64,000 bases of DNA from Halosolutus amylolyticus. GTDB lineage: Archaea; Halobacteriota; Halobacteria; Halobacteriales; Natrialbaceae. Below are positions 1-64,000 of this stretch, piece by piece. How positions within the stretch are numbered: position 1 is the stretch's first letter; the number at the start of each line of letters is the position of its first letter. The notes under the pieces were generated by a model. The model was not told the DNA's origin and ran no database searches. It was given only the letters and a program-made list of their open reading frames with translations. A program made the position numbers and the translations under genes. Location: NCBI RefSeq assembly GCF_023566055.1, contig NZ_JALIQP010000006.1:124001-188000 (forward strand), given 5' to 3'.

Positions 1-1
1 C

Positions 2-67
2 GAGGAAGCGCTCCGGAACGCGTCCGAAACGGAGGACGGCTACTTCAAGGGGCCGAACGTTTCCTGA
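2..67 (+). CDS. gatC: GatC C-terminal fragment (aspartyl/glutamyl-tRNA amidotransferase subunit C)
   Basis: Only the last 21 codons lie in the window; the gene enters from the left edge and ends with TGA. The visible peptide ends in a DGYFKGPNVS-type tail, and GatC proteins typically close with a short F-K/R-V-P-like segment. GatC is the small non-catalytic subunit of the GatCAB amidotransferase that converts misacylated Asp-tRNA(Asn) to Asn-tRNA(Asn). The stop is followed two bases later by the gatA start, as expected for a gatC-gatA operon. The identification rests mainly on this coupling, because the fragment is too short for a domain call. Confidence 0.8.
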   Translation, partial: EEALRNASETEDGYFKGPNVS

Positions 68-69
68 TC

Positions 70-1344
70 ATGTCGTCGAACATCTTCATCACCGAGGAGC
101 GGATCGAGGGCGACGATGACGGCCCGCTGGCCGGGAAGACGATCGCCGTCAAGGACAACATCTCCACCGAGGGCGTCCGGACCACCTGTGGCTCGCGGAT
201 GCTCGCGGACTACGTTCCGCCCTACGACGCCACCGTCGTCGAACGGGTGAAAGCCGCCGGCGGGACGATCGTCGGCAAGGCGAACATGGACGAGTTCGGG
301 ATGGGAACGACGAACGAGACGTCGTACTTCGGCTCGGTCGAGAACCCGGCCGCTCCCGGCCGCGTTCCGGGCGGGTCCTCCGGCGGATCGGCGGCCGCCG
401 TCGCCGCCGGCGAGGCCGACCTCGCGCTCGGCTCCGACACCGGCGGCTCGGTCCGCTGTCCCGCCGCGTTCTGCGGCGTCGTCGGCATCAAACCGACCTA
501 CGGGCTGGTCTCGCGCTACGGGCTGGTCGCCTACGGGAACAGTCTCGAGCAGATCGGCCCCTTCGCGACCACCGTCGAGGGCGCGGCCGCCTTGCTCGAC
601 GTGATCGCGGGGAGCGACGATCGGGACGCGACGACGCACGAGGGGCCACTCGAGGCGGACGAAACCTACGCCGACGCCGCCACCGGCGACGTCGACGGCC
701 TGCAGATCGGCGTGCCGACCGAACTGCTCGACGGGGCCCACGAGGGCGTCGTCGAGACGTTCTGGGACGCGATCGCCGACCTCGAGGACCGCGGGGCCGA
801 GTACCACGAGGTCAGCCTCCCCTCGATCGAACACGCCGTCGAGGCCTACTACGTGATCGCGATGTCGGAAGCGTCCTCGAACCTCGCCCGGTTCGACGGC
901 GTCCGGTACGGCCACGACGCCGACGCCGACGGAAACTGGAACGAGGCGTTCGCCCGGACCCGCGAGGAAGGGTTCGGCGACGAGGTCAAACGGCGCATCC
1001 TCCTTGGAACCTACGCGCTCTCGGCCGGCTACCACGACAAGTACTACAAGAAGGCTCAGGACGCCCGCGCGTGGGTCAAGCAGGACTTCGACGAGGCGCT
1101 CTCGGAGGCCGACGTCCTCGCGTCGCCGACGATGCCAGTGCCGCCGTTCGAACTCGGCGAGAGCCTCGACGACCCGTTGCAGATGTACCTCGCGGACGCG
1201 AACACGGTACCGGTCAACCTCGCCGACCTGCCCGCGATCTCCGTTCCCGCAGGAGAAACCGACGGCCTCCCCGTCGGCCTGCAACTCGTCGGTCCCGCGT
1301 TCGGCGAAGAACGGTTGATCCGAGCGGCCAGCGCGATCGCCTGA
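70..1344 (+). CDS. gatA: GatA, aspartyl/glutamyl-tRNA amidotransferase subunit A
   Basis: This is the glutaminase subunit of GatCAB, releasing ammonia from glutamine to amidate Asp-tRNA(Asn). The 424-residue protein is a complete amidase-signature enzyme. The Ser-cisSer-Lys triad is visible as Lys28 (AVKDN), Ser103 in the GGSSGGS loop and Ser127 in GSDTGGS, with the family spacing of about 75 and 24 residues. The ATG lies two bases after the gatC stop, so the two are probably cotranscribed and translationally coupled. At about 425 residues it is slightly shorter than bacterial GatA (about 485), normal for haloarchaea. The last codons lie in the first copy of a 26-bp tandem duplication whose second copy supplies the stop codon, so the present C-terminus may be recent. 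Confidence 0.97.
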   Translation: MSSNIFITEERIEGDDDGPLAGKTIAVKDNISTEGVRTTCGSRMLADYVPPYDATVVERVKAAGGTIVGKANMDEFGMGTTNETSYFGSVENPAAPGRVPGGSSGGSAAAVAAGEADLALGSDTGGSVRCPAAFCGVVGIKPTYGLVSRYGLVAYGNSLEQIGPFATTVEGAAALLDVIAGSDDRDATTHEGPLEADETYADAATGDVDGLQIGVPTELLDGAHEGVVETFWDAIADLEDRGAEYHEVSLPSIEHAVEAYYVIAMSEASSNLARFDGVRYGHDADADGNWNEAFARTREEGFGDEVKRRILLGTYALSAGYHDKYYKKAQDARAWVKQDFDEALSEADVLASPTMPVPPFELGESLDDPLQMYLADANTVPVNLADLPAISVPAGETDGLPVGLQLVGPAFGEERLIRAASAIA

Positions 1345-1367
1345 TCCGGGCGGCCAGCGCGCTTACC
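1316..1367 (+). repeat. 26-bp tandem duplication at the gatA 3' end
   Basis: Positions 1316-1341 and 1342-1367 are two adjacent 26-base copies that differ at only a few bases; both encode the LIRAASA motif in their own frame. Because 26 is not a multiple of three, the second copy is read in a different frame and begins with the TGA that stops gatA. Confidence 0.85.
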
Positions 1368-1463
1368 AGGCCCGCCGCGGTCACCCCCGTTCCAGTCCGG
1401 CGGTGGGCATCGTTCCCGGTCGGCGATCGGTCGTCACGCCTGACGATCCCGATCGGAGATACC

Positions 1464-1473
1464 TTTTTATATT
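1464..1473 (+). promoter_or_regulatory. TATA box for the 1518 gene
   Basis: An AT-rich TTTTTATATT stretch stands out in GC-rich surroundings about 50 bases upstream of the next ATG. It implies a start of transcription near 1497 and a short leader. Confidence 0.55.
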
Positions 1474-1517
1474 AACATTGCTTACAGTTCTCACAGCGGA
1501 TATCCAATCGAATTTCC

Positions 1518-1931
1518 ATGAAGATCGCACAGGACCACGAGGTCGAGTTCGACGAGTTCTCGCGAGCCTGCGATCTCGTCGAGGGGTACTTCGGCGAGAC
1601 GATCGACGACGTCGCGTTGCACGCGCCGGTGTCGCGGCGACAGCTCGTCGCCGTCCTCGCGCGGGCACAGCTCTCCGGCCGCCAGCTCGCCATCGACGGA
1701 CTGACCGAGGAGGGCGACGTCGTCTACCAGTCCAACGACGAGACTCTGCTCTGGCTCGATGGCAGCTTCTGGACCGACATGCGCGGCCTGCACCACCTCG
1801 ATGCCGACGAGGGACGTGCCGCCCGCGAAGTCCACCGGCGACTGATCGAGGTCATCGACGGCGACGTCCCCTACTACAACCGGGAACGGGACCCGTTCGT
1901 GCTGATCGAACGGTTCGATCCCTACGAGTGA
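1518..1931 (+). CDS. conserved haloarchaeal hypothetical protein, 137 aa
   Basis: I do not recognise a named family. The product is a soluble acidic protein with no signal peptide or membrane segment. The N-terminal part reads like a helical region (about residues 10-60, with paired Arg/Gln around RRQLVAVLARAQLSGRQLA). The middle carries a Trp-rich stretch (LLWLDGSFWTDMRG, about 77-90) and the end is a compact acidic/aromatic tail with PYYNRERDPF. It stands alone behind its own TATA box and has no operon partner: gatA ends about 170 bases upstream and the next gene is convergent. Codon use is typical of the chromosome. The ATG at 1518 is the only plausible start after the TATA box. The coding call is good; the function is unknown. 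Confidence 0.8.
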   Translation: MKIAQDHEVEFDEFSRACDLVEGYFGETIDDVALHAPVSRRQLVAVLARAQLSGRQLAIDGLTEEGDVVYQSNDETLLWLDGSFWTDMRGLHHLDADEGRAAREVHRRLIEVIDGDVPYYNRERDPFVLIERFDPYE

Positions 1932-2044
1932 CGGCCGAATCCACCTCTTCGATTACCTCGCGGTCGATCCGATGACGTCACTCGAGACGGTCCGTACCAC
2001 CGAGAACCGATCGGTGTCGAGCGTTGCCCGTACCGATAGGGCGC

Positions 2045-2395
2045 TCACTCCTCGTAGGCGAGGTTCATGATCCACTGCGAGAAGGCGTCGCTGTTCGGAT
2101 CGACCTCCTCCTCGCCGATGAACGGCGAGAGCATGTCGCCGGCCATCAGGAGGGTGAAATCGAGGTCGCGGGCCGTCGGCGTGATGTAGTACGTGTTGTG
2201 CCCGTCGTAGACCGTCTCCTCCCGATCGACGAGTTCCTTCTCGACGAGCGATTCGACGATCCGACTCCCCTTGCGCGAGGAGACGTCGAGTTCCTTCCAG
2301 AAGTCGCTCTGGTGAATGCCACCGGTTTCGCGAACCAGTTCGAGTCCCGCTCGCTCGTCCGCGGAGAGCTCCGCTTCGATCGCAGCGACGCTCAC
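2045..2395 (-). CDS. winged-helix/MarR-like HTH transcriptional regulator
   Basis: A 116-residue DNA-binding protein. The core, about residues 15-75, reads as a winged helix: a recognition region around HQSDFWKELDVSSRKGSRIVESL, then a wing with DREETVYDGHNTYYIT. A short acidic C-terminal helix follows and could serve dimerisation. This architecture occurs in many haloarchaeal regulators of the MarR/IclR-type HTH group. I chose the GTG at 2395 because a GGAGGGG-like ribosome-binding site lies 5-7 bases upstream; another GTG three codons earlier (2404) overlaps that site. It is on the minus strand, about 63 bases downstream of the NRDE gene start, so it could be cotranscribed with that gene's neighbours or monocistronic. 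No ligand or target can be inferred. Confidence 0.85.
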   Translation of the reverse strand: MSVAAIEAELSADERAGLELVRETGGIHQSDFWKELDVSSRKGSRIVESLVEKELVDREETVYDGHNTYYITPTARDLDFTLLMAGDMLSPFIGEEEVDPNSDAFSQWIMNLAYEE

Positions 2396-2467
2396 GGGGA
2401 CCACCCCTCCGTGTTCGACGCGACAGGCAGGAATCCGTCCATGTGTGGATAAGATGGATCGAACCGC

Positions 2468-3238
2468 TTAAATGTGCCCTTCGCCCTCGACGGCACTCGC
2501 GTCCCGACCGGGTGCGACCCGCTCGTAGTCGGTCGCACAGGGCGGGCCGGGCGCATACAGGTACCGGGTGTCCTCGCCGATCGCGAGCAGGGAGGACGAT
2601 CGCGTCCCGTACCCGTTCTCGTGGATGCAGACGCCGTACTCGTGGTCGCCGAGCACGTCACCGGCGCGATCGAGCCACTCCGCGGCGGTCTCGTCCGGTT
2701 CGGCCGCGAGTTCCCGTCGAACCTCGCGGGCGTTCGCCGCCTGCTCCCGGGATCGCTCCCGCCGGATCGGCGGGATCTCGGCGTCGTCGTCGACCGCGAC
2801 GTTGACGACGACGTGGACGCCGGGGTCGAAGCGCGTTCGCTCGAGTTCCCCGTCCCACTTGAAACAGAGCGCGTCCGACGCGTCGGCGACGACGAGGTAG
2901 AACCCCTCGTACTCGTAGTCCGCGGTCGTCTCCTCGACGACGGTCGCCGCCTCGGCCACCGACTCGGACTCGAGGACGTCGGCCACGAGCAGGCCCCGCG
3001 ATCGTTCGCCGGCGAGGTCGGCGTCGTTCCAGCGGTTCGTGACGCCGGCGAAGACGCCGTGCTCGTTGTACCCGATCCACGTGCCGCCGGCTTCGGCGTC
3101 CCGCGGCGCGATCGTGAGCGGGTCATCGTCGTACACGCCGGGCGGGATCGACTCCCGATCGATCGCTTCGTCACGGTTCGCGGCGACCGTCACCGGGGCC
3201 TCGTCGAAGACCTGCCAGGCGAGGGTGAGCGTGCACAC
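2468..3238 (-). CDS. NRDE family protein (TANGO2-like)
   Basis: A 256-residue member of the NRDE/TANGO2 superfamily. The diagnostic NRDE tetrapeptide is at residues 21-24 (AANRDE), and Cys2 immediately follows Met1 (MCTLTLAW), as expected for an Ntn-hydrolase-like N-terminal cysteine. A further family hallmark, GGTWIGYNEHGVFAGVTNR, lies at about residues 51-69. The biochemical role of the family is unsettled; eukaryotic TANGO2 is linked to Golgi, lipid or haem homeostasis. There is no signal peptide, so it should be cytoplasmic. It is on the same strand as the HTH regulator downstream. The menE stop lies about 140 bases away on the upstream side, so it is probably transcribed separately from the men genes. 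Confidence 0.92.
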   Translation of the reverse strand: MCTLTLAWQVFDEAPVTVAANRDEAIDRESIPPGVYDDDPLTIAPRDAEAGGTWIGYNEHGVFAGVTNRWNDADLAGERSRGLLVADVLESESVAEAATVVEETTADYEYEGFYLVVADASDALCFKWDGELERTRFDPGVHVVVNVAVDDDAEIPPIRRERSREQAANAREVRRELAAEPDETAAEWLDRAGDVLGDHEYGVCIHENGYGTRSSSLLAIGEDTRYLYAPGPPCATDYERVAPGRDASAVEGEGHI

Positions 3239-3376
3239 GAGTCGCTATTGGCACGGGACCGCCTTAACTCCCGTTCCGCCCGGGACTCTCGCCCAGGCCC
3301 GCGACGACGAGCACCGTCACCGGGTGCGCCGCACCGCCAGTGGACGCGCCTCTCCGCTGGTGGTCGCGACTCACCG

Positions 3377-4951
3377 TCACTCGCCGCGCGTCACGTCGAT
3401 CCCGTCCTCGCGGAGTCGATCCCGGACGGCCGCCCGATCGATGGTTCCCGAGGCGGTCCGGGGCAGCGAGTCCGCGACGGCGATCGTCTTCGGGCGCTTG
3501 AACCCCGCGAGCCGATCGGCACAGCGGTCCAGCAGGCGGGGCGGGTCGACGTTTTGCGAGGAGTTTTCGCCGGGGCCGGCCGCCGGGACGACGAGCGCCG
3601 CCACCCGCTCGCCCCACTCCGGATCGTCGAGGCCGACGACGGCGGCCTCCGCCACGGCCGGATCCTCCCTGAGCACCGCGACGACCTCGCCCGGATCGAC
3701 GTTCTCGCCGCCGGTCACGATCCGATCGCTCCGCCGGTTGAGCACCCAGAGTCGGCCGTCCGCGTCGCGGTAGCCGACGTCGCCCGTGTGGAGTCCGCGA
3801 TCGCCGATCGCCGCCGCGGTCGCGTCGTCGTCGAGATAGCCCGGCGTCACCGTCGGGCCGGAGACGACGATCTCGCCGGCTTCGCCCGTCTCGACGGGGC
3901 GTCCGTCGTCGTCGACGATCGCGACGTCGGTACAGACCAGCGGCTGGCCCGCGGTCCCCTCGTGAGCGCGCGTCTCGTCCGGCGTCGCGGTCGCGATCTG
4001 CGAGGCCGTTTCGGTCATCCCGTAGGTCGGGTGGACGGGGACGCCGGCCTCGAGACAGCGCTCGAGCAACTCGCTCGAGGCCGGCGCACCGCCGAGCAGG
4101 ACGAACCGCAGCGAGTCGGGCGGGGTCCAGCCGGCGTCGAGCAGTCGCCTGCACATCGTCGGTACCAGAGAGACACCCGTCACGTCGTACTCGTCGATGA
4201 CGCGGGCCGTCTCCCGGGGATCGAACTCCCGCTGGATCACGACCGTCGTCCCGTACAGCACCGACCGGATCACCGGTGCGAGCCCACCCATGTGGTACAT
4301 CGGGAGACAGCAGAGCCACCGATCGTCGGGATCGACGCCGAGCCGGAACGCCGAGGCGGACGCGCTGGCGACGAGGTTGTCGATCGTCAGTCGGACGGCC
4401 TTCGGCTCGCCGGAGGTGCCCGACGTGAACATGACGAGTGCGGTGTCGTCGGGTGCGAGCGAGACGGGGTCGATCGAGGCCGCACCGGAGCCATCGGCGT
4501 CCTCATCGCTACCGTGGTGAGGAAGCCGTGCCATCCGATCATCGCCCGGGTCGTCTACCGACACCACCCTCGCGTCGACTGCGATTTCGTACGCGGTCGA
4601 CTCGGTCGATCGCTCGCAGACGATGGCGTCGGGTCCCGTGCGCTCGACCTTCGACGCGAGTTCGCCGGCCGTCTCGCGGACGTTCAGCGGGACGACGGTC
4701 GATCCGATCCGCATCGCGGCGAAGAAGACGGTCGCGAAGGCCGGCCGCGTGTCCATCAGTACGCCGATCCGCTCACCGTCCGCCTCGAGCGCGCTCGCGA
4801 CCCGATCGACGCGGCGATCGAACGCGCGGAAGGTCCACGCCTCGTCCGTTTCGACGTCGATCAGGGCGGTCCGCTGCGGCGTCGTCGCCGCACGATGGGA
4901 GAGCAGGTCCCGGGTCGGCCACTCGGCCGGACCGCCGATCACGCCTCCCAC
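3377..4951 (-). CDS. menE: MenE, o-succinylbenzoate-CoA ligase
   Basis: An adenylate-forming enzyme of 524 residues that activates o-succinylbenzoate to its CoA thioester in menaquinone biosynthesis. The acyl-adenylate signature is clear as MFTSGTSGEPKAVRLT (about residues 173-188), followed by the YGMTETAS motif near 325, a TGD motif (LHTGDVGYRD) near 390 and the C-terminal catalytic Lys in GFKRPK. Its start overlaps the end of menC by 13 bases, so menC-menE are translationally coupled. By sequence alone the adenylate-forming superfamily is hard to subdivide; the men context makes MenE nearly certain. It is the last gene of the minus-strand men operon. Confidence 0.95.
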   Translation of the reverse strand: MGGVIGGPAEWPTRDLLSHRAATTPQRTALIDVETDEAWTFRAFDRRVDRVASALEADGERIGVLMDTRPAFATVFFAAMRIGSTVVPLNVRETAGELASKVERTGPDAIVCERSTESTAYEIAVDARVVSVDDPGDDRMARLPHHGSDEDADGSGAASIDPVSLAPDDTALVMFTSGTSGEPKAVRLTIDNLVASASASAFRLGVDPDDRWLCCLPMYHMGGLAPVIRSVLYGTTVVIQREFDPRETARVIDEYDVTGVSLVPTMCRRLLDAGWTPPDSLRFVLLGGAPASSELLERCLEAGVPVHPTYGMTETASQIATATPDETRAHEGTAGQPLVCTDVAIVDDDGRPVETGEAGEIVVSGPTVTPGYLDDDATAAAIGDRGLHTGDVGYRDADGRLWVLNRRSDRIVTGGENVDPGEVVAVLREDPAVAEAAVVGLDDPEWGERVAALVVPAAGPGENSSQNVDPPRLLDRCADRLAGFKRPKTIAVADSLPRTASGTIDRAAVRDRLREDGIDVTRGE

Positions 4952-5997
4952 ACCCCCTCGACGCCGAGCCCTTTCGCCTGCGGGACGACCGCCGAACCGT
5001 TCTCGAGGAGAACGGGGTCGCGACCGAGGTCCTCGGCGAGGAACTCGGCCGTCGCGAGGCCACAGGCCGGGACCTCCGGAATGGCCGCGGCGAGGTGGAC
5101 GGCCCCCGTCCGCGCGACGACGGCGTCGATCGTCGTCGTCACCACCGGCGTGATCTCGAGTTCGGTCACCCAGGCCGCGACCTGGCGTGCGACGTCGATC
5201 CCGCCCAGCGCCATGGGCTTGAGAACGACCGCGTCCGCCGCTCCGGCCCCGCAGATCGCGTCCACGCCGTGTTCGAGAAGCCCCTCGTCCAGCGCGATCG
5301 CGACGCCGTCGCCCCGGAGCGCGGCGTGGCCTTCGAGCGCCCCGGCCGGGAGCGGCTGTTCGAGTATCGACACGCCGAGGTCGGCGAAAGCCGCGATCGC
5401 GGTCTCGGCTTCCGCGACGGTCCAGGCCTCGTTCGCGTCCACGCGGAGGTCGACCCCGCTCCCGACCGCCTCGCGAACCCGCCGTACCCGTTCGACGTCT
5501 TCCTCGACGCTCCGTCGGCCGACTTTCACCTTGCAGACGTCGAAGCCGCGATCGACGGCATCACGCGCCCGTGTTACGGTTTCAGACGGATCGCCGTCGC
5601 CGATCGTCGCGTTCACCGGCACCCGGCCGACGAGGGGCCCCTTGCTGAGATACCGGTAGAGCGGCGTCGACTCCCGGGTCGCCTCCAGGTCGGCGAGCGC
5701 GAGCGTGACCGCGTGTCGGGCCGCGGACGTGCGATCGACCGCCTCGAGCGCGTCGCGTTCGTCTCCCGTTCGGAACGCCTCTCGCGCCCGATCGAGGGCC
5801 GCCTCGCAGTCGGCGTACGATTCCGTCCAGCCGGGTAGCGGCGACGCTTCGCCGTAGCCGACGGTTCCGTCGGCGTCGGTGACCCGGACGAGAAAGCCGT
5901 CGCGGGTGTCGATCGACCCGTTCGCCGTTCCCAGCGGTCGATCGAGCGCGAGTGAGAACGGGCGGTACTCGAACGTGAGATCCGTCTCGTGGCTCAT
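4939..5997 (-). CDS. menC: MenC, o-succinylbenzoate synthase
   Basis: An enolase-superfamily enzyme of 352 residues that dehydrates SHCHC to o-succinylbenzoate. The N-terminal capping domain is followed by the barrel with the catalytic KVKVG lysine pair (DVCKVKVGRR), the metal ligands in RVDANEAW and in the ILEQPL strand, and a later VVLKPMALGG strand carrying the second catalytic lysine. The ATG at 5997 is chosen because it forms an ATGA overlap with the menA stop; the frame is open further upstream but only inside menA. It sits between menA and menE, both overlapped, and is thus part of one translationally coupled unit. Enolase members can be N-succinyl-amino-acid racemases, but the context favours OSB synthase. 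Confidence 0.95.
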   Translation of the reverse strand: MSHETDLTFEYRPFSLALDRPLGTANGSIDTRDGFLVRVTDADGTVGYGEASPLPGWTESYADCEAALDRAREAFRTGDERDALEAVDRTSAARHAVTLALADLEATRESTPLYRYLSKGPLVGRVPVNATIGDGDPSETVTRARDAVDRGFDVCKVKVGRRSVEEDVERVRRVREAVGSGVDLRVDANEAWTVAEAETAIAAFADLGVSILEQPLPAGALEGHAALRGDGVAIALDEGLLEHGVDAICGAGAADAVVLKPMALGGIDVARQVAAWVTELEITPVVTTTIDAVVARTGAVHLAAAIPEVPACGLATAEFLAEDLGRDPVLLENGSAVVPQAKGLGVEGVWEA

Positions 5998-6938
5998 ACG
6001 ATCACCAGGCCGGCCGCGAACAGGGCGGCGTACAGCGCGAGGAGCTTTCCGGTCCGTTCGAGCGCGGGGTTGAGCGCCTCGCCGTCGGTCCGGGTACAGA
6101 TCGTCCGCGCGATCGGGATGGCGTAGGGGAGGCTCACCAGCGGGAGCAGGACCGCCGGCCCGTAGCCCGCGGCGAGCCAGAACCACAGCGGCGTGACGTA
6201 GGCCAGCGCGAACAGCCCGACGTACTCGACGCGGCTCCAGAAGTAGCCGAACCGGACGGCGAGCGTTCGCTTGCCCGCCTCCGCGTCGGTCTCCCTGTCG
6301 CGAACGTTGTTCACGACGATGATCGCCGTCGAGAGGCTCGCGATCGGGAGGCTGGCAACGATCGCGTCCAGGGTGATCGTCCCGGCGGGAACCGTCGTCG
6401 CGAGTGGCTCGGCGAGGACGGCCGCCGCCTGCACGTAGTATGTTCCCGTCACGGCGACGAGGCCGAAGAAGACGAACACGAAGAGGTCGCCGAGCCCGTG
6501 GTAGCCGAGCGGGTAGGGACCGCCCGTGTACGCCCAGCCACAGAGAACGCTCACGAGGCCGATCACGAGGATCGGGACCCCGCCGCGGTAGACGAGGTAG
6601 GTCCCCGCGACGATCGCCAGCCCGAACGTGACGATCGTCGCGAGTTTGACCCGTTCGGGCGGGATGAGCCCGGACTGAGTGACCCGGGTGAACCCCTCGC
6701 GATCGTCGGTGTCGGCGCCCTTGATCGCGTCGTAGTAGTCGTTCGCGAAGTTCGTTCCGACCTGGATCAGCGCCGCGCCGACGAACGCCATCACTGCCGG
6801 GACGAACGCGAATTTGCCGTCGTGGACCGCGAGTCCCGTCCCGACGATCACCGGCGCCGCCGCGGCCGGCAACGTCTGGGGGCGTACGGCCATCAGCCAG
6901 GCCTTCGTCCGCGAGATGTCGACCTCCGCCGTGCTCAT
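5994..6938 (-). CDS. menA: MenA, 1,4-dihydroxy-2-naphthoate polyprenyltransferase
   Basis: A UbiA-family integral membrane prenyltransferase of 314 residues that attaches the isoprenoid chain to DHNA. The first Asp-rich motif is seen as NFANDYYDAIKGADTDD (about residues 63-79) and the second as NNVRDRETDAEAGKRTLAVRFG (near 208-229). About nine hydrophobic segments run through the protein. It starts about 45 bases upstream of the men(B) intergenic side, with menB lying 124 bases further upstream on the same strand, and its stop overlaps the menC start by four bases. The KTRPQTLP-like segment near the N-terminus (AVRPQTLPAA) is typical of MenA. Cellular location: cytoplasmic membrane. Confidence 0.96.
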   Translation of the reverse strand: MSTAEVDISRTKAWLMAVRPQTLPAAAAPVIVGTGLAVHDGKFAFVPAVMAFVGAALIQVGTNFANDYYDAIKGADTDDREGFTRVTQSGLIPPERVKLATIVTFGLAIVAGTYLVYRGGVPILVIGLVSVLCGWAYTGGPYPLGYHGLGDLFVFVFFGLVAVTGTYYVQAAAVLAEPLATTVPAGTITLDAIVASLPIASLSTAIIVVNNVRDRETDAEAGKRTLAVRFGYFWSRVEYVGLFALAYVTPLWFWLAAGYGPAVLLPLVSLPYAIPIARTICTRTDGEALNPALERTGKLLALYAALFAAGLVIV

Positions 6939-7061
6939 TTGGTCGAGTATCCCACTCGAGAGAGTGTCAACGTTGGCATTGCGGTCGACCGTGGCAGTGC
7001 GGTCGATCGTCGTCCGATATCGTCCTCGCCGGCGTCGGCGGCGTTCACGCGGTGGCGAGAG

Positions 7062-7949
7062 TCAGTAGTGCCACGGGTAGTCGTCGAACTCCGGCTCTCG
7101 GCCTTCGACGAACGCGTCCCGACCCTCCTTCGCTTCGTCTGTCATGTAGCCAAGCCGGGTCGCCTCGCCGGCGAACACCTGCTGGCCGATCATGCCGTCG
7201 TCGGTCATGTTGAACGCGTACTTGAGCATCCGCATCGCCGTCGGGCTCTTGGAATTGATCCGATCGCCCCACTCGAGCGCGGTCTCCTCGAGTTCCTCGT
7301 GGGAAACCACCTCGTTGACCATCCCCATCTCTGCAGCTTCTTCGGCCGAGTAGGTTTTCCCGAGGAAGAACACCTCACGGGCCTTCTTCTGGCCGATCTG
7401 TTTCGCGAGATACGCGGAGCCGAAGCCGGCGTCGTAACTCGCCACGTCGGGATCGGTCTGGAGGAACTTCGCGTGCTCCTCGCTGGCCAGCGTCAGGTCG
7501 CAGACGACGTGCAGGGAGTGCCCGCCGCCGACGGCCCACCCGGGCACGACGCAGACGACGACCTTCGGGATGTGGCGGATGAGTCGCTGGACCTCGAGGA
7601 TGTGGAGTCGCCCCTGTTCGGATGCGCGTTCCTCATCCCCTTCGTACTGGTAGCCGTCCTCGCCCCGGATCGTCTGATCGCCGCCCGAGCAGAACGCCCA
7701 GCCGCCGTCCTTCGGCGAGGGGCCGTTCCCCGTCAGGAGGATACACCCCACGTCCGTCTGTCGCTTGGCGTGATCCAGCGCGTCGTAGAGTTCGTCCACC
7801 GTTCCCGGCCGGAAGGCGTTGCGCACTTCCGGTCGATCGAACGCGATCCGGACCGTCCCGGAGTCGACCGCCCGGTGGTAGGTGAGGTCCTGAAAGTCGA
7901 AGTCGTCGATCGGTTCCCACCGATCCGCGTCGAAGAGTTCCGAAACCAT
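7062..7949 (-). CDS. menB: MenB, 1,4-dihydroxy-2-naphthoyl-CoA synthase
   Basis: A crotonase-fold enzyme of 295 residues that cyclises o-succinylbenzoyl-CoA to DHNA-CoA. Visible family features are the substrate-loop CSGGDQ (after GGWAFCSG), the oxyanion-hole segment VPGWAVGGGHSLHVVCDLTLASE, and the MenB-specific DPDVASYDAGFGSAYLA and C-terminal EFDDYPWHY tail. The ATG at 7949 is chosen because the conserved N-terminus MVSELFD begins there; the frame continues upstream with Arg-rich sequence unlike a protein. The gene is transcribed toward menA with a 123-base gap, and is divergent from the methyltransferase at 8144, leaving about 190 bases of shared promoter region. Confidence 0.97.
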   Translation of the reverse strand: MVSELFDADRWEPIDDFDFQDLTYHRAVDSGTVRIAFDRPEVRNAFRPGTVDELYDALDHAKRQTDVGCILLTGNGPSPKDGGWAFCSGGDQTIRGEDGYQYEGDEERASEQGRLHILEVQRLIRHIPKVVVCVVPGWAVGGGHSLHVVCDLTLASEEHAKFLQTDPDVASYDAGFGSAYLAKQIGQKKAREVFFLGKTYSAEEAAEMGMVNEVVSHEELEETALEWGDRINSKSPTAMRMLKYAFNMTDDGMIGQQVFAGEATRLGYMTDEAKEGRDAFVEGREPEFDDYPWHY

Positions 7950-8143
7950 TGGCTCCTGTTTGGTTGCCGTCGCCTGAAATAGATTCGCGTCCGCGCTGAC
8001 CCGCCGGAGCGTTCGCTTCCGTGACGCCGTCTTCGGTTCCAGCGTCGAGATGACCGCCGAGGCGTCCGCATCATCGATACCGCCCTCGTGACGTCGGCCG
8101 TCGTGACAACAGTCATGTACTATCGGCGGAAACCGCCACACGA

Positions 8144-9001
8144 ATGGACCAGTCGAATCGAACGAAGCCGGGATCGTACTACGACGAGTACGGCGACCGC
8201 GAGTGGGAGCGACTCGATCGGGACTTCTTCCATCGACTCGAGTGGGAGGGAACGATCGAGCACCTCGAGACGCAGCTCCCGCCCGCGACCGAATCCGACG
8301 CGCCGCACGTCCTCGACGTCGGGGGCGGAGCCGGCCGGTACAGCATCTGGCTCGCACGGCAAGGGTACGCAGTGACGCTCGCGGAACCGAGCGAGACCCA
8401 GCGGGCAATCGCCCGCGAGAAGGTCCGCGAACACGACGTGGCGGACGCCGTCGCGATCGTCGACGGCGACGTCCGCGATCTCGCGTTCGACGCCGCCGCC
8501 TTCGACGCGACGTGCTGTCTCGGCGGCCCGCTCTCACACGTCCTCGACGCGGCCGATCGACGGCAGGCCGCCCGTGAACTGGACCGCGTGACGGCCCCCG
8601 ACGGTCCCGTCTTCGTCTCGGTGATGGGCCTGCTCGGGATCGTGCTGATCACCGTCCAGTACGCCGGCAGGGGCGAGGAAGCCCTCGATCCGTCGCTGGT
8701 ACCCGCACTCGTCCGCGAGCAGGATCACACGGCGGAACTCGCCCGCCGTCACGGGATGGAGCCAGCGCTCTTCGACTGTCACTTCTTCCGGCGGGCCGAA
8801 CTCGAGGACCTGCTCTCGGCGGCTGGACTCACCGTCGAGACGATCGCGGCACTCGAGGGCGTCGCCGCGACCCGCCGATCACACTTCGACGACTTGAGCG
8901 AGGACGATCGCGACGCGATCCGCGAGGCGAACGACCTGCTCCGGACGGATCGATCGATCGCCGATCTCTCGCCGCACATGCTCGCCGTGTGCCGGGCGTA
9001 A
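8144..9001 (+). CDS. class I SAM-dependent methyltransferase
   Basis: A 285-residue Rossmann-fold methyltransferase. Motif I is VLDVGGGAGRYSIWLA (about residues 57-72), followed by the acidic strand LAEPSE, a DGDVRDL segment and the motif IV-like AAFDATCCLGGPLSHV. The C-terminal third is helical with RRAELEDLLSAAGL, common in small-molecule methyltransferases. It is transcribed divergently from menB within the split men cluster, so a role in quinone methylation (MenG/UbiE-like) is possible; however, the UbiE signature sequences are not obvious and I treat that as conjecture. Substrate unknown. Confidence 0.9.
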   Translation: MDQSNRTKPGSYYDEYGDREWERLDRDFFHRLEWEGTIEHLETQLPPATESDAPHVLDVGGGAGRYSIWLARQGYAVTLAEPSETQRAIAREKVREHDVADAVAIVDGDVRDLAFDAAAFDATCCLGGPLSHVLDAADRRQAARELDRVTAPDGPVFVSVMGLLGIVLITVQYAGRGEEALDPSLVPALVREQDHTAELARRHGMEPALFDCHFFRRAELEDLLSAAGLTVETIAALEGVAATRRSHFDDLSEDDRDAIREANDLLRTDRSIADLSPHMLAVCRA

Positions 9002-9174
9002 TGCGATCGCCGATCGACGCGTCGATCGGTCCGGCACGTCCGTTGCCGGCTCCTACCCCTCGAAAGCCGCCGGGAGGCCGATCGGGAGTGACGGGATTCC
9101 GAACGCGAGGACTGCGGTGGCGCCGGTCGCTCACGTCGGATGACGAGTCCGGTCGCCTCGATCGAGCGTCTCGT

Positions 9175-9540
9175 TCAGTCGGTCCGTTCGAGCGCGTCGC
9201 GTCGTTGTTCGTACTCCTCGTCGCTTAGCTCGCCACGGGCGTACGCGAGGCGCAGTTCTTCGAGTGCCCGATCGGACCGCTCGTCGGTTCCAGCGATCGC
9301 GCGGACGAGCAGGTAGCCGAGGCCGACGAGCGCGGCGAGGAACAGCAACTGCATCAGGACGCCGACGAACGGCATCCAGCCGGGCACCGATCCATCGCCC
9401 CACATGTGGCTCCAGCCGCCCATCATCGGACCGAACCCCATCATCCCGATCCCCATGAAGAGGCCCGGGAGGACGACGAGCGCGGCGATGAGTGCGAGGA
9501 CGATCACGACAGGTCGTGTAGTGGATGTGGTGTCGGACAT
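9175..9540 (-). CDS. SHOCT domain membrane protein
   Basis: A 121-residue membrane protein. A hydrophobic segment at about residues 10-31 is followed by a Gly/Met/Trp-rich stretch (GMMGFGPMMGGWSHMW), a second transmembrane segment at about 56-80, and a C-terminal SHOCT motif (RALEELRLAYARGELSDEEYEQRRDALE, about 92-118). SHOCT modules are short helical tails found on many oligomeric or membrane proteins, often near electron-transfer or metal genes; the function is not known. It is divergent from the permease at 9915 with about 370 bases between them. The Met-rich loop could bind copper, but that is an inference only. Confidence 0.9.
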   Translation of the reverse strand: MSDTTSTTRPVVIVLALIAALVVLPGLFMGIGMMGFGPMMGGWSHMWGDGSVPGWMPFVGVLMQLLFLAALVGLGYLLVRAIAGTDERSDRALEELRLAYARGELSDEEYEQRRDALERTD

Positions 9541-9914
9541 ACTCGTTCCTCCGTGAGTTCCCGCTATCGGAAACTACGGGGTGATCGTTCATTGCGGTTG
9601 TCCTTTCGTTCCTACAGTATTCTCTCGAGTATTCTTTCGATATTGTACTCCAGGAGGGTGACGAGACACTGTATCAAAACCCCGTCGGGCCGCGTGGTCA
9701 CCGCCGTGCCGGCCCGGAACCGATCGACGGGCAGACCGACTCCGGGATTCCACTCGAAAAACGCGATCGGGTCTCCGGAAACGGGTGCCGTCGGCGTCGG
9801 ACGGAGCGATCGCGGTAACCGCCGCCGGTCGATCGAACGAATCCCTATTCGGACGCCGACCAGTGCTAGACCTTGGTTTCTGAAGAAGAGACGCGGTACA
9901 ACCGAGTATTATTA
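9541..9914. other. divergent intergenic region between SHOCT gene and permease
   Basis: This 374-base stretch separates two divergent genes. It contains AT-rich segments around 9605-9660 (repeated TATTCT motifs) that could hold the leftward promoter and a TATTATTAA stretch at 9907 next to the permease start. I see no convincing ORF, tRNA or large repeat. Confidence 0.5.
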
Positions 9915-11342
9915 ATGGGAAGTGCATTAGCCGAGTCGGTCGAAGAGACGACCATGCAAGCGACCCTGCTGGGCGGGGTGTTCGAATCGCTCCGCATCGG
10001 CGTCGGCTTCCTCTGGACGGCAGCCTGGGCGATCATCATGGGGCTCACGATCACGAGTCTCGTACAGGTGTACGTCTCCAAGGAGCGGATGGCCCGGGTC
10101 CTCGGCGACGGCGACCTCGGCGGACTCGCGAGGGCGACGGTGTTCGGGGCGGCGAGCAGTGGCTGTAGTTTCGGTGCCGTGGCTATCGGCAAGGGACTGT
10201 TCAAGAAAGGGGCGCACGCGGTGAACTTCCTCGCCTTCATGTTCGCCTCGACGAATCTCATCGTCGAACTCGGGTTGATGATCCTGCTCCTCCTCGGCTG
10301 GGAGTTCCTCCTCGCGGAACTTCTCGGCGGACTCGTTCTCATCGCAGTCATGGCGCTACTCGTTCATCACACTCTCCCGGAGACGCTGTTCAACGAGGTT
10401 CGCGCGGAGCTCAACCGACGCGACCACGACCACGGCGTCACGGAAGACCCGACCTGTGGGATGGAAGGGACAGACGAGTACTCGATCGTGACCGACGGGG
10501 GAGAGACCCTGAAATTCTGTTCCGAGGGGTGCCTGGAAACCTACCGGCAAGCGGCAGCGGGTCGGGGAGGCTGGCGAGACGAACTTCGTTCGTGGGGCGG
10601 CTGGTACAAACTCGGCAACCAGTATCGCAAGGAGTGGTCGATGATCTGGACGGACGTCGTCGCGGGGTTTCTCGTCTCGGGGTTCGTCATCGTGTTCGTC
10701 CCACAGTGGGTCTGGAACACGCTCTTCCTCCAGGGCGATGGTCTGCTGGTGACCGCCGAAAACGCGGTCATGGGCGTCGCGATCGCCGTCATCAGCTTCG
10801 TCGGGAGTATAGGGAACATCCCCTTCGCCGTCGCACTCTGGAGCGGCGGTATCAGCTTCGCCGGCGTCATCGCGTTCGTCTACGCGGATCTCATCACGAT
10901 CCCCGTATTGAACGTCTATCGGAAGTACTACGGCTGGACGATCATGCTGTACATCCTCGGCGTCTTCTTCGTCACGATGGCGTTCACCGGGTTCGTCATG
11001 GAACTGCTTTTCGACGCCCTCGGGATCGTCCCGAACCTGGCGGGCGGTGAGTTCGCGACCGAACAGACGTACTTCGAACTCGACTACACGTTCTACCTCA
11101 ATCTCGTCGCGTTCGCCCTCTCCGGGTTCCTGCTGTACGTGTATCGACGGGGGCTCGGTGCCCCAGGCCAGTACCGGGACCCCGTCTGTGGGATGCGAAC
11201 CGGCGACGACGGGCCGAGTGCGTCTTTCGACGGCGAAACGTACTACTTCTGTTCGAACACCTGCAAGCGATCGTTCGACGAGGAGCCGGCGAAGTTCGCA
11301 CACAGAGGCCCCCGCATCACGGACGCTGACCACGACCACTGA
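9915..11342 (+). CDS. ArsP/YraQ-type permease with two YHS/TRASH-like metal modules
   Basis: A 475-residue membrane protein of the DUF318/ArsP_1-type permease group. Two half-permease domains of hydrophobic helices (about residues 15-140 and 240-400) each carry a conserved small-residue core, one with SSGCSFGAVAIGKGLFKKGAH and the other with GSIGNIPFAVALWSGG. Between the halves (DPTCGMEGTDEYSI...FCSEGCLETY, about 175-205) and at the C-terminus (DPVCGMRTGDDGPS...FCSNTCKRSF, about 420-455) lie Cys-rich YHS/TRASH-like modules. The tail ends in a His/Asp cluster (DADHDH). This layout suggests a heavy-metal or metalloid transporter or metal-sensing permease. ATG 9915 is used; ATG 9954 is an alternative 27 bases after a TATA-like TATTATTAA. 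Its TGA is the first part of a structured repeat. Confidence 0.85.
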   Translation: MGSALAESVEETTMQATLLGGVFESLRIGVGFLWTAAWAIIMGLTITSLVQVYVSKERMARVLGDGDLGGLARATVFGAASSGCSFGAVAIGKGLFKKGAHAVNFLAFMFASTNLIVELGLMILLLLGWEFLLAELLGGLVLIAVMALLVHHTLPETLFNEVRAELNRRDHDHGVTEDPTCGMEGTDEYSIVTDGGETLKFCSEGCLETYRQAAAGRGGWRDELRSWGGWYKLGNQYRKEWSMIWTDVVAGFLVSGFVIVFVPQWVWNTLFLQGDGLLVTAENAVMGVAIAVISFVGSIGNIPFAVALWSGGISFAGVIAFVYADLITIPVLNVYRKYYGWTIMLYILGVFFVTMAFTGFVMELLFDALGIVPNLAGGEFATEQTYFELDYTFYLNLVAFALSGFLLYVYRRGLGAPGQYRDPVCGMRTGDDGPSASFDGETYYFCSNTCKRSFDEEPAKFAHRGPRITDADHDH

Positions 11343-11423
11343 TACGGATTGCTGTACCGATGTACCGGCGCAACCGCGATCCGGGCGGCGGTTGCGCCGG
11401 AAATGACTTACAGTAAACCGTAT
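11342..11423 (+). repeat. structured repeat element, copy 1 of 3
   Basis: An 82-base nested inverted repeat starting at the A of the permease stop codon. The outer arms are 11342-11356 and 11409-11423, with ATACGG at one end and CCGTAT at the other. The inner arms, 11365-11377 (CCGGCGCAACCGC) and 11388-11400, pair perfectly over 13 bp around a 10-base loop. Copies at 20192 and 32557 share this architecture with compensating changes. Confidence 0.9.
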
Positions 11424-11875
11424 GAGATGCCGACTCGTCTTCGTCCGCTGCAGTCGACGTACGTTTGCGTGCCGAGTCCCGTGATGGAGTCGGCGTGAAC
11501 CTCCCTGATGGTCTCGGCGTCGGTCGGTCTCGGCGTCGGTCGGTCTCGCGTCGCGGATACGCACATGCTGACCTCACCGGTGAAGGTACACAGTCTCTGG
11601 CCCGCGCCCAGTGTCGGGGTCCGAGTCGTCCGATTCCGGTCGACGGACCGATCGGGAGAACGCCGTATTTAATATAGCACTATTTAGTTTATTTGTCGGA
11701 GGCAGGTCAATGAGACGGAGACCAGTTACCGAGGTCCATTTCGGTACCGGGTCGGAATTCCGACTCTCGATCGACCGCCGGAGCCTCGTCGCGGAGTCAG
11801 CGCGCCGATCACGTCGGCTGAATGTCACTCCATCCGAGGTATTTTTTCCTCCGAGTACCAACCTTGAACCGATCG
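11424..11875. other. 452-bp gap between permease repeat and J-domain gene
   Basis: It contains a 16-base direct repeat (GGTCTCGGCGTCGGTC, about 2.3 copies near 11512-11550) and an AT-rich island, TATTTAATATAG, near 11667. Downstream of the island a GGAGG-like site precedes an ATG at 11710. The frame from that ATG runs into the overlapping frame of the J-domain gene with non-protein-like composition, so I do not call it a gene. A T-rich box at about 11838-11847 probably drives the J-domain gene. Confidence 0.5.
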
Positions 11876-12892
11876 ATGGGCGAGACGTACTACGACGTCC
11901 TCGGGGTCGACCGGGAGGCGACGCAGGACGAGATCCGGTCGGCCTACCGCGATCGCGTCCTCGAGACCCACCCGGATCACAACGACGCCTCCGACGCCGC
12001 CGACCAGTTCAGGCGCGTCTCGACGGCCGAGTCGGTGCTCACCGACGCGACGGAACGCGCGCGCTACGATCGACTCGGCCACGAGTCGTACGTCCGGCTC
12101 GCCCAGGGTGACGCCGACGACTCGACCGTCGAGGACCACGACGATCGGGCCGGATCGTCGTCGACCACCGGCACCGAGCGAGCCACCTCGCGAACGACGA
12201 ACCGGCGACAGCGCACGCGAGAGCGCGGAGCCTGGAGCGATTCCACCGGCCGGGCCGACCACGGGACCGATAGATCCGACGGCCCCAGTCACCACGCCGG
12301 ACAGCGGGCCCGGCGACAGCGACGAACGTCGAACCGGCGATCGGCCGGCGAATGGCCGTTCGACGACGATCGCGAGCGGACGGCGAGTCACGCTGGTGGA
12401 ACGGGATCGACGACGACGGCGGAGGCGAAGACGGAAACGGGAACGGTGACAGCGGCGACGGGATCCGGGACGAAAACGGCGATGGCCGCCGATCGATCGA
12501 CACACGACGACGCCGAGTTCAGCTACGCCGTCCACGACTGGACCGACGAGGTCGACCTGAATCCGGACGGGCACAGCCTCGATCAGCCGACGATCGTCGG
12601 TCTCGGGGCCGTGACGGTCCTGTACCCGTTATTCGTCTACGCGAGCCTCACACCGGTGTTTTCGCTTCTGACGAACCTTGTCGTCGCTACCTGTACGCTG
12701 CTCCTTGTCGGCTACGTGCTCACGTTTCCCCGGGTCGCGACCGTCGCCTTCGGTGGCTGGAGCGTGCTTCTCCCGATCGGGCTGTTCGCCGGTCCGATCG
12801 ATCCGGTCTCGCCGTTCGGGCTGCTGGCGATCGCCTGTTGCTGGATTCCGTTCGCCTACGCCGTGGCCGTCCGGTGGGCCTTACGACCCTGA
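11876..12892 (+). CDS. J-domain (DnaJ-like) membrane protein
   Basis: A 338-residue protein with an N-terminal J domain (residues 1-65: YYDVLGVDREATQDEIRSAYR, then the HPD tripeptide in THPDHND). J domains stimulate Hsp70/DnaK ATPase. A long low-complexity hydrophilic linker (about 70-220) follows, rich in Arg, Ser, Thr, Asp and Gly. The last 110 residues contain about four hydrophobic helices, so the J domain would face the cytoplasm on a membrane anchor. There is no zinc-finger or DnaJ C-terminal substrate domain, so this is not the general chaperone DnaJ. ATG 11876 is chosen because the J domain starts there and a T-rich TATA-like box lies about 30 bases upstream. The 3' end overlaps menD by 12 bases tail to tail. 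Confidence 0.9.
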   Translation: MGETYYDVLGVDREATQDEIRSAYRDRVLETHPDHNDASDAADQFRRVSTAESVLTDATERARYDRLGHESYVRLAQGDADDSTVEDHDDRAGSSSTTGTERATSRTTNRRQRTRERGAWSDSTGRADHGTDRSDGPSHHAGQRARRQRRTSNRRSAGEWPFDDDRERTASHAGGTGSTTTAEAKTETGTVTAATGSGTKTAMAADRSTHDDAEFSYAVHDWTDEVDLNPDGHSLDQPTIVGLGAVTVLYPLFVYASLTPVFSLLTNLVVATCTLLLVGYVLTFPRVATVAFGGWSVLLPIGLFAGPIDPVSPFGLLAIACCWIPFAYAVAVRWALRP

Positions 12893-14701
12893 CTCCCCGG
12901 TTCGGTCGGCCGCTACTGCCTCGAGAACTGACCCTCGGATGGCTTCGCGGCGGCGGTGACTCGCTTCGGCGTCGAACTCCACCGCGAGCACCTGCGTGCC
13001 GTCGGCGGCGAGCGATCGCCGATAGGCGGCGTCGAAGTCGGCGGGGTCGACGCGTTCGAACGCGACGTCGTAGAGGTCCCCGAGCGCGTCGAACGCGAGG
13101 CCGTGCGGCGTCTTGAACTGGTCGGTGAACGGCGGTTCGAAGTCCTCGATCGGGAGTTTGTGAAAGATACCGCCGCCGTCGTTGTCCAGCAGGACGATCG
13201 TCGCGTCGACGCCGCATCGATCGATCGCGAGCAGGCCGTTCGAATCGTGATAGAAGGCAAGGTCCCCGGTCACGAGCACGAGCGGGTCGTCGACGGTGCT
13301 ACCGGCACCCAGCGCGGTGCTCGTGATCCCGTCGATGCCGCTCGCGCCGCGGTTCGCGAGGACCGTCAGGTCGGCCGTTCGCGGCCGTCCGAACCGGTCG
13401 GCATCCCGGATCGGCATGCTGTTGGAGACGAAAATCGTCGCGGGGTCCGGCGCGTCCTCGAACACCGACGCGAGGACCGCGCCCTCGAAGGGATCGGCCC
13501 GGAGGGCGTCCGTCTCGAGCGCGTCGTCGCGACGCTCCCAGTGTCGGTTCTCCGCCCGTCTGAACCCGTCGAGCCAGTCCCCGTCGGTCGTCAATCTCGG
13601 CTGTGCGTCGGTCACCACGTCGTCGCGCTCGAGCCGATCGAGCAGGGTCTCGACGACCGACCCGGGCGTGGCGGCGAGCAGGTCGGTCGCCGTGAAGGTC
13701 GCTTCGCGCCACTCGCCCGCGGGATCGATCAGGAACTGGGTCGCGTTCGAATCGGCCAGCGCGCGTCGAAGCGGCTTCGACGTCGGCGACGCGCCGACCC
13801 GGAGGACGACGTCCGGTGACGCCATCGCGTCGATGTAGCCGTCGTAGCCCCCGACGATCGGCCCGTCGTCGACGTGCGGGCCGAACCGGAGCCCCGAGAG
13901 CGGATCGGCCAGCACGGGGGCACCGAGTCGCGAGGCGAGTTCGGTCACGGCTCCGGAATCGAGGTCGCCCAGGTCCGCCGGATCCGCCGGTCCGGCGACG
14001 ATCAGCGGTCGATCGGCACCCGTGAGCGCGTCGAGTACCGGGTCGAGTTCGTCGTCGTCGAGTCGCGGGCGACCGCTGTTAGTGTCGACGAATGCGCCCT
14101 CGCGACCCCGGCCGGCCAGCGTATCGGCGAACGCGTCGGGAACGTCGTCCGGCACCGCGATCGGTTCGAGCGGCTTCCGGAACGGACAGTTGAGGTGGAC
14201 CGGGCCGGGCGGGTTGCCGGTCGTCTCGGCGAGGGCGCGAGCGGCGGTCGTCCGGAGGCTCCTGACTTTTCGTTCGTCCGCCTCGGGTTCCGGGAGGTCG
14301 GCCTCGCACCGAAGCGCGTCGCCGTAGAGGCCTCGCTGTTCGATCGTCTGATTTGCGCCGCTGTCACGCAGTTCCGGCGGTCGATCGGCGGTCAGCACGA
14401 GCAGCGGGACGCGGGCCTGGTTCGCCTCGATCACCGCGGGGTGGAAGTTCGCCGCGGCCGTCCCGGAGGTACAGACCAGTGCCGTCGGCTCGCCGGTCCG
14501 TCGTGCCCGCCCGAGTGCAAAGTACGAGGCGGAGCGTTCGTCCAGGTGCGAGTAGACCGCGACGTCGGGGTGTTCGGCGAACGCGACGGTCAGCGGCGTC
14601 GATCGGCTCCCGGGCGCGATACAGACCGCCTCGAGGCCGCCCTTCGCGAGTTCGTCCACGAGAACGCGGCCCCACAGCGTCGCACGGTTTGGTGCAGTCA
14701 T
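12881..14701 (-). CDS. menD: MenD, SEPHCHC synthase
   Basis: A thiamine-diphosphate enzyme of 606 residues that condenses isochorismate with 2-oxoglutarate, the first committed step to menaquinone. The N-terminal Pyr domain shows the typical IAPGSRSTPL and CTSGTAAANFHPAVIEA motifs (about residues 28-90), with ADRPPELRDSGANQTIEQ shortly after. The C-terminal TPP-binding domain carries ANRGASGIDG and the GDLAFYHDSNGLL...DNDGGGIFH metal/TPP motif near 460-505. It starts three bases after the menF stop, so menF-menD are one operon. The stop converges on the J-domain gene. Confidence 0.97.
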   Translation of the reverse strand: MTAPNRATLWGRVLVDELAKGGLEAVCIAPGSRSTPLTVAFAEHPDVAVYSHLDERSASYFALGRARRTGEPTALVCTSGTAAANFHPAVIEANQARVPLLVLTADRPPELRDSGANQTIEQRGLYGDALRCEADLPEPEADERKVRSLRTTAARALAETTGNPPGPVHLNCPFRKPLEPIAVPDDVPDAFADTLAGRGREGAFVDTNSGRPRLDDDELDPVLDALTGADRPLIVAGPADPADLGDLDSGAVTELASRLGAPVLADPLSGLRFGPHVDDGPIVGGYDGYIDAMASPDVVLRVGASPTSKPLRRALADSNATQFLIDPAGEWREATFTATDLLAATPGSVVETLLDRLERDDVVTDAQPRLTTDGDWLDGFRRAENRHWERRDDALETDALRADPFEGAVLASVFEDAPDPATIFVSNSMPIRDADRFGRPRTADLTVLANRGASGIDGITSTALGAGSTVDDPLVLVTGDLAFYHDSNGLLAIDRCGVDATIVLLDNDGGGIFHKLPIEDFEPPFTDQFKTPHGLAFDALGDLYDVAFERVDPADFDAAYRRSLAADGTQVLAVEFDAEASHRRREAIRGSVLEAVAADRTGESGS

Positions 14702-14704
14702 CGC

Positions 14705-16057
14705 TTATCGGAGTTCGTCGAGGATCGGCCGGAACTTCAGCTGTACTTCCTCCCACTCCTCGGCGGGATCGCTGTCCGCGACGATCCCGTTGCCGGCGAA
14801 CAGGGTGACCGTCTCGTCCGTCGCGAGGCCGGAGCGGATTCCGACGGCGAACTCGCCGTCGCCGTCGCCGTCGAACCAGCCGATCGGCGCGGCGTACCAG
14901 CCCCGGTCGAACGACTCCGTCTCGCGGATCGTTTCGAGGGCCGCCGCCGGGGGGACACCCCCGACGGCCGGCGTCGGATGCAACGCCTCGACGAGGTCGA
15001 GGACGTGGCGGTCGTCCGCGAGCGTTGCCGCGATCGGCGTCTGCAGGTGCTGAATCGTCGCCAGCCGGCGAATCGTCCGATCCTCGACGGTCAGGTCGCG
15101 CGCGAGCGGGTCGAGCTGGTCCCGGATCGAGTCGACGACGAGTCCGTGTTCGCGCCGGAACTTCTCGCTGTCGAGCATCCGGTCGACGTACTCCTCGTCC
15201 TCTTCTGGCGTCTCGCCCCGGGGGACCGACCCCGCGAGGGCTTCCGTTTCGACTCGCGAGCCGCGCTTCGAGACCAGCCGCTCCGGCGGCGCGCCGAAGA
15301 ACGTGCCGCCGTCCGCGTTGCTCACGAGGAACCGGTAACAGTTGGGGTACTGGCGGCGCAGCCGTTCGAGCGTCGCCGGCACGTCGATCGGGCCCTCGAG
15401 GTCGACCTCGAGGGCCTGTGCGAGCACGACTTTCGTCAGCCGACCGTCCGCGATCCGATCGAGAGCGGTCTCGACCTGGTCGGTCCAGGCCGCCTGGGAG
15501 GTGGTCCGCCGGCTCGCGGCGACCCCTGGAGCCGTTCCGCTCGGCCGCATCGGCGGCAGGTCCGCGAGTCGCTCCGTCCAGTGCTCGATTCGATCGGTGG
15601 CGGTCGCGTCGTCGGGAGTGACCGTCGTCAGCCACGTCGCCTCGTCGCTGCGGGTGACGAGCATCCGGGGCACGACGAACGACGCGGCCCCGAATCCCGT
15701 CCAGGGCGGCGACTCGTCGTGGCCGTCGTGGAACGACACGCCGCCGAACGCCCGCGGCCGGGCGACCGACGGCCCCTCGTGATCGAGCGCGGCGAAGGTC
15801 CGTGCCGCCTGTTCTCGAACGCGATCGATGCGATCCGCGCCGCTGGCCGTGAAACGGGCCGCGACGCCGCGGCCGACGACCTCGAGGCCGTCGGGAGTCG
15901 CCCACTGAATGCGTGCTCCGTCGGCTGGATCGGCGATCGCACCGAAGGAGACGTCTTCGAGTTCTCGACTGCGGCTCACCAGGTCGACCTCCTTCGCGAG
16001 ACGGGTCGCTGGTCCCGGATCACCTGCCAGCCGTCTCTCGCCCGACGCTCGGTCCAT
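14705..16057 (-). CDS. menF: MenF, isochorismate synthase
   Basis: A 450-residue chorismate-binding enzyme that isomerises chorismate to isochorismate for menaquinone. The C-terminal half has the anthranilate/isochorismate-synthase signatures: LTKVVLAQALEVDLEGPID, LVSKRGSRVETEALAGSVPRG, then HLQTPI and LHPTPAVGGVPP, and a C-terminal GIRSGLATDETVTLFAGNGIVADSDPAEEW. The N-terminal domain is the usual degenerate half. It is the first gene of the menF-menD operon; the upstream neighbour (16105) is on the same strand with a 47-base gap, so it may be read from the same or an internal promoter. In haloarchaea the enzyme is a single-domain homologue with no fused partner. Confidence 0.96.
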   Translation of the reverse strand: MDRASGERRLAGDPGPATRLAKEVDLVSRSRELEDVSFGAIADPADGARIQWATPDGLEVVGRGVAARFTASGADRIDRVREQAARTFAALDHEGPSVARPRAFGGVSFHDGHDESPPWTGFGAASFVVPRMLVTRSDEATWLTTVTPDDATATDRIEHWTERLADLPPMRPSGTAPGVAASRRTTSQAAWTDQVETALDRIADGRLTKVVLAQALEVDLEGPIDVPATLERLRRQYPNCYRFLVSNADGGTFFGAPPERLVSKRGSRVETEALAGSVPRGETPEEDEEYVDRMLDSEKFRREHGLVVDSIRDQLDPLARDLTVEDRTIRRLATIQHLQTPIAATLADDRHVLDLVEALHPTPAVGGVPPAAALETIRETESFDRGWYAAPIGWFDGDGDGEFAVGIRSGLATDETVTLFAGNGIVADSDPAEEWEEVQLKFRPILDELR

Positions 16058-16104
16058 CGAACGCAGTTCGGGACTGCCGCGCCTTCAGCCTAACTATTCG
16101 CCCG

Positions 16105-16740
16105 CTAACTGTATCGCTCCTCCCGCCACGGATCCGCCGTCTGGGAGTAGCCGCGTTTCTCCCAGTAGCCGCGATCGGGTTCCGTGAGGAACTCGATCCC
16201 GTCGACCCACTTCGCACCCTTGTAGGCGTACCGGTGTGGTGTCACGACCCGGAGCGGCCCGCCGTGGTCCGCGGGCAGGGACTCGCCGTCGTAGCCCCAC
16301 GCGAGGAGGACCTCCTCGCGGAGACAGTCCTCGAGCGGGAGATCGGTAGTGTAGCCGTCCAGTCCGGAGAACATGACGTGGACGGCCTGACCGGACTCCG
16401 TCCGGTTGCCCGACGATCGTCGCTCGTCGACGTCGTCGACAACGCCGGCCCGCTCCGCGAGTTCCGGGAAGGGAACGCCCGTGAACTCGCAGTCGAACTT
16501 GCTCCAGCCGGTCACGCAGTGAAAGTCCTGGCGGTGGGTCTCGCTCGGCAGGTCCCGAAACTCCTCCCAGGAGAACGCCAGTTCCGTCTCGACGGCACCG
16601 GTAACGGTGAACTCCCACGTGTCGGGATCCCAGTCCGGCGTCCCGCTCTTCGAGAGGACGGGAAACTCGCTGGTCTCGCGCTGGCCCGGCGGGAGCCGTT
16701 CCTCGCCGAACTCCCGGTAGAGGTCCGTGACGTCTTTCAT
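16105..16740 (-). CDS. SUOX-fold molybdopterin-dependent oxidoreductase (MsrP/YedY-like)
   Basis: A 211-residue protein with the sulfite-oxidase-like molybdopterin fold. The putative molybdenum-ligand cysteine is in FHCVTGWSKFDCEFTGVPF, and the downstream GLDGYTTDLPLEDCLREEVLLAWGYDGESLP and HGGPLRVVTPHRYAYKGAKWVDGIEFL are family signatures. Bacterial MsrP proteins are Tat-exported; this protein, started at ATG 16740, has no signal peptide, so a cytoplasmic role or partner-assisted export is implied. The frame stays open 42 codons upstream but has no signal-like hydrophobic segment. Substrate unknown. It lies upstream of menF on the same strand. Confidence 0.9.
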   Translation of the reverse strand: MKDVTDLYREFGEERLPPGQRETSEFPVLSKSGTPDWDPDTWEFTVTGAVETELAFSWEEFRDLPSETHRQDFHCVTGWSKFDCEFTGVPFPELAERAGVVDDVDERRSSGNRTESGQAVHVMFSGLDGYTTDLPLEDCLREEVLLAWGYDGESLPADHGGPLRVVTPHRYAYKGAKWVDGIEFLTEPDRGYWEKRGYSQTADPWREERYS

Positions 16741-17048
16741 GAAGTCCGCTACCGGCCTCGGAAACGTAACGCTGGCGTTTCCCGAAACGCTGGCTCGCCT
16801 GCTGGTGGTTTCGATCGCCCCTGTCCCGACGCTCGATCGGGACGGCGGATCGAGCACCGCTCTCACGAAAGCGGATATTGTGGTGTGCTAACATAGGTTT
16901 CGAGATGCGCTGGGGTGGAAACGCGAGATTTCCACACCGGGAACGGGGACGAAACGAGCTGTAACAGTTCGGCCGGGGTGACAACTCGGGGGTTTCTCTC
17001 GAAACCCTCGTCATCCCTTAGTAGCATCTCGTCCTCCGTATCTCCCGT
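16741..17048. other. 308-bp gap with two perfect short hairpins
   Basis: The gap lies between the divergent 16105 and 17049 genes. It has a 7-bp inverted repeat (GTGGAAA/TTTCCAC, 16915-16935, 7-base spacer) and a 7-bp stem with a 4-base loop (GGGTTTC-TCTC-GAAACCC, 16990-17007). No gene is convincing. Confidence 0.55.
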
Positions 17049-17348
17049 ATGGCTACGAAACAACAGATGACAGAACGAGACGTCTCCGGAGAGGCACCGG
17101 AAGCAGTCGGAGAACAGGCCATGGGGCCAGCAGCGCTCGCATCGGCGGCGTCCGTCGGCCTCGCGTGGTATTACTTCTTCCTGCGCGGTGACCGAGAACG
17201 CGGACTCTTCGTCGGCCTCTGGCCGCCGACCATCCTCGCGTTCGCGAGTTACTTCAACCAGCGCAAGATGCGCCAGCAGCTCAACTCGATCACCCAGCCC
17301 GGCACGACGCTACGGAACGCGCTGGACTCGATGATGGGCAACAAGTAG
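17049..17348 (+). CDS. small membrane protein, 99 aa
   Basis: I recognise no named family. The product has a hydrophilic N-terminus with acidic and Ala residues, then two hydrophobic segments (about 26-47 and 56-68) separated by a charged loop GDRERG, and a hydrophilic C-terminus containing FNQRKMRQQLNSITQPGTTLRNALDSMMGNK. This is the profile of a small two-helix membrane protein with a possible amphipathic tail. It is preceded by the hairpin-containing gap and has no operon partner nearby; the next gene begins 176 bases downstream. Codon use is chromosomal, so it is likely a real haloarchaeal gene. Confidence 0.8.
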   Translation: MATKQQMTERDVSGEAPEAVGEQAMGPAALASAASVGLAWYYFFLRGDRERGLFVGLWPPTILAFASYFNQRKMRQQLNSITQPGTTLRNALDSMMGNK

Positions 17349-17523
17349 CGCTCCCAACGATCCGAGTCGACGTCGCGACGTTCGAACCCCGGCCGATCGA
17401 AGAGCCCGAACCCGGTCGGTTGTCGAACCGGGAATCGAGGCTCCCGAACCGGAAAATTTCTCTCCTACATCGGTGCAGAATCCCCGTCAGAGCTAAATAC
17501 CCCCTCGCCGAAAGCCGAATCAG

Positions 17524-17751
17524 ATGCCGAAAGTAGAGATCACCATTCCGGAGCACCTCGAGATGCAGATCGCGCAGATGGTCGAGCGCGGTGAGTTCGT
17601 CAACCGCGAGGAGGCGATCGAGGATCTCCTCTCGACGGGGATCAAAGCCTACAAGACCAGTGGACCGATGGACGAAGAGGAAGGAACGGGAACGGGTACC
17701 GGTCTCGAAGACGACGGGATGATGGGCCACGACGACGAGTACGTCTTCTAA
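17524..17751 (+). CDS. ribbon-helix-helix (CopG-like) small protein, 75 aa
   Basis: The first half, PKVEITIPEHLEMQIAQMVERGEFVNREEAIEDLLSTGIKAY, is a textbook ribbon-helix-helix domain: an N-terminal basic/hydrophobic strand followed by two helices with the F/V-N-R-E-E-A turn. The rest (about 46-75) is an acidic Gly/Met-rich tail. Such proteins bind DNA as dimers through the strand. The start is ATG 17524. It lies tail-to-tail with the small membrane protein at 17756 and has no obvious partner. It is similar to haloarchaeal small CopG-type proteins of unknown function (DUF7120-like, from memory). Confidence 0.85.
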   Translation: MPKVEITIPEHLEMQIAQMVERGEFVNREEAIEDLLSTGIKAYKTSGPMDEEEGTGTGTGLEDDGMMGHDDEYVF

Positions 17752-17755
17752 CCGC

Positions 17756-17938
17756 CTACAGGGGAAACGCGAGGAGCGGAATCCCGAACGCGACGACGAC
17801 GCCGAGGAGCATCACGACGAGGCCGACAGCGACGTCGCGACCGGTGTACTCGCTCATCGGTGCAGTCGTTCGATCCGCCGCCAGATCGTGACCGACGTCG
17901 GCGCCCGAGTCGTCCGCAGGTGCAGTGTCGTCTGCCAT
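17756..17938 (-). CDS. small single-pass membrane protein, 60 aa
   Basis: A short protein with a charged N-terminus (ADDTAPADDSGADVGHDLAADRTTAPMSEY) and one long hydrophobic segment at the end (VAVGLVVMLLGVVVAFGIPLLAFPL). It matches the pattern of small haloarchaeal membrane proteins of unknown role, in which the acidic stretch is followed by a GRDVA-type transition. The stop is five bases from the stop of the RHH gene on the other strand. It is probably real because its codon use is chromosomal and its ATG has the expected composition. Confidence 0.65.
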   Translation of the reverse strand: MADDTAPADDSGADVGHDLAADRTTAPMSEYTGRDVAVGLVVMLLGVVVAFGIPLLAFPL

Positions 17939-18088
17939 GTCTCAGGGTTTTCGACTCAGCCCCTTAAAGACATCTACAGCGACTCGGTGGCCTGACCGGA
18001 GTCGACAGGGTCGACCGCCCACGACGGGCGAGACCGCCCTCCGCTCCGGTTCGCGACTCCGTCCGTCCCCGATCGTTCGTCCAGAGAG

Positions 18089-18096
18089 TATTTATT
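18089..18096 (+). promoter_or_regulatory. TATA box for the lipoprotein pair
   Basis: TATTTATT lies 25-32 bases upstream of ATG 18121, the spacing of a leaderless haloarchaeal transcript. Confidence 0.6.
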
Positions 18097-18120
18097 GGTG
18101 GATTGAAAATTAGTCCTCGA

Positions 18121-18813
18121 ATGCCCTCCACTGACTTCCCCCGCAGACGGCTGTTAGCCGCCGGTGGCTGCCTCTCGGCCGTCCTCGCCGGCTGTGCCGG
18201 CCTCGGCGAGTCGGAGACCACCGCCGAACACACCGCCGCCGACGGTGGGACGGCGATGCCGTCGGACGAGTACGACGCCCTGACGCTTCGATCGGACGAC
18301 GACGAGTATTTCGTCGTCACGGGCGAGGACTCGCCGAACGAACGGGACGACGATCGATCGCGGTCGAGCAGGTACGACGTCGCCTTCGTCGTGACCGACG
18401 ACGAGGCCGCCGACGTCCGGATCGACAGCGACGACGCGGACGCCGCGCGGTCGTTCCTCGAGGCGACCGACTTCGAGACCGAATCGGTCGTGATCGAGCA
18501 ACGGCCGATCGACGACTGTTACCGCCGGCACCTGCTGAGCGTCCAGGCCCGCCCCGACGAGTTCCGGACGCAGTACTGTCGGTCGCTGAAATCGCCGACG
18601 ACGCCGTGCGAGGCCGACCTGACGGTCATGGAAGCGATCTTCGTCCGCGTCCAGCAGGCCTACGACGACAGCCCCTCGAGTCGTGCGAGCGGCGAGAGCG
18701 CGTCGTGTCCGGATTCGGTGTTCGAGACCGACGACACCAGCGGAGGGACCGACGACTCCGACGGAGAGACCGGCCACGACGCGAATCGAACCGACGAGGA
18801 GGCGGACGGATGA
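18121..18813 (+). CDS. Tat-type lipoprotein, 230 aa
   Basis: The N-terminus has a twin-arginine-like RRRLLAAGG followed by a hydrophobic stretch and the lipobox LAGC (residues 18-21 area), indicating Tat export and lipid anchoring outside the cell. The rest is acidic and Cys-containing; no catalytic motif is recognisable. ATG 18121 is preferred over an upstream TTG at 18103 because of the signal peptide and the TATA spacing. The last four bases form an ATGA overlap with the next lipoprotein gene, so the two are cotranslated. Function unknown. Confidence 0.85.
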   Translation: MPSTDFPRRRLLAAGGCLSAVLAGCAGLGESETTAEHTAADGGTAMPSDEYDALTLRSDDDEYFVVTGEDSPNERDDDRSRSSRYDVAFVVTDDEAADVRIDSDDADAARSFLEATDFETESVVIEQRPIDDCYRRHLLSVQARPDEFRTQYCRSLKSPTTPCEADLTVMEAIFVRVQQAYDDSPSSRASGESASCPDSVFETDDTSGGTDDSDGETGHDANRTDEEADG

Positions 18814-20192
18814 CCGCCGCCCAACACGGATCCCGCCGCCGGTTCCTCGCGGGGCTCGCGACGGCGTCCGGGATTGCCGTCGCCGGATGTGCCGACCTCC
18901 CCTGGGAGGACGAGGGGGCGTCGACGGGGTTCTCTCGATCGGACGCCGAGGAGATCCTGGCCGACTCTGAACCGGCCGTTCCGGACGTGGTTCGACCGGT
19001 GCCGGTCGAACCAGCGGCGAAGGCGCTCGACGCGCAACGCACGCGCGTCGACGATCTCCTGTCTGACGTGCCGGACGCCATACCCGCAGACGACGTGCCG
19101 AACGGCGTCGTCAGGGAATCGATCGCCGATCGTCGGGACAGCGCGATCGAGTACCGCGACGAGGCGGCCGACGCGTCCGGGGCCGATCGATACCACGCCC
19201 TGCGGACGCTCGGACGCGCTCGCAAGTCTGCCCGGGCGTCGGCGACGACGCTCGCGGCGATCGAGGCCGAGACCGAGGCGCTTCTCGCGGAACTTTCGGA
19301 CGAGCGCACCGCCGTCGAATCGGCCGTCGACGACCGGTGCGACGGCATCGCCTACCGCGGCGAGGACGGCGACGACGGACGGCTGCGTGCGGCGCTGTTC
19401 TTCGCCGAACTCGAGCGTGATCTTCAGCGAGCGAGTCACCGAGTCGGGCGATGGAGCGTCGACGACACCGCCACCGTCATCGACCTCGGTGGGGCCGCCG
19501 GCGACCTCGAGTTCGCGACGGCGACGACGGCCATCTGGGACCACTGTACCGACCGGTACGCGGCCGATACCGGCGATCGGGTCGACCTCGAACCGGTCTT
19601 TGCCGACGCCCTCGAGACGTCGGCCGATCGCGCCGGGGCGGTCGACCTCCCCGACCAGGACGGCGACGACTGGCTCTCGACCCTCGTCGACGGCGAGGTC
19701 GACACCGGCTTCGACCAGACCGTCCTCTGGGAGGCAGTCAGGCCGGTGTACGACGCACGGGACGGACTCCGTGACGCCGACGGAATCGATTCGACCGGGC
19801 GGAACCTGGCGAATGGACTCCGGGACGCGCTCCGGTTCGAACAGGAGTACCGGGCGTTCGAACGCGTCCGCGACCGGTTCGAAGCGGGGGAACTCGCCAG
19901 ACCCGACTCGATCGATCCCATCGGTTCGGAGCGCACGGCCGCGATTTCGGCGGCGGAATCGGCCGCCGAGGAACTGACGCGACCGTCACTCGGAACCGAT
20001 CGGCTCACGGAGACGATCCGGACGCTTTCCTGGACCGACGACAAGATACGCCGCAAAGCCGACGGCGATCCCGGCGTCGTCGTCTCGCTGGCGGGCGAGT
20101 TCGGCGAGTACGTCTGCCTGCGGGCCCGGTTCGAGGTCCTCCCCGAGGCGGTCGACGCGTTCCGGGGGCGACTGCTCGACCCCGAACCCTGA
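18810..20192 (+). CDS. Tat-type lipoprotein, 460 aa
   Basis: Begins with MTAAQHGSRRRFLAGLATAS, a Tat motif plus hydrophobic core, and a lipobox VAGC. The long mature part is acidic and largely helical (many Ala/Asp/Glu/Arg-rich helices, possible coiled-coil sections near 110-230). There is no recognisable catalytic domain. Start chosen by the ATGA overlap with the upstream lipoprotein gene; the frame is open further upstream only inside that gene. The stop codon forms the left end of structured repeat copy 2. The paired arrangement of two lipoproteins suggests joint work at the cell surface. Function unknown. Confidence 0.85.
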   Translation: MTAAQHGSRRRFLAGLATASGIAVAGCADLPWEDEGASTGFSRSDAEEILADSEPAVPDVVRPVPVEPAAKALDAQRTRVDDLLSDVPDAIPADDVPNGVVRESIADRRDSAIEYRDEAADASGADRYHALRTLGRARKSARASATTLAAIEAETEALLAELSDERTAVESAVDDRCDGIAYRGEDGDDGRLRAALFFAELERDLQRASHRVGRWSVDDTATVIDLGGAAGDLEFATATTAIWDHCTDRYAADTGDRVDLEPVFADALETSADRAGAVDLPDQDGDDWLSTLVDGEVDTGFDQTVLWEAVRPVYDARDGLRDADGIDSTGRNLANGLRDALRFEQEYRAFERVRDRFEAGELARPDSIDPIGSERTAAISAAESAAEELTRPSLGTDRLTETIRTLSWTDDKIRRKADGDPGVVVSLAGEFGEYVCLRARFEVLPEAVDAFRGRLLDPEP

Positions 20193-20272
20193 TACGGTCT
20201 GCTGTACCGGTTTCCCGGCACAACCGCAGGCGAGTTCGCCGTTGTGCCGGAACTGACTACAGCGGACCGTAT
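20192..20272 (+). repeat. structured repeat element, copy 2 of 3
   Basis: An 81-base nested inverted repeat beginning at the A of the lipoprotein TGA. The outer arms 20192-20206 and 20258-20272 pair over 15 positions with one G-U. The inner arms 20215-20227 and 20238-20250 pair over 13 positions with one C-C mismatch; the core is CCGGCACAAC/GTTGTGCCGG. Relative to copy 1 the inner stem has a G-C to A-T compensated change. Confidence 0.9.
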
Positions 20273-20354
20273 GACGACCACAGGATTCGATCGCCACCGC
20301 CAGAATCGATCGGCCCGTCCCGCCGACGCCGCGAGATAGACCGATCCAGACTCC

Positions 20355-20389
20355 TTTACTACCCCCGGTGCGAAGGGCCGGGTAGTAAA
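20355..20389 (+). promoter_or_regulatory. 10-bp perfect dyad overlapping the hisF start
   Basis: TTTACTACCC (20355-20364) and GGGTAGTAAA (20380-20389) are exact reverse complements with a 15-base spacer. The right arm ends on the A of the hisF ATG. The left arm sits at about -34 to -25, where the TATA box should be. This is the geometry of a repressor operator or of a 5' hairpin. Confidence 0.7.
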
Positions 20390-21204
20390 TGGTACTGACA
20401 AAGCGAATCATCCCGTGTATCGACGTCGACCTGGACGAGGACGGGAACCCGGCGGTCTACACCGGCGTTCACTTCGAGGACCTCGAGTACACCGGCGATC
20501 CGGTCGAGATGGCCAAAGAATACAACGAATCGGGGGCCGACGAGTTCGTCTTCCTCGACATCACCGCCTCCGCGGAGGGCCGCGAGACCATGCTCGACGT
20601 CGTCAAGCGCGTCGCCGACGAGGTCTTCATCCCGCTCACGGTCGGCGGTGGCATCCGAACGACCGACGACATCAAGGAGACGCTCCGGGCCGGCGCTGAC
20701 AAGGTCTCGATCACGACCGGGGCGCTCGAACGCCCCGAACTGATCACCGAGGGGGCCCGCGCGTTCGGGAGCCAGTGCATCGTCATCAGCGTCGACGCCA
20801 AACGTCGCTTCGACGAGGGAGGCGAACACTACGTCGAGATCGACGGCGAATCCTGCTGGTTCGAGTGTACCAAGAAGGGCGGCCGCGAGGGAACCGGCAT
20901 CGACGTCATCGAGTGGGCCCAGGAGGCCGAATCCCGCGGTGCCGGCGAACTGTTCGTCAACTCGATCGACAAGGACGGCACGAAGGACGGCTACGACCTC
21001 CCGCTGACGACGGCGGTCTGTGACGCCGTCGACACGCCGGTGATCGCCTCCTCGGGCTGTGGCGGTCCCGAGGACATGTACGACGTGTTCACCGAGGCCG
21101 GCGCCGACGCCGGTCTCGCCGCCTCGATCTTCCACTTCGGCGAGTACTCGATCGCGGAGACGAAGGAGTATCTCGACGAGCGCGACGTTCCAGTTCGTCT
21201 CTGA
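20389..21204 (+). CDS. hisF: HisF, imidazole glycerol phosphate synthase cyclase subunit
   Basis: A 271-residue TIM-barrel enzyme that closes the imidazole ring to form IGP and AICAR in histidine biosynthesis, receiving ammonia from HisH. The N-terminal RIIPCIDVD carries the catalytic Asp (residue 12), and the mid-barrel SVDAKRR the second catalytic Asp. Phosphate-binding loops are GGGIRT and [10 protein letters not shown]. The start is ATG 20389 at the right arm of the dyad, giving a leaderless or very short leader. Its last codons ([11 protein letters not shown]) are part of a 131-bp unit repeated downstream. No other his genes are in the window, normal for scattered haloarchaeal his genes. 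Confidence 0.97.
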
Positions 21205-21482
21205 CCGCGAGCGAGTGACGCGAGTGAGCGGCTTTTTGGTCCAGATTTTTGCGTGAGGGTGCGCTCGCCGCACCCGAACGGAAAAAGGTGGGAACGGGGT
21301 ATCTCGACGAGCGCGTCGTTCCAGTTCGTCTCTGACCGCGAGCGAGCGACGCGAGTGAGCGGCTTTTTGGTCCAGATTTTTGCGTGAGGGTGCGCTCGCC
21401 GCACCCGAACGGAAAAAGGTGGGAACGGAGTACCTCGACGAGCGCGACGTTCCAGTTCGTCTCTGACCGCGAGCGAGCGACG
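21168..21482 (+). repeat. 131-bp tandem repeat of the hisF 3' end, about 2.4 copies
   Basis: The unit starts in the last codons of hisF. Equivalent positions are 21171, 21302 and 21433, an exact 131-base period. Copies 1 and 2 are complete; copy 3 stops at 21482, one base before the stop of the oxidoreductase on the other strand. Each complete unit contains a GGTGCG...CGCACC hairpin and T-rich stretches, so the unit probably contains the hisF terminator. Confidence 0.9.
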
Positions 21483-21911
21483 TTACTCCTCGAGTGCACC
21501 CCACGATCGGGTTTCTGCGACCACAATCGCGATGATCGGTCGGTCCGCGAGGTCGTGATCCGCGTACTGCTCGTACTTCGCCTCGAGAGCGGTGACTGCG
21601 GCCGCGTGAGAGTCCGCCCCGGGCGACAGCACGCGGGCCTTCCCGCGGACCTGGACCCACGCGAGCCGCGACCAGTCCTCGCGGTATCGATCGGCCAGCA
21701 CCGTCACCCGCGGTTCGGTCCGGACGTTCCGAACCCGCTGGAGATCGCGGGTCGATTTGGGCTTCTCGTCGATCGCGGTGACGAGTCGGGCGTCGTCGGC
21801 GTCGAGCAGCGCGTAGCAAATCGGGACGACGTGGGGCCGGCCGTCCGCGTCGACGGTGGCGAGTGCGGCGACGCGAGCCCGTTCGAGGAACGCTCGTTCC
21901 GCGGGCGTCAT
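21483..21911 (-). CDS. PPOX-class F420-dependent oxidoreductase (TIGR03668-like)
   Basis: A 142-residue flavin/deazaflavin-split-barrel protein. The family features are AFLERARVAALATVDADGRPHVVPICYAL (strand pair and phosphate loop), TRDLQRVRNVRTEPRVTVLADRYREDWSRLAWVQVRGKARVL and a C-terminal WGALEE. The family binds F420 or FMN and reduces varied substrates; I assign it to the TIGR03668 group from memory. It is convergent with hisF and ends at the repeat boundary. No operon partner is seen. Cytoplasmic. Confidence 0.9.
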   Translation of the reverse strand: MTPAERAFLERARVAALATVDADGRPHVVPICYALLDADDARLVTAIDEKPKSTRDLQRVRNVRTEPRVTVLADRYREDWSRLAWVQVRGKARVLSPGADSHAAAVTALEAKYEQYADHDLADRPIIAIVVAETRSWGALEE

Positions 21912-22005
21912 ACGGATTCGACGGTGTCGAGCACGAAAAACCCGTCTCGAGAGTGCGGTCGGGTATCCAGTACGCTTATCACGTCACGGTCGTGCTGTTC
22001 TACCA

Positions 22006-22866
22006 GTGAAGTGGCGGTGCACGTGGTGTGGCAAACCACACGCGGAGAACGATCCACCCTGTGACGCCTGCGGTCACAACGCCTTCGAGAAAGCGGTCGT
22101 TCGCGAGGGCGAAGACGAGTCCGGAGCCGACGCGGCGGCGGGTCGGACGGTCGATACCGGGACGACCTACGTCTGGGCCTGTCCCAACTGCGGCCGGGAA
22201 CACGTCAGGAACAACCCGCCGTGTTCGCGGTGTGGGAACCCGGACCTCGAGAAGACCGAGCAGACCTACGACGACGTCGATCGGGACCTCGCGACCCCGG
22301 GCTGGCTCGAGGTGGCGAAGCCGTACGCGCCGCTGTTCGTCGTCGTCGGACTCGTCGTTCTCCTGTTCGCTACCGGAATCGTTCCCCCGACGGTGCTCCC
22401 GGGGATCGGCACCCCGTCGCCGCCCGACGCACCTGGCGAAGGAGTCGAGGCCGCGGGCCTGGACCTGGAGACAACCGACCGAGAGATCCACGAGCACCTC
22501 GCGGACGAACGGGACGCGGCAGGGGACACGGCGCGATCGTACGACGACGGACTCGCGGCCTACGCCGAGTATCGGAACCGCCAGCTCGTCATCGCCGAGT
22601 ACGGCGACGACGATCCCGGGGATACGCCGCGACTGAACGAGTTCGATCCCGAGTGCGGCGAGTCGACGCCCGCCATCGCCCCGCTGATCGTCGACGGCGT
22701 CTCGATCGAGGAGTACGACGACGAGGGCGAACTCGCGGCCGACCTCGGGGACGAACTCCTGACCTCACGGTTCGGCGACGACGTCCGGAGCGGGTACGAC
22801 GCCGAGGGAATCGACGTCCACATCGCTCCGGACGATCGGATCTACATTATGTACGCGGTCTGTTAA
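22006..22866 (+). CDS. double zinc-ribbon membrane protein with CAP-like region
   Basis: A 286-residue protein starting at GTG 22006. Two zinc ribbons come first: CTWCGKPHAENDPPCDACG (about 4-22) and CPNCGREHVRNNPPCSRCG (about 58-76). A transmembrane segment follows (about 104-124, VVVGLVVLLFATGIVPPTVL). The last 150 residues, with IHEHLADERDAAGDTARSYDDGLAAYAEYRNRQLVIAEYG, resemble a divergent CAP/SCP domain outside the membrane, but the typical His/Glu metal residues are not clear. Function unknown. The ATG-free N-terminus and the zinc motif fix the GTG start. Confidence 0.8.
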   Translation: MKWRCTWCGKPHAENDPPCDACGHNAFEKAVVREGEDESGADAAAGRTVDTGTTYVWACPNCGREHVRNNPPCSRCGNPDLEKTEQTYDDVDRDLATPGWLEVAKPYAPLFVVVGLVVLLFATGIVPPTVLPGIGTPSPPDAPGEGVEAAGLDLETTDREIHEHLADERDAAGDTARSYDDGLAAYAEYRNRQLVIAEYGDDDPGDTPRLNEFDPECGESTPAIAPLIVDGVSIEEYDDEGELAADLGDELLTSRFGDDVRSGYDAEGIDVHIAPDDRIYIMYAVC

Positions 22867-22965
22867 TCGACGTACTCCGCCCTGCCGGCGATCGTGGCCC
22901 GCGAAACTACAATTCGTCTTTGAGCTAGCTGAAGGTACTTGGATCCCCGAACGGTTACGAGACGT

Positions 22966-23748
22966 ATGACCGGACGAACGCGACGCACGCTCCTCGCGGG
23001 TGCTGGCCTGACTATCGCGACGGTCGGTGCCGGTTGTCTCGACGAGACCAGTGACCCGGGTTCGGGATCGGACGACGAACCGTCCGACGGCGACGGAACG
23101 GACGACGGTGCGGACGACGACGGCGCGGGCGGTGACGACGAAGACGGCGAAGCGATCGACGAAGAGCCACGCGTCGACGAGCCACCGCACGCGATCGAGC
23201 GGCCGGACGTCGACGACGAGGACGACCCGTGGGAGGCGTGGGACGACCACTACCTCGGTGCGGAGATGGCGACCGAGCCAACCGTCGAATTCGACACCCT
23301 CTCGGGAGTCCGTCTCGCCGCCCCCGCACTCCGCTACGGGGAGATCGAGCACGGCGAGAGCGCTTACGCGGTCCGTCTCGTCGACACCGAGGACGAACTG
23401 GGGGAGACGATCGATCTCGAGGCATCGGACGACGACTCGCGGACGACCCTCGACGGAGTCGATTTCGACGACCGGGTCGTGATCGTCGTCGAGTCCGGTT
23501 TCGGTTCCGGATCGGTCGACCAGCGCTGGGCCCGGATCGAGGCCGTCGACGACGGGCTTCACCTGCACGGCTACTACACGCAGCCGTACGAGCAGACCGA
23601 CGACATCGCGTCGTATCACTCCGTACTTGTGGCCGATCGACCCGACGAGACCGACCCGATAGCCCTCGCTCGCGCGAGTCTGACGGTGAGCGAGGACCGG
23701 CGGGTCCACGTCAACTCGACGGAAGGACTCGTCACGGTCGAGACGTAA
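22966..23748 (+). CDS. Tat-type lipoprotein, 260 aa
   Basis: Starts with MTGRTRRTLLAGAGLTIATVGAGC: Tat-like RR, hydrophobic core and lipobox VGAGC. A Asp/Gly/Glu-rich linker (about 25-75) precedes a folded domain of unknown type (about 85-255) containing VVIVVESGFGSGSVDQRWARIE and HLHGYYTQPYEQTDDI. Lipoproteins of this shape are common on haloarchaeal surfaces. No function can be assigned. ATG 22966 is chosen by the signal; the frame is open nine codons upstream. Confidence 0.85.
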   Translation: MTGRTRRTLLAGAGLTIATVGAGCLDETSDPGSGSDDEPSDGDGTDDGADDDGAGGDDEDGEAIDEEPRVDEPPHAIERPDVDDEDDPWEAWDDHYLGAEMATEPTVEFDTLSGVRLAAPALRYGEIEHGESAYAVRLVDTEDELGETIDLEASDDDSRTTLDGVDFDDRVVIVVESGFGSGSVDQRWARIEAVDDGLHLHGYYTQPYEQTDDIASYHSVLVADRPDETDPIALARASLTVSEDRRVHVNSTEGLVTVET

Positions 23749-23812
23749 CTCTCCGGGAGTGGTGGCGATCGATCGCGTCGAAAACGGGCGTCGATCGTCT
23801 TGAGTGGTCGAT

Positions 23813-24097
23813 CTACGCGGCGGCCTCGAACGCGTCGCGGAACGACGACGCCTTCTCGCGGACGTCGACGGCGGCCTCTTCGAGGGCCTCGAGCGGTTCG
23901 ATCGTGCCGTCGGTCTTGATCGTGAGAATTGGCTCGGTCTGTCCACCCGACTGTTCGGGGTTGACGTCGTAGGTCGCCGCACTCACCTGCTCGTGTTCGA
24001 GCAGTGCGCCCTTGAGGACGTTCATGAACGTGTGATCCTCGCCCGCGATTTCGATCGAGAGTTCGTCCTCGCTGCTCTCGGTGACCCGCAGTTCCAT
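23813..24097 (-). CDS. rpoL: Rpo11 / RpoL, RNA polymerase subunit L
   Basis: A 94-residue archaeal RNA polymerase subunit (eukaryotic Rpb11/RPAC-like, bacterial alpha N-terminal equivalent) that dimerises with Rpo3. The N-terminus [38 protein letters not shown] has the conserved GEDHTF(L/M)xNxL segment. The start at 24097 is the family start; the frame is open further upstream only with non-protein-like sequence. It is divergent from the rhomboid gene, with 149 bases between. Confidence 0.96.
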
Positions 24098-24246
24098 GGC
24101 CGATACTCCGTGCGACGGCCGCTTGTACCTTTCGAAGCCGTCGCTGACTCGTCGGGGAGCGCTGGTCCGATCCCGCGATCGACATCCGTTCGCGACGCCG
24201 GGTCCGGAATGTAAACCACTATACGGATCGGGTCGAACCACAGGAC

Positions 24247-26058
24247 ATGCTCTCGATCGCGACCGCCATCGCGGTCGTCGTCGTGGTGAGCCTGCTGGTC
24301 TCGATCGCGATCGTCAGGCGGATCCACCGGGCGGGCCCACGCTGGGGCGACGTCGTCCGGGAACGCCTGGTGATGGGCGTTCCGTGGGGCACGTTCGTCG
24401 CCATCGCGGTCGTCTTCTCGGTGTACCTGTTCGTCCAGGACGGGACCACCGACTTCCAGGACCCCGTGACGATCCCGTTCCGGTCGTGGTCGTACTTCTA
24501 TCCGCTCGGCATGGTGACGGCCGCGCTGTCCCACGCCGGACCGGGCCACCTGCTCGGGAACCTGTTCGGAACGGTCGTCGTCGCGCCGATCGCGGAGTAC
24601 GCGTGGGGCCACTACCCCGACGAGCGCGGCTCTCAGACGTTCGCGTCGTGGCGAACGAACCCGTGGCTGCGGGCACTCGTGATCTTTCCCGCGATCGTCG
24701 TCGCCGTTGCCCTCCTGACGAGCGTCTTCGCGCTCGGGCCGGTGATCGGCTTCTCCGGCGTCGTCTTCGCGTTCGCCGGCTTCGCCATCGTCCACTACCC
24801 GATCGTGACGATCGTCGCCACCCTGGGCGTCCAGGGTGTCCTCGTGACGATCTATCGTGCGTTGCAATCGCCGATCGCCGTCTACGTCGCCGAACCCAGG
24901 CCGCCGTCGCCCCCGTCGTGGGCCACGATCGCCATCCAGGGCCACGCGCTCGGCTTTTTCGTCGGACTCGTGCTCGGGGTGCTCGTGCTCAGGCGACGCG
25001 ACCGCCGTCCCGACGTGGCACGGATCTGGCTGGCCGTCCTGCTGTACGGCTTCTCGAGTTCCCTGTGGGCGATCTACTGGTTCGGCGGTGAGAACACCTA
25101 CATCCTCCTCCGTGGCCCCGGCGTCGTCGTGGTCACGATCCTCACGCTGGTCGTCACGCTCGCGGTCGCCGGTCCCGAGACGTCGCTCGTCCCGCGACTG
25201 CTCGATCGGGTCGTCGCTCGCGTGCGGGGATCGACGGGACGGGCACCCGCCGATCGAGCCCTCGAACTCGGCTGCCGGGCCACCGACGGGACCAGGGGGA
25301 TCGTCGACAGGCCCGATCGGATTCGGACGTTGGCCAGCGCTGGCGGGCACGGGACCGACGAATCACGACTGGCGGACGTGACGAGTCGGGACACCGCGTT
25401 CATGGCCGTGCTCGTCGTCTTCGCCGTCCTCGCAGGGATCGCGGTCCCGGCCAACCTCCTCGTGCTCGAAGAGACGAGCGCCGCGTCGAACCCGGGGGTC
25501 GAGATCGAAGACTACACCGTCACATACGCGGAGGGCGTCGAGAACGAACTCGTCACCGCGATCGAAATCGGACCGTTCCAGGACGACGTCCAGCTGGACT
25601 CGAGCGGCGTGATCGTCGTGAGCGAGGAGCGCCAGCTCTGGCTGGAGGCGGTCTCCGCCCAGCGACTCGCGTTCACCGGCGAGGAGACGATCCACGTCGG
25701 CGGCCCGGGCTGGCGCGAGACCGTCCACGTCGACCGAACGGGGTGGGAGACGATCGGGAACGACACCGTCTACCAGGTCTGGCTCTGGGAAGACGGCGGC
25801 GACCACCGTCTCGCCTACGAATCGAACGCGTCACGCGCCGACGTCCGGATCGCCGATCGAAACGTGACGATCGCCTCCGAGGACGGGGAGTTCCGGCTCG
25901 ACGTCGACTCGAACGGCACCACCAGCACGGCACAGGTACCTGCCGACAACGAGACGACCACTGCTGGTGGGCTCACGTTCGAACGCGACGGCAAGACGAT
26001 CTACGCGAGCGCGGACGGGACGGAGGTCGCGATCGCCCGCGAAGAGCGCTACAATTAG
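24247..26058 (+). CDS. rhomboid-family intramembrane serine protease
   Basis: A 603-residue membrane protease. The rhomboid core is in the first 290 residues with a [10 protein letters not shown] helix (about 97-106), a GFSGVVF motif holding the catalytic Ser (near 177) and the [12 protein letters not shown] helix holding the catalytic His (near 233-244). The loop-helix pattern fits the Ser-His dyad. After the core comes a hydrophilic stretch, a further transmembrane segment around 380-400 and an exposed beta-rich C-terminal domain of about 190 residues ([27 protein letters not shown]), which may bind substrate or partner. The extension makes the protein about twice the usual rhomboid length. 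It overlaps the METTL5-like gene by four bases tail to tail. Confidence 0.93.
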
Positions 26059-26675
26059 CGCCACTCGATCCGGAAGACCTCCGCGTCGAGGGTCTGCTCG
26101 GATCGCGTGTGAAAGTCGAACCGGTTCCCGATCGGGAGCGGGGCCCGGAAGGCGTGGGTCACGGTCGCGCTGTGGTCCGCGGCGAACGACTCGACGAACG
26201 ACTGACTGTCCTCGTTGTGGATCGTGTAGGAGACGGCGGCGATCTCGGCCGTCGCCTCGAGAAAGGCCCGGTCCGCGTGCCGGTTCCCGTGCTGGGCACC
26301 GAACGGCGGGTTCGAAATCACAGTGCCGTCGGTGAGGGCGAAGGGGTGGCGAATCGCGTCGCCGCGAACCCACTCGATCGGGCCGGTGCCGACGGCGGCC
26401 GCGTTCCGCCCGGCGAGTGCGAGCGCGTCCGGATCAACGTCGACGCCGACGACGCGCTCTGCGCCCGCGAGCGACGCGCCGATCGCCAGCATCCCCGTTC
26501 CGGTACCGAGATCGAGGACGGGCCGATCGAGGTCGTCGTGGAGTCCGGCGAGATGACAGACGTGGGCGGCGAGATCGGCGGGCGTCAGATACTGCTCGAG
26601 TGACGCGGACGGCTCGGAGAAGTCCGCGACGGCCTCGAGCCGTCGGGCGAGCGTCCGCCGGGAGGGGCCCGACAT
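26055..26675 (-). CDS. METTL5-like RNA/DNA N6-adenine methyltransferase
   Basis: A 206-residue class I methyltransferase. Motif I is VLDLGTGTGMLAIGASLAG (about 50-68), the acidic strand VVGVDVDPDALALAGRNAA, and the N6-adenine catalytic motif NPPF (SNPPFGAQHGNRHADRAFL). The upstream segment LEQYLTPADLAAHV is also conserved in METTL5 and its archaeal homologues, which methylate adenine in rRNA. Substrate inferred, not shown. Start 26675 is preferred over an upstream GTG/ATG because it begins MSGPSRRTLAR. It is probably cotranscribed with the 26683 gene upstream (gap 7 bases). Confidence 0.93.
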   Translation of the reverse strand: MSGPSRRTLARRLEAVADFSEPSASLEQYLTPADLAAHVCHLAGLHDDLDRPVLDLGTGTGMLAIGASLAGAERVVGVDVDPDALALAGRNAAAVGTGPIEWVRGDAIRHPFALTDGTVISNPPFGAQHGNRHADRAFLEATAEIAAVSYTIHNEDSQSFVESFAADHSATVTHAFRAPLPIGNRFDFHTRSEQTLDAEVFRIEWR

Positions 26676-26682
26676 GACCGCG

Positions 26683-27084
26683 TCAGAACTCGAGCACCGA
26701 GTCGTCTGCAACGTCGAGCGTGAGTCCGTCGCGTTCGGCGCGCTCGGCGGTCGCGGACAGCGCCGGGCGGACCTTTTCCGGATTCGCGACGTCGTCGATC
26801 ACGACGGTGACGGTCCCGACGCCGAGGAACGCCCCGGCGCGCACGTAGCGGCGGAGCCGATCGATCTCCTCCTGGGCCGCGAGCGAGCAGTCCTCGTCGA
26901 ATCGGGCCTCGACGGTCAGGCCGGCGGGCGTCAACCCGTCGTCGATCAGGTCGCGCTTGAACTCGCGGAGGTACGCGGGAGCCGTCGACTCGAGGGCCGC
27001 GGCCTCGAGCGTGACGGGGGTGACGTCTGCTGGTCGACAGCCATCGATCGCCGGTTCGCCGTCGGGCGTGGAAGTCGTACTCAT
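26683..27084 (-). CDS. conserved haloarchaeal hypothetical protein, 133 aa
   Basis: I do not recognise the family. The N-terminus is an acidic/Pro-rich stretch; the body has AYLREFKRDLIDDGLTPAGLTVEARFDEDCSLAAQEEIDRLRRYVRAGAFLGVGTVTVVIDDV, which reads like an alpha/beta domain with one hydrophobic strand. There is no signal peptide or membrane helix. Its stop is seven bases upstream of the METTL5-like gene on the same strand, so the two are probably one operon and may work on the same substrate. ATG 27084 is chosen; the frame extends eight codons further upstream. Confidence 0.8.
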   Translation of the reverse strand: MSTTSTPDGEPAIDGCRPADVTPVTLEAAALESTAPAYLREFKRDLIDDGLTPAGLTVEARFDEDCSLAAQEEIDRLRRYVRAGAFLGVGTVTVVIDDVANPEKVRPALSATAERAERDGLTLDVADDSVLEF

Positions 27085-27262
27085 TGCCACTGCATACATG
27101 AGCCGCATACAAAAAGGTTGTTGAATACACGATAGTAATACCAGGTCGCGGCGTCTCGTCGGTCCCGATCAGCTGACCCAGGAGAATCCAGCACTGGCCG
27201 CCGTCTGACGCCGCAGTTCGTGACAGTTTCGATATGATATCGACTAGAGTTAAGACCGTACC

Positions 27263-27448
27263 GTGTCAGATACACCTATGGAGCAGTGTCCACGGTGTCA
27301 GGGGTCCCTCGAGGAACTCTCGCTGGGAGACGTCTCGACCGTGACGTGTCCACACTGTAGCTACGCGGACATCCCGGTCGAACACGAGCGGCCACCGGAG
27401 GAGCGGGAGTCCTGGCGAGACGCGTTCAACCGGTTCTACGAGGAGTGA
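27263..27448 (+). CDS. small zinc-ribbon protein, 61 aa
   Basis: A short protein with a single zinc-binding set: CPRCQGSLEELSLGDVSTVTCPHC (about residues 9-32), then an acidic/aromatic tail RESWRDAFNRFYEE. Such zinc-ribbon micro-proteins are abundant in haloarchaea. GTG 27263 is used because a TATA-like TATGATATC is centred 27 bases upstream; ATG 27278 is the alternative. Function unknown. Confidence 0.85.
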   Translation: MSDTPMEQCPRCQGSLEELSLGDVSTVTCPHCSYADIPVEHERPPEERESWRDAFNRFYEE

Positions 27449-27611
27449 CGGGGCGTGACCCGATTCTCCGAGCGGTCACCGACGGCGAGACGTGATCCGC
27501 AACGAGTGACCCGATTCGACGGGTTGTCCGATCGCCGGACGACCCACCGATCGGGTGCCGAGGGGGTCAGCAGTCGCTAGACGTCGTCGCGAAAAGGGGA
27601 TGCGAGGGGGA

Positions 27612-28634
27612 TTATTCGTTCGCCGCTGCCGGTTCGGCTTCTTCCTGGTGGTCGACGTCCTCGTCGGAGCGGGCGGCGACGAGGCCACCGCGAGCCACGC
27701 TGTAGAGCGGTTCGTCCGCGTGCGTGACACCGCTGATCGAGAACGGAATGTTCGCGTCCTCTAAGTGGTCACGGAACAGTGCCTCGAAGCCGTCCGGGCT
27801 GGAGGTCCCGCCGGTGACGACGACGGGAACGTCGAGACCTTCCTCGACGTCTTCCTCGTCGACTTCCTTGACGATGTTCTCGATGACGTAGTCGAGCAGG
27901 TTCTCGTAGTAGATCGAGAGGGCACCCTCGACGCCGCCGACGTCCGTCGTGAAGTCGAGTTCGAAGTCGTCCTCCTTGATCGAGGTAACCTTGTCGACCG
28001 GCGTCCCGGTCGCACGGGCGGCCTGTTCGTCGACCCAGTCGCCACCGCGGGCGACGGAGAACTTCATGACGGGCACCGCGTAGTACGCCAGACAGACGTT
28101 CGTCATCCCGGCACCGAACGAGATGCCGAGGCCGGTGAAGTTGTTGTCCGCGAGTTCGCTGTAGATGACGGACATCCCTTCGTTGATCGGTTCGGAATCG
28201 TACCCCATGTCGTCGAGGAACGACTCGATCGTCTTCTGGTGGTACAGCGTCGAGAGATCCGAGTCGATCGGATCCGCCGGGGACGAAAAGTACAGTTTCT
28301 CGTCCGGATAGGCGGGTTCACCGACGACCTGTTCGATGATGAGTTTCATCATCGGGATCGCGCTCTTCTCGTCGTTTGAGAGGATCCCGTGCTTCATCGG
28401 CCGACGGGTCTCCTTGTTGAAGATGTTCGCGAAGTTCAGGGCGTCGTCACCGACGACGTACACCTTGTCGTCCTTCCGGATGTGGAGGACTTCGCTTCGC
28501 GAGAGCATCTGCTCGGCCATGTCCGAGTACTCGATCTCTACGAAGGAGTTACGCTGCTGCACGAACACCGTGTCGTTCCCATCCTGCTGTGCCGACAGGA
28601 TGTTCATCGTTCCAACGTCTAGGCCTTTGGCCAT
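27612..28634 (-). CDS. actin/MreB-family ATPase (salactin/volactin-like)
   Basis: A 340-residue actin-fold protein. Phosphate-1 loop GLDVGTMNI (residues 4-12), phosphate-2 loop [11 protein letters not shown] (about 170-180) and adenosine motif [13 protein letters not shown] (about 283-295) are all present. It resembles, from memory, the haloarchaeal salactin of Halobacterium and volactin of Haloferax, dynamic filament proteins implicated in cell-pole behaviour. I cannot confirm the orthology here, so it might be another ParM/MreB-type member. It ends in an acidic tail. The next gene upstream on the strand (28731) encodes a membrane protein; they could share a promoter or function. Confidence 0.85.
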
Positions 28635-28730
28635 GATTGGGCAAGGCCACTGACGGATTATAAATCTATGTGCCTTAATTTCACTTTCTGATATTTATCG
28701 CGAAAGGAGTAGAATACGCGCCGCGGCCGG

Positions 28731-29639
28731 TTAATCCCGGCTAACCAGTTCACGTAATCGGGTTCGGACCGACGCGAGGAACGCGACCGACTTGGTATCG
28801 GCGTCCGCAGACGACTCCTCCTGACGTTTCTGTTCGCGGAGTTCTTTCAGCTTCTGGGTCTGGTCGTCGACCGTCGAACTCGAGGTCGTCGTCGTGGTCT
28901 CCCCGCCCTTCAGTCCCTTCAGTCCCGCGACCTGCTGGTCGACCCCCGTCGATCGAGTCGTCTTCGTTCCCGCGGCAGTGTCGACGTTGACCTCGTCGAA
29001 CTCGTCCTCGGAGAAGGAGAGTCGCTTGTGTTCCGTCTTCTCGACGCCGCCCCAGGAGAGTTCGACCCCCTCCATCGCGTCGTCGATGTCCTCCCGTACC
29101 TCGGCGTCGGTGAGTTCCGGGTCGTCGTCTTCCTCGTCGACCGTCTCGACCTGTTTCGCGGTGCGGGCCATGTCGAGATAGTGGGCGATCAGCGCCGCGC
29201 CGGTCGAGGCGGTGATCCCGGCCAGGCCCACGGCGTACACGGCGACGACTACGGCAGTGTAGTCGGCACCGTACCCGTTCCAGTCGTCGGGATACGCGTA
29301 CACGAACCCGCCGATCGCCACGATCGCGATCACGACGCCGGCGATCGACGTGTACAGGACCCGCCGTTCGGACGGGAGCAACACCACGATCCCGAGCATC
29401 AGGACCGGCAAGGCCATCATCGCGAGCGCGTACGCGGGTTCTGCCCACGCCAGGTGAGATGCAGTACGGGCCTCGAACGTGCTACTCCACAGGTAGAGCA
29501 GCAGTGCGACGATCGCGAATCCGATGCCACCGAGGAACAGTCCGAACCCGAGGTACACGTCGGTCCGGTCCTCCGGTTCGCCGATGTATCGGCGATAGAG
29601 GTCGAAGAGATAGCCCTCCGAGGGCGATTCCGCTGCCAT
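28731..29639 (-). CDS. multi-pass membrane protein with acidic cytoplasmic tail (DUF7139-like)
   Basis: A 302-residue protein. Five to six hydrophobic helices lie in the first 160 residues (for example IGFAIVALLLYLW and VLMLGIVVLLPSER), followed by a hydrophilic acidic tail of about 140 residues containing DDDPELTDAEVREDIDDAMEGVELSWGGVEKTEHKRLSFSEDEFDEV and a Thr/Ser/Gly-rich run. The tail suggests a membrane anchor or scaffold. It is on the same strand as the actin homologue just downstream (gap 96 bases), so a cotranscribed membrane-filament pair is plausible. ATG 29639 preferred over GTG 29645. The DUF number is from memory. Confidence 0.8.
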   Translation of the reverse strand: MAAESPSEGYLFDLYRRYIGEPEDRTDVYLGFGLFLGGIGFAIVALLLYLWSSTFEARTASHLAWAEPAYALAMMALPVLMLGIVVLLPSERRVLYTSIAGVVIAIVAIGGFVYAYPDDWNGYGADYTAVVVAVYAVGLAGITASTGAALIAHYLDMARTAKQVETVDEEDDDPELTDAEVREDIDDAMEGVELSWGGVEKTEHKRLSFSEDEFDEVNVDTAAGTKTTRSTGVDQQVAGLKGLKGGETTTTTSSSTVDDQTQKLKELREQKRQEESSADADTKSVAFLASVRTRLRELVSRD

Positions 29640-29795
29640 AGGCACCCGGTTTACACTCCAGTACTATGACTGTTGGGTCGAGTGACTGGTCTCGTTCGAC
29701 GACACTCCATCGAGGTTTCATAATTATTATAAACTGTCGTAAGATATGGGATACCTTGATACGGAGGCGATTGTTACGTGTGGCCATACCAAAAT

Positions 29796-30398
29796 ATGCC
29801 GGACGACAGGTACACGGTTCTCGTCGTCGACGACGGACCGGGTAACGTCGAGCTATTCGAGAGGTGGCTCTCGGACGAGTACCGGGTCGGGAGGGCGACG
29901 GGGGGTGACGATTCCCTCGAGGAACTCGACGACGTCGACGTCGCACTGCTCGACCGCGACCTGCCGACCGTATCCGGCACTCCCCTCGCCCTGGAGATCG
30001 ATCGGCGGGCGGCCGACTGCCTGACCGCCATCGTCAGCGGCATCGAACCCGGCGCGGACGTCCTGTACGTCTCCTGTGGCGAGTGCCTCGTCACGCCCGT
30101 CGAGAAGGAGGAACTCCTCGAAACCGTCGAACGGCTCCGCCATCGCGCCCGATACGACGAGCGGCTGGCCGAGTGTGCGAACCTCGCGGCCAGACGCGGC
30201 GCGCTCGAGGCGACTCACTCCCGATCGGAACTCGAAGACGACGAGGAGTTCCTCGAACTCCGTCGTCGGATCACCGACCTGCTCGGGGAACTGGACGACA
30301 TGACGGCCGAGTTCGACGCCGAGGACTTCCAGGCCGCCTTCGAGACGCCCGACTTCACCGGCCGGCCACGCGTCCGGACGGTCGGCTGGCCCTCCTGA
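29796..30398 (+). CDS. HalX-domain response regulator
   Basis: A 200-residue two-component protein. A receiver domain occupies about 1-115: VLVVDDGPGN, then DVDVALLDRDLP with the phosphoacceptor Asp and VEKEELLETV near the end. The HalX domain follows at about 130-195 (RRRITDLLGELDDMTAEFDAEDFQAAFETPDF), a haloarchaea-specific helical output module whose function is not settled. There is no histidine kinase in the window. The ATG 29796 is preferred over an in-frame GTG at 29778 because the receiver begins there. Monocistronic by position. Confidence 0.92.
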   Translation: MPDDRYTVLVVDDGPGNVELFERWLSDEYRVGRATGGDDSLEELDDVDVALLDRDLPTVSGTPLALEIDRRAADCLTAIVSGIEPGADVLYVSCGECLVTPVEKEELLETVERLRHRARYDERLAECANLAARRGALEATHSRSELEDDEEFLELRRRITDLLGELDDMTAEFDAEDFQAAFETPDFTGRPRVRTVGWPS

Positions 30399-30485
30399 GA
30401 ACCCAGCGTGCCTGCCTGTCCCGCTCCTCGCACAGTCGATTTCGGAAGCGTCGCCGTTTTACGTCCGTGGCTGTAATACCGGCCA

Positions 30486-31535
30486 ATGAGCCAGGAGTCG
30501 GAGTACAGCGAGGGAGACCTCAGGAAGACCGGGATGCGTCTCAAGCACGATCGCGAGTGGGACTACGAACTCGAGACGATCGTGGAGGCGATCGAAGAGC
30601 GAGACGCGACGAAGGTCGGGTTGCAGTTTCCCGAGGGGCTGAAACGGCGCGGGCCGGCCGTCGCTGACGACCTCCGGGAACTCGCCGACGACGACGTGAC
30701 GTTCATGCTCTCGGGTCAGCCGTGCTACGGTGCCTGTGACCTCGATACGTACCTGATGAAACGCACCGACGTGTTCGTCCACTTCGGCCACTCGCCGATG
30801 AAGGACACGGACAAGGTGATCTACGTGCCGCTGTTCTCGAACGTCGAGGTCGCGCCGATCATGGAGGAGGCCCTCGACACGCTCGAACCGCCCGAGGAGA
30901 CCGAGGGCGTCGGCCTCGTCACCACGGCCCAGCACATGAACCGGTACGAGGAGATGACGGCGTTCCTGGAGGAGCGGGGCTACGAAGTCCACAGCCGACG
31001 GGGTGACGATCGACTCACCCACGAGGGGCAGGTGCTCGGCTGCAACTACGCCAGCGCGGACGTCCCCGCGGACCAGGTGCTCTACGTCGGCGGCGGCAAG
31101 TTCCATCCGCTCGGACTGGCGATGGAACACCCCGACAAACACGTCGTCATCGCCGATCCAGTCAACAACGTCGTCACCGTCGCCGATACGGACAAGTTCA
31201 TGAAACAGCGGTACGGTGCCGTCCACCGCGCGATGGACGCCGAGAAGTGGGGCGTCATCTTCTGTACCAAGATCGGCCAGGGTCGCTGGGAGACCGCCCA
31301 GAATATTCTCGACGACAACGACGACGCCTACCTCATCACGATGGACGAGGTCACCCCCGATCGGCTGCGGAACTTCGACATGGACGCCTTCGTCAACACC
31401 GGCTGTCCGCGGATCACGACCGACGACGGGCCGCAGTTCCACAAGCCCATGCTCACTCCCGGCGAGTATCGGATCGCCGTCGGCGACAAGCCGCTCGACG
31501 AACTCTCCTTCGACACCTTCCACGGGACCTGGTAA
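30486..31535 (+). CDS. dph2: Dph2, diphthamide biosynthesis radical enzyme
   Basis: A 349-residue protein that, with its 4Fe-4S cluster and SAM, transfers the 3-amino-3-carboxypropyl group to a His of elongation factor 2. The N-terminal LQFPEGLKRRGP and a Cys in SGQPCYGACDLD (near residue 80) are family features; other conserved Cys fall at VLGCNYASADVPADQVLYVGGGKFHPLG and NTGCPRIT. Unlike yeast, archaeal Dph2 acts as a homodimer. ATG 30486; no operon partner. Confidence 0.95.
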   Translation: MSQESEYSEGDLRKTGMRLKHDREWDYELETIVEAIEERDATKVGLQFPEGLKRRGPAVADDLRELADDDVTFMLSGQPCYGACDLDTYLMKRTDVFVHFGHSPMKDTDKVIYVPLFSNVEVAPIMEEALDTLEPPEETEGVGLVTTAQHMNRYEEMTAFLEERGYEVHSRRGDDRLTHEGQVLGCNYASADVPADQVLYVGGGKFHPLGLAMEHPDKHVVIADPVNNVVTVADTDKFMKQRYGAVHRAMDAEKWGVIFCTKIGQGRWETAQNILDDNDDAYLITMDEVTPDRLRNFDMDAFVNTGCPRITTDDGPQFHKPMLTPGEYRIAVGDKPLDELSFDTFHGTW

Positions 31536-31822
31536 GCCACCAGGCCCCCGTCCCGGCCCCCGCGAGGAGACAGGTGTTCGCTCCCCCAGTCGGATATACT
31601 GTCCCGACTCGTCGCAGTCGCTCGTACGCCCCGGGCGATCGCGGCCCGTCGAAGACCGACCACCCGTTGTTGATTTGTAACTCGATTTTCGAAATCAGTG
31701 ACTACACCCGGGCCGTATAGCCCTAATATTACGTGAATGTAACGCTTTCGTGGGTAATCGTCGGCTGTATCCAACACAGTTTGGAGGGATTCTTTTGCTC
31801 GTAGCACGCCGACCAGTAGTCG

Positions 31823-32557
31823 ATGACTACCACGAGTTCACTCGACCGATCGACCGCGGCGCTGGACAGTCTGTGTCAGTCCCTCGCGAGCGATCGTCGC
31901 CGTGCGATCCTCCGTCTCGTCCCCGACCCTTCGTCGGACGGAATCGAGAAAGCCGACCTTGCGACCCGACTCGTCGCAGTAACGAACGATAAACCCCCCG
32001 GCGCAGTGACCGACGACGAACGCCGGCGGTCCGAGATCGAACTCGCCCACCACGATCTCCCCGCCCTGCAAGACGGTGGCCTGATCGCGACGCGCGAGGA
32101 TGGGGCCGTGGTCGCGACCGACCATCCAGCGGTCGACGAAAACGGGATCGACGACGCGTTAGCGGAACGCTCGGATGCCGACTGCGACGCGGTGTTCGAG
32201 GCGCTCGCGGACGCACGTCGGCGGACGGTCCTTTCGGTCCTCGAGAACGAACGCGGATCCCTCTCCGCGCGATCGCTCGCGCGTTCGGTCGCGGCCCGAG
32301 AAATCGGAGCGAGCGAGCGATCGGTCCCGTCCGATCGCGTGGATCGCGTGCTCGCGTCGCTCGTCCACGTTCACCTGCCGACGCTCGCAGACGCCGGCCT
32401 CGTTGCGTACGACGACTCGGCGGGTCGCGTCGGCTACGAGGGTCACCCCCTGCTCCGGACCGGGTTGATAGATCTCGGTCGCGATACGGAGACGACCGAC
32501 GAGGAAGCTATCGACGCCGTCACGGAGTTCGCGGTGCTCGCACCGACCGGTGACTGA
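31823..32557 (+). CDS. tandem HTH protein (two DUF7344-like domains)
   Basis: A 244-residue regulator with two related halves: LDSLCQSLASDRRRAILRLVP...EIELAHHDLPALQDGGLIA (about 14-95) and VFEALADARRRTVLSVLEN...VLASLVHVHLPTLADAGLVAYDD (about 118-215). Each is a winged-helix ArsR-like module of the haloarchaeal DUF7344 type. The two-domain arrangement mimics a dimer within one chain. No ligand domain is seen. Its TGA is the left end of structured repeat copy 3. Located 287 bases downstream of dph2. Confidence 0.9.
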   Translation: MTTTSSLDRSTAALDSLCQSLASDRRRAILRLVPDPSSDGIEKADLATRLVAVTNDKPPGAVTDDERRRSEIELAHHDLPALQDGGLIATREDGAVVATDHPAVDENGIDDALAERSDADCDAVFEALADARRRTVLSVLENERGSLSARSLARSVAAREIGASERSVPSDRVDRVLASLVHVHLPTLADAGLVAYDDSAGRVGYEGHPLLRTGLIDLGRDTETTDEEAIDAVTEFAVLAPTGD

Positions 32558-32637
32558 TACGGATTGCTGTCCCGATGTGCCGGCACGACCGCGACCCGTC
32601 GGCGGTTGTGCCGGGACCAACGGACAGTGGTCCGTAT
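32557..32637 (+). repeat. structured repeat element, copy 3 of 3
   Basis: An 81-base nested inverted repeat beginning at the A of the regulator TGA. The outer arms 32557-32572 and 32622-32637 pair over 16 positions with three G-U type pairs. The inner arms 32580-32592 and 32602-32614 pair over 13 positions with one G-U. Relative to copies 1 and 2 the outer-arm ends show a TA-to-CC compensated change (CTGTCC/GGACAG instead of CTGTA/TACAG). Confidence 0.9.
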
Positions 32638-32728
32638 GGCCGGACTCGACACCGGCACGCGCCGCCTTCAGGATGCGACGCGATCGGAGACGACAACACT
32701 TACCCGGTCGGTCCGCACACGCACCAGT

Positions 32729-33568
32729 ATGACACAGATCCGGAGCGACTGGGGCGACTGGCTGGTTCGCGACGTCGAGGAGGCCGACCCGGACGGGGTA
32801 GCGATCTGGTATCTCGGCTGTAACGGCTTCGTCCTGAAAGGGAGTGCTGGAACGACGCTCTTCATCGACCCCTACGTCGGTCTGGGCGATCCGCCGCGCA
32901 CGGTACGGATGATCCCCGTTCCGTTCGACCCGGCGGACGTCACCGCGGCCGACGCCGTGCTCGCGACACACGAACACACGGACCACGTCCACGGCCCGAG
33001 CCAGGCACCGATTCTCGCGACCACCGGGGCGACGTTCTACGCCCCCGACGACAGTCTCGCAGTCGCGCGCGAAGAGGAAGCGTGGACCGACGAGTGGAAC
33101 GTCAGTGCGGACCAGTTCACCGAGATAGCGGAAGGCGATACCGTCGACATCGGCGAATTCACGCTCCACGTCGAGGAGGCGCACGATCCGGATGCGACGC
33201 ATCCGGTCAGTTACGTTCTCGAACACGATGCGGGAACGTTCTTCCACGGCGGCGACACGAAGCCGTCCGACGAGTTCGAACGTATCGGCGAGGCCTACGA
33301 CATCGACCTCGGCGTCCTCGCGTTCGGTACCGTCGGACGGATTCCGGACAAGGAGACGCGCGAACCCAAACGAACCCGCTGGTACAACGACGAGAACCAG
33401 ATCGTCGAGGCGGCGGCCGACCTCCAGCTCGATCGACTCCTGCCAAGTCACTGGGACATGTGGCGTGGCCTGACATCGGATCCCAAGGTCCTCCACCACC
33501 ACGCGAAGAGTTTTGCGCATCCACGACGGCTCGAACTGGTCGAAATCGGCGATCGCGTCGATCTGTAG
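32729..33568 (+). CDS. UlaG-like metallo-beta-lactamase-fold hydrolase
   Basis: A 279-residue metal-dependent hydrolase of the MBL superfamily. The metal motif is ATHEHTDHVHGPS (about 78-90); further ligands include FFHGGDTKP (His/Asp) and LPSHWDMWRG near the end. It resembles the L-ascorbate-6-phosphate lactonase (UlaG) branch; no ascorbate genes are nearby, so the name indicates fold only. ATG 32729 fits the TATA-like box near 32700 and the family start; the frame extends upstream with unlikely sequence. It directly follows structured repeat copy 3. Confidence 0.9.
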   Translation: MTQIRSDWGDWLVRDVEEADPDGVAIWYLGCNGFVLKGSAGTTLFIDPYVGLGDPPRTVRMIPVPFDPADVTAADAVLATHEHTDHVHGPSQAPILATTGATFYAPDDSLAVAREEEAWTDEWNVSADQFTEIAEGDTVDIGEFTLHVEEAHDPDATHPVSYVLEHDAGTFFHGGDTKPSDEFERIGEAYDIDLGVLAFGTVGRIPDKETREPKRTRWYNDENQIVEAAADLQLDRLLPSHWDMWRGLTSDPKVLHHHAKSFAHPRRLELVEIGDRVDL

Positions 33569-33644
33569 GACGGCGACGGTTCAACTGTCCTGAAATTGAT
33601 ATGCGCCGTACAATTTATAGTAATGGTATGGTAACGTTGGGGTC

Positions 33645-35276
33645 ATGAGTAACACCGCCGACACGGACGACGTGATCGAGGTCAGTGGCGATGGGTTGAC
33701 AGTCCGAAAGACGTTCGCGGCGGACGAGTTCCCCGTACCTGCGATCCGGTTCGAGATCCACTCCGACCACGACGAAGAGGTCGCCTTTCGACTCTCCGAG
33801 GATATCCCCGACTCGTTCCCGATGGACAAGGTCGGGTTCCATCCCGACTATCACAGCGACGACTGGACCGCCTTCCAGGACAACCACGTCGAGTTCACCG
33901 GGACGGTCGACCCGGACGAAGAACTCGTGACGGTCTACGGTATCCGTATCGACGACGAGAGCGAGGCGTCGACGTTCCTCACGGAACCGACGATCGTCGA
34001 GGTGAATTCGGACGACGACGGCGGTTCGGACGCCGACGAGATCGACGACGACGTCATCGGCAGTATCGTCGACGAGGACCGCAACCAGCCCGTCAAAGAC
34101 ATGATCTCGGGCGAATCCGACTCGGTACCGGGTCTCGAGGACGAGGCCGACGAGGACGACGCGGAAACCACCGACGAGACCGGTCCGGAAGCCGGCGACG
34201 AGACCGATTCGGACGGTGCCGCGCTCGGAGACGAGGCGGGCGGACTCGACCTCGACCTCGGCGACGTCGACCCCGAACCCGAACCGATCGACGACGACGC
34301 GGACGAAGACGACGCGCCGGACATCGATCTCGGGTTCGACGACGACGAGATTCCGGAACCGACGGACGACCCCGCGACGTCGGCCGACGAGTCCGGGGCC
34401 GACGACGATCGCGTCGAGATCGACCTCGGAACCGACGACGAGTCGAGCGCCGACGTGCCGGATTCGGACGACGAACCCGAGATCGACCTCGACCTCGAAT
34501 CGGCCGCCGCGGCTGCCGACGACGTCAACGCGGCCGACGAGACGTCAGACGTCGATACGGATGCGGCCGACGCGGAATCCGCCGGTCCGGCGGACGCCGA
34601 CGAACCGACGATCGACGAAGGCGACACGACCGACGACGGTACCGACGCCCCTGCGACGGACCCCGATGCAGCCGAAACACCCGCGATCGACACCGCGTCG
34701 TCCACGGAAACCGCCGGCACAGAACTCGATACCGAACCGGCACCGGAGCCGGGACCGGCGGGTTCGATCGCGACCCGACTCGCGAGCGAACTCGAAGACG
34801 ACGCTGTCGACGAGGAGGATCTCGACGTTCTCCGGGACGCACTCGACGTCGAACCGTCCGGTTCCGAGATCGCGAAGATCGACCACCTCCAGTCGCGCAT
34901 CGAAGAGGTCGCGGCCTACACCGATGCTCTCGAGGCGTTCCTCGACGAGAACGGCTCCGGGCAGGAACTGATCGAGGAGTTCAAGGAGGAACTCGAAACG
35001 TTCGAGTCCGACCTCTCCGCGATGGACGAGCGTCTCACCGGCACCGAAGACCACGTCCTCGACGTCGAAACGGAGCTCGACGACGTGACCGACGACGTGG
35101 ACGACCTCGAAGACGAGGTGGAGACGATCGACGACGACGTTGACGAACTCGAGGAGGACGTCGACGAATTGGAAGAAGACGTCGACGACCTCGAAGACGA
35201 TCTGGAAGCGGTCCGCGAGGACGTGACGAACATCCAGGACTGGCGGGATCAGCTCGGATCGATGTTCTCGGACTGA
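33645..35276 (+). CDS. acidic protein with C-terminal coiled coil, 543 aa
   Basis: Three parts are visible. The N-terminal domain (about 1-120) is beta-rich: VIEVSGDGLTVRKTFAADEFPVPAIRFEIHSDHDEEVAFRLSEDIPDSFPMDKVGFHPDYHSDDW. A middle region (about 120-385) is a highly acidic Asp/Glu/Ser/Thr/Pro stretch with DD and EPD repeats, low complexity. The last 150 residues have a long heptad coiled coil (ELDDVTDDVDDLEDEVETIDDDVDELEEDVDELEEDVDDLEDDLEAV). No signal peptide or membrane helix. A promoter-like ATTTATAG lies about 30 bases upstream. It is 59 bases before the HisG-like-fold gene, which suggests an operon. I do not recognise the family, so the function is unknown. Confidence 0.85.
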   Translation: MSNTADTDDVIEVSGDGLTVRKTFAADEFPVPAIRFEIHSDHDEEVAFRLSEDIPDSFPMDKVGFHPDYHSDDWTAFQDNHVEFTGTVDPDEELVTVYGIRIDDESEASTFLTEPTIVEVNSDDDGGSDADEIDDDVIGSIVDEDRNQPVKDMISGESDSVPGLEDEADEDDAETTDETGPEAGDETDSDGAALGDEAGGLDLDLGDVDPEPEPIDDDADEDDAPDIDLGFDDDEIPEPTDDPATSADESGADDDRVEIDLGTDDESSADVPDSDDEPEIDLDLESAAAAADDVNAADETSDVDTDAADAESAGPADADEPTIDEGDTTDDGTDAPATDPDAAETPAIDTASSTETAGTELDTEPAPEPGPAGSIATRLASELEDDAVDEEDLDVLRDALDVEPSGSEIAKIDHLQSRIEEVAAYTDALEAFLDENGSGQELIEEFKEELETFESDLSAMDERLTGTEDHVLDVETELDDVTDDVDDLEDEVETIDDDVDELEEDVDELEEDVDDLEDDLEAVREDVTNIQDWRDQLGSMFSD

Positions 35277-35335
35277 CGGGTCGCCGAGGTCCCGAAACGC
35301 AACGCGTTTATCCGTCGCCTGTCGAGAACGCACCG

Positions 35336-36262
35336 ATGGGCGAGACGATTCCGATCGCGATTCCACGGAAAGGGCGACCCCTCGAGTCGGTGTTCGATCG
35401 GCTCGCGCGTCGCCTCGACGTTTCTGAGCTCGCGGACGACGTCATCTCGACGCTCCGCCACGAGAAAGCGCTCACGAAGGGAACGATCAGTCCCGACGAC
35501 GAGGACGTCTACCATCGTCTCGCCACCTACAGCACCGTCGACGATCCCACGGCGCCGGAGTACACGCTCTTGCGCGACGATCGGGCCGGCAAACCGCGAC
35601 GGATCGTCTTCGACAGCGTGACGATCCCGATCGACGGCGTCGACGGCGTCCCCGACGGTACCGAAATCCAGCTGGTCGGCCGCGAGGAACCGTTTCGAGC
35701 GCTCCGGACTCACGAGTTCGCGCTCGGGTTCGACAGCGCCGACCTCGTCCTCGAAGAGGTCGTCGAACTCCGTCCGGAGCCGCTCGGTCGGATCGCGGAC
35801 GTCAACGCGCGGATCAATCCCGCCGACACGGACGTCCGCGTGGTCACGGGACTCGGAGACACCGTCTACCACACGCTGCTCGCGACACCCGAGGTCGCGC
35901 CCGCGTCCGGGTCGCTCGATCGGGCGTTTCTCGAGACCTACGAGGGGCCGCTGTGTATCGAACCCCGGTACGAACGTCTCGTGCAGGCCGTCCTCGGCAC
36001 CCGGTCCCTCGAGAACGTCTCGTTCGAATATCCCCCGAACGGGCAGGAAGAGGAGGCGGCGATCGCCGACACCGGCGTCGGCGTCTACCTGACCATGACC
36101 GGATCGACCGCCCGCGAACACGGCCTGGTACTCGGCGAGCAGTTGTTCCCGAGCGAGACCGTTCTGCTCGAGAGTTCCCCCGAAGTCTCCGATTCGATCG
36201 CGGCCGTCCGATCGATGCTGGCGAACGGTCCCGAAGAGACCGAACTCGCCGTGGGTCGGTAG
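35336..36262 (+). CDS. HisG-like periplasmic-binding-fold protein
   Basis: A 308-residue protein with weak similarity to ATP phosphoribosyltransferase: PIAIPRKGRPLESVFDRLARRLDV resembles the HisG N-terminal IPNKGRL start. The central part contains EIQLVGREEPFRALRTHEFALGFDSADLVLEEVVELRPEPLGRIADVNARINPADTDVRVVTGLGDT. Whether it is active HisG cannot be told, and the classical HisG signatures are incomplete. It is downstream of the acidic coiled-coil gene with a 59-base gap. No his genes adjoin it. Start ATG 35336 is the only sensible one. Confidence 0.65.
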   Translation: MGETIPIAIPRKGRPLESVFDRLARRLDVSELADDVISTLRHEKALTKGTISPDDEDVYHRLATYSTVDDPTAPEYTLLRDDRAGKPRRIVFDSVTIPIDGVDGVPDGTEIQLVGREEPFRALRTHEFALGFDSADLVLEEVVELRPEPLGRIADVNARINPADTDVRVVTGLGDTVYHTLLATPEVAPASGSLDRAFLETYEGPLCIEPRYERLVQAVLGTRSLENVSFEYPPNGQEEEAAIADTGVGVYLTMTGSTAREHGLVLGEQLFPSETVLLESSPEVSDSIAAVRSMLANGPEETELAVGR

Positions 36263-36516
36263 GGTTCCGGCTCCCGATCAGCAAGAACGCCAGAGTTGGG
36301 GCGTCCGTCGTCCAGTTTTCCGACAGTGTCGGTCGACGACCAGTACGGAGCATCGCCGTGACGAGTTCACTAGCTACCGCTTATTTCATTAGTCTATAAT
36401 GGTTCTTAACTCGAATGATGTTCGGCTACTCTCTTGATCGGTCAGTACAGAACAGGCATATGTCGGACCAGAATGTGAGCTTTAATATGTTGAACCAGTA
36501 AAATATAATCAACAGT

Positions 36517-36795
36517 ATGGGGATAGATTCAGACAGAGAAACAGATGGCGGTGAGATAACAGGGCTCACTCAAGACGAACTCTATACCGTTGTTCAAACT
36601 GCTGTCAAGGACGCACTTATTGATGTAATTGGAACCGTATTCCTTCTCGGATTTGCGCTCCTGCTCATTGGTGCAGGCACCCAAGTGATACTTGCGTCCT
36701 CTACGACAGGAGTTCTATTCGGCGTCGGTTTTGTTTCAATTGGGCTTGTAGTGGCAGCCGCTGCTTTTAATCTCGTTCCACCATTCCGGGAGTAA
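36517..36795 (+). CDS. small membrane protein, 92 aa
   Basis: A hydrophilic N-terminus (about 1-35) precedes two hydrophobic segments (about 38-60 and 64-84), suggesting a two-helix membrane protein: VIGTVFLLGFALLLIGAGTQVIL and TGVLFGVGFVSIGLVVAAAAF. The codon usage is more AT-rich than the chromosome. It is near an AT-rich promoter region (AAAATATAATC just upstream). No family recognised. It is followed by another small membrane protein gene at 36924, which may share the transcript. Part of the island. Confidence 0.65.
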   Translation: MGIDSDRETDGGEITGLTQDELYTVVQTAVKDALIDVIGTVFLLGFALLLIGAGTQVILASSTTGVLFGVGFVSIGLVVAAAAFNLVPPFRE

Positions 36796-36923
36796 CTCTT
36801 CGATCAATAAGCACGTGTAGTGAGCAGATCACTGCTTTTGCTTTCACCGTGTCTGGGAAGATTACGTGATCAGTACAGGTCAAATACATAACAACCATAT
36901 CTTATCGGGTTGTGGACCTATAC

Positions 36924-37151
36924 ATGGCAGTTACAAAGCAAATGCTCATTGAAAATCTCTTAGAATCTTTGTACTGGTTATCGAATCTTGCATACTTACT
37001 ATTAACACTCGGTATCGCAGCATGGCTTGCAAACGCGGTCGGTGCTACCCTTGGTGGAGGATACCTTGGGACTGTCATCGGATTTGTAGTGTTCGGAGGG
37101 GCGTTCCTTGGGATGATGCTGGTGTATTATCTACTCATTCTGAACGACTGA
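36924..37151 (+). CDS. small membrane protein, 75 aa
   Basis: An almost entirely hydrophobic protein: helices around LYWLSNLAYLLLTLGIAAWLA and TVIGFVVFGGAFLGMMLVYYLLIL. ATG 36924 is used; a GTG in frame at 36912 is an alternative. Low-GC codon use matches the island. No family recognised. Could work with the 36517 product. Confidence 0.6.
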   Translation: MAVTKQMLIENLLESLYWLSNLAYLLLTLGIAAWLANAVGATLGGGYLGTVIGFVVFGGAFLGMMLVYYLLILND

Positions 37152-37221
37152 CCGATACATTCGCAGTCGTAGTGATCAACGGTCTCAAGAAAGAAAAGCT
37201 CGAAATAAAGACTTCAGGGAG

Positions 37222-37701
37222 TTACTCCCTAGTGAAGAACTCATCATCAAAGTCTCGATCAGAGTCTTCACCGGAAAAGTCCGTCACATCTTCACCGAAC
37301 GGATCAACGTACGGATCGCTGTCACTGCGTCTCGCTAACTCCTCTTTCGTCGTCTCACCCTCAATCCACTCCACCAGCTCTTGTTTCCCATCCTCAACTT
37401 GTGCCTGCATATCAAGCATCGTCCGATACGCGTGGACCATATCCAATCGCTCCATTTTTGTTACGACATACTGCCCACGCTCTGTAATCCGGTACTGATT
37501 CTTCACCGATGTCTCCCGGTCGTCGATTTCCGGAGTAATCAGCCCGAGATCTTTCGCTTCCCCGATCCGCTTCGACAACGTTGACGAACTAATCTGTAAT
37601 CGCTCGTTCAGATGTTTGAACCGCTTGGATTCACCTTTCAGCACCACGAGGAGACCAATCCCGCCACGCAGCTCAAAGAACTCCCTAAGCGTGTCTGCCA
37701 T
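37222..37701 (-). CDS. winged-helix transcriptional regulator (HxlR/PadR-type)
   Basis: A 159-residue DNA-binding protein. The winged-helix core covers about 1-90: FELRGGIGLLVVLKGESKRFKHLNERLQISSSTLSKRIGEAKDLGLITPEIDDRETSVKNQYRITERGQYVV, matching HxlR-like regulators. The remainder is hydrophilic and acidic (DSDRDFDDEFF) with a helix around VHAYRTMLDMQAQ. It is divergent from the transposase, 219 bases apart, and may regulate it; two palindromes lie between. Codon usage is AT-richer than the chromosome. Confidence 0.85.
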   Translation of the reverse strand: MADTLREFFELRGGIGLLVVLKGESKRFKHLNERLQISSSTLSKRIGEAKDLGLITPEIDDRETSVKNQYRITERGQYVVTKMERLDMVHAYRTMLDMQAQVEDGKQELVEWIEGETTKEELARRSDSDPYVDPFGEDVTDFSGEDSDRDFDDEFFTRE

Positions 37702-37858
37702 GTCTCACACGCTATACCCTGTTGGCATCCGTAGTCAAACTTTCTTCTACTCTGAACCCCGCTTCGCTCCAAACCACAATTTGATTTGGAACTATTCGGA
37801 AATCGAATCATCCTGTATGCACATCGCGTTTGACCACCCTTGGCGTAGGATAAGACAG

Positions 37859-37902
37859 GTTTCCGGAAACAACACCCCGAACTTTACACTTCGATTCGAA
37901 GT
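37859..37902 (+). promoter_or_regulatory. palindromic operator-like sites before the transposase
   Basis: GTTTCCGGAAAC (37859-37870) is a perfect 12-bp palindrome, and ACTTCGA-T-TCGAAGT (37888-37902) is a perfect 7-bp dyad with one central base. Both lie 18-62 bases before ATG 37921 and could be bound by the neighbouring HxlR-type regulator. Confidence 0.5.
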
Positions 37903-37920
37903 AAAACCACCTACCAGTCT

Positions 37921-39981
37921 ATGACGGCCACTCCCAACACGAAACAGACGGTCCTTGACTCCTTGCGTGAGTCTCACCGGGAGTGGCCATACTCGGAAGC
38001 CCATGACACGGTCAACGGAGACCCATGGCCGCTCGCGTGGGATGCCGCCGCATTCATCGAAGAATGGTTCGCGCACCCAGAACACAACGACGTAGAAGAA
38101 GCGATCTGTTTCGTCGAGCTCGCCCCACCTAAATTCGGGTATGACGTGGCTGACTGGCATTTCAAACAGCCACCAGCATCGCTGCTGAAAGCACACCTGC
38201 TTCGTATCGTCAAAGGATGGGGCGGCGAGACTGCCCTTCACAACTATCTTGACGATAACCCAGAGTTGGTTGCTGAACTCGGATTCGAGGATGGGCTCGC
38301 ATCGAAAACCACGCTCTGGCGAGTATGGAATGAAGATCGTCTCTCAGACGAACACAAACAGGTCGTGCGGACTATCGGGCAGGTGCTGGTTGATGTCGCA
38401 CGCGAACACGACGTGCCCGCGCCGGACGAGGTCTTCCACCCTGATCCGAGCGTTGACACACCTGACGGTGTCGAACAGGATGATTCAACAGTTCGAGACC
38501 GGACGATTGCGAAAACACGGGAGATCTGGCAGCAAGCCAAGCCGATGGCGACGGAAAACTATGAGCTCCCGCGTGGCAAGAACACAGAGGTTCACGACAA
38601 CGCATTCCTCGAAGCACACGCGTTCATCGGTTCACGTGAGGAGATGTACGCGGAGAACGGTACGTGGAATTTCGCAGCAGAGACAACGCGTGACCGCGTT
38701 CAAACGGGCAGTACTCATCGCCACCACTTACAGAAAATCGGGCCGGATGCCGCTCGGAAAATGCATCGTGACACGACACGAGAGTTGATCGAGCGCGCTC
38801 GCCGTGACTCAGAACTCGTTGACGGTGTCCTCGTGAGCATTGACATCACGAAGTCGAACCCGTACCGAACGAAGCGGAAAATCGAGTCTGACGAGGACGG
38901 GAACGTGACGAACACGTGGTTGCTCGGGTACAAGAACGATGATGAAGACGAGTCTGCGGAGTTCTACTTTCAGTGGGCGAGCATCCAAATTGTCGGATTA
39001 GATATTCCACTCGTATTGGATGCGATTCCCGTGCATCGCGGGCTCTCACGTGTCGCTATCGTTGACCAGCTCTTGGAGACTGCGACAGACATGGTAGATG
39101 TCGAGTTGCTGATGATGGATCGAGAGTTTGCCCACGATCCGGTGAAAGAGGTCTGTGAGGATCACGGTGTGTGGTATTTGAATCCGGGCATTATGCGGAC
39201 GAGTGAGCGGGCGACGTGTACGCGTCTTCGCCGCCAAGGGAAGCTCGTCCACATCGAGAGTGATGAGGCCAGTACCGATGACGCTGACGTGGGAACAACG
39301 CTTGGTGACTTTACAGCTGACGAGACAACTGACGAAGATGACGATGATGAGGTTGAACGGAAGCGTGTGTATGTGCCAGCAATGAATGCTGAGCGGACGA
39401 ATGATGGAATAGAGGATGACGAGAGCGACGAAGCGGATGAGGAGTCAGATGGAGAGGATGTGCTTCGTCAGGAGTTACTCCGTGATTTCGCAGAAGCGAC
39501 TGATGCGGATACAGAAGATGTTGGGCAGATGTTCGGTGACGTGATTGAAGAGGTTCGTGAAGAGGAAGACGAACAAGAGTTGCCGGGGAGTGAGGAAGAC
39601 AAGGAGCTGTATATGTTGTTTGAGACGAATCACCCTGATCTCGAACTCCCGGGTGGTGCTGGTGAGGTCAGTGAGATGTCCGAGATGGAGAAGGTACACA
39701 TGGTGGCGCGGGTGATCAGGAAGTACAAGCATCGGTGGGGGATTGAGAACGGATTCAAGCAGATCAAGAGCTTCCGTGTCCGTACCACGTCGATGGATCA
39801 CGAGTACCGGTTCTTCAACTTCCTGTACGCGTGTACGATGTACAATGTGTGGCGACTCACCGATCTACTGGTGAAGTTGGAGCTACGGGCTGAGTCCGAG
39901 TTCCGATATGAACCACTCGTGACAGCAGATCTGTTCCTGACGATTGCGAAGGATTACGTCGGGTTAGATCCCCCCGACTGA
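37921..39981 (+). CDS. IS4-like DDE transposase with large acidic insertion
   Basis: A 686-residue transposase. The N-terminal 280 residues are helical with HTH-like segments (EEAICFVELAPPKFGY, FEDGLASKTTLWRVWN). The catalytic domain has the first Asp in GVLVSIDITKSNPY, the second in LLMMDREFAHDPVKEV, and the YREK-like box in RKYKHRWGIENGFKQIKSF with the Glu. Between the second Asp and the YREK box is an extra acidic low-complexity stretch of about 150 residues (about 435-595), with repeated D/E runs. Flanking terminal inverted repeats were not found, so it may be an unmobilised or domesticated form. It is in the low-GC island. Confidence 0.85.
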   Translation: MTATPNTKQTVLDSLRESHREWPYSEAHDTVNGDPWPLAWDAAAFIEEWFAHPEHNDVEEAICFVELAPPKFGYDVADWHFKQPPASLLKAHLLRIVKGWGGETALHNYLDDNPELVAELGFEDGLASKTTLWRVWNEDRLSDEHKQVVRTIGQVLVDVAREHDVPAPDEVFHPDPSVDTPDGVEQDDSTVRDRTIAKTREIWQQAKPMATENYELPRGKNTEVHDNAFLEAHAFIGSREEMYAENGTWNFAAETTRDRVQTGSTHRHHLQKIGPDAARKMHRDTTRELIERARRDSELVDGVLVSIDITKSNPYRTKRKIESDEDGNVTNTWLLGYKNDDEDESAEFYFQWASIQIVGLDIPLVLDAIPVHRGLSRVAIVDQLLETATDMVDVELLMMDREFAHDPVKEVCEDHGVWYLNPGIMRTSERATCTRLRRQGKLVHIESDEASTDDADVGTTLGDFTADETTDEDDDDEVERKRVYVPAMNAERTNDGIEDDESDEADEESDGEDVLRQELLRDFAEATDADTEDVGQMFGDVIEEVREEEDEQELPGSEEDKELYMLFETNHPDLELPGGAGEVSEMSEMEKVHMVARVIRKYKHRWGIENGFKQIKSFRVRTTSMDHEYRFFNFLYACTMYNVWRLTDLLVKLELRAESEFRYEPLVTADLFLTIAKDYVGLDPPD

Positions 39982-40363
39982 CGTTTTCGGTTCCGGGTAT
40001 TCCCCTTCGTTAGTGGCGACACTACTGTGTAATCGCTGTTTTTCGGGTTTTCTTCTCTGAACTACCGGCTGGTAGTGGTGATCTTTCCATCGACCATTAT
40101 TTCAGCTAGTTTTCGGTATTAGAATACTGCTGTATTCAACGTTTTGCTCTCTATCTTGTGAAATTGCCCAACATCAGTCGCCGTTCTTCGATATAGCGAC
40201 ATGCAGTTTACGGGTTGGATTTCCGTCGTCCGGCTGTACAGCAGAAGAGCCGAAATAGCATCGAACTCGGCCACAACGGCAGAAACACTGGTCGTACCGT
40301 ACGATTCCGATGCAAGACGACGAGGAGATCCCGCCGGTTCGAACCGATCGGGCGAGGGGACAC
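39982..40363. other. 382-bp gap after the transposase
   Basis: AT-richer sequence without a convincing gene. A 6-bp hairpin ACTACC-GGCT-GGTAGT lies at 40061-40076 and may help terminate transcription. The right end merges into high-GC chromosomal sequence at about 40300. Confidence 0.5.
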
Positions 40364-41410
40364 TCATTCGCCAGTTATCGTGTAGATGTGTTCGAGATAC
40401 GTCTCACGGACCCGATCGCCCCAGTTGTGGGTGTACGTATCGATCACGTCGCTCGCGACGTCGCCGCGGAGATACTGGACGATCCCCCGATCGCCGGTTC
40501 GATCGCGGAGGTGCGTGGTGAAGAAGTGCCGGAAGTAGTGGGGCGTGACGTTCTCGGTGGTGCCACCGCCCGTCCGGTACCACCCGTGGTCGCGAGCGTG
40601 TTTTTTGACGACGTATCTGACGTCCGCCGGCGTCAGGCGCTCGCCCCACGAGTCCCTCGTGTCGAGAAAGAGCGGGTCCGCGGGCGAGACCGGATCCGGT
40701 CGAATCGCGAGCCACTCGACCAGCGCCCGCCGAAGCTCGTCGTCGACGGGAACGACCGTATCGCGCTTTCGCTTGTTCGACGCCGTCCGCTGCTCGCCGT
40801 TGGTACTGGCTCCCCGTGATGGCTCCGCGGAGACGAACAGCGACGACGATCGGCGTTCGAGTTCGACCCGCGGCGACCAGTCCTGGTCGAGTGCCGTCAC
40901 GGAGAGGTGCAGATCCCGGAGATCGAGGTTACAGAGTTCGCCGACGCGCATTCCCGTCTTCAACAGGGTCGTGACGACGGCTCGCTCGAGCGGGTGGGCG
41001 ATCGTCTCGACGAACGATCGCATCTCCGGAACCGAGATATCCCGCCGCGTGGGGTCCGTATCGATCGATTCGGACATCTCCTCCATGACGAGCGCCATCG
41101 GGTTGTCGTCGAAGACGCCGACGCGCGTCATGTAGTCGTAGAACCGGTTGAGATACGAGGCGTACGTCGCGATCGTGCTCGGTTCGAACGCCCCCCGCAG
41201 GGAGTGTATCCAGGCCATACACTCCCGTCTACCGGCCTCACGCGGTCTCTCGACGCCATCGAACCGTTCCCGCAGGAATCCCTCGAACCGACGGAGAACG
41301 CGCTCGTAGGCGTCGAGCGTCCGTTCGCTCTTGCCGTGATAGCGCTGGTCGTCGAGAAAGTACGCGATCGGATCCGTCACCTCGTCGGGAGCCCCGACGT
41401 CAGTCGCCAT
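40364..41410 (-). CDS. tyrosine recombinase (XerC/D-like integrase)
   Basis: A 348-residue site-specific recombinase. The SAM-like N-terminal core-binding domain covers about 10-115 (LDAYERVLRRFEGFLRERF). The catalytic domain shows the Arg in KTGMRVGELCNLDLRDL, the HxxR in PHYFRHFFTTHLRD and the catalytic Tyr in SDVIDTYTHNWGDRVRETYL. ATG 41410 gives an 11-base overlap with the DUF5805 gene stop; the frame is open upstream but unlikely. In haloarchaea this arrangement is widespread, from memory. It has high GC and is not part of the AT-rich island, although it sits next to it. Confidence 0.93.
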   Translation of the reverse strand: MATDVGAPDEVTDPIAYFLDDQRYHGKSERTLDAYERVLRRFEGFLRERFDGVERPREAGRRECMAWIHSLRGAFEPSTIATYASYLNRFYDYMTRVGVFDDNPMALVMEEMSESIDTDPTRRDISVPEMRSFVETIAHPLERAVVTTLLKTGMRVGELCNLDLRDLHLSVTALDQDWSPRVELERRSSSLFVSAEPSRGASTNGEQRTASNKRKRDTVVPVDDELRRALVEWLAIRPDPVSPADPLFLDTRDSWGERLTPADVRYVVKKHARDHGWYRTGGGTTENVTPHYFRHFFTTHLRDRTGDRGIVQYLRGDVASDVIDTYTHNWGDRVRETYLEHIYTITGE

Positions 41411-41792
41411 CGTCACCTCCGACGATCGTGTAGCCGCCGTGGCGTCCGCTGTATCGAATCCGGTTGTCGGACTGGAGATCCTCGAGCGTGTCGTCGAGCC
41501 GAGACTCGATATCGTCGCTGACCGCTTCGAGGAGTTCGTCCCAGGAATAACTGTCAGCCGAGAGTAATTCGAGGACACGTGTTTCGAGGGCGTTACCCCC
41601 AGGGTCAGCGTCCGGAGAAGTGGGTTGCTCGCGATCGGGTTCGAACCCCCGTCGGCCGGCCTGGACCATCGTTCGAACGAACTCACTCTGGCTCATGCCG
41701 AGGTCGTCGGCGTGGGATTGCCACTCCGCTTTCTGGTAGGCGGGAACGTACGTTTTGACAGCAGTTCTAGACGTATCCGCCGAATCGCTCAT
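41400..41792 (-). CDS. DUF5805-type protein
   Basis: A 130-residue protein. The N-terminal half has TAVKTYVPAYQKAEWQSHADDLGMSQSEFVRTMVQAGRRGF, a ribbon-helix-helix-like segment; the C-terminal half, NALETRVLELLSADSYSWDELLEAVSDDIESRLDDTLEDLQSDNRIRYSGRHGGYTIV, is winged-helix-like. It is probably a DNA-binding partner of the recombinase, whose start it overlaps by 11 bases. The DUF5805 name is from memory. ATG 41792. Confidence 0.85.
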   Translation of the reverse strand: MSDSADTSRTAVKTYVPAYQKAEWQSHADDLGMSQSEFVRTMVQAGRRGFEPDREQPTSPDADPGGNALETRVLELLSADSYSWDELLEAVSDDIESRLDDTLEDLQSDNRIRYSGRHGGYTIVGGDDGD

Positions 41793-42857
41793 ATCACACG
41801 CATCAAACGCGACGACCTTCAATCTACCTACTATCTGGGCTAAGTGAGTTTATCCCAGAAAATGAGTCGAATTTGCGCCGATATATGTGACTATAATCCC
41901 GGATCAAATCGTTTGTAGTGACACTAATTGGGATGTGAATGCGCATCCTGTATGCCCACAGTATGGGATGTAGAGACAGGGGCGAAGCAGGGTCGGACGG
42001 GCAATTGCGTCGATCGCAACACCGATCGGGATTCGAGCACGCTGTCGATCGCCGGTCGGACCGAAGCGAATCGAGATATCGCCGGCGAATCGCTTCGTCT
42101 CAGTACTGCCGCGAGTGACCGTCGACAGTGCGTCATCCGACCCCGTCGAATGCCCGGAACCCAGGGACAGATTCGCGTATCGACCGTCGACGCGTATCGG
42201 TTGGCCCGGTTGATGAACGCCTACGGGCTACTGCCGGGATGTGACTGCGTGGGCGATCGCGTTTCCCGCGGCAGTGGTCCCAGTGAGTAGCGTTTCCAAG
42301 AGCTACTGGCATCAGGGTACGGGTTCGTACCAGACGGACTGCAAGGGGCCACACCGCCGCCTTTATCGTCGTCTGCTACCGTCAGAAACGTCGGTTCGTC
42401 GTCCTCGTGCGGTCCAGCGACGGTTTCGAACGTCGACGAATCCGTCGATTCCGGAATCCGACTGCGACTCGGATCCGCCTGTCCGAACCTGAGAGTTCGG
42501 TCGGACGCCCAGTATCGCCACGCTTGTCGTCGAAATCGTCGCTCACGAGTCTCTGCCGGCGACGATCGTCGCATCCCCCGTTCAACGATCTCCTCGCTCG
42601 AACGCTCACGCGTGCAGCCGACGACTGCATTGGCGCACACCCGCCCGATAAATCATATATTGCTATACCCAACAACGTGCCGTCCACCCGAGTGAGACGC
42701 TGTCCAGTCCCGGAAGCGTCGATCGATCGGGAACCCCACTAGCTTCGGATCCAGCGCCGCCACTATCGACGTCTTTCGACCGCGAGACAAAGATGGGATT
42801 CGGGCCCACTCGCACGGGACGATCCGACGAGCGGCTGTTTCAGTTCGGGCCGGTTCG
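41793..42857. other. 1.07-kb gap with no firm gene, possible decayed ORF on minus strand
   Basis: I found no gene that I trust. On the minus strand a frame from about 42625 to 42221 encodes a protein-like segment (TFETVAGPHEDDEPTFLTVADDDKGGGVA...) with weaker codon bias than flanking genes, possibly a decayed gene. At 42648-42667 is an ATAAATCA/TATTGCTATA motif, also found at 62783, that could be a promoter for leftward or rightward transcription. Confidence 0.45.
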
Positions 42858-44237
42858 TTACGTAGCGAGACTCGATCGACCGGTGATCACCATCGCAACG
42901 CTGCTTCCGATCGCGCTGATGGCACCGACGAGACCGGCGATCGCGATCACGTTCCGGGTGGCGACCTCGGAATCCGACGAGAAGCTAATCAGGGCCATCG
43001 CGAGGACGACCAGGAAGAGGCCACCGATGAGCGAACTCGCGGTCGTACCCGCGAGTCGTAGCCGACTGAACCGCCGACGCCCTTCGCTCAGCCCGAGGAC
43101 GATCGCCAGCACTGGCGCGACGAGGAAGACCACCAGCAGGCCGATCAGCGGGGCGAGCTGTCCGGCGATCGCCTGATCGAAGGTGACCTCGACCCAGCCG
43201 ACCGACAGGTAGCCCGCGGCCCCGATGGCGACGCCGACCATCGCCATGAACCCGATCGTCGCACCCGTCTTCCGGAGGAGGTCGACGAACGCCTCGTTAC
43301 TCCGTTTGGCCACGCCGAGCACCGCGAGCGCGAGTCCGGTGACGAGCGCGACGCCGGCGAAGAGGACGCCGACGTCGAGGACGGTCGATCCGAGCGCACC
43401 GCCGGCAACGTCCCCGTCGGCCCCGCCATCGCCGCCGTTACCACCTGCATCGTCTTCCTCCGCGGCCATCGACACGTCGAGTGCGGCGGTCCCGTTCGCT
43501 TCGACCGTGACGGTCTCTTCGACGGTCTCGTATCCGCTCGTGGAGAACCGGATCGGCTGGTCGCCTTCGCCGACTTCGATCTCGTAGGTGCCGTCCTCGT
43601 CGGATGTCGTCGATCCGGTGGACTCGATAGCGGCGATCTCGACGCCCTCGATCGGTTCCCCGTCGTCGTCGGTCACCGTCCCCTCGACGGTGCCGGTATC
43701 GGGCATCGCGAGGGTGTTCGCCGCCGCGTTCAGGTCGTCGTCGATCGCCTCGACGCGGTCGGCCGTGCGCCGAAGCGAGTCCGCGGCCTCCTTCGCACCG
43801 TCGCTGATGTGCCCGTACTCCGCTTCGATCCGATCGGCCTCCTCGCGTGCTTCCGCCGCCGTGTCGACGTGGTTGGCGATGTCTCGACCGACGCGATCCT
43901 GTGCCTGTTCGTTGATCTCGTCGACGACCCGATCGAGCATCGTGTCGTGGACGCGGGTCGCCGCTTCGCGCAACCGCTGGGCTTCCGCTTCGGCTTCGGC
44001 CGCAGTTTCGGCCTCGACCTCGGCGACGAGTTCGACGTCCTCGACGTTCTCGAGTCCGTCGTTCGTCTCCTCGATGCGATCGTTCGTGTCGGCGATCGCG
44101 TTCGCGTTTACCTCCTCGACGTCGCTCTCGTCGAACTCCTGGGCGGCAACGGTGCCGGGACCGACCCCGACCGCGATACCCGAAGACAGGACGAGGAGCG
44201 TCGATAGCAGGAACACTCCTACTTGTTGTCTGTTCAT
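42858..44237 (-). CDS. exported coiled-coil/CarboxypepD-reg-like membrane protein, 459 aa
   Basis: Signal peptide at the N-terminus (MNRQQVGVFLLSTLLVLSSGIAVG..., cleavage near AQE around 33), then a helical acidic region (about 40-165) likely coiled-coil. A beta-sandwich of the carboxypeptidase-regulatory type follows (about 175-260: VEGTVTDDDGEPIEGVEIAAIESTGSTTSDEDGTYEIEV). After an Asp/Gly-rich linker come five transmembrane helices (about 285-455). The protein therefore has an extracellular coiled coil and Ig-like domain on a membrane anchor. The TATA-like TTATATATC lies on the upstream side near 44262. Function unknown. Confidence 0.9.
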   Translation of the reverse strand: MNRQQVGVFLLSTLLVLSSGIAVGVGPGTVAAQEFDESDVEEVNANAIADTNDRIEETNDGLENVEDVELVAEVEAETAAEAEAEAQRLREAATRVHDTMLDRVVDEINEQAQDRVGRDIANHVDTAAEAREEADRIEAEYGHISDGAKEAADSLRRTADRVEAIDDDLNAAANTLAMPDTGTVEGTVTDDDGEPIEGVEIAAIESTGSTTSDEDGTYEIEVGEGDQPIRFSTSGYETVEETVTVEANGTAALDVSMAAEEDDAGGNGGDGGADGDVAGGALGSTVLDVGVLFAGVALVTGLALAVLGVAKRSNEAFVDLLRKTGATIGFMAMVGVAIGAAGYLSVGWVEVTFDQAIAGQLAPLIGLLVVFLVAPVLAIVLGLSEGRRRFSRLRLAGTTASSLIGGLFLVVLAMALISFSSDSEVATRNVIAIAGLVGAISAIGSSVAMVITGRSSLAT

Positions 44238-44450
44238 TATGGCTAATCATGCAGTATTTCTCGATATATAACTTTTGATTCGTGTGGTATTTATTGACTC
44301 CCACACCGGAATGTTGCGTGAATAATTAAAGGGAATTTGGTACAGTTTGGTCGTTTTGCCACTAATGGGCGAACTATTACCGGGAAGACCAACGCGTTTG
44401 TTTGCCAGAACGGAGGCTGGGACGACGTTTTTCCAGTGGGCGCCCGTCGG

Positions 44451-46007
44451 CTACGAGGAGTCCGTGGGGGACGGGTCTCCGTCTTCTCCACGCACCGACC
44501 GGAACCGGGTGTCGTTCGAGCGGTCCCGGTCGCGTGCACGAAGTCGCTCCTGCAGTCGGGCCTCGATGAACGCCTGCATCTCGAGTCCGTCGTCCGCGTC
44601 GACGTCGTAGGCAGTGCCGGCCCGGCCGAAGAACGACGCCGAACTGGCAGTGTCGGCCGTCACGTTCGCGAGTCGTCGGCGACGCTGGAAGACGGTCTGC
44701 GTGTGGACGACGGCCTGCACGCGGTAGTACGGGACGACCTTGGTCGATCGCCGCCAGAACCCCGTCCGTGCGAGAAGTACCCTATCACCGAACTGGTACC
44801 CTCGGTTCGACCACTTCAGGTGGGCCCCGACCGGGACGGCGACGACCAGGAGCGCGAGGGCGTACCAGTAGCTACCCACAGCCGTGGACGATGCCACCAG
44901 GTAGCCGGCGGCGACGACGACGGCAACGACCAGGAGATACCGCACGGCGTAGCGCTCTCTCGCACGACGGGGCGGCCGTTCGAACTCGTACTCGTCGAAC
45001 GGTTCGATCGAGCGGGCGAGTGCGAGCACGCGATCACGACCGGCGAGGGGTATCGCGGATTCCGTCCCGCGAGCGCCCGCTTGCCCGGGTGCGTATCCTG
45101 CCGTCTCGACGGCCAGCGAACTGTAGCCGAACCACCGGAACGGAACGGATTCGGCGATCGTCAGCGTCTGTACCTTGTCCAGGGGAATCGTGCCGCTGTA
45201 GCGCTGGAGCAGGCCGCGCTCGTAGTACAGTTCGTCGTCGACGCGAGTGAGTCGGAAGCCGTAGTACCGGTTGACCGTCAGGAGTACGCTCACGATCCAG
45301 GCCGCGAGCAGGAACAGGAGAACGCCCCAGGCGAGCGCGAACACGCCGGTCCCGGGGAGATCATCGAGCAGTCCGAACGGGACCAACGTTCCCGGATCGA
45401 ACCCGCTCGCGAACGAGAGGGCGATTCCGCCGAGGAGACTGGCCCCCGGGTCGATCGTGAAGCAACTCAGGACGGCGAGTTCCCGCGGCTCCATGGCGAA
45501 GAGCAGTTCTTCCTCGTCCCGGTCGTCGGCGTCTCGGTCGCGATCGAGTCCGCGTTCGACGTCGGCGTCCCCGCCACCGTTTCGCAGTTGACGTCGGAGG
45601 CGGCGAGCCTCGTCCTCGCCGACGTACTGGAGCGTGACCTCCGTCTGGCCCCCACCGGCGGTCTCGACGTGAACGACGGCCAGCCCGAGCGCCCGGCCGA
45701 GGACGGGCTGTCTCACGTCGACGTTCTGGATCCGCCGTCGCGGCACCTCCCGATCGCGCCGGGCGAACACGCCGGACGTGACGTCGAACGTGTCCGCGGT
45801 GAGTTCGTAGCGGAACCGCTCGTAGTAGGCGTACTCGTAGACGATCCCGAGCAGGATTCCGGCGAGAACCAGCCCGCCGATAGTCAGGAGATTCGGACCG
45901 GCGCTTCCCGGGGATGCGACGACCCCGACGACGAAAAACAGGAACCCGGTGCTGACGCTCCGCGACACCGATCGGACGGCGACCGAGGCAGGGTGGAGTT
46001 TTCTCAT
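44451..46007 (-). CDS. YdbT-type PH-domain (bPH2) membrane protein, copy A
   Basis: A 518-residue membrane protein with three repeats of the bacterial PH-like fold (bPH2): RFRYELTADTFDVTSGVFARRDREVPRRRIQNVDVRQPVLGRALGLA (about 50-95), YYGFRLTRVDDELYYERGLLQRYSGTIPLDKVQTLTI (about 245-280) and GDRVLLARTGFWRRSTKVVPYYRVQAVVHTQTVFQRRRRLANVTADTAS (about 410-460). Hydrophobic helices lie between. It overlaps the stop of the upstream YdbS-type gene by four bases (ATGA). A homologous pair is at 48781/50561. Function unknown. Confidence 0.9.
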   Translation of the reverse strand: MRKLHPASVAVRSVSRSVSTGFLFFVVGVVASPGSAGPNLLTIGGLVLAGILLGIVYEYAYYERFRYELTADTFDVTSGVFARRDREVPRRRIQNVDVRQPVLGRALGLAVVHVETAGGGQTEVTLQYVGEDEARRLRRQLRNGGGDADVERGLDRDRDADDRDEEELLFAMEPRELAVLSCFTIDPGASLLGGIALSFASGFDPGTLVPFGLLDDLPGTGVFALAWGVLLFLLAAWIVSVLLTVNRYYGFRLTRVDDELYYERGLLQRYSGTIPLDKVQTLTIAESVPFRWFGYSSLAVETAGYAPGQAGARGTESAIPLAGRDRVLALARSIEPFDEYEFERPPRRARERYAVRYLLVVAVVVAAGYLVASSTAVGSYWYALALLVVAVPVGAHLKWSNRGYQFGDRVLLARTGFWRRSTKVVPYYRVQAVVHTQTVFQRRRRLANVTADTASSASFFGRAGTAYDVDADDGLEMQAFIEARLQERLRARDRDRSNDTRFRSVRGEDGDPSPTDSS

Positions 46008-46492
46008 ACGGCGTCTTCGCCCTCGCTCTCGATCGCGAGTCGACGCAGCTCTTCGCGGAGACCGTTCGCGCGCTCCGGTGTCAGCCCGGGAATCGCCACG
46101 TCGGCGCTCCGGGAGCCCGCGGTGTAGACGACCATCGTTGCCAGCCCGGTCGTTCGCTCGATCGGGGACCGCCGGGAGTCGACGTGCTGGACGCGGACGT
46201 ACGGGACGACGGTCTTGACGCGCGTGAAGACGCCCCGCTCGATGTAGAGCCCGTCGTCCTGTATCTCGAATCGCCAGACGCTGTAGCGAAACCACGCGAC
46301 GAGAACCCGCACAGCGGCGAGTACCACGGCGAGTCCCACGGCGGCCGGGACGAACCAGTCGGGTTCGGATGCCCAGACGCCGGTCGACGAAACCGCGATC
46401 GCGCCACCCACGATCAGGGCGCCGACGATCGCGGCCCGAATACCGGCGACGACGAGCCAGACGACGCGGACCCGGGGGGTGAGTCGTTCCAT
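46004..46492 (-). CDS. YdbS-type PH-domain membrane protein, copy A
   Basis: A 162-residue protein: two transmembrane helices (about 8-31 and 43-65), then a bPH2 domain, FEIQDDGLYIERGVFTRVKTVVPYVRVQHVDSRRSPIERTTGLATMVVYTAGSRSADVAIPGLTPERA. The stop overlaps the start of the YdbT-type gene, so the two form one complex or operon. ATG 46492. Paralogue of the 50561 gene. Confidence 0.9.
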   Translation of the reverse strand: MERLTPRVRVVWLVVAGIRAAIVGALIVGGAIAVSSTGVWASEPDWFVPAAVGLAVVLAAVRVLVAWFRYSVWRFEIQDDGLYIERGVFTRVKTVVPYVRVQHVDSRRSPIERTTGLATMVVYTAGSRSADVAIPGLTPERANGLREELRRLAIESEGEDAV

Positions 46493-46682
46493 ACTGTCCG
46501 TGAGGCACACTGTGCGAATAAAAGGTGGGAACGCAAGAGCCCGGTCGACGAGGAACGGGGGCACACAGAATCACGGTCGACGACGCGGCGATCACGAATC
46601 GTTACGGGGCGGGCGCATCGACGGAGCGGGCCCCTCGATCGCAGAGGGCGGGAAAAGCCGAGATCCGTGCCGAGAGACGTCG

Positions 46683-46916
46683 TCAGTGTGTCGCCGTCCG
46701 GACGTCTTCGACGTGAAAGAGGTCGTCCTGCAGTCCGTCGCCGTCGCAGTCCTCGTTCGGACAGGTATAGTGCCACCCGTCTTTCGTGGCATCCCCTTCT
46801 CGGAATCGATCACCACATACCTGACAGAATAGTTGTCCTTTCGTACAGGTATCCCGGTGTAACTCGAGGGCGAGCTCCGTCTGGAACGACTGGTTACAGT
46901 TGCGACAAGTGTGCAT
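46683..46916 (-). CDS. zinc-finger protein, 77 aa (HVO_2901-like)
   Basis: A short protein with two zinc knots: CRNCNQSFQTELALELHRDTC (C2H2/C3H-like, about 4-24) and CQVCGDRFREGDATKDGWHYTCPNEDC (about 32-58). The rest is acidic (GDGLQDDLFHVEDV). The name is from memory of haloarchaeal single-gene families. A TATA-like sequence and a GGAGGG site lie just upstream of the ATG at 46916. Function unknown. Confidence 0.85.
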   Translation of the reverse strand: MHTCRNCNQSFQTELALELHRDTCTKGQLFCQVCGDRFREGDATKDGWHYTCPNEDCDGDGLQDDLFHVEDVRTATH

Positions 46917-47250
46917 GTTTCGTCTGACGATACCCTCCGTAAAAACTGCTTGGGTTCTTTTATTACGCCGTATTCGGTCGTGATTCGGCGTTACTGTGCC
47001 GATTTAGGGTCCACACGTCGGGAAGAAAAACCGACAGAATTTCCGTATTACTCGGATCCGTGTGTAGCGTTTCCTGTCACGACGCCGTGGCAGCACTCGC
47101 CGTCGAACAGGGGACGAGAAATACTATATGGGCTCTGGTATATCTGACGAACGGACCCCGACACGTCGGTCGATCGCTACCGGTCGTGGGGTGGGTGGTC
47201 GGCCGATCGGTCGCGGTTCGAGGGGAGTCCGATCGCGGACGGCGTCGTCG
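46917..47250. other. 334-bp gap upstream of the zinc-finger gene
   Basis: It contains the zinc-finger promoter near 46955-46968 and a separate AT-rich TACTATATGG near 47120. No gene seen; the long open frame on the plus strand that begins here runs antisense to fumC. Confidence 0.55.
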
Positions 47251-48663
47251 TCAGTCGTCCTGACCGAGGATACCCCGTTCGGTCATCTTCCGGGGGTCGA
47301 GCACCTCGTCGGCCTCCTCCTCGGAGAGGTAGCCCTTCTCGAGGACGACCTCGCGGACGGTCTTTCCCTCCTTGAGCGCGGTCTTTGCGACCTCGCTGGC
47401 CCTGTCGTAGCCGATGTGGACGTTCAGCGAGGTAGCCATCGCCATCGACTGCTCGACGCGGTCACGGCAGTACTCCTCGTTGGCCTCGAGTTCCGCGACG
47501 AAGCGATCGGCGAAGACCTGGCTGGCGTTCGAGATGAGTTCGGCCGACTGGAGGAAGTTGTGCGCGAGGACGGGCTTGTAGAGGTTGAGATCGATCTGGC
47601 CCTCGGCGGCACCCGCGGAGACGGCGGCGTCGTTGCCGACGACCTGTTTGTGGACCTGGTTGACGGCCTCGGCTACGACGGGGTTGATCTTGCCGGGCAT
47701 GATCGAGGACCCGGGCTGGTTCTCCGGCTGTTCGATCTCGCCGAGACCGTTGCGCGGGCCGGAGGCGAGCAGCCGAAGGTCGTTGGCGATCTTGTTCAGC
47801 GACCCCGCGACCACGCGGAGCGCGCCGTGGGCCTCGCTCATCGCGTCGTGGGCGGCCTGGGCCTCGAAGTGATCGTCGGCCTCGCGGAACTGGACGCCCG
47901 TCTCCTTCGTGATGTACTCGGCGGCGCGGCCGGGGAACTCCTCGTGGGTGTTCAGTCCCGTTCCGGTCGCGGTTCCGCCGAGGGCGAGTTCCGCGAGGTG
48001 TTCGCGGACCTTGTCGACGCGGGAGAGTCCCTTCTCGACCTGCGTGCGGTAGCCGCCGAACTCCTGGCCGAGGGTGACCGGCGTCGCGTCCTGCAGGTGG
48101 GTGCGGCCGGTCTTGACGACGTCGTCGAACTCCTCCTCTTTCGTCTCGAGCGCTTCGCGAAGGGTGTCGAGCGCGGGAATGACGTCCTTCTCGATCGCCT
48201 CGAGGGAGGCCACGTGCATCGCCGTCGGGATGACGTCGTTGCTCGACTGGCCGTAGTTGACGTGGTCGTTCGGGTGGACGACCCGATCGCCGATCTCAGC
48301 GCCCATGATCTCGGCGGCGCGGTTGGCGATGACCTCGTTGGCGTTCATGTTCGACGACGTGCCGGACCCGGTCTGGAAGACGTCGACCGGGAACTGCTCG
48401 TCGTGATCGCCGGCGATGACCTCGTCGGCGGCCTCGACGATCGCGTCCGCGACGTCGTCCTCGACGAGGCCGAGGTCGCGGTTGGCCTGCGCGGCGGCCT
48501 TCTTGACCACGCCGAGCGCGCGGACGAACCGCCGCCCGAAGGTGATTCCCGAGATGGGGAAGTTCCCGATCGCACGCTGGGTCTGTGCACCCCAGTAGGC
48601 GTCGGCCGGGACCTGCATTTCGCCGAGGCTGTCCTCCTCGATACGGAACTCGTCGTCTCCCAT
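47251..48663 (-). CDS. fumC: FumC, class II fumarate hydratase
   Basis: A 470-residue TCA-cycle enzyme that interconverts fumarate and malate. The signature GSSIMPGKINPV is present at about 318-329; TGSGTSSNMNANEVIANRAAE (about 97-117) and the HPNDHVNYGQSSNDVIPTAMH segment (about 128-148) contain further active-site residues. The N-terminus MGDDEFRIEEDSLGEMQVPADAYWGAQTQRA is the class II fumarase hallmark. It is a lone gene, between the two PH-domain operons, and is read in the same direction as them. Confidence 0.97.
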   Translation of the reverse strand: MGDDEFRIEEDSLGEMQVPADAYWGAQTQRAIGNFPISGITFGRRFVRALGVVKKAAAQANRDLGLVEDDVADAIVEAADEVIAGDHDEQFPVDVFQTGSGTSSNMNANEVIANRAAEIMGAEIGDRVVHPNDHVNYGQSSNDVIPTAMHVASLEAIEKDVIPALDTLREALETKEEEFDDVVKTGRTHLQDATPVTLGQEFGGYRTQVEKGLSRVDKVREHLAELALGGTATGTGLNTHEEFPGRAAEYITKETGVQFREADDHFEAQAAHDAMSEAHGALRVVAGSLNKIANDLRLLASGPRNGLGEIEQPENQPGSSIMPGKINPVVAEAVNQVHKQVVGNDAAVSAGAAEGQIDLNLYKPVLAHNFLQSAELISNASQVFADRFVAELEANEEYCRDRVEQSMAMATSLNVHIGYDRASEVAKTALKEGKTVREVVLEKGYLSEEEADEVLDPRKMTERGILGQDD

Positions 48664-48780
48664 ACGCGGAGCCTCGCGGGCGGTCAGGTAAAAACCACCG
48701 AAAGGGCGCGCGAACGAGCGACGGCGGCCGCCATACGACGGGTCCGCGACCGGGGACCGTCGGGGACGTCGTCGGCGTGC

Positions 48781-50556
48781 TCAGGTGAAATCGACCTCCA
48801 GTCCGACGTCGTCCGCGCGGGCGCGATCGCGCAGGGCCGACTGGAGTCGGTCCCGACTGGTTCCGTGGACGTCCCGCGCGTCCGCGAGATGGACGTCGTA
48901 GATCGTCGGCGTCGACCAGAAGAAGTCCCGCGAACTGGCGGTGTCGACGACCAGCGACGCCAGCCCCAGCCGGCGCTGGAAGATCGATCGCCGGGTGTTG
49001 ACGGTCTGGATGCGGTAGTAGGGGATCACGGTCGTCCGGCGACGCCAGAAGCCCCGGCGGATCACGAGGTGGTCCTCGCCGACGGCGTAGCCGAGGTGGA
49101 CGTACCGGAGGTGGGCCGCGGGCGGGACCGCGACGAAGACGATCGCGGCGAGATACCAGCGATCGAGCGGGGTCACCTGTGCGATCCCGAACGCGATGGC
49201 GACGACGACGAGCGCGACCAGCGAGAACCGGACGAGGTAGCGTCGCCGGGCGAGCGTCGGCGGACTGTGGAAGGTCGGCGTCTCGACGCCGGTGAGGTTC
49301 TCGGTGAACCGGTGGACGCGGCCCTGCTTCGCGAGCGGGACGGCCGACTGGCTCCCGCTGTCGCTGTCGGGGCCGTAGCCGGCGGTCTCGACCCAGAGCC
49401 CGGCGTAGCCGATGAGTCGCTGGACGGGGTTGTCCGTGATCGTGACCGACTGGACCTTCTCGACGGGGATCGAGCCGCTGTAGCGCTGGAGCAACCCGCG
49501 CTCGTAGACGAAGTCCTCGCCGGCGCGGCCGAGCCGGAAGTCGTAGTAGGTCGTGAACGTGTAGGCGACGCTCACGAGATAGGTGACGAGGACCCCGTTG
49601 ATCGCCGAGATGACCGTGAAGATCCCGTAGCTCTGGGCGTCGCCGGTCGCGAGATCTTGCGGGCCGCCGAACGGCTGTGCGACGGTCACGAGCAGGTCGA
49701 GGATCGTATCCGTCGCGAGGAAGAACGCGAACGTCACGGCGGCGATGGCAGCGGGCCGGAACGAGGTAAACGAGTACAGCAGGAGTTCGCGTGATTCGAG
49801 GTCGAACAGCCGCTTTCGGCGGGGCTCGAGGCGATCGATCGGTTCGGCCCGTTCGCCGCCGGATTCGATCCCCTCCTCGATGGCCCGCTCCGTCCCGTCG
49901 TAGCCCCGGCGGTCCGACTCGCCCGCAGTCGATCCGGGGTCGATCGGCCCTGTACGATCGGAGTCGACCTCGGGGACGATGTCGTCGGCGGCGGTGGATT
50001 CGGTTGCCGTCTCGGCCTCGCCGACTGCGTCGGACTCCGTCGGCCGATCGGACTCCGCCGTCGGGAGTTCGGTGTCGGCCCGCTCGCCGGACTCGCGGCG
50101 TCGTCGCTCTTTCACTGCGGCGGTCCGTCGCCTGATCTCGCGCTGGAGGCGCTCCGCCTCGGCCTCGCTGACGAAGTTCAGAGTCGCCTCGCTGTTGCCG
50201 CCGCCCGCGGTCTCGATCGAGACGATCGCGAGCCCGAGCAGTCGCTGGACGACGCCCTGGCGGACGTCGACGTTCTGGATCCGCCGGTAGGGGATCTCTC
50301 GGGAGCGGCGGGCGATCACACCGGAGGCGACGTCGACGGTCGTCTCCGTGACCGCGTACTCGAACCGGTAGTAGTACGCGATCCCGTAGCCGACGCCGGC
50401 CAGGAGACCGAGCGGCGCGGCGAACGGTGCCCAGGCGGCGCTGACGAGGTCGGTGACGCTCGACAGTCCGATGACCAGCGCGATCGGGATCCAGAGCCAG
50501 ACGAACGCGTACTGGAGGGCGTAGAAAACCGCGCTGAGTGGGTGCAGGCGATTCAT
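48781..50556 (-). CDS. YdbT-type PH-domain (bPH2) membrane protein, copy B
   Basis: A 591-residue paralogue of the 44451 gene with the same three bPH2 units (RFEYAVTETTVDVASGVIARRSREIPYRRIQNVDVRQGVVQRLLGLA, YYDFRLGRAGEDFVYERGLLQRYSGSIPVEKVQSVTI and GEDHLVIRRGFWRRRTTVIPYYRIQTVNTRRSIFQRRLGLASLV) and hydrophobic helices. It has a longer acidic linker of about 70 residues after the first unit (ESGERADTELPTAES...). The start lies four bases downstream of the stop of its YdbS-type partner. Function unknown. Confidence 0.9.
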   Translation of the reverse strand: MNRLHPLSAVFYALQYAFVWLWIPIALVIGLSSVTDLVSAAWAPFAAPLGLLAGVGYGIAYYYRFEYAVTETTVDVASGVIARRSREIPYRRIQNVDVRQGVVQRLLGLAIVSIETAGGGNSEATLNFVSEAEAERLQREIRRRTAAVKERRRRESGERADTELPTAESDRPTESDAVGEAETATESTAADDIVPEVDSDRTGPIDPGSTAGESDRRGYDGTERAIEEGIESGGERAEPIDRLEPRRKRLFDLESRELLLYSFTSFRPAAIAAVTFAFFLATDTILDLLVTVAQPFGGPQDLATGDAQSYGIFTVISAINGVLVTYLVSVAYTFTTYYDFRLGRAGEDFVYERGLLQRYSGSIPVEKVQSVTITDNPVQRLIGYAGLWVETAGYGPDSDSGSQSAVPLAKQGRVHRFTENLTGVETPTFHSPPTLARRRYLVRFSLVALVVVAIAFGIAQVTPLDRWYLAAIVFVAVPPAAHLRYVHLGYAVGEDHLVIRRGFWRRRTTVIPYYRIQTVNTRRSIFQRRLGLASLVVDTASSRDFFWSTPTIYDVHLADARDVHGTSRDRLQSALRDRARADDVGLEVDFT

Positions 50557-50560
50557 CGAT

Positions 50561-51022
50561 TCAGACGGCGTCTTCGACCTCGCTCTCGACGGCGAGTTCG
50601 CGGAGGGTGTCCTGCAGATCCCGCGCCCGGTCCGGGCGCAAGCCCGGGATCGTCACGTCCGCGTTTCGCGACCCTGCGGTGTAGACGACCACGCTCGAGA
50701 GTCCGAGCGCCCGCTCGATCGGCCCGAACTGTGTGTCGACGTGCTGGACCCGGACGAACGGCACGGCGGTCTCGACGAACGTGACGACTCCCCGTTCGAG
50801 GTAGAGGGCGTCCGACTGGAGTTCGAACCGCCAGACCTGGTGGCGCCGGATCGCGTAGCCGATGCCGAGTACGATCGCGATCGCGACGATCGCCCCGAGG
50901 GCGACCGTCGGGACGGCCGTGAGCCACCGGTCGACGGCCGCGAGGACGGCGCCGACGGCGATTGCGACGATCGCCGCCTGTGCGATCCAGAGCAACCTGA
51001 TGCGGGGGTGGAGCGACTCCAT
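50561..51022 (-). CDS. YdbS-type PH-domain membrane protein, copy B
   Basis: A 153-residue protein: two hydrophobic helices at about 10-28 and 38-60, followed by a bPH2 domain (FELQSDALYLERGVVTFVETAVPFVRVQHVDTQFGPIERALGLSSVVVYTAGSRNADVTIPGLRPDRA). Closely similar to the 46004 product. Start ATG 51022. Confidence 0.9.
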   Translation of the reverse strand: MESLHPRIRLLWIAQAAIVAIAVGAVLAAVDRWLTAVPTVALGAIVAIAIVLGIGYAIRRHQVWRFELQSDALYLERGVVTFVETAVPFVRVQHVDTQFGPIERALGLSSVVVYTAGSRNADVTIPGLRPDRARDLQDTLRELAVESEVEDAV

Positions 51023-51117
51023 ACGCGTATCCTATCAACATCGAAGGATAAAGGTGCGGTTCCGACTCGAGGCGGCGGCGCGAGCGCGGCGTGGGGTCCC
51101 GGCACCGACGCGGGTGC

Positions 51118-51375
51118 TCACTCCGCCGCCGTCTCCTCGTACTCCTCGGGGGTGTACGTCGAGAGTTCGAGGGCATGAATGTCGGTCGTCATGTGGTCGT
51201 CCAGGGCGTCGTAGACCTGCTGGTGTTGCTGGACGAGCGGTACCCCTTCGAAGGTCGGCGAGACGACCGTCGCCGCGAGGTGATCGTCGTCGTGCTCGTC
51301 GCGCGCGTACGTGACGGTCGCGTCCGCGTCTTCGAGGTTCGATTCGATGACGTCCTCGACGTCGGCTGGCTTCAT
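51118..51375 (-). CDS. BolA family protein
   Basis: An 85-residue BolA/IbaG-like protein. The fold signature is DVEDVIESNLEDADATVTYARDEHDDDHLAATVVSPTFEGVPLVQQHQQVYDALDDHMTTDIHALELSTYTPEE: a helix, strands and the conserved FxGxxLVxxHQxVYxxL motif. BolA proteins work with glutaredoxins in iron-sulfur trafficking. Start ATG 51375 at the family start. Divergent from the 51537 gene. Confidence 0.93.
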   Translation of the reverse strand: MKPADVEDVIESNLEDADATVTYARDEHDDDHLAATVVSPTFEGVPLVQQHQQVYDALDDHMTTDIHALELSTYTPEEYEETAAE

Positions 51376-51536
51376 ACCGTGCCCTCCGTCCGCTCGCGGC
51401 AAAAACACGGCGGTCCCGGTGAGGGTCACACGAGATGCCGATCGACGGAGTCACGAGGGCGATCGGTCCGCCGTCACCCGATCGCCGCGTGCCGCCGATC
51501 GTCGTCTTTTTATCGGCTCCCGTCGCTGTCGGTCGT

Positions 51537-52055
51537 ATGTCACTGGCAGCCGAGACGCGCCGCGCAGTCGATCGCCGCCCCTTCCTCGCGGCTGCCCTGC
51601 GGGCCGGCGTCGTCAACTACACCGCCGCGGCCCGCTATCTGGACGTCGACGGGGACCCGGAGGCGATCGCGACCGCCCTGCGACGGTACGCCGAGGAGTT
51701 GCCGACCTACGAGACGACCGGGCGCGACGTCAGGGTCCGGATGCGAAGCGGGATCGGCGTGATCGGCGGCGAGAGCGACGTCGAGGACGACGATACCGCG
51801 GGCGATCGGGGACTGCTGACGGTCGGGGGCGTCACCGTCGGCGCGTGCGACGGCGGGAAAACCGCGATCGTCGCGACCGGCGGCGTCGATGCCGCCGCCC
51901 TCGCTCACGCGTTGCAGACGCTTTCGATCGACGACGTCGACCCCGACGCGGCCGCAGTCGGCGAGGGAACGATGGTGATCGTCGTCGATCGCCGCGAGGG
52001 TGCGACCGCCCTCCGGACGATCGAGGCGGCGCTCGATCGGGTTCCGGACCGGTAG
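51537..52055 (+). CDS. conserved haloarchaeal protein, 172 aa (DUF7523-like)
   Basis: Two parts: an N-terminal HTH-like region (about 1-45, LRAGVVNYTAAARYLDVDGDPEAIATALRRYAEELP), and an ACT-like alpha/beta part with GLLTVGGVTVGACDGGKTAIVATGGVDAAALAHALQTLSIDDV and VVDRREGATALRTIEAAL. No clear ligand motif. A T-rich TATA box (TTTTTATC, about 51506-51513) precedes. The DUF name is from memory. The next gene, cysS, follows about 100 bases downstream. Confidence 0.8.
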   Translation: MSLAAETRRAVDRRPFLAAALRAGVVNYTAAARYLDVDGDPEAIATALRRYAEELPTYETTGRDVRVRMRSGIGVIGGESDVEDDDTAGDRGLLTVGGVTVGACDGGKTAIVATGGVDAAALAHALQTLSIDDVDPDAAAVGEGTMVIVVDRREGATALRTIEAALDRVPDR

Positions 52056-52161
52056 CCGGGTTTCGATCGGCCGGAACGGTGGGTCACGGACGCGATCGGC
52101 GAGGGGTTCGCGATCGAATGCCATCACACTGTTTAACTTTCGTCCGCGGGAAGTGATGGTA

Positions 52162-53700
<1,539 letters not shown>

Positions 53701-53815
53701 GCCGTCCCGAGATCGCGATCGGTCCGCTGGAGCTGTCGTCCCGCTTCTGCCGCGTGACTCGTAACGGGTCCGTTCCACGAAACTTATAGTGACGAAGGAG
53801 GTCCCCTCGAACAGG

Positions 53816-54508
53816 ATGAATCGACGACCACTCGTCGCCGCGCTCGCGTCCGGAATCGTCGGCACCTCGGCTGGCTGTCTCGGCTTCCTCGACGACGCCA
53901 CCACGTTTTCGGCGTCGCCGGCGATCGTCGAGACCGATGCGGCCGCCGAGGCCGGCTACGAGTACCAGGGAACCGTCGAGCGGGTCGAAACGAGAGACGT
54001 CCCCCGGACCGACGAGACCGTCGAGGTGACGAACTACGTCAGCGAGTACACTCGAACGATCGAGACCCCGCTGTCCGTCCTCGACGTCGACGGCGCGGAG
54101 GCCGGCGTCTTCGCCGTCATCACGACCCCGCAGGTGCGCGTTGCCGGGAAGGACTTCAACCCCGTCGGTGACATGTCGAACGCCGAGATCGTCGAACTCG
54201 TCCAGGGCCAGTATGAGGCGCTCTCGATCGACGGGTCTGTCGGCGACCGATCGGTCGACGGACTGGACCAGTCGATCGCCGTCGAGACGTTCGAGGGGGA
54301 AGCGAGGTTTCTGGGACAGGGGAGGATCGACGTCTTCCTCGACGTCGCCCAACCGGAGCACGGCGACGACCACCTCGTGATCGTCGGCGTCTACCCCGAC
54401 GACCACAACCTGCCGGTCGCGGACGAGGAAGCGCGGATCGACACGATGATCCGCGGCCTGGAACACGGCGACGACGTCGACGCCGACGTCGAACCGGCAG
54501 ACGGGTAG
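53816..54508 (+). CDS. DUF6517-like lipoprotein
   Basis: A 230-residue exported protein starting MNRRPLVAALASGIVGTSAGC with lipobox TSAGC (Cys near residue 21). The mature part begins FLDDATTFSASPAIVETDAAAEAGYEYQGTVERVETRDVPRTDETVEVTNYVSEYTRT, typical of the haloarchaeal DUF6517 family (from memory). The ATG at 53816 is chosen over an in-frame upstream start. Tail-to-tail with the presenilin-like gene. Function unknown. Confidence 0.88.
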   Translation: MNRRPLVAALASGIVGTSAGCLGFLDDATTFSASPAIVETDAAAEAGYEYQGTVERVETRDVPRTDETVEVTNYVSEYTRTIETPLSVLDVDGAEAGVFAVITTPQVRVAGKDFNPVGDMSNAEIVELVQGQYEALSIDGSVGDRSVDGLDQSIAVETFEGEARFLGQGRIDVFLDVAQPEHGDDHLVIVGVYPDDHNLPVADEEARIDTMIRGLEHGDDVDADVEPADG

Positions 54509-54561
54509 TCGGGACGGTCGATCGACAGAATCGATCCGGTTCGAACGCTCTTTTCGTCCCG

Positions 54562-55668
54562 CTAGAACCCGAGCGCGGTAACGATCGAGACGCCGCTCGC
54601 GAGGGCACCGAGTAGGTAGCCGCCGATCGCGCCACCGTTGAGGAGCGGCAGGCCGGCGTGGGGTCGGCCCTTGAGCACCATGTACATGAGCACGAGCAGG
54701 CCGGCGATCGTCCCGACGATCGCACCCAGCGCCGCGTAGTTCAGCGCGATCACGGGGACGGCGATCGTCCCGGCGTCGAGGAAGTACGCGGCACTGACGA
54801 CGATGATGGTCGGGATGACGGCGTCGCCGAGCCCGATGAAGAGGGCGTCGCGCTCCAGTTCGTCCGCTGGGGCGTCGTCCTCTCCGGCGACTCGATCGTC
54901 GTCTTGGGTCCTGGTGTCGCGATCGCCGCCTTCGGTCCCGGACCCGGCGTCTTCGGCCGCCGAGTCGTCGCCGGGAGCGGCCGCGCCGTTCGCACCGGCG
55001 GCGGACCCGGCCGTCTCGATCGACTCGTCACCGCCGTCTTCGAGCACGTCGTCGGTGCTCCCGGCCGCGAGATACGAGTACGAGAGCGTCGTCGGGACGA
55101 CGAGGACGACCGGAATCTTCAGGTCCATCACCCCCTCGGCCAGATCGAGCATGTGTTCGGTCCCGTAGACGCTGATCGCGTCGTAGACCGCCAGCACCGA
55201 GAGAAGCAGGATCGCGGGCAGGAGGCCGAAACTGATCCCGAAGAGGGCGGCCGCGCCGGCCCCCATCAGGACCCCGGCCGTGTCGATGACGTACCACTCC
55301 GGGTAGAACAGCAGGCCCGCACCCACGCCGATCGCCGCGAGGCCGGCGAGGACGTTGGTCTCGCCGACGGTCACGACCGGCGGGACCAACTCGACGAAGA
55401 CGTACCAGGCGAGCATCACGCTGACGCCGACGATCAGGAGCCTGATGAGCCACTGGAGGTCGAACTTGAACGCCGCGAGCATGAACCCGGTCGCGACGAG
55501 AATGATCGCGAAGTAGACGATACTGTTCGTCGGATTGTCGGGGTCCTCGACGGCCTGCCGGTCGGACTCGTGGAAGGGCTCGGTCAGCGCCAGCGCGCCC
55601 AACTGGACGCCGAGAAACAGCAGGACCGTCAGCCCGACGGCGAGGAGGATCCGCGTCCGATCGTTCAT
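54562..55668 (-). CDS. presenilin-type intramembrane aspartyl protease (PSH)
   Basis: A 368-residue membrane protease of the presenilin/SPP homologue family. The two catalytic Asp are in VYDAISVYG (TM6) and FIGLGDAVIP (TM7), and the C-terminal PAL-like motif appears in the sequence HAGLPLLNGGAIGGYL, i.e. PLL rather than PAL. An acidic hydrophilic loop of about 75 residues lies between TM6 and TM7, as in archaeal PSH. About nine transmembrane segments. Located in the cell membrane; substrates unknown. Divergent neighbours: gar1 is 67 bases upstream on the same strand. Confidence 0.93.
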   Translation of the reverse strand: MNDRTRILLAVGLTVLLFLGVQLGALALTEPFHESDRQAVEDPDNPTNSIVYFAIILVATGFMLAAFKFDLQWLIRLLIVGVSVMLAWYVFVELVPPVVTVGETNVLAGLAAIGVGAGLLFYPEWYVIDTAGVLMGAGAAALFGISFGLLPAILLLSVLAVYDAISVYGTEHMLDLAEGVMDLKIPVVLVVPTTLSYSYLAAGSTDDVLEDGGDESIETAGSAAGANGAAAPGDDSAAEDAGSGTEGGDRDTRTQDDDRVAGEDDAPADELERDALFIGLGDAVIPTIIVVSAAYFLDAGTIAVPVIALNYAALGAIVGTIAGLLVLMYMVLKGRPHAGLPLLNGGAIGGYLLGALASGVSIVTALGF

Positions 55669-55735
55669 GCACCGGGGTTCGAAGGCCGATCGTATGGGTG
55701 TTTTCGTTGGCGGCGAAGACGCCCGACGGAACGAC

Positions 55736-55972
55736 CTAGCGCGCGTACAGCGTCGACCCGACCAGCGACGGCAGGTGGACGTCCTCGTCGGGCGTCACCG
55801 CCAGGTAGGGCCGATCGACGGGGCCGAAGACGTCGACGACGCGACCGACGTCGTCGAGCGACTCGTCGAGGACCATCGTCCCGATCACGTCGTGACCGTC
55901 GTCGTCACCGTCGTCCGCCCGCAGGATCGCGAGGCCCTGTGCGGTGCGGACGACCTGTCCGATCCGGCGCAT
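55736..55972 (-). CDS. gar1: Gar1, H/ACA RNP subunit
   Basis: A 78-residue protein, part of the archaeal H/ACA pseudouridylation complex with Cbf5, Nop10 and L7Ae. Core segments: RIGQVVRTAQGLAILRAD and IGTMVLDESLDDVGRVVDVFGPVDRPYLAVTP, with the GxVxDVFGPVxxPYxxV motif. It follows srp19 on the same strand with two bases between, so the two are co-expressed, a common archaeal pairing. Confidence 0.95.
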   Translation of the reverse strand: MRRIGQVVRTAQGLAILRADDGDDDGHDVIGTMVLDESLDDVGRVVDVFGPVDRPYLAVTPDEDVHLPSLVGSTLYAR

Positions 55973-55974
55973 CG

Positions 55975-56256
55975 CTACTCCCGCATCGCGACGACGTACG
56001 CCGCGACGGCCTGGACGAGATCGTTCTTCGTCGAGTCGTCCGCGCCGCGGACAACGACGCGGCCGCGATCGGCCCAGTGTTCTCGCGAGTAGGCCTTGTC
56101 CCGCTCGATCGTGGCGTCGTACCCGATCTGCTGGACGGCTTTCGCGATCTCGTCGACCGTCGGCTCATCGACTGCCAGATCCTGGGACACGCGGCGTCCC
56201 TCGGCCCGCGAGAGGTTCGCATCGAGATAGGCGGGCCAGATGACGTTCTCGACCAT
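55975..56256 (-). CDS. srp19: SRP19, signal recognition particle 19-kDa subunit
   Basis: A 93-residue RNA-binding protein that binds 7S RNA and helps SRP54 assembly. The N-terminus [37 protein letters not shown] matches the family (VIWPxYxD...SRxxGRRV). The start at 56256 is the family start; the frame is open 13 codons upstream. It is directly upstream of gar1. Confidence 0.95.
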
Positions 56257-56316
56257 ACGTTCGTCTCGGCAGGCCGACGAGTAAACACTTTTCAAAACGA
56301 GACGGCTTCTCGAGGG

Positions 56317-57414
56317 TTATCGACGGCGCAGCACGAACGCGCCACCGAGGAGTGCGGCGACGGCGACAGGTGCGCCGAACCCGGGGATCGACTCGGACGT
56401 GTCGTCGCCATCGGTCTCACTGCTACCAGTCTCAGCGTCTCCGTCGTTCTCACTGTCTTCGCCGGATTCCTCGAGGTCGTCGCTCGCCGCTTCGTAGGCG
56501 TCGGGGTGGATCGCTTCGACGATATCCACGATGGCGTAGACGACCTGCGGTGCGGGCTGGCTGATCTGGTTGGCGTCGACGGCGACGACGTTGTCGTTCT
56601 GGTAGGCCGTCGTCGCTTCCGCCGCCTCGGGGATCGGCGGTTCGTCCCTGTCGTCGGGGTAGATGATCCACTCTGGATCCTCGTCGACGATCGTCTCGCT
56701 ACTGAGTTGCTGGTAGAACGTGATTCCGGCCCGTTCGGCGAGGTCCTCGACGCCGGCCGTCGTCAGCGCTTCGTGGATGAAGGATTCGGTGCCGGCCGTT
56801 GTCCCGTCCTCGCCCATCGCGTAGTACGCGAGCGGTCGATCGGCGTCCTCGACGGCGGTTTCGACGACCTCGAGTTGCTCGTCCATCCAGTCGGCGGTCT
56901 CGGTCGCGCCCGCACACTCGTCGGTGAGTTCGCCGGTCCGGACGACGTTGTCGCGCACGTCGTCGATCGTGTTCGCCGCCTCGAAGTGGTAGACCGTCAG
57001 CCCGGCGTCCCGGAGCGTCTCGATGTCTTCCTCGTCCGTGATGTTCGCCGCGAGTACGACGTCCGGATCGAGGTCGATCACCCGTTCGGTGTTGACCTGC
57101 CAGCCGTTGCCGACGTCGGCCCGATCGCCGCGGTCGAGGCCGCTCGTCGCGGGACTGTACGGCAAGCCATCGAGCCGATCTTCCGCTCCGATTTCGTACA
57201 TCGTCTGTGCGTCGCTCGCCTGCAGGGCGACGACGGATTCGGGCGGTTCTTCGAGCGTGATCCGTTCGCCCGTCGCGTCGGTCAGTTCGATCGGGTACTC
57301 ACACTCCGCCTGAGCAGCGGCGGCCGCGCCGCCCGCGTCGCTCCCCGCAACGGCGGGAGCGAGAAGCGAGAGGGTGAGTACTGCGGTAATGAGGATAACG
57401 AGTTTCTGTCGCAT
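56317..57414 (-). CDS. btuF: BtuF, PGF-CTERM-anchored ABC substrate-binding protein
   Basis: A 365-residue exported binding protein for cobalamin (or an iron-chelate; the fold cannot distinguish). A signal peptide (MRQKLVILITAVLTLSLLAPAVAG) precedes a two-lobe class III binding fold: RITLEEPPESVVALQASDAQTMYEIGAEDRL, LDPDVVLAANI and the second lobe. The C-terminus has an acidic linker followed by IPGFGAPVAVAALLGGAFVLRRR, a PGF-CTERM anchor. Start ATG 57414 is leaderless with respect to the symmetric TATA box at 57441. Divergent from btuC. Confidence 0.93.
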   Translation of the reverse strand: MRQKLVILITAVLTLSLLAPAVAGSDAGGAAAAAQAECEYPIELTDATGERITLEEPPESVVALQASDAQTMYEIGAEDRLDGLPYSPATSGLDRGDRADVGNGWQVNTERVIDLDPDVVLAANITDEEDIETLRDAGLTVYHFEAANTIDDVRDNVVRTGELTDECAGATETADWMDEQLEVVETAVEDADRPLAYYAMGEDGTTAGTESFIHEALTTAGVEDLAERAGITFYQQLSSETIVDEDPEWIIYPDDRDEPPIPEAAEATTAYQNDNVVAVDANQISQPAPQVVYAIVDIVEAIHPDAYEAASDDLEESGEDSENDGDAETGSSETDGDDTSESIPGFGAPVAVAALLGGAFVLRRR

Positions 57415-57440
57415 CGTCCGACACCTGGACGGTCTCCAAT

Positions 57441-57448
57441 AAATATTT
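57441..57448. promoter_or_regulatory. symmetric bidirectional TATA box between btuF and btuC
   Basis: AAATATTT is an 8-base palindrome centred at 57444.5. The btuF start base (57414) and the btuC start base (57475) are both 30.5 bases from that centre. A single box could therefore serve two leaderless transcripts in opposite directions. Confidence 0.65.
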
Positions 57449-57474
57449 ACCTAACCCAACCGAGGTTGTAGATT

Positions 57475-58572
57475 GTGTTTCGCTCGATCCGGACCGCGTC
57501 GTGGTCGGCGGGCCTCACCGCGTTGCTCGTCGCCGTCGTCGTCGGGAGCGCCGCCCTCGGACCGGTCAGGATCGACCCGCTGACGGTCGCGATGGCCATT
57601 CTGAACGCCGTCGTCGTCCCCTCGAGCGTGACGGCCGGGTCCGCGACGATCCCCGGACTCGGCGTCGCCGTTCCGGTACCGGACGTCCAGTACGTCCCCC
57701 TCTTCTCCTTCGACGTTCCGAAGACCCACCAGATCATCGTCGCCGACGTGCGCCTGCCGCGGATCGCGCTCGCGGCGACGGTCGGGTTCGCGCTGGCCGC
57801 CGCCGGGACGGTGATGCAGGGATTCTTCCGGAACCCGCTCGCCGACCCGTCGATCATCGGCGTCTCGTCGGGTGCCGCCGCCGGTGCCGTCGCCGCGATC
57901 GCGTTCCCTCTCCTCGTCCCCTTCGGGAGCCTCCACCTCTCCGCGTTCGTCGGCGCGCTCGTGACCGCGTTTCTCGTCTACGCGATCGCCACCGAGGGCG
58001 GCCGGACGCCCGTCGCGACCCTGTTGCTCGCCGGCGTCGCCATCCAGGCGTTTCTCGGCGCGCTCATCTCCTACATGCTCGTCCACAGCGGCGAGAGCCT
58101 CAGACAGGCCGTGATCTGGATGATGGGCCACCTCAACAACAGTTCCTGGAGCGACGTCGGCTTCGCACTGCCGGTGGCGATCGTCGGCGTCCTCGTCCTC
58201 GGTGCCTATACCCGGGAACTGAACGTCCTCCTGCTCGGCGAAGAGGACGCCTACCACCTCGGCGTCGACGTCGAGCAGACGAAGTTCCTCCTGCTCGCGA
58301 TCGCGAGTATCGTGACGGCGGCGGGCGTCGCCGTCGCGGGCGTCATCGGCTTCGTCGGCCTCGTCGTCCCGCACATGATGCGGCTGATCGTCGGCCCGGA
58401 TCACCGGGTCCTGTTGCCGACCAGCGCGCTCGCCGGGGCCTCCTTCCTCGTCGCGACCGATACGATCGCCCGCGCCGGGCCCGCGGAGGTGCCCGTCGGG
58501 ATCGTCACGGCGGCGCTCGGGGCCCCGTTCTTCCTGTTCCTGCTGACCCGCCGGGAGGTGCATTCACTGTGA
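57475..58572 (+). CDS. btuC: BtuC, FecCD-family ABC permease
   Basis: A 365-residue membrane protein with about ten transmembrane helices. Signatures: LPRIALAATVGFALAAAGTVMQGFFRNPLADPSIIGVSSGAAAGAVAAI (about 86-134), LLLAGVAIQAFLGALISYMLVHS, and ALAGASFLVATDTIARAGPAEVPVGIVTAALGAPFFLFLL. It uses a GTG start 30 bases after the TATA centre (leaderless). Its stop overlaps the start of btuD by three bases. Substrate: cobalamin or siderophore, inferred from the family. Confidence 0.95.
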   Translation: MFRSIRTASWSAGLTALLVAVVVGSAALGPVRIDPLTVAMAILNAVVVPSSVTAGSATIPGLGVAVPVPDVQYVPLFSFDVPKTHQIIVADVRLPRIALAATVGFALAAAGTVMQGFFRNPLADPSIIGVSSGAAAGAVAAIAFPLLVPFGSLHLSAFVGALVTAFLVYAIATEGGRTPVATLLLAGVAIQAFLGALISYMLVHSGESLRQAVIWMMGHLNNSSWSDVGFALPVAIVGVLVLGAYTRELNVLLLGEEDAYHLGVDVEQTKFLLLAIASIVTAAGVAVAGVIGFVGLVVPHMMRLIVGPDHRVLLPTSALAGASFLVATDTIARAGPAEVPVGIVTAALGAPFFLFLLTRREVHSL

Positions 58573-59933
58573 CGGACGGACCGGGCCCCGACGACACCAT
58601 CGGCGACGCGAGTAGCACCGTCGAGGTCTCGAACGTCGCGATTTCGTTCGGCGACCTCCCCATTCTCGAAGACGTCTCGCTCTCGGCGACACCGGGGGAA
58701 CTCGTCGGACTGGTCGGCCCGAACGGGGCCGGGAAGACGACGCTACTCCGGACGATCAGCGGGGCGATCGCACCCGATCGCGGATCCGTCGCGATCGGCG
58801 GCGACAACGTCCACGACCTCTCCTCGCGGGAATCGAGTCGCCGGGTCGCGGTCGTCCCGCAGGAGACGACGCTGTCGTTTTCCTTTTCCGTCCGGGACGT
58901 CGTCGAGATGGGGCGCCACCCCTACAGATCGAGGTTCGCGCCGCCCGACGCGGACGATCGAGCCGTCGTCGACGACGCGCTCGAACGGACGCGAACGGCC
59001 CAGTTCGCCGATCGCGGAATCGAGGAAGTCAGCGGTGGCGAGCGGCAACGGGTGATCCTCGCGCGGGCGATCGCCCAGGAGACGCCGGTCCTGTTGCTCG
59101 ACGAACCGACGGCGAGTCTCGACGTCAATCACGCGATCGAGACCCTCGAACTCGTCCGCGAACTGGTCGAGGAGGGACGGACCGTGATCGCGGCGATCCA
59201 CGACCTGAACCTGGCCGCGCGGTACTGCGATCGGCTCGTGATGCTCGCGGACGGCTCGGTCCACCGGTCCGGGTCGCCGCCCGAGGTGCTCTCGGCTGAG
59301 GCGTTGCGGACGGCCTTCGACGCGAACGCGGCGGTGACGTCGAACCCGGTGACCGGAACGTCCTCGGTGACGGCGCTCCCCGACGAGGATCCCGGACCGC
59401 TCCCGGACGGCGTGCACGTGCTCGGCTCCGGGGCGACCGCATCGGCGGTTCTCGCGCGCCTCGACGCCGCGGACGTGGAAGCGAGCCTCGGTCCCGTTTC
59501 GAGCGGATCGACGGCCGCCGAGACGGCCGCCCAGCTCGGGCTCGAGGCTATCGACGTCGAACCGTTCGCCCCCCTGTCGCGGGCGGATCGGGACGCGCTC
59601 GATCGGGCGCTTTCCGATCGGGACGTGCTCGTCCTCGTCGACCTCGAAATCGGCGCGGGGAACCAGGTGCTCCTCGATCGCGTGCTCGAGTGTGAGTCGC
59701 TCGTGCTCGTCGAAACCCGTCCGTTCGCCGAGCGGAACTTCGCGGGATCGGGTGCTCGAGACCGGTACGAGGAGGTGCGCGGCCGGGCCGTCGAGGCGTC
59801 GCCCGATCGAGTTCTCGAGGCGCTGGCCTCGGCTGCTGGCCCGGGCGGTGAGACGGTCTCGGAGCGACCGACGGACGTCGACGATCGCGCGGAGTCGACG
59901 GAATCCGCCTCGGTGGAATCGTCCGACGACTGA
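58569..59933 (+). CDS. btuD: BtuD, ABC ATPase with extra C-terminal domain
   Basis: A 454-residue protein. The ATPase domain occupies about 15-265: Walker A GPNGAGKTTLL, Q-loop VPQETTLSFS, signature SGGERQRV, Walker B VLLLDEP, and the switch His in AIHDLN. A further 190-residue region (about 275-440) with GVHVLGSGATASAVLARLDAADVEASLGPVSSGSTAAETAAQLGLEAIDVEPF follows; it is not part of the ATPase fold. It starts with GTG 58569, overlapping the btuC stop. The extension is found in haloarchaea (from memory) and its role is unknown. Confidence 0.94.
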   Translation: MTDGPGPDDTIGDASSTVEVSNVAISFGDLPILEDVSLSATPGELVGLVGPNGAGKTTLLRTISGAIAPDRGSVAIGGDNVHDLSSRESSRRVAVVPQETTLSFSFSVRDVVEMGRHPYRSRFAPPDADDRAVVDDALERTRTAQFADRGIEEVSGGERQRVILARAIAQETPVLLLDEPTASLDVNHAIETLELVRELVEEGRTVIAAIHDLNLAARYCDRLVMLADGSVHRSGSPPEVLSAEALRTAFDANAAVTSNPVTGTSSVTALPDEDPGPLPDGVHVLGSGATASAVLARLDAADVEASLGPVSSGSTAAETAAQLGLEAIDVEPFAPLSRADRDALDRALSDRDVLVLVDLEIGAGNQVLLDRVLECESLVLVETRPFAERNFAGSGARDRYEEVRGRAVEASPDRVLEALASAAGPGGETVSERPTDVDDRAESTESASVESSDD

Positions 59934-60022
59934 CGGAGTCGTCGTTCTCGGGGCTGTCCGTCGAAGCCACCGGCTGCATCCGACTCAAACTGATCCCGAT
60001 ACCGGCAGCTAAATCGCCATGG

Positions 60023-60074
60023 TTTAGGCCTGCCTAAATTCCGAAAGCGCTATAAATATTTAGGCAGGCCTAAA
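60023..60074 (+). promoter_or_regulatory. metal-repressor-type operators flanking a TATA box
   Basis: TTTAGGCCTGCCTAAA (60023-60038) and its exact reverse complement (60059-60074) flank TATAAATATT (60051-60060), the TATA box. Each 16-mer is a near-palindrome TTTAGGC..GCCTAAA of the DtxR/IdeR-like (haloarchaeal Idr/SirR) type. Binding would block both the TATA box and the start at about 60079. Confidence 0.75.
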
Positions 60075-60078
60075 TCGT

Positions 60079-60213
60079 ATGGCACTCGCTTGCGCGACGC
60101 GGCGCGGGTCGACGCGAAGAGACGCGATCAGGTACCCCTCCCAGAGGGAATTCGGCGAGAATATGCTGTTCGATCGCCGGCGAGTCGCGGACATCGTCAC
60201 CGGAGGCGCGTGA
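60079..60213 (+). CDS. possible leaderless 44-aa leader peptide
   Basis: A 44-codon frame begins at ATG 60079, 28 bases after the TATA start, exactly where a leaderless haloarchaeal transcript would begin. It stops at TGA 60211-60213, and the flavoprotein ATG follows at 60216. The peptide is Arg-rich (MALACATRRGSTRRDAIRY...), with no recognised motif. The spacing suggests translational coupling to the flavoprotein. Not an established gene; it could also be a short 5' untranslated region with chance frame. Confidence 0.5.
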   Translation: MALACATRRGSTRRDAIRYPSQREFGENMLFDRRRVADIVTGGA

Positions 60214-60215
60214 GT

Positions 60216-61226
60216 ATGGTCGCCGAACCGACAGCGAACGTCGACGTCGCGATCGTCGGCGGTGGACCCGCGGGCTGTTCGGCCGGCGTCTTCACCGCCC
60301 GAGCGGGGCTCGAAACGATCGTCTTCGATCGCGGCCCCTCATCGATCCGGCGGTGTGCCTACCTCGAGAACTACCCCGGCTTTCCCGGGGGAATCGACAT
60401 CGAGACGTTTTCCGTGCTGTTGCACGCCCACGTGGAGGCGGCCGGCGGTGCGATCGTCCCCGACCTCGTCGAGTCGATCGACCCCGCCGACGAGGGGTTC
60501 GTCGTCGACCCACAGGAGGGCGATCCGGTCACCGCGCGACGGGTGATCGCCGCCACGCGCTACGACGGCTCGTACATGCGCGGCCTCGACGACGAGGAGG
60601 AGCTGTTCGCGACGACGATCCGCGGCGGCGAGACCGAGGAGTACTTCGACCCGAGCTACGCGTCCCACGACGGGACGAGGCCCGTCGACGGGCTCTACGT
60701 CGCCTCACCGTCCGAAGCGGACGTCCAGGCGATCACGGCGGCCGGCCGCGGGGCACGCGTCGCAAAGCGGGTCGTGGCCGATGCCAGGCTGGAGGGCGAC
60801 TGGTGGGCCGACGTCGCGACCGGCGTCGACTGGATGCGTCGTCAGTCCGATCGTGGCGACGGACGAACCGATCGAGACGACCTGATCGAGTGGTTCGACG
60901 ACTATTACGGCGCCGACGCGCCCGTGAGACGCGACTCCGAGCGGTACCAGCGCGTGCGTGACGCCGTCGTCGAGGAGCGACTGGCGTCGACCATCTCCGA
61001 CGACGAGATCGAGTCGAGAACCGAGACCGGCCGATCGGTACTCGCGGCGAAACTGGGCCCCGAAACCGTAGACACTGGCGATGCCGCAGCGATCGCCGTC
61101 GACGCGATCGGTGCCCGCCCGCTTCTCGAGGCGATCGACGACGAGGACGTCCGCGAGTACTGCGAGGAGATCGGGACGGGGGAACGGCACGCGGACGAAC
61201 GGAACGTACGCTCGAGGAACCAGTAG
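60216..61226 (+). CDS. FAD-dependent oxidoreductase lacking a CxxC motif
   Basis: A 336-residue flavoprotein related to thioredoxin reductase. FAD-binding GGGPAGCSAGVFTARAGLETIVFD is at about 12-35, and the second FAD region VDGLYVASPSEADVQAITAAGRGARVAKRVVAD at about 155-185. The pyridine-nucleotide domain with its CxxC is absent: the two FAD halves are separated by only a short stretch. An additional helical C-terminal part (about 190-336) follows. So it is not a standard thioredoxin reductase. Under metal-box control with the preceding ORF and the 61235 gene, it probably acts in iron or redox metabolism. Electron donor unknown. Confidence 0.88.
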   Translation: MVAEPTANVDVAIVGGGPAGCSAGVFTARAGLETIVFDRGPSSIRRCAYLENYPGFPGGIDIETFSVLLHAHVEAAGGAIVPDLVESIDPADEGFVVDPQEGDPVTARRVIAATRYDGSYMRGLDDEEELFATTIRGGETEEYFDPSYASHDGTRPVDGLYVASPSEADVQAITAAGRGARVAKRVVADARLEGDWWADVATGVDWMRRQSDRGDGRTDRDDLIEWFDDYYGADAPVRRDSERYQRVRDAVVEERLASTISDDEIESRTETGRSVLAAKLGPETVDTGDAAAIAVDAIGARPLLEAIDDEDVREYCEEIGTGERHADERNVRSRNQ

Positions 61227-61234
61227 TAACCGCC

Positions 61235-62167
61235 ATGATCGGAACGATGCTCACCGACATCCGCGACCACATCGAGTCGCTCGCCAGCGAAGCCGGTCGC
61301 TACTACCTCGTCTGCGGACGGACGGGTGACCGACCGGTCCCCGCGGACGGGTTGTACTTCGAGGCCCGTGCCGTCGCCCGGGCCGCCGCGCAGGCGACCG
61401 AACAGTACCGCGCGGTGCTTCGCCGGTACGATCCGTCGGTTCCCACGTACGACGTGATCGTCTTCGAGGAGGTGGTCGACGCCCGATCGGTCGAAATACA
61501 GGAGGAGGGCGGGTCCGGTGTGACCGGCGAGCGGCAGGGAGGACCGTTTTGCTCCGAAGGGGCCGAGACGCGAGGCGCGATCGACTTCTGTCATACCGTC
61601 GCCGGCGTCGTCTTCGAGGCTATCGCCGACTCCTCGCACGTCGGCCTCGAGAACGCCGTCATGGACACGTACCTCGACGTCGCCGAAACGATCGACCATC
61701 CCGACGAACTCTGCCTGCGACTGCTCGACAGCATCGCGGCGGAACTCGACGCACGTCTCGACCCCGCAGAACAGGCGTCGCTCCTTGCCACGGCGGCTGA
61801 CGCCCTGCCGATCGACCCGGACGACCGTGACGACCCTGCCCCGCTCGTGACGACGCTCGCAGTACTCCAGTCCGTCGGCTTGCTTGAGTCCGCTCGCGTG
61901 ACCCAGTCGCCGGCCGATTTCGGCCCCGGTCAGCGCTCCTGGTCGGTTCGACTCGACGGGTACGCGCTTGGAGAGCCCGCCGATCGGCTGGTGACGCTCC
62001 CGATCGTCGTCGGCCTCTTCGCCCGGTTGTCGACGCGATCGCTCGCGATCACCGAGGCCGAACGGGTCGATCGGGAGTCGCCCGCCACGTGGCGACTGCG
62101 GATCACTGCAACGGAGTCCGACAGTCCCCGGGGTCTCGTCTGCGTGCGAGCGCCCGATCGGACGTGA
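61235..62167 (+). CDS. conserved haloarchaeal protein, 310 aa (DUF7551-like)
   Basis: No recognised catalytic domain. The N-terminal part begins MIGTMLTDIRDHIESLASEAGRYYLVCGRTGDRPVPADGLYFEARAVARAAAQATEQYRAVLRRYDPSVPTYDVIVFEEV, followed by a helical middle (about 100-220) and a beta-rich end. It is eight bases after the flavoprotein gene and must be in the same metal-regulated operon. ATG 61235 is used; ATG 61247 is the alternative. The DUF name is from memory. Confidence 0.8.
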   Translation: MIGTMLTDIRDHIESLASEAGRYYLVCGRTGDRPVPADGLYFEARAVARAAAQATEQYRAVLRRYDPSVPTYDVIVFEEVVDARSVEIQEEGGSGVTGERQGGPFCSEGAETRGAIDFCHTVAGVVFEAIADSSHVGLENAVMDTYLDVAETIDHPDELCLRLLDSIAAELDARLDPAEQASLLATAADALPIDPDDRDDPAPLVTTLAVLQSVGLLESARVTQSPADFGPGQRSWSVRLDGYALGEPADRLVTLPIVVGLFARLSTRSLAITEAERVDRESPATWRLRITATESDSPRGLVCVRAPDRT

Positions 62168-62216
62168 TCGGCCCGACCGGAATCGAGGTACCTATCGGCG
62201 TCGTACTAGCGGTACG

Positions 62217-62516
62217 ATGACTGATCCAGAGCAGCCGTCGGCGGACGACGAGCGAACGACGATCCGGGCCGGCCGCAAGTTCGAACAGGAGTTCCGACTC
62301 GACGCGGACGAGGCCGGCACGTTCCTGATCGAACTGGGCCAACGACTGCGAGACGGCGACGAACTAACGATCGGCACCGACGAGTGGGAACTCCCGTTTG
62401 CTTTCGGGACCCCGGTCGAACTGGAGATCGACTTCGACGGCGTCGGGGAACCGGAACTGGAGATCGAGCTCCAGCTTCCGGGACGAACCGACGAGGACGC
62501 GCCCGAGGTCCGGTAG
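62217..62516 (+). CDS. amphi-Trp domain protein
   Basis: A 99-residue acidic protein with the haloarchaeal amphi-Trp domain: RKFEQEFRLDADEAGTFLIELGQRLRDGDELTIGTDEWELPFAFGTPVELEIDFDG. The DEWELPF motif with its single Trp is the hallmark. Function unknown. ATG 62217 follows the previous gene by 49 bases, so it may be cotranscribed. Confidence 0.88.
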   Translation: MTDPEQPSADDERTTIRAGRKFEQEFRLDADEAGTFLIELGQRLRDGDELTIGTDEWELPFAFGTPVELEIDFDGVGEPELEIELQLPGRTDEDAPEVR

Positions 62517-62989
62517 TCGATCGGACGGCGGCGTAGTCCAGGCGTGGGTCGTGAGAACTGCGGGTCGTCAGTGAACACGGCAGATGGTCGCGAGACGCGC
62601 CCGCGTTCGGAGACCGCCGGTCAGCGGGCCCGCAGCGGTCCCCGACCCGTGCAAGTCGTCGTGAGCCGTCCGTGGCGACGATCGGAGACCGCGCATCCGA
62701 CCCCGGAATCGGCGATCGATCGACCCCAAACATCAATTATCTGTAGTTACCGGTGCGGGCGACCGTGTCCGATACCGACCACATAAATCACCTATTGCTA
62801 TATAGAATTCGAGACCCGATCGAGGTTCGTCGCGCCGATCGACGAGGGTGTAATCACCGGTTGGAGAGGTTGTGGCGATCGATCGACCGTCGTCCGAGCG
62901 ATCCGCAGTTTCGTTTCACCGGCAAACCCCACTCTGCCCCGAGAAACGGGGACGGGTCTTTTTCTTCGTCCTAGACGTCCCGCGGGTCG
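62517..62989. other. 473-bp gap with promoter-like motif and hairpin
   Basis: No gene is seen. The motif ATAAATCACCTATTGCTATA (62783-62802) is 18/20 identical to 42648-42667. A CCCCG-AGAAA-CGGGG hairpin (62937-62951) is followed by TCTTTTTCTTC, which may be a terminator or the TATA box of the 62990 gene. A short transcript between them is possible. Confidence 0.5.
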
Positions 62990-63580
62990 ATGAGCGAGAC
63001 ACACTGGTCACGACGAACGGCGCTCAGGTTCATCGGTGCAACGACCGCAGCCGCGGGACTGACGTCCGCGGTGGCGGCCCAGGAGGACGAGGATACCGGA
63101 GACGACGCGAACGGGGAGGGAACCGATCGATTACCGATCATCCTGGCCGGACGAATCGAGTACTGGTACGGCGTCGCGCCCGAGGCGATCGAGGGCGAAG
63201 AGAACCCGACGCTGGATCTCGAGGAGGGCGAAGAGTACGAACTCGTCTGGATCAACGTCGACGGCGTCGAGCACGAACTTGTCGTCGAGTCCGGGGACGG
63301 CGAGGAACTCGAGGCGTCCGAGGCGTCGGAGACGGCGGGCGAGGCCGTTTCGATGACGTTCGAGGCGAGCGAGGACGCCGCCGAGTACTACTGCCAGTTC
63401 CATCCGGAGTCGATGCGCGGCGACGTCGAACTGGGTGACGGCTTCGACCTCTCGGCGAACGGGAGCGACGAGGAGGGCGAATCCGAGGCCAACGAAAGCG
63501 ACGACGAAAACGACTCCGGGACGGACGGGGACGATTCCGGAGGCGACGACGATTCGGGCGGAAGCGACTCCGGATACTGA
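62990..63580 (+). CDS. halocyanin-like blue-copper protein
   Basis: A 196-residue exported protein. A Tat-type signal (SRRTALRFIGATTAAAGLTSAVAA) precedes an acidic linker and a cupredoxin domain: LVWINVDGVEHELVVE with the first His and YYCQFHPESMRGDVEL with Cys, His and Met ligands. An Asp/Gly/Ser-rich tail (about 150-196) ends the protein. Halocyanins are membrane-associated or periplasmic electron carriers. The tail lacks an obvious membrane anchor, so it may be secreted or anchored otherwise. Start ATG 62990 is 28 bases after the T-rich stretch. Confidence 0.92.
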   Translation: MSETHWSRRTALRFIGATTAAAGLTSAVAAQEDEDTGDDANGEGTDRLPIILAGRIEYWYGVAPEAIEGEENPTLDLEEGEEYELVWINVDGVEHELVVESGDGEELEASEASETAGEAVSMTFEASEDAAEYYCQFHPESMRGDVELGDGFDLSANGSDEEGESEANESDDENDSGTDGDDSGGDDDSGGSDSGY

Positions 63581-63787
63581 CAGCCTCGTTCGCGGGGTTG
63601 GTCGCCTCGCCGGGTTGATCGCCGATAGCATCGTGAAGCGGGTGACGCGTCGCGGGAGGCCGATCGCTCCGTCTGAGGGTCGGAAGCGTCGAGCGAGATA
63701 GCTGGCGTTGTTACGGGGAACCGATGGGTTCCGGTCGCCGACCCGGACTGGACGGTTTTTTACCCCTCGGACTCCGAGTCCCGGGCA

Positions 63788-64000
63788 ATGACCGACACCG
63801 AGTACGATTACGAGGCACTCGGACTCGTCGCCGGGCTGGAGATCCACCAGCAACTGGATACGGCGACGAAGCTGTTCTGTAACTGTCCGACCGAACTCCG
63901 CGAACCCGAGGAGTCGGTGCGAACCTTCTCGCGGTACCTCCATCCCACCCGGAGCGAACTGGGCGAACTCGACGCCGCCGCCGTCGAGGAGAGCCGGGTC
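63788..64000 (+). CDS. gatE: GatE N-terminal fragment (Glu-tRNA(Gln) amidotransferase subunit E)
   Basis: The first 71 codons are in the window; the gene runs off the right edge. [62 protein letters not shown] matches the GatE start ([10 protein letters not shown]...KLFCxCP). GatE and GatD form the archaeal GatDE enzyme that amidates Glu-tRNA(Gln). A T-rich box GTTTTTTAC lies about 25-31 bases upstream, fitting a leaderless start. Confidence 0.95.

Follow-up and report, generated by a model that had tools for sequence, protein, structure and literature searches.

The hairpin repeat that follows a permease gene in the analysed 64,000-nucleotide stretch of Halosolutus amylolyticus DNA (hereafter the window) is most probably a non-autonomous, MITE-like element of haloarchaea, which is moved by a cut-and-join transposase acting in trans and duplicates a TNA target. 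Its palindromic core of ~80 bp, bounded by the inverted ends TACGG.../...CCGTA, would be cut and joined by the trans-supplied enzyme at a 3-bp staggered TNA target, nearly always TGA in the context GAC-TGA-GTC, and the target is duplicated in the process. As the element favours TGA stop codons and leaves the left TGA in frame, the host gene retains its stop and its protein is unchanged, such that copies could accumulate without harm (safe-site insertion). In this view, the inner hairpin is a feature of the DNA, with inversions against the arms but preserved pairing from one subfamily to the next. Mobility, the 3-bp duplication, the target motif, the enrichment at stop codons and the inner inversion are shown by the data; what we infer here are the cut-and-join (DDE-like) chemistry, the supply of the enzyme in trans and the reason for the stop-codon preference.

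Three copies are located on the forward strand of the window. The mobile core of copy 1 (80 bp, TACGG...CCGTA; 11343..11422, +), delimited by sequence, fold and the empty sites of other copies, follows the ORF of an ArsP_1 permease with YHS/TRASH domain (9915..11342, +), its host gene. The outer stem pairs 11343-11356 with 11409-11422 and encloses a 13-bp inner hairpin with a 10-base loop. The left TGA (11340..11342, +) is the stop codon of the permease ORF and would at the same time form the left half of the target-site duplication, the second half being the right TGA (11423..11425, +), which is out of the reading frame; for this copy, the duplication is deduced from the empty sites at other copies, as no collinear empty site for it occurred in the sister DNA compared. 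Copy 2 (core of 79 bp; 20193..20271, +) resides between the TGA stop codon of an unnamed protein (20190-20192) and a second TGA (20272-20274), and copy 3 (core of 79 bp; 32558..32636, +) between the TGA stop codon of a DUF7344 gene (32555-32557) and a decayed TGG (32637-32639). The ends CTGATACGG and CCGTATG are common to all three copies (~11343, ~20193 and ~32558), each of which is found at the stop of a gene, in agreement with the original prediction. The double stem described there was likewise recovered with respect to the 13-bp inner stem, the 10-base loop and the long outer stem, which comprises 14 pairs in the mobile core. The element had also been placed at 11342-11423, starting at the A of the permease TGA and supplying the stop codon. 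This has to be revised, as the core spans 11343-11422, the TGA belongs to the duplicated target, and empty sites show insertion at a pre-existing TGA that was then duplicated. The RNA fold of copy 1, comprising the 13-bp inner stem and the long outer stem, was calculated at -48.7 kcal/mol; z scores of the three copies amounted to -6.2, -7.1 and -5.6, with none of 200 shuffles being as stable. No Rfam match above the gathering score was detected in the window.

The assumption of a repeat family is borne out by further copies in the genome and in relatives. In the whole genome, 102 exact ATACGG...CCGTAT end pairs were counted, a few of them chance spacings, whereas reversing the pattern as a control gave none. 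A DNA search of this genome returned 187 first-look candidates, 40 of which were scored and yielded 80 matches over both strands. Overall, the copy number in this genome is over a hundred. A blind scan for a TNA repeat with stem and inner hairpin retrieved 27 elements from 1.66 Mb of this genome, 26 of them with TACGG ends, and none from 680 kb of the same-genus sister genome (G002). The latter contains three matches, all within one region; genome G001 has no significant match. With a covariance model derived from 30 copies, matches were obtained in 49 of 155 genomes, representing 25 of 58 genera of the haloarchaeal order. Carriers include Natrialba, Natrinema, Natronorubrum, Natronococcus, Halobiforma, Natronolimnohabitans, Natrarchaeobius and others. 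Among the relatives, G026, G114, G130 and G147 are rich in the element and G038, G057 and G089 poor. In a sparser phylum-wide sample, five genomes matched, all from the same order. Neither the viral contigs nor the phage records searched contained a match.

The element is mobile and duplicates 3 bp upon insertion. For much of the DNA compared, G002 and this genome are collinear, with 85-90 % identity. The empty sites of G002 read GGCGAC-TGA-GAAC, ACCTCC-TGA-ATGC and TCTTC-TGA-GAGGG, where the filled form is TGA[element]TGA. The counterpart of window copy 2 reads AACCC-TGA-CGAAC, i.e., a single TGA followed by CGA, and the two flanks of one copy overlap by exactly 3 bp in G002. The single TGA at the empty sites implies that TGA became TGA-element-TGA on insertion. 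A TA duplication of the IS630 type is ruled out, because at the empty sites no TA separates the TGA from the right flank. TGA is directly repeated on both sides at 54 of 73 characterised places (two of the 73 being chance hits inside genes). Among 74 copies with a left TGA, 61 also possess the right one; the remainder are one-step decays, the right TGA having changed to CGA, GGA, TGG, TGT or TGC with the left TGA retained, as expected if selection acts on the stop codon only. The core lies between the TGAs in either orientation (26 and 16 copies of the main subfamily). In other genera, TGA flanks both sides at 35 of 42 scanned places, and at 70 of 86 in named haloarchaeal loci. Among the few sites which do not fit a TNA duplication are C2:196478 and C2:268510 with CGA / GAx flanks.

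The target extends beyond the TGA itself. Compared to 532 control TGA stops, the target logo is enriched for G at -3 (80 % vs 49 %), A at -2 (64 % vs 42 %), C at -1 (86 % vs 51 %) and G at +3 (61 % vs 33 %), yielding the near-symmetric favoured target GAC-TGA-GTC. Of the 41 real copies in 1.2 Mb of contig C2, at least 29 coincide exactly with a predicted stop, and reading of the sequence adds about five; this share is approximate, the stops having been called with a home-made gene caller. Motif-weighted non-coding TGA/TCA sites would lead to an expected stop share of 20.6 % (vs 29/41, p = 7e-12), which rises to 54 % when limited to sites ≤100 bp 3' of a stop. Elsewhere in the haloarchaea, 38 of 76 copies, about half, are on stops, and 4 of 10 annotated plasmid copies exactly end an annotated gene. 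The stop-codon preference is strong, not absolute. That an enzyme of an undescribed class, acting on a hairpin DNA substrate, is directed to translation stops by something beyond the GACTGAGTC sequence, e.g., a gene-end process which exposes the site, can be proposed only tentatively.

Which enzyme moves the element was approached via the flanks and via candidate genes. TGA flanks alone fit two models, target duplication or a right-end TGA carried by the element as in Y1 elements. In the latter case, a Y1 (IS200/IS605, RAYT) transposase would move the repeat as single-stranded DNA, in the manner of REP elements or PATEs, with the right TGA as part of the element. The conserved covarying hairpin, the three Y1 transposases encoded in the genome and the reported provision of stop codons by GTAG REPs (PMC3733652) speak for this reading, and copies with TGA flanks fit it as well as they fit a duplication. 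However, when 155 genomes were searched for copies with flanks other than TGA, eight TAA/TAA copies, in which both flanks have changed together, were detected next to twelve mixed ones; independent mutation of the two sides would produce about 0.01-0.02 TAA/TAA copies. This excess identifies the 3 bp as a TNA target-site duplication rather than element sequence, and the paired TAA flanks are not explained by movement of the IS200/IS605 type (Y1), in which the target is not duplicated. Both core orientations relative to TGA and the near-symmetric target logo likewise stand against a Y1 mechanism, and the proposed search for an IS200/IS605-type TnpA with matching hairpin ended with three Y1 genes that have no element within 1.5 kb, leaving this reading very improbable.

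Duplications of 3 bp of the TNA/TWA type are classically produced by IS5-group (IS1031/IS427-like) and PIF/Harbinger transposases. A MITE of either type would be a narrower version of the preferred MITE-like reading and is fitted by the length and sequence of the duplication, yet it appears rather unlikely from the matching of DDE genes with the Pfam models DDE_Tnp_1 and DDE_Tnp_4. DDE_Tnp_4 is absent from 27 genomes and was therefore discarded as mover; DDE_Tnp_1 was rejected since none of its seven matches in this genome has the element's ends, the repeats being of 7-8 bp at those loci for which one could be identified. No transposase moving the element was identified in the loci and genomes searched. 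Paired-end scans of ~2.3 Mb for an autonomous relative with TACGG ends gave only neighbouring small copies, and the loci returned for unpaired ends in 11 genomes contained decayed copies beside ordinary genes and no autonomous element. This lack of an autonomous relative in ~2.3 Mb and the checked loci counts against the MITE-like reading, as does the covariation of the inner stem, for which an ordinary MITE has no need, its ends being sufficient. With about 40 % of this genome read, an autonomous copy may be present in it. Apart from a known autonomous partner, all features of MITEs that were tested are present: inverted ends, a short non-coding multi-copy core, and a target-site duplication with empty sites, in line with the MITE named among the initial suggestions.

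The covariation of the stems that was claimed from the three window copies is statistically supported. In the 30-copy alignment, 92.8 % of cells are paired, dropping to 29-41 % in slid-partner controls; both-side changes occur at 10 of 27 pairs (34 such cells vs 6.7 in shuffles), and subfamilies that differ in their inner stem (CCGGCGCAACCGC, CCGCCGATCGCC, CCGGTGATCGCC) still pair. Together with the strong, stable fold immediately 3' of the stop codon and the large fraction of copies at stops, this would suit an RNA-level element (terminator, 3'-end processing or mRNA-stability hairpin) selected after stop codons. Covariation, however, does not imply that selection acts on the RNA form. G-U tolerance had been taken to argue for RNA, but mismatches read on the strand of the host gene amount to 63 GU : 21 AC in one element orientation and to 3 GU : 18 AC in the opposite one (summed 86:64, p = 0.09, near balance). 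Such a flip with orientation is what a mismatch fixed in the master DNA copy would produce, not tolerance at the RNA level, and the deduction of an RNA function from G-U pairs fails. The suggested terminator is unsupported by either the downstream gene arrangement or T-tracts: a close codirectional (operon-like) next gene is found at 22 % of inserted stops (n = 27) and 22 % of other TGA stops, and T-tracts show no excess (7 % vs 4 % of controls). Moreover, orthologous genes of G002 do without the element. Selection for an RNA-level role is hence hardly to be expected, and the sequences analysed give no sign of a host function.

Other DNAs are known to undergo small inversions at stem-loops. 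Relative to fixed arms, 31 copies of the main subfamily carry the loop as GATCCGGGCG and 19 as CGCCCGGATC. Among 13 copy pairs without differences outside the loop, the loops are opposite in five, and inverted-loop copies can be otherwise identical (e.g., C2:328958 and C2:588442). The inner hairpin flips faster than bases change, which indicates that it acts at the DNA level.

A search of the open-access literature, with most subscription papers outside its scope, returned no description of the element. MITEs and SMRs of Haloquadratum walsbyi are non-coding, 80-110 bp long and present in tens of copies with prominent inverted ends; SMR ends are unrelated to known transposons, and SMRs insert into other mobile elements without duplicating the target (PMC3119063). 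The present element is likewise short, non-coding and multi-copy with inverted ends, but differs from SMRs by its TNA duplication, stop-codon preference and covarying inner hairpin. GTAG REPs associated with RAYT are 20-40 bp long, carry a GTAG tag and a Y1 association, and their termini often give the stop codon of flanking ORFs (PMC3733652). They share with the present element the nature of high-copy short palindromes at gene ends; the latter, in contrast, lacks the GTAG tag, generates a 3-bp duplication and meets a stop codon that pre-exists. The IS605-derived PATEs of haloarchaea are palindromic and occur in high copy without terminal inverted repeats or target duplication (PMC3119063), whereas the present element, similarly palindromic, high-copy and haloarchaeal, has both. 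Location at stops is thus not unprecedented (REP ends, PMC3733652); exact rebuilding of an existing stop was not encountered in the literature searched.

The element offers a clean case of target choice making insertion harmless, with the stop codon as target and the duplication rebuilding the stop. Points of interest are the enzyme behind the element and the stop-codon preference. The element is abundant across haloarchaea; filled and empty sister genomes, a short motif and a clear flank signature make for a ready system for finding the enzyme, and the fast inner inversion provides a natural record of DNA hairpin processing in archaea.

Several minor observations were made along the way. A second hairpin element of other sequence, TACTGTCGG...CCGGCAGTA, with TTA on both sides, was noticed in the present genome (G000 C7:28609-28686; L192:8609-8686) and possibly represents a sister family with the same architecture. 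Adjoining or tandem copies, several with one common TGA, occur at L078:14108-14270 and L039:1501-1662 as well as in a relative (G114; L220, L222 and L224), the second copy of such pairs often beginning with GACGG instead of TACGG. Copies with near-identical flanks (GATTTA ... TGAGTGGTTCC; L229/L264, L269 and L251) were observed in genomes of two genera, and twice within the relative G130. The only copies seen in G002 (L115:18185-18698; L002 in G000 C5) adjoin F420 (cof) biosynthesis-like genes and occupy the same sites as in G000, which suggests transfer of that region between lineages.
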